Positions 1 to 6,172 of a stretch of DNA of 6,172 nt are shown one piece after another. Both the position numbers and the translations under genes were made by a program. Source of the DNA: a candidate division TA06 bacterium SM23_40 (GTDB taxonomy: Bacteria; LJUI01; SM1-40). Positions within the stretch are counted from its first letter, which is position 1. The number at the start of each line of letters is the position of its first letter. The DNA lies in contig LJUI01000148.1 in assembly GCA_001303705.1 (NCBI GenBank), positions 1 through 6,172 of the forward strand, given 5' to 3'. Below the pieces are notes generated by a model. It was not told the origin of the DNA. It saw only the letters and a program-made list of their open reading frames with translations, and did not search any database.

Positions 1-598
1 TCCTGTAGATCCCCTCAGCCCTCGTGCCAACCCAGACAGCCTCACCATCCGGTTCGATGGCTATCGATTGGCAGATGAGCGTCAACGGCGTCAACTCCCA
101 ATTGTCTCCTCCATCTGTCGATCTATATGCCCCGCCATCAGTGGCCATATATCCATTCTGATTATTCGTTGGATCAATAACTATACCGTAGATGTAGTCC
201 GATAGCTCTGTCTCCACCCAGTCCTCGCCTTCATTGGTCGTCTTGTAGACATAGCCGATGCCCCAAGGGCGACGCATCCCGCCAACAAAGATCGTTGTCG
301 GGTCCACAGGATCGACGGCCATGCAGTTGAAGTAGAAGGATTCGCCCGGGTACAGCCCCTCGCTGCGACTAACCCAGCTCTCTCCACAATCTGTACTCCG
401 ATAGAATTCGGCGGTCCCTGCCCAAAATTCGCCATATGTGATCGCGTATATGATGGACGGATCCTCCGAATTGACAGCCACTCCCGGAATATCCCCTCCA
501 TAGAGGACAGTCTGCGACCACTCGCCCACTGCTGCCCATCCGGAAACAGAAACAGCGCAGGTGATCACCATCAGCCAAAGAACAATCGCCCTGGCCAT
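1..598 (-). CDS. Secreted Asp-box (BNR-like) beta-propeller protein, N-terminal 199 residues, partial
   Basis: The frame is open from an ATG at 598 to the window edge, so the C-terminus is missing. The start is fixed by an AGGAGGT ribosome site 6 nt upstream. Residues 1-23 look like a Sec signal peptide: Arg3, a hydrophobic core (IVLWLMVITCAV), then small residues around GWAA. Cys14 is preceded by Thr, a poor lipobox, so a lipoprotein is unlikely. Three Asp-box motifs (S/T-x-D/N-x-G-x-x-W) are visible: STDCGESW (68-75), TTNEGEDW (120-127) and STDGGDNW (160-167). They alternate with strands of the type MAVDPVDPTTIFVGG (93-107) and IVIDPTNNQNGY (139-150), the blade pattern of sortilin/VPS10, YCF48 and sialidase-like propellers. 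At least four blades are begun. Asp boxes are structural, so no enzyme activity can be claimed; a cell-surface or exported binding role is an inference. It probably has its own leader rather than reading from the lipid operon, since 644 nt separate them. Confidence 0.82.
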   Translation of the reverse strand, partial: MARAIVLWLMVITCAVSVSGWAAVGEWSQTVLYGGDIPGVAVNSEDPSIIYAITYGEFWAGTAEFYRSTDCGESWVSRSEGLYPGESFYFNCMAVDPVDPTTIFVGGMRRPWGIGYVYKTTNEGEDWVETELSDYIYGIVIDPTNNQNGYMATDGGAYRSTDGGDNWELTPLTLICQSIAIEPDGEAVWVGTRAEGIYR

Positions 599-604
599 TT
601 TCGT

Positions 605-611
605 ACCTCCT
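605..611 (-). promoter_or_regulatory. Ribosome binding site of the propeller gene
   Basis: On the minus strand AGGAGGT lies 6 nt before the ATG at 598. It is a near-perfect Shine-Dalgarno sequence and decides this start. A small perfect hairpin sequence (GCTGT-A-ACAGC, 615-625) lies just upstream of it. Confidence 0.85.
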
Positions 612-827
612 CTCGCTGTTACAGCAGATGAGGCAGCCCGAACACACCAGCTCTTCTGGCCGCCCAAGAACTTAACTTCTGTCTCTCTGCCTCTGGCTTG
701 TGTCAGATTCTCGCCAGTACTAACCACGAATGCAATCGCATCACGGACGGATTCGCAATGGAGTTCCTGCGGCAAAAGCAAGAACTCCTCGAGCCCCCTT
801 TCCCTTCTGGCTGCCCACAAATGGACT

Positions 828-854
828 GACCCCAGCAGCTCTACCGCTCGGGTC
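828..854 (-). other. Hairpin element, copy A (27 nt, repeated at 5924-5950)
   Basis: Read on the minus strand, the arms GACCCGAGC and GCTGGGGTC pair with one internal G-G mismatch around the 9-nt loop GGTAGAGCT. The element matches 24 of 27 positions with the copy at 5924-5950. No T-run follows (CAGTCCATTTG), so this copy does not look like a working intrinsic terminator. It sits 230 nt upstream of the propeller start codon. Confidence 0.5.
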
Positions 855-975
855 ATGGAAATCGATGTCCGTCCTTGGCTCTATATGCTACCAACGGTGC
901 CGGCGCCCAAAATCAGTCTCGGATGGGCCCGAGCGGCGAGGCGACCTGCCGCCCAGTTATGAATGACCTCTTCTA

Positions 976-1005
976 ATCTTACACCGCATTGGGTCGCATA
1001 GTCAA
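976..1005 (-). promoter_or_regulatory. Candidate sigma70-type promoter for the propeller gene
   Basis: The minus strand reads TTGACT (1005-1000), an 18-nt spacer, then TAAGAT (981-976). This is 5/6 to the -35 consensus and 4/6 to TATAAT, including T1, A2 and T6. Predicted transcription would begin near 969, about 370 nt before the ATG at 598. It rests on pattern only, and the sigma specificity of this organism is unknown. Confidence 0.4.
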
Positions 1006-1050
1006 CCACGAAATGCCAGACACCCTTCCAGTTCTACCTTTTGTCATGAA

Positions 1051-1151
1051 GGCTCCCCGGGTTGGTGTCCCAGAGCGTACTTTTGTGGGATCTGTCAAGA
1101 GTTGAGATGAGGCGGGCGGCTAGGGGACATACCGAGATCAGCCTCCTCCCA
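1051..1151. repeat. Dispersed direct repeat, copy A
   Basis: It aligns without gaps to 6072-6172. The first 50 bp (1051-1100) are identical, beginning GGCTCCCCGGGTTGG. Eleven differences are spread over the remaining 51 bp. The repeat has a sharp edge at 1051: flanking bases (TCATGAA here, AAACACT at the other copy) do not match. The other edge may lie beyond the window end in copy B. It contains TTGACA on the minus strand, but no acceptable -10 box follows at 16-18 nt. It lies 453 nt upstream of the propeller start codon. Confidence 0.9.
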
Positions 1152-1189
1152 GAGCAGGTTAGACTCCCTATATCCGTCTCCTCCCCGCC

Positions 1190-1237
1190 GGCTGATGTTC
1201 ACTCATGACAAAGACATACAACGGCTCGGCATCAGCC
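1190..1237. repeat. Long-loop inverted repeat past the operon stop codon
   Basis: GGCTGATG (1190-1197) and CATCAGCC (1230-1237) are perfect 8-bp complements separated by 32 nt, beginning 5 nt beyond the stop codon of the acyl ligase fusion. No T-run follows on either strand, so it is not a standard intrinsic terminator. It could stabilise the operon's 3' end or be chance. Confidence 0.35.
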
Positions 1238-1242
1238 ACGCG

Positions 1243-3927
1243 CTACAGCGCTCTCAGCGCATCTTCGATCCCAGCCGCAATGCGGGCATGATCATGTTCG
1301 CCCTCGAAAGCAACAGGCGCCCCGAAGATCACCTGCGCGGTGCCCCGACGGGGAATCGATTTGCCCTTCGGCAGGATCTCGAACAAGCCCCTGAGCTTGA
1401 CTGGCACCACCGGCGCAAGCATCTCTCCCGCGATCAGACCTATCCCCGGCCTGAACGGCGCGATCTCCCCCGTGATACTCCTCGTCCCCTCGGGATAGAT
1501 GAGGACAGACCAGCCATCGTCGAGTAGGTCTCCCATAAGGCTCAGGCTCTTCCGGACCGCCTCCTTCCGGCAGAAAGGAAACGCATTCATCAGGAGGGGA
1601 GCCATGACCGCCAGCCCCCTCCGGCTCCACTTCACACGTTCATTCTGGTCCGTCTCCATCCCAAAGAAGTAGTCGGCGGCTGCGGCTACTGCGACTCTTC
1701 TCCTTATACGCGAAGGAAGACTCCACAGTATCGCTGGCGTGTCGAGATGGCTCGTATGATTGGCCACGAAAATCACCGGAAGCAACAGGCGAGACAGATT
1801 CTCTCGGCCCCGGATCTGCCGACCGAGAACGGTCCTCAAGTAGACAGTGCAGAGCCTCTGGAGAATGTCTCTCGCCAGAATGGCGACTGGCGTTCTCGCC
1901 CACGAGAGTTCGGGAAACCTCACGGCGCTCTCGACAGAGCACTCGATCAGAGCCTCCAGATCGGCAACGGTTGACGCCGGGGTGAGATTGCTCTCGTCAA
2001 ATCCTATACTAAACCGTTCCTCCAGAGCCACAACGAGTTCCACCATTCGGAGAGAGTCCAATCCGAGATCGTCCACAAGCCGCGAGCCGGACTCTACCTC
2101 CCCGGGAGGAATCCGCAAGAATGTGGCGAGTAACTCCAACAACTCCGATCCGGCCTCCTTCCCGCCCCCCACTCCCGGAACATGCCTCCTTTCCGATTCC
2201 CTGCGCTCTCTCAGGGCCGCGGCTACTTCGTGCTTCTTGATCTTGAGCAGTGCAGTCTTCGGGAATTCCTCGCCCGCCCAAAAGCTCCCCGCGTGTATTC
2301 GCTGAGCTTCGCTCAGCTTCTCATTTGCTTCGCTCACTATTTCGTCGACGCTGAGGGTGCAAGACGGCTCAGGGATTACCGCCGCGTGAGTTGTCATACC
2401 TCCGTTCTCTTCAAGACCGACAACACAACTCTCCTTCACACATGGATGTCGGTCGAGGACTCTCTCGATGTCGCGGGGAAAGATATTGGCCCCTGCGGAG
2501 CTGAGTATCATCTCCTTCTTTCGCCCCACAATCGTCAGGTACCCATCGTTGTCAATATCCCCGATATCACCTGTCTTGTACCAATCCCTCTCGAACGCAT
2601 TCTTAGTGGCTCCCTCATCCTCGTAGTAGCCCGACGTAACATTCTTGCCGCGTACCAGTATCTCCCCATCATCCGCTATGCGTATTTCTTGTCCGGGCAG
2701 CGTCCTTCCTACGGTATGTGCCTTGTATCGGCGCAGCGTGTTGCAGGATACGACCGGAGAGGCCTCAGTTAGCCCATATCCCTGCAACACGCGAATCCCC
2801 AGCCTCATCCAGAAATCCTCGGTCTTCTCATCGAGCTTCGAGCCACCACATATGAAAAGCCTCAGGCTCGGACTGATGCCTCGCCTCACGGGGTAAGACA
2901 GCATTCTCGCAACCCTAAACGGAACCGCTCCCCCGACCGTCGTCAACGATCTCAGAACCCAGTACCTGCCCCTGTGACCGGCCCTCCTCCACACGCTCTC
3001 CCTCATCGCTTCCAGGAAAAGAGGAACACACACCACCGTATTGACCCGGTGTCGCCGGAAGAGCTTTCCGACATCCAATGACTTTCGTGTCTTGGTATAG
3101 ATGATGGTCGCGCCGAACCTCAGAGGATAGAACAACCCGAGAACCTGCTCTAACAGGTGACTGAGTGGCAGCATCGAAAGGAACGTATAGGATGAATCCA
3201 AAAGCATCATCCGCCTCATGGAGCGGATGTTCGATACCAGATTTCTGTTTGTGATCAGCACACCCTTGGGATCGCTCGTCGTACCCGACGTGAAGACTAT
3301 CTCGATCAGGTCATCTCCTCTTATGTCCGGCAAGTCATCCGGCGGCACAGGCTCCACATCAGCCAGGCACTCAAGCAGATCCTCGGCGAACAGCTTCTCG
3401 ATCGGACTATCTAGGATTTTCAAGGTTGAGAGAAGTATCGCCTTTGCCCTGACTCGCGCAATTATTTTTTCTGCGAACTCCGCCCGTGAGCCGAAGTCGA
3501 TGGGCACAAGCACAATCCCGGACATGAGACAACCGAAAAAACAGACGATCCAACTGGGAGAATTATATGCCCATATACAGACCCTGTCCCCCTTATCGAT
3601 ACCCCGGGAACGAAGCAACGTCACAAACCTTCTCGCGTTGTCATATATATCCTCGTATGTGAATGACTGTGTACGATAGCTGCCCTTCCAGTGGAGCGCC
3701 ACGTTATCGCCGTAGGCCCTGCGCAGAGCCTCAATGTAGTAGACAACCGTATCTTTGTCTCGGGAGTCCATCATCCTCATTCCGTCATCCGTATCTTCGT
3801 CCCCAGAGTCTATCATCCTCATTTTGTGAACCGTATCCTTATCGCGGGATCCCATCATCCTCGTGCCGTGATCGGGCTGACTCGACGATCCGAGGGCTAT
3901 GAAATGATAGTCCCTCTGGCTGCTCAT
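1243..3927 (-). CDS. Trifunctional acyl ligase - acyl carrier protein - PlsC-type acyltransferase fusion
   Basis: This 894-residue protein has three domains. Residues about 62-572 are an AMP-forming acyl ligase: P-loop TSGTTSDPKG (213-222), YGLTE (384-388), KTGD (451-454), GRKKE (468-472) and the C-terminal catalytic Lys region PKTALLKIKK (556-565). Residues about 595-662 are an acyl carrier protein with DDLGLDSL, where Ser625 would carry phosphopantetheine. Residues about 695-894 are a PlsC/LPLAT domain with NHTSHLD (723-729, the H-x4-D catalytic motif), YPEGTR (811-816) and VPVKL (841-845). The inferred role is to activate a fatty acid, load it on the in-built carrier, and transfer it to a lysophosphatidate-like acceptor at the membrane. 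E. coli Aas also joins PlsC and ligase activities, but in the opposite order and without a carrier domain. The ATG at 3927 overlaps the cdsA stop (ATGA), implying translational coupling; no good ribosome site is seen. Residues 20-61 are three 14-residue repeats and not part of the ligase fold; a start at Met50 (3780) is the alternative. The acceptor and chain length cannot be read. Confidence 0.9.
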   Translation of the reverse strand: MSSQRDYHFIALGSSSQPDHGTRMMGSRDKDTVHKMRMIDSGDEDTDDGMRMMDSRDKDTVVYYIEALRRAYGDNVALHWKGSYRTQSFTYEDIYDNARRFVTLLRSRGIDKGDRVCIWAYNSPSWIVCFFGCLMSGIVLVPIDFGSRAEFAEKIIARVRAKAILLSTLKILDSPIEKLFAEDLLECLADVEPVPPDDLPDIRGDDLIEIVFTSGTTSDPKGVLITNRNLVSNIRSMRRMMLLDSSYTFLSMLPLSHLLEQVLGLFYPLRFGATIIYTKTRKSLDVGKLFRRHRVNTVVCVPLFLEAMRESVWRRAGHRGRYWVLRSLTTVGGAVPFRVARMLSYPVRRGISPSLRLFICGGSKLDEKTEDFWMRLGIRVLQGYGLTEASPVVSCNTLRRYKAHTVGRTLPGQEIRIADDGEILVRGKNVTSGYYEDEGATKNAFERDWYKTGDIGDIDNDGYLTIVGRKKEMILSSAGANIFPRDIERVLDRHPCVKESCVVGLEENGGMTTHAAVIPEPSCTLSVDEIVSEANEKLSEAQRIHAGSFWAGEEFPKTALLKIKKHEVAAALRERRESERRHVPGVGGGKEAGSELLELLATFLRIPPGEVESGSRLVDDLGLDSLRMVELVVALEERFSIGFDESNLTPASTVADLEALIECSVESAVRFPELSWARTPVAILARDILQRLCTVYLRTVLGRQIRGRENLSRLLLPVIFVANHTSHLDTPAILWSLPSRIRRRVAVAAAADYFFGMETDQNERVKWSRRGLAVMAPLLMNAFPFCRKEAVRKSLSLMGDLLDDGWSVLIYPEGTRSITGEIAPFRPGIGLIAGEMLAPVVPVKLRGLFEILPKGKSIPRRGTAQVIFGAPVAFEGEHDHARIAAGIEDALRAL
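3747..3872 (-). repeat. Three in-frame 42-bp tandem repeats in the acyl ligase 5' end
   Basis: Units are 3747-3788, 3789-3830 and 3831-3872, each starting CCGTATC on the plus strand and containing ATCATCCTC. They are contiguous, exactly 42 bp each, and encode 14-residue units HGTRMMGSRDKDTV, HKMRMIDSGDEDTD and DGMRMMDSRDKDTV. The period is a multiple of three, so unit gain or loss keeps the frame. The units lie before the conserved ligase core, in a charged and probably disordered N-terminal extension. Confidence 0.9.
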
Positions 3928-4988
3928 GCATATAGCCAGTTGATCATATGAAAGGTGATCGGAACTGTGAAGATGAGGCTGTCGACTCGATCTATAATCC
4001 CCCCGTGCCCGGGCAGCATCGTGCCCGAGTCCTTTATCCCCATGTCCCGCTTGACCATCGAAAAGACCATATCGCCCATCAGCCCGAGAAAACCTATCAA
4101 CAGACCGAGAACCGCGGCAAAAGTATAGCTCAACCTCCCCCTCGCGAAATCGGGCATGATGGGCACAAAGGCCAGCGACAGGAGAGTGACCAACGAGGCC
4201 GTGATTATTCCAGCTCCCCACGTCTTCTTGGGGCTCACAGTCACTGCGATCTTGGTGTTCAGTAATCTGAGCAAGGAATTGCCGGGGATTCTCGCCTGAA
4301 ACGAAGCGAGACCTTTTCCCACCCAAAATGATAAGAGATCCCTCGCTTCTGTCAGAAAGAAGCAGTAGAGTAGCACCATCGCCCCCAGATTGATCATGAA
4401 CAGGCTGTGCCCGAGATTGAACACAAAGAACATGAGGCCTATGGAAATGAGCCCAATAGATCGGATGGTTCCTTCTGCCCTGTTCTGCAGGACGAAGATG
4501 ATGGGTATCAGCAAGAACGTGTAGACCGGCACGAGAATAATATACAATCCGTACTTCTGAGTGTAGGCTAGATAGCCGAGAACGAGAATAGCCAGGTGAC
4601 AGACGATCGCCGGCAATCTATCTCTCGAGATCGGATTCTTCGGGTCTCCTCCCCCGCACACTGAGAGAAGAGAGAAATACTCCCTCAATGCGAGAAAGCA
4701 GAGGAACCCCATGAAGCAAAAGGAGACGATCCTGTGCGTCGAGACCGCCACAATGAAAACCGCGGCCATCCACCACCAGGTGACTGTCCGGCTCACTATT
4801 TCGTCGGCCATGGCGGACTTCCTGGCCACCAGTATCCGGCCGATCAGACTGAAAAAGAGCAGCAGCCCGATGATGACTCCCATAACGACGAGCATGGAAT
4901 TGTTTCGTCTCTGAACCAGGATTCCCAGAGAGACGAGTATTATTCCGGCAAGTAGAATGAACCTGCCAAACCTCTTTAGCATCTTCAC
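3924..4988 (-). CDS. cdsA: Phosphatidate cytidylyltransferase (CDP-diacylglycerol synthase)
   Basis: The family makes CDP-diacylglycerol from CTP and phosphatidic acid in the cytoplasmic membrane. The CdsA signature is complete at residues 310-336: SMVKRDMGIKD, then LPGHGG (325-330), then DRVD (333-336). SPKKTWGAG (252-260) matches the usual SPKKT(W/Y)EG segment, and Asp217 in ARDLLSFWVGK matches the conserved D...GK region. Many hydrophobic segments give a polytopic protein. At 354 residues it is longer than E. coli CdsA (about 285), mainly at the N-terminus. The GTG at 4988 overlaps the stop of the upstream gene (GTGA); an ATG two codons in (4982) is the alternative start and has AGGTGA rather close in front. 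It is followed by a 4-nt overlap with the acyl ligase fusion. Its place between a head-group transferase and an acyltransferase suggests a dedicated paralog for this operon rather than the sole housekeeping enzyme, which is an inference. Confidence 0.92.
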   Translation of the reverse strand: MKMLKRFGRFILLAGIILVSLGILVQRRNNSMLVVMGVIIGLLLFFSLIGRILVARKSAMADEIVSRTVTWWWMAAVFIVAVSTHRIVSFCFMGFLCFLALREYFSLLSVCGGGDPKNPISRDRLPAIVCHLAILVLGYLAYTQKYGLYIILVPVYTFLLIPIIFVLQNRAEGTIRSIGLISIGLMFFVFNLGHSLFMINLGAMVLLYCFFLTEARDLLSFWVGKGLASFQARIPGNSLLRLLNTKIAVTVSPKKTWGAGIITASLVTLLSLAFVPIMPDFARGRLSYTFAAVLGLLIGFLGLMGDMVFSMVKRDMGIKDSGTMLPGHGGIIDRVDSLIFTVPITFHMINWLYA

Positions 4989-5623
4989 CTACCGATCCAG
5001 GTGTAGGACTTGTATTCCTCGCCTCTTGCCACTTCGAGTATCTTCGCTATTCTCCTGATGCAAGTCAACCCGACGAGGATCGAGACCCCTGCAAGATAAT
5101 GGGGCAGGTAATGAATGAAGTCGTGGTTGAAGAATGCGATGATGGCGAATAGTCCCACCCATACTGCTCTGTCAGGTTTGCCTCCGCCCAAACTCTCGTG
5201 TCTCCGCACTCCCCCGGGCAGACTCTTCCCCAGAACTCCATAGAACTCTGCCGCCCAGATCAGAATGAGAAATATCGTCAGCGACAGAGCAGGACCATCC
5301 GGCACGAAAAAGAGCACGCCATAGCAGATGGTGTCGCCGCCGATGTCGAGCGATTCGTTCCAGACCTCCCCTGCCGGGGTCGCCGTGTTGTACTCACGCG
5401 AGAGCATTCCATCCAGGGTGTTCATCGCCAGTCTCATGACGAGAAAGAGGGGCACTAGCAGCAGCACCCATCCCAGATGCTCATAGGAAAGCCCAACGTA
5501 TAAGCCCAGAGCAGCGAGGAGTATGAAGGCCACCCCAAAATACGTCGCCTGGTTGGCAGTCATCCAGGAGCCGGCCATCCAGCGAACCACTTTCTGGAAG
5601 TTACCCTTCTGTAAGTAGAGCAT
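4985..5623 (-). CDS. CDP-alcohol phosphatidyltransferase family protein, YnbA-like variant
   Basis: This 212-residue polytopic membrane protein is of the family that swaps CMP on CDP-diacylglycerol for an alcohol. The canonical motif is D-x2-D-G-x2-A-R-x8-G-x3-D-x3-D. Here it reads N68-T-L-D71-G72-M-L-S75-R76, eight residues, G85-E-V-W-N89-E-S-L-D93. Spacing is exact, but the first and third Asp are Asn and Ala is Ser. From memory, E. coli YnbA also has Asn at both Asp positions, so this looks like a real subfamily rather than decay. TANQATYFG (22-30) corresponds to the usual T-x-N-x-[IV]-T entry segment, and GGGKPDRA (146-153) resembles the GKxDR segment. The start is set by GAGGAGG five nt upstream; an in-frame stop lies just before. 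It overlaps cdsA by 4 nt. The alcohol substrate is unknown; phosphatidylglycerophosphate, inositol phosphate or another head group cannot be told apart, and reduced or altered activity is possible. Confidence 0.88.
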   Translation of the reverse strand: MLYLQKGNFQKVVRWMAGSWMTANQATYFGVAFILLAALGLYVGLSYEHLGWVLLLVPLFLVMRLAMNTLDGMLSREYNTATPAGEVWNESLDIGGDTICYGVLFFVPDGPALSLTIFLILIWAAEFYGVLGKSLPGGVRRHESLGGGKPDRAVWVGLFAIIAFFNHDFIHYLPHYLAGVSILVGLTCIRRIAKILEVARGEEYKSYTWIGR

Positions 5624-5625
5624 AT

Positions 5626-5745
5626 GCCCTCCTCATCGTTCGCCTGCTCGTTCCGCGGTGCATCCTCATTCTCAGTCCGCTTTACATCGTCCTTCTCTTT
5701 CCGCTCTCCATCGTCTTTCTCAGTATCCCTGTAGTTCTCCTTCTC
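5626..5745 (-). repeat. Five degenerate 24-bp purine-rich tandem units in the operon leader
   Basis: Units are 5722-5745, 5698-5721, 5674-5697, 5650-5673 and 5626-5649. On the minus strand each begins GAG; four begin GAGAA, and the three middle ones continue as (C/G)GATG and GCGGA. The array abuts the phosphatidyltransferase start. In one frame (from an ATG at 5781) it encodes 8-residue units EKENYRDT, EKDDGERK, EKDDVKRT, ENEDAPRN and EQANDEEG, but that frame runs out of phase into the gene and has no separate support as a protein. As RNA it would be an unstructured purine-rich tract in front of the ribosome site. Confidence 0.75.
5628..5634 (-). promoter_or_regulatory. Ribosome binding site of the phosphatidyltransferase gene
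   Basis: GAGGAGG on the minus strand ends 4 nt before the ATG at 5623. It lies inside the last 24-bp tandem unit (5626-5649), so the repeat itself supplies the Shine-Dalgarno sequence. It is the only strong ribosome site of the three-gene operon; the two following genes start at 4-nt overlaps. Confidence 0.8.
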
Positions 5746-5916
5746 ATTCTCATTGCAAATATGGATGCATGTCTGCTTCATTCTCCGGATACGGGCGCGG
5801 CGCCTGGCACCAGTGCGCCACCGCCCCGCATCACAACAGTTGAGTGCTAAAGATGCTGATCTCTCTTCCGGCCTCCCGTCCCAATCGATCCCCTCTCTAC
5901 CCCGTGGTCACAGTCT

Positions 5917-5950
5917 ACAAAAAGACCCGAGCAGCTCCACCGCTCAGGTC
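5917..5950 (-). terminator. Intrinsic terminator or attenuator; hairpin element copy B
   Basis: On the minus strand GACCTGAGC pairs with GCTCGGGTC over nine positions (one T-G wobble in RNA) around the 9-nt loop GGTGGAGCT, and TTTTTGT follows directly. That is the form of a Rho-independent terminator. It lies about 295 nt upstream of the operon's first start codon and downstream of the promoter candidate. It could therefore end an upstream gene, end a short leader RNA, or attenuate the operon. The hairpin part (5924-5950) repeats at 828-854 with three changes, one of which keeps pairing (C-G versus U-G). Confidence 0.5.
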
Positions 5951-6030
5951 CAGAGTTCAGAGACACTTCCTCATACCATGCGAACAGCGGGGCAACCTCC
6001 CGTCGATCGTACTCGCCGTCACTGCCACCT

Positions 6031-6060
6031 AGGCTAGGGCGCCGCCGCGTTGAATGTCAA
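6031..6060 (-). promoter_or_regulatory. Candidate sigma70-type promoter for the lipid operon or a leader RNA
   Basis: The minus strand reads TTGACA (6060-6055), an 18-nt spacer, then TAGCCT (6036-6031). The -35 box is perfect; the -10 box has only T1, A2 and T6. Transcription would start near 6024 and meet the hairpin at 5950 after about 75 nt. The GC-rich spacer (GCGGCGGCG) makes the prediction weaker. Confidence 0.35.
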
Positions 6061-6071
6061 GGAAAAACACT

Positions 6072-6172
6072 GGCTCCCCGGGTTGGTGTCCCAGAGCGTA
6101 CTTTTGTGGGATCTGTCAAGAATTGAGATGAGGCGGGTCGCGAGGGGACGTACCAGGATGAGCCTTCTACCT
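6072..6172. repeat. Dispersed direct repeat, copy B (runs to the window edge)
   Basis: It is the same orientation as copy A at 1051-1151, offset by 5021 bp, with 50 identical bp at 6072-6121 and 90/101 matches overall. It ends 449 nt upstream of the phosphatidyltransferase start codon. It may continue past 6172. Both copies can also be read through on the minus strand as a similar short peptide (RSHKSTLWDTNPGS at its end), so an origin as the 3' end of a repeated gene is possible. Confidence 0.9.

Follow-up and report, generated by a model that had tools for sequence, protein, structure and literature searches.

A predicted accessory YnbA-YnbB-type lipid operon with a ligase-carrier-acyltransferase fusion in a candidate division TA06 genome

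Three overlapping genes in the genome of a candidate division TA06 bacterium raise the question of whether they serve a lipid of their own, apart from the housekeeping phospholipids, and what that lipid might be. The DNA analysed here (the window) is an entire contig of 6172 bp (C116) from one incomplete metagenome-assembled genome (MAG; 2.88 Mb in 189 contigs, about 90% complete), and the contig end at 6172 is a repeat. A sequence-only reading had described the genes as a self-contained phospholipid-building operon for a dedicated lipid, possibly made from salvaged or unusual fatty acids. Our results lead us to view them as an accessory lipid operon of the YnbA-YnbB type that would obtain its own acyl donor from an ElbD-type fusion protein devoid of the reductase, a reading to which we give roughly even chances. 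It probably serves to make a dedicated secondary lipid, either a phospholipid or a lipid anchor, with free fatty acid as the source of the acyl group. The operon combines two sets of genes that are known from other systems.

Table 1 Features of the 6172-bp window
Feature	Position	Strand	Description
AMP-ligase / acyl-carrier / PlsC acyltransferase fusion	1243..3927	-	894 aa; ATG within ATGA overlap
42-bp tandem repeat, 3.0 copies	3747..3873	-	encodes a 14-aa repeat within the fusion's N-terminal extension
cdsA/ynbB-like CTP:phosphatidate cytidylyltransferase	3924..4988	-	354 aa; GTG start within GTGA overlap
ynbA-like membrane protein	4985..5623	-	212 aa; CDP-alcohol phosphatidyltransferase fold
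Terminator-like hairpin	5923..5951	-	13 pairs then TTTT; leader, between repeat D1 and ynbA
Repeat D1, 100-bp dispersed repeat copy	6072..6171	-	about 450 bp upstream of ynbA

The open reading frames and overlap sequences confirmed the three genes at the place and on the strand first described. The reverse complement of positions 4985-4988 reads GTGA, where the ynbA-like gene overlaps the cdsA/ynbB-like gene, and that of positions 3924-3927 reads ATGA, where the latter overlaps the fusion gene; the two 4-nt overlaps are predicted to couple the translation of the three genes. GC3 is 0.67-0.69 across all three. Because this composition is alike, the catalytic motifs are intact and the adjacency of ynbA and ynbB recurs in other genomes (67 of 80 named loci), the operon is not a product of chance.

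The same assembly encodes a separate housekeeping cdsA in the order frr-uppS-cdsA-dxr (we take the three neighbours to be frr, uppS and dxr from reading their sequences), together with a PgsA-like protein and a PIP-synthase-like gene, both with the canonical DxxDG motif, the latter beside a gene that is presumably a myo-inositol-phosphate synthase gene. PlsY, a stand-alone PlsC and fabG-acpP-fabF are likewise found elsewhere in the assembly, the fab genes being named on our reading of their sequences. The operon is thus not the genome's only source of a CdsA or a CDP-alcohol transferase, and the presence of separate CdsA, PgsA, PIP-synthase-like, PlsY, PlsC, AcpP and FabF proteins indicates that it is accessory. 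The finding of both cdsA and PgsA outside the operon supports the proposal of a dedicated lipid set apart from housekeeping phospholipid synthesis. The term self-contained overstated the case, because the operon encodes neither a glycerol-3-phosphate acyltransferase (PlsY lies elsewhere) nor a phosphopantetheinyl transferase (AcpS), and it depends on outside sources both for AcpS and for the lysophosphatidate that the first acyltransferase makes. Since every reaction has a housekeeping counterpart in the same assembly, the genes might simply be redundant and have no special product; we regard this as highly improbable, given that they represent distinct subfamilies (an Asn/Asn motif in YnbA and an insertion in YnbB), are linked in an operon and are patchily distributed across phyla.

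The fusion protein contains AMP-binding (E 4.8e-71), PP-binding (5.7e-11) and Acyltransferase (3.4e-17) domains of Pfam. Its ligase part carries the P-loop TSGTT (213), GYGLTE (383), TGD and K562, its carrier the motif DSL with Ser625, and its acyltransferase part the motifs NHxxxxD (723-729) and PEGTR (812-816). Six fusions align over their length, and none of the catalytic residues in the ligase, carrier or acyltransferase part varies among them; the 14-residue repeat of the window protein is not present in its relatives. An AF2 model of the entire fusion, built from six sequences, reached a pLDDT of 59 and was set aside as poor. One relative, 39% identical, is encoded in a Woykebacteria MAG that also carries the closest YnbA; its PlsC part is broken by runs of N, and its gene lies directly behind an AcpS-type gene (ACPS, PF01648, E 4e-15), which supports a pantetheinylated carrier.

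The order of AMP-ligase, carrier and PlsC-type acyltransferase is shared with ElbD of Myxococcus xanthus, whose ligase and carrier activities have been confirmed in vitro (PMC9131029), whereas the N-terminal fatty-acyl reductase of ElbD (NAD_binding_4, FAR) is missing from the window fusion. An ElbD-type protein of Anaeromyxobacter, with reductase, ligase, carrier and acyltransferase, aligns with the window fusion over the full length at 34% identity. The Anaeromyxobacter gene adjoins HAD and epimerase genes, the elbB/elbE-type neighbours of ElbD-type proteins, while the window fusion adjoins ynbA-ynbB. A search for a reductase elsewhere in the roughly 90%-complete assembly returned weak PF07993 matches only, none of them clear, the best one in a gene whose sequence looks like that of a sugar-nucleotide dehydratase. 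Full membership in the ElbD family was therefore excluded for lack of the reductase, and the fusion corresponds in domain content to the ligase-carrier-acyltransferase half of ElbD. It is not new in kind, because ElbD-like proteins without FAR have already been reported from other phyla (PMC9131029) and ElbD-like matches are known from MAGs of Omnitrophota and the FCB group (PMC11868695).

These likenesses, namely a domain order equal to the C-terminal half of ElbD (PMC9131029) and ElbD-like hits in MAGs of Omnitrophota and the FCB group (PMC11868695), could also indicate ether-lipid synthesis of the ElbD kind. We consider this very unlikely, as the fusion lacks NAD_binding_4, the PF07993 matches of the assembly are weak, an ElbB- or ElbE-like gene was not found beside the fusion, and the presence of ElbD-like genes does not by itself imply ether lipids (PMC11868695). 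Where ElbD-like genes serve in surveys as markers of ether-lipid potential, some of those without FAR may belong to YnbAB pathways instead.

A second known protein, Aas, likewise unites a PlsC acyltransferase and ATP-dependent acyl activation in one chain. In Aas, however, PlsC precedes the ligase, ACP acts in trans and LplT is often attached, so that the domain order of the window fusion is reversed. In a tree of ligase domains, the window protein clusters with other fusions, ElbD and long-chain ligases, and the Aas ligases form a separate clade (100/100 branch); domain order and tree together exclude the fusion from the Aas family. Aas re-acylates lysophospholipids brought by LplT (PMC11416262), and LplT-PlsC-ligase proteins of the Aas type occur in the same neighbourhood in Omnitrophota relatives. 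The fusion might accordingly repair lysophospholipids arising from turnover, with the CdsA- and YnbA-like enzymes re-making or exchanging head groups. We judge this reading unlikely: the window has no LplT, its fusion shows the reversed order and an ElbD-type rather than an Aas-type ligase, and repair does not need CdsA or YnbA.

Directly downstream of ynbA in the window lies the cdsA/ynbB-type gene. Its product matches CTP_transf_1 (PF01148) with an E value of 1.7e-39 and 136.7 bits against a cut-off of 24, shares the motif SxVKRxxxxKDSGxxxPGHGGxxDRxD with the solved CdsA 4q2g, and falls into a subfamily marked by an insertion. From these matches it appears to be a CDP-diacylglycerol synthase-type cytidylyltransferase.

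The assignment of the YnbA-like protein was less direct. Its Pfam match to CDP-OH_P_transf (PF01066; E 8.7e-4, 20.2-21.1 bits) falls below the gathering cut-off of 22, which E. coli YnbA clears with 39.2 bits, and its identity was rescued by family comparison and by fold. An AF2 model (mean pLDDT 86.6) matched PIP synthases and AF2299 with a Foldseek probability of 1.00 and a VIA-align Z of 17.2, and these PDB matches stood well above unrelated rows. PIP and archaetidylinositol-phosphate synthases and other CDP-alcohol phosphatidyltransferases thus share the modelled fold of the window protein at about 12-20% identity, but carry four Asp residues in the motif, two of which are Asn here.

CDP-alcohol phosphatidyltransferases are defined by the motif DxxDGxxAR(x8)GxxxDxxxD, whose Asp residues bind two metals (PMC8633023). 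The window YnbA departs from it, reading N68xxDG..R76 x8 G85xxxN89xxxD93, whereas the PgsA and PIP-synthase-like proteins of the same genome keep all four motif Asp residues. Asn occupies the first and third Asp positions in all 78 readable YnbA motifs, the window protein shows the shared family motif NxxDGxx[AS]R x8 GxxxNExxD, and N68, D71, N89, E90, D93 and D97 are invariant in 37 of 37 aligned YnbA sequences. This exchange of Asp for Asn across all YnbA relatives checked is a new finding of the present analysis. In MjPSS, replacement of motif Asp residues by Ser or Asn reduced or abolished activity, and D62N was among the mutants not or only negligibly restored by Mg2+ (PMC8633023). Because Asn stands at positions whose mutation is damaging in MjPSS, standard phosphatidyl transfer by YnbA is not to be assumed; the model suggests a protein with the CDP-alcohol phosphatidyltransferase fold that does not carry the family's defining motif. 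How such an enzyme functions with substitutions that damage a related one is a sharp biochemical question. The sequence-only reading had listed five steps for the operon; domains for fatty acid activation, carrier loading, acyl transfer and CDP-lipid formation are present, and the claim of head-group exchange is weakened by the two Asn residues.

The altered motif bears on what the product might be. We put forward tentatively, and with confidence well below even, that YnbA is an unconventional enzyme (not of the two-metal CDP-diacylglycerol type, with Asn/Asn and fixed E90 and D97) whose donor or acceptor, in its work with YnbB, would differ from the usual one, yielding an undescribed class of bacterial lipid whose acyl chains come from cis-acting carrier fusions. 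The altered motif, which fits a non-standard acceptor or donor, is also compatible with an MPIase-like anchor, in which a YnbB-like enzyme makes CDP-diacylglycerol and then a sugar-PP-diacylglycerol, YnbA uses that lipid or competes for it, and the fusion gives the acyl chains. Overproduction of E. coli YnbB raises MPIase levels, yet YnbB is unable to replace CdsA (PMC6362211), in keeping with a dedicated function that differs from that of CdsA, and a review assigns YnbB specifically to MPIase biosynthesis (PMC10881803). On the other hand, E. coli with a ynbB knockout showed no drop in MPIase (PMC6362211), the window contains no glycosyltransferase, and its YnbB is just 34% identical to the E. 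coli protein and belongs to the insertion subfamily. On balance we hold an MPIase-like anchor to be rather unlikely.

In E. coli, as in the window, ynbA and ynbB are adjacent and overlapping, YnbA and YnbB are 32% and 34% identical to the window proteins, respectively, and YnbA has the same Asn/Asn signature. The likeness noted earlier between this locus and ynbABCD holds for the YnbA/YnbB pair, as does the stated difference in the remaining genes: YnbC combines a hydrolase with Methyltransf_20 and YnbD is a PAP2/DSPc protein, while the third gene of the window encodes the ligase-carrier-acyltransferase fusion. PF12147 had no match in the window genome (about 90%-complete assembly), and our literature search on ynbABCD found no paper.

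We then considered the distribution of YnbA. Scanning GTDB genomes with a YnbA alignment found 251 relatives, the best 80 of which were analysed, so that all locus counts depend on this selection and on the BLAST thresholds. Within the best 80, nine relatives are 57-70% identical to the window protein and come from the Woykebacteria MAG, Pirellulales, Omnitrophota, Desulfobacterota and a Pseudomonadota MAG; one more is at 46%, and the others at 40% or less. A cdsA-like gene directly follows ynbA in 67 of the 80 named loci, and a PlsC-like gene lies near ynbA in 38 of the 75 loci with room for one. The ynbA-ynbB pair is spread over many bacterial phyla and also occurs in E. coli. Most of the closest YnbA relatives (57-70% identity) are accompanied by a PlsC that stands alone or by no PlsC at all, indicating that the pathway does not depend on activating free fatty acid.

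Among 384 sampled genomes of the Omnitrophota, 17 matched. The fusion gene lies immediately upstream of ynbA-ynbB in three Omnitrophota loci (L014, L155 and L157), LplT-PlsC-ligase (Aas-type) proteins are encoded beside or near the pair in L156, L159, L160 and also L020, and a PlsC-ligase protein in L158. Genes for a hydrolase, a hexapeptide protein and Methyltransf_20 also recur at loci of this sample, hydrolase and Methyltransf_20 being the two halves of E. coli YnbC. Acyl activation beside YnbAB thus seems to be supplied by different protein formats. The exact three-gene order of the window was not seen in another genome among the loci examined; of the expected neighbourhood, the ynbA-ynbB order is conserved in relatives (67 of the best 80) and the fusion does adjoin the pair, but upstream of ynbA rather than downstream. 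The literature searched held no link between the FAR-less ElbD-type architecture and YnbAB, and the recurrent coupling of a ligase-carrier-PlsC fusion to YnbA-YnbB, as seen in these gene neighbourhoods, appears to be new here. That unrelated genomes tie ynbA-ynbB to such fusions or to Aas-type proteins suggests a pathway in which free fatty acid is used to acylate the pathway's own lipid.

In the YnbA tree, which has long branches and several unsure joins, the window sequence groups with those of Woykebacteria and one member of the Pirellulales (99/88), within a clade that brings together different phyla; horizontal transfer would be the simplest reading. A single origin of the fusion-bearing operons was rejected: the fusion label needs three changes on this tree, no fewer than shuffled labels, and the coupling of fusion and ynbAB therefore probably arose more than once.

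The preferred reading, an accessory operon with its own acyl donor, builds on what was observed, namely the arrangement of genes and domains, motifs that are intact, housekeeping genes that lie elsewhere and an association that recurs, and every chemical step of it is inferred from knowledge of the families. The AMP-ligase domain would activate free fatty acid with ATP, and the acyl group would pass onto the phosphopantetheine of Ser625 in the fused carrier. From there the PlsC domain would transfer it in cis; the acceptor would be a lysophospholipid, with 1-acyl-glycerol-3-phosphate made by the housekeeping PlsY as the most likely candidate. The CdsA/YnbB-like enzyme would convert the resulting phosphatidate to CDP-diacylglycerol or, alternatively, onward to sugar-PP-diacylglycerol, as reported for E. 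coli YnbB, and YnbA, with its modified metal site, would move a lipid-phosphate unit to an acceptor. Such a pathway would run beside bulk phospholipid synthesis and yield a minor lipid of dedicated function, a phospholipid or a lipid anchor. The earlier suggestion of unusual fatty acids is weakened.

Upstream of the operon, the terminator-like hairpin is a possible attenuator or upstream terminator. Rfam and tRNA scans of the window gave no matches, and the idea that repeat D1 is a structured RNA was dropped, its fold z-score being +1.06. A second copy of D1 in the window occupies 1051-1150, with a secreted BNR-type gene about 450 bp downstream of it.

The closest relative of the window's YnbA, among the best 80 of 251 relatives, is encoded in a CPR (Woykebacteria) MAG (70%; locus L012, 5080-5715). 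The closest relative of the ligase-carrier-acyltransferase fusion (39%; L131, 575-3484) is encoded behind acpS in the same MAG. Both genes lie on separate contigs with N gaps, and their co-presence in this MAG possibly reflects a binning error or transfer.

When the cdsA-like genes of loci L013 to L019 were compared, an insertion before the SPxKT motif was found to be common to YnbB in the clade to which the window belongs. In contrast to YnbB of E. coli, which carries a glutamate in its KTxEG motif, those of the window's clade lack this residue. A tandem array ynbB-ynbA-ynbB-ynbA was observed in a Bdellovibrionaceae genome (L021, 8888-12325), the motif of the last YnbA being degenerate.

In the window organism's own genome, a PIP-synthase-like gene adjoins a gene that we take, from reading its sequence, to encode a myo-inositol-phosphate synthase (L004, 1420-3272). 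This putative gene pair suggests that phosphatidylinositol-type lipids are formed in the lineage.

A 100-bp dispersed repeat, D1, is present in five copies across the assembly, two of them in the window, and the copies outside it have genes of the secreted beta-helix type close by. D1 may be a common upstream region or a mobile element. The right ends of the window's contig (C116, 6072-6172) and of contig C4 (L093, 1502-1602) share 101 identical bp, indicating that C116 ends within the D1 repeat.

Repeats and leader hairpin, with contigs of the same assembly named for copies outside the window
Feature	Position	Strand	Context
D1 copy	1051-1150		~450 bp upstream of signal-peptide BNR-type gene
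D1 copy	6072-6171		~450 bp upstream of ynbA
D1 copy	C4:62883-62983		
D1 copy	C128:8374-8456		
D1 copy	C128:10195-10296		
Strong terminator-like hairpin with T run	5923-5951	minus	leader of ynbA
Tandem repeat, 42 bp x 3.0	3747-3873		encodes 14-aa repeat in N-terminal part of fusion
Tandem repeat, 24 bp x 2.7	5661-5724		immediately upstream of ynbA

The hairpin in the ynbA leader is possibly an attenuator; a sequence resembling it, lacking the T run, is located upstream of the BNR gene, near 830-856. The 14-aa repeat is absent from relatives of the fusion.
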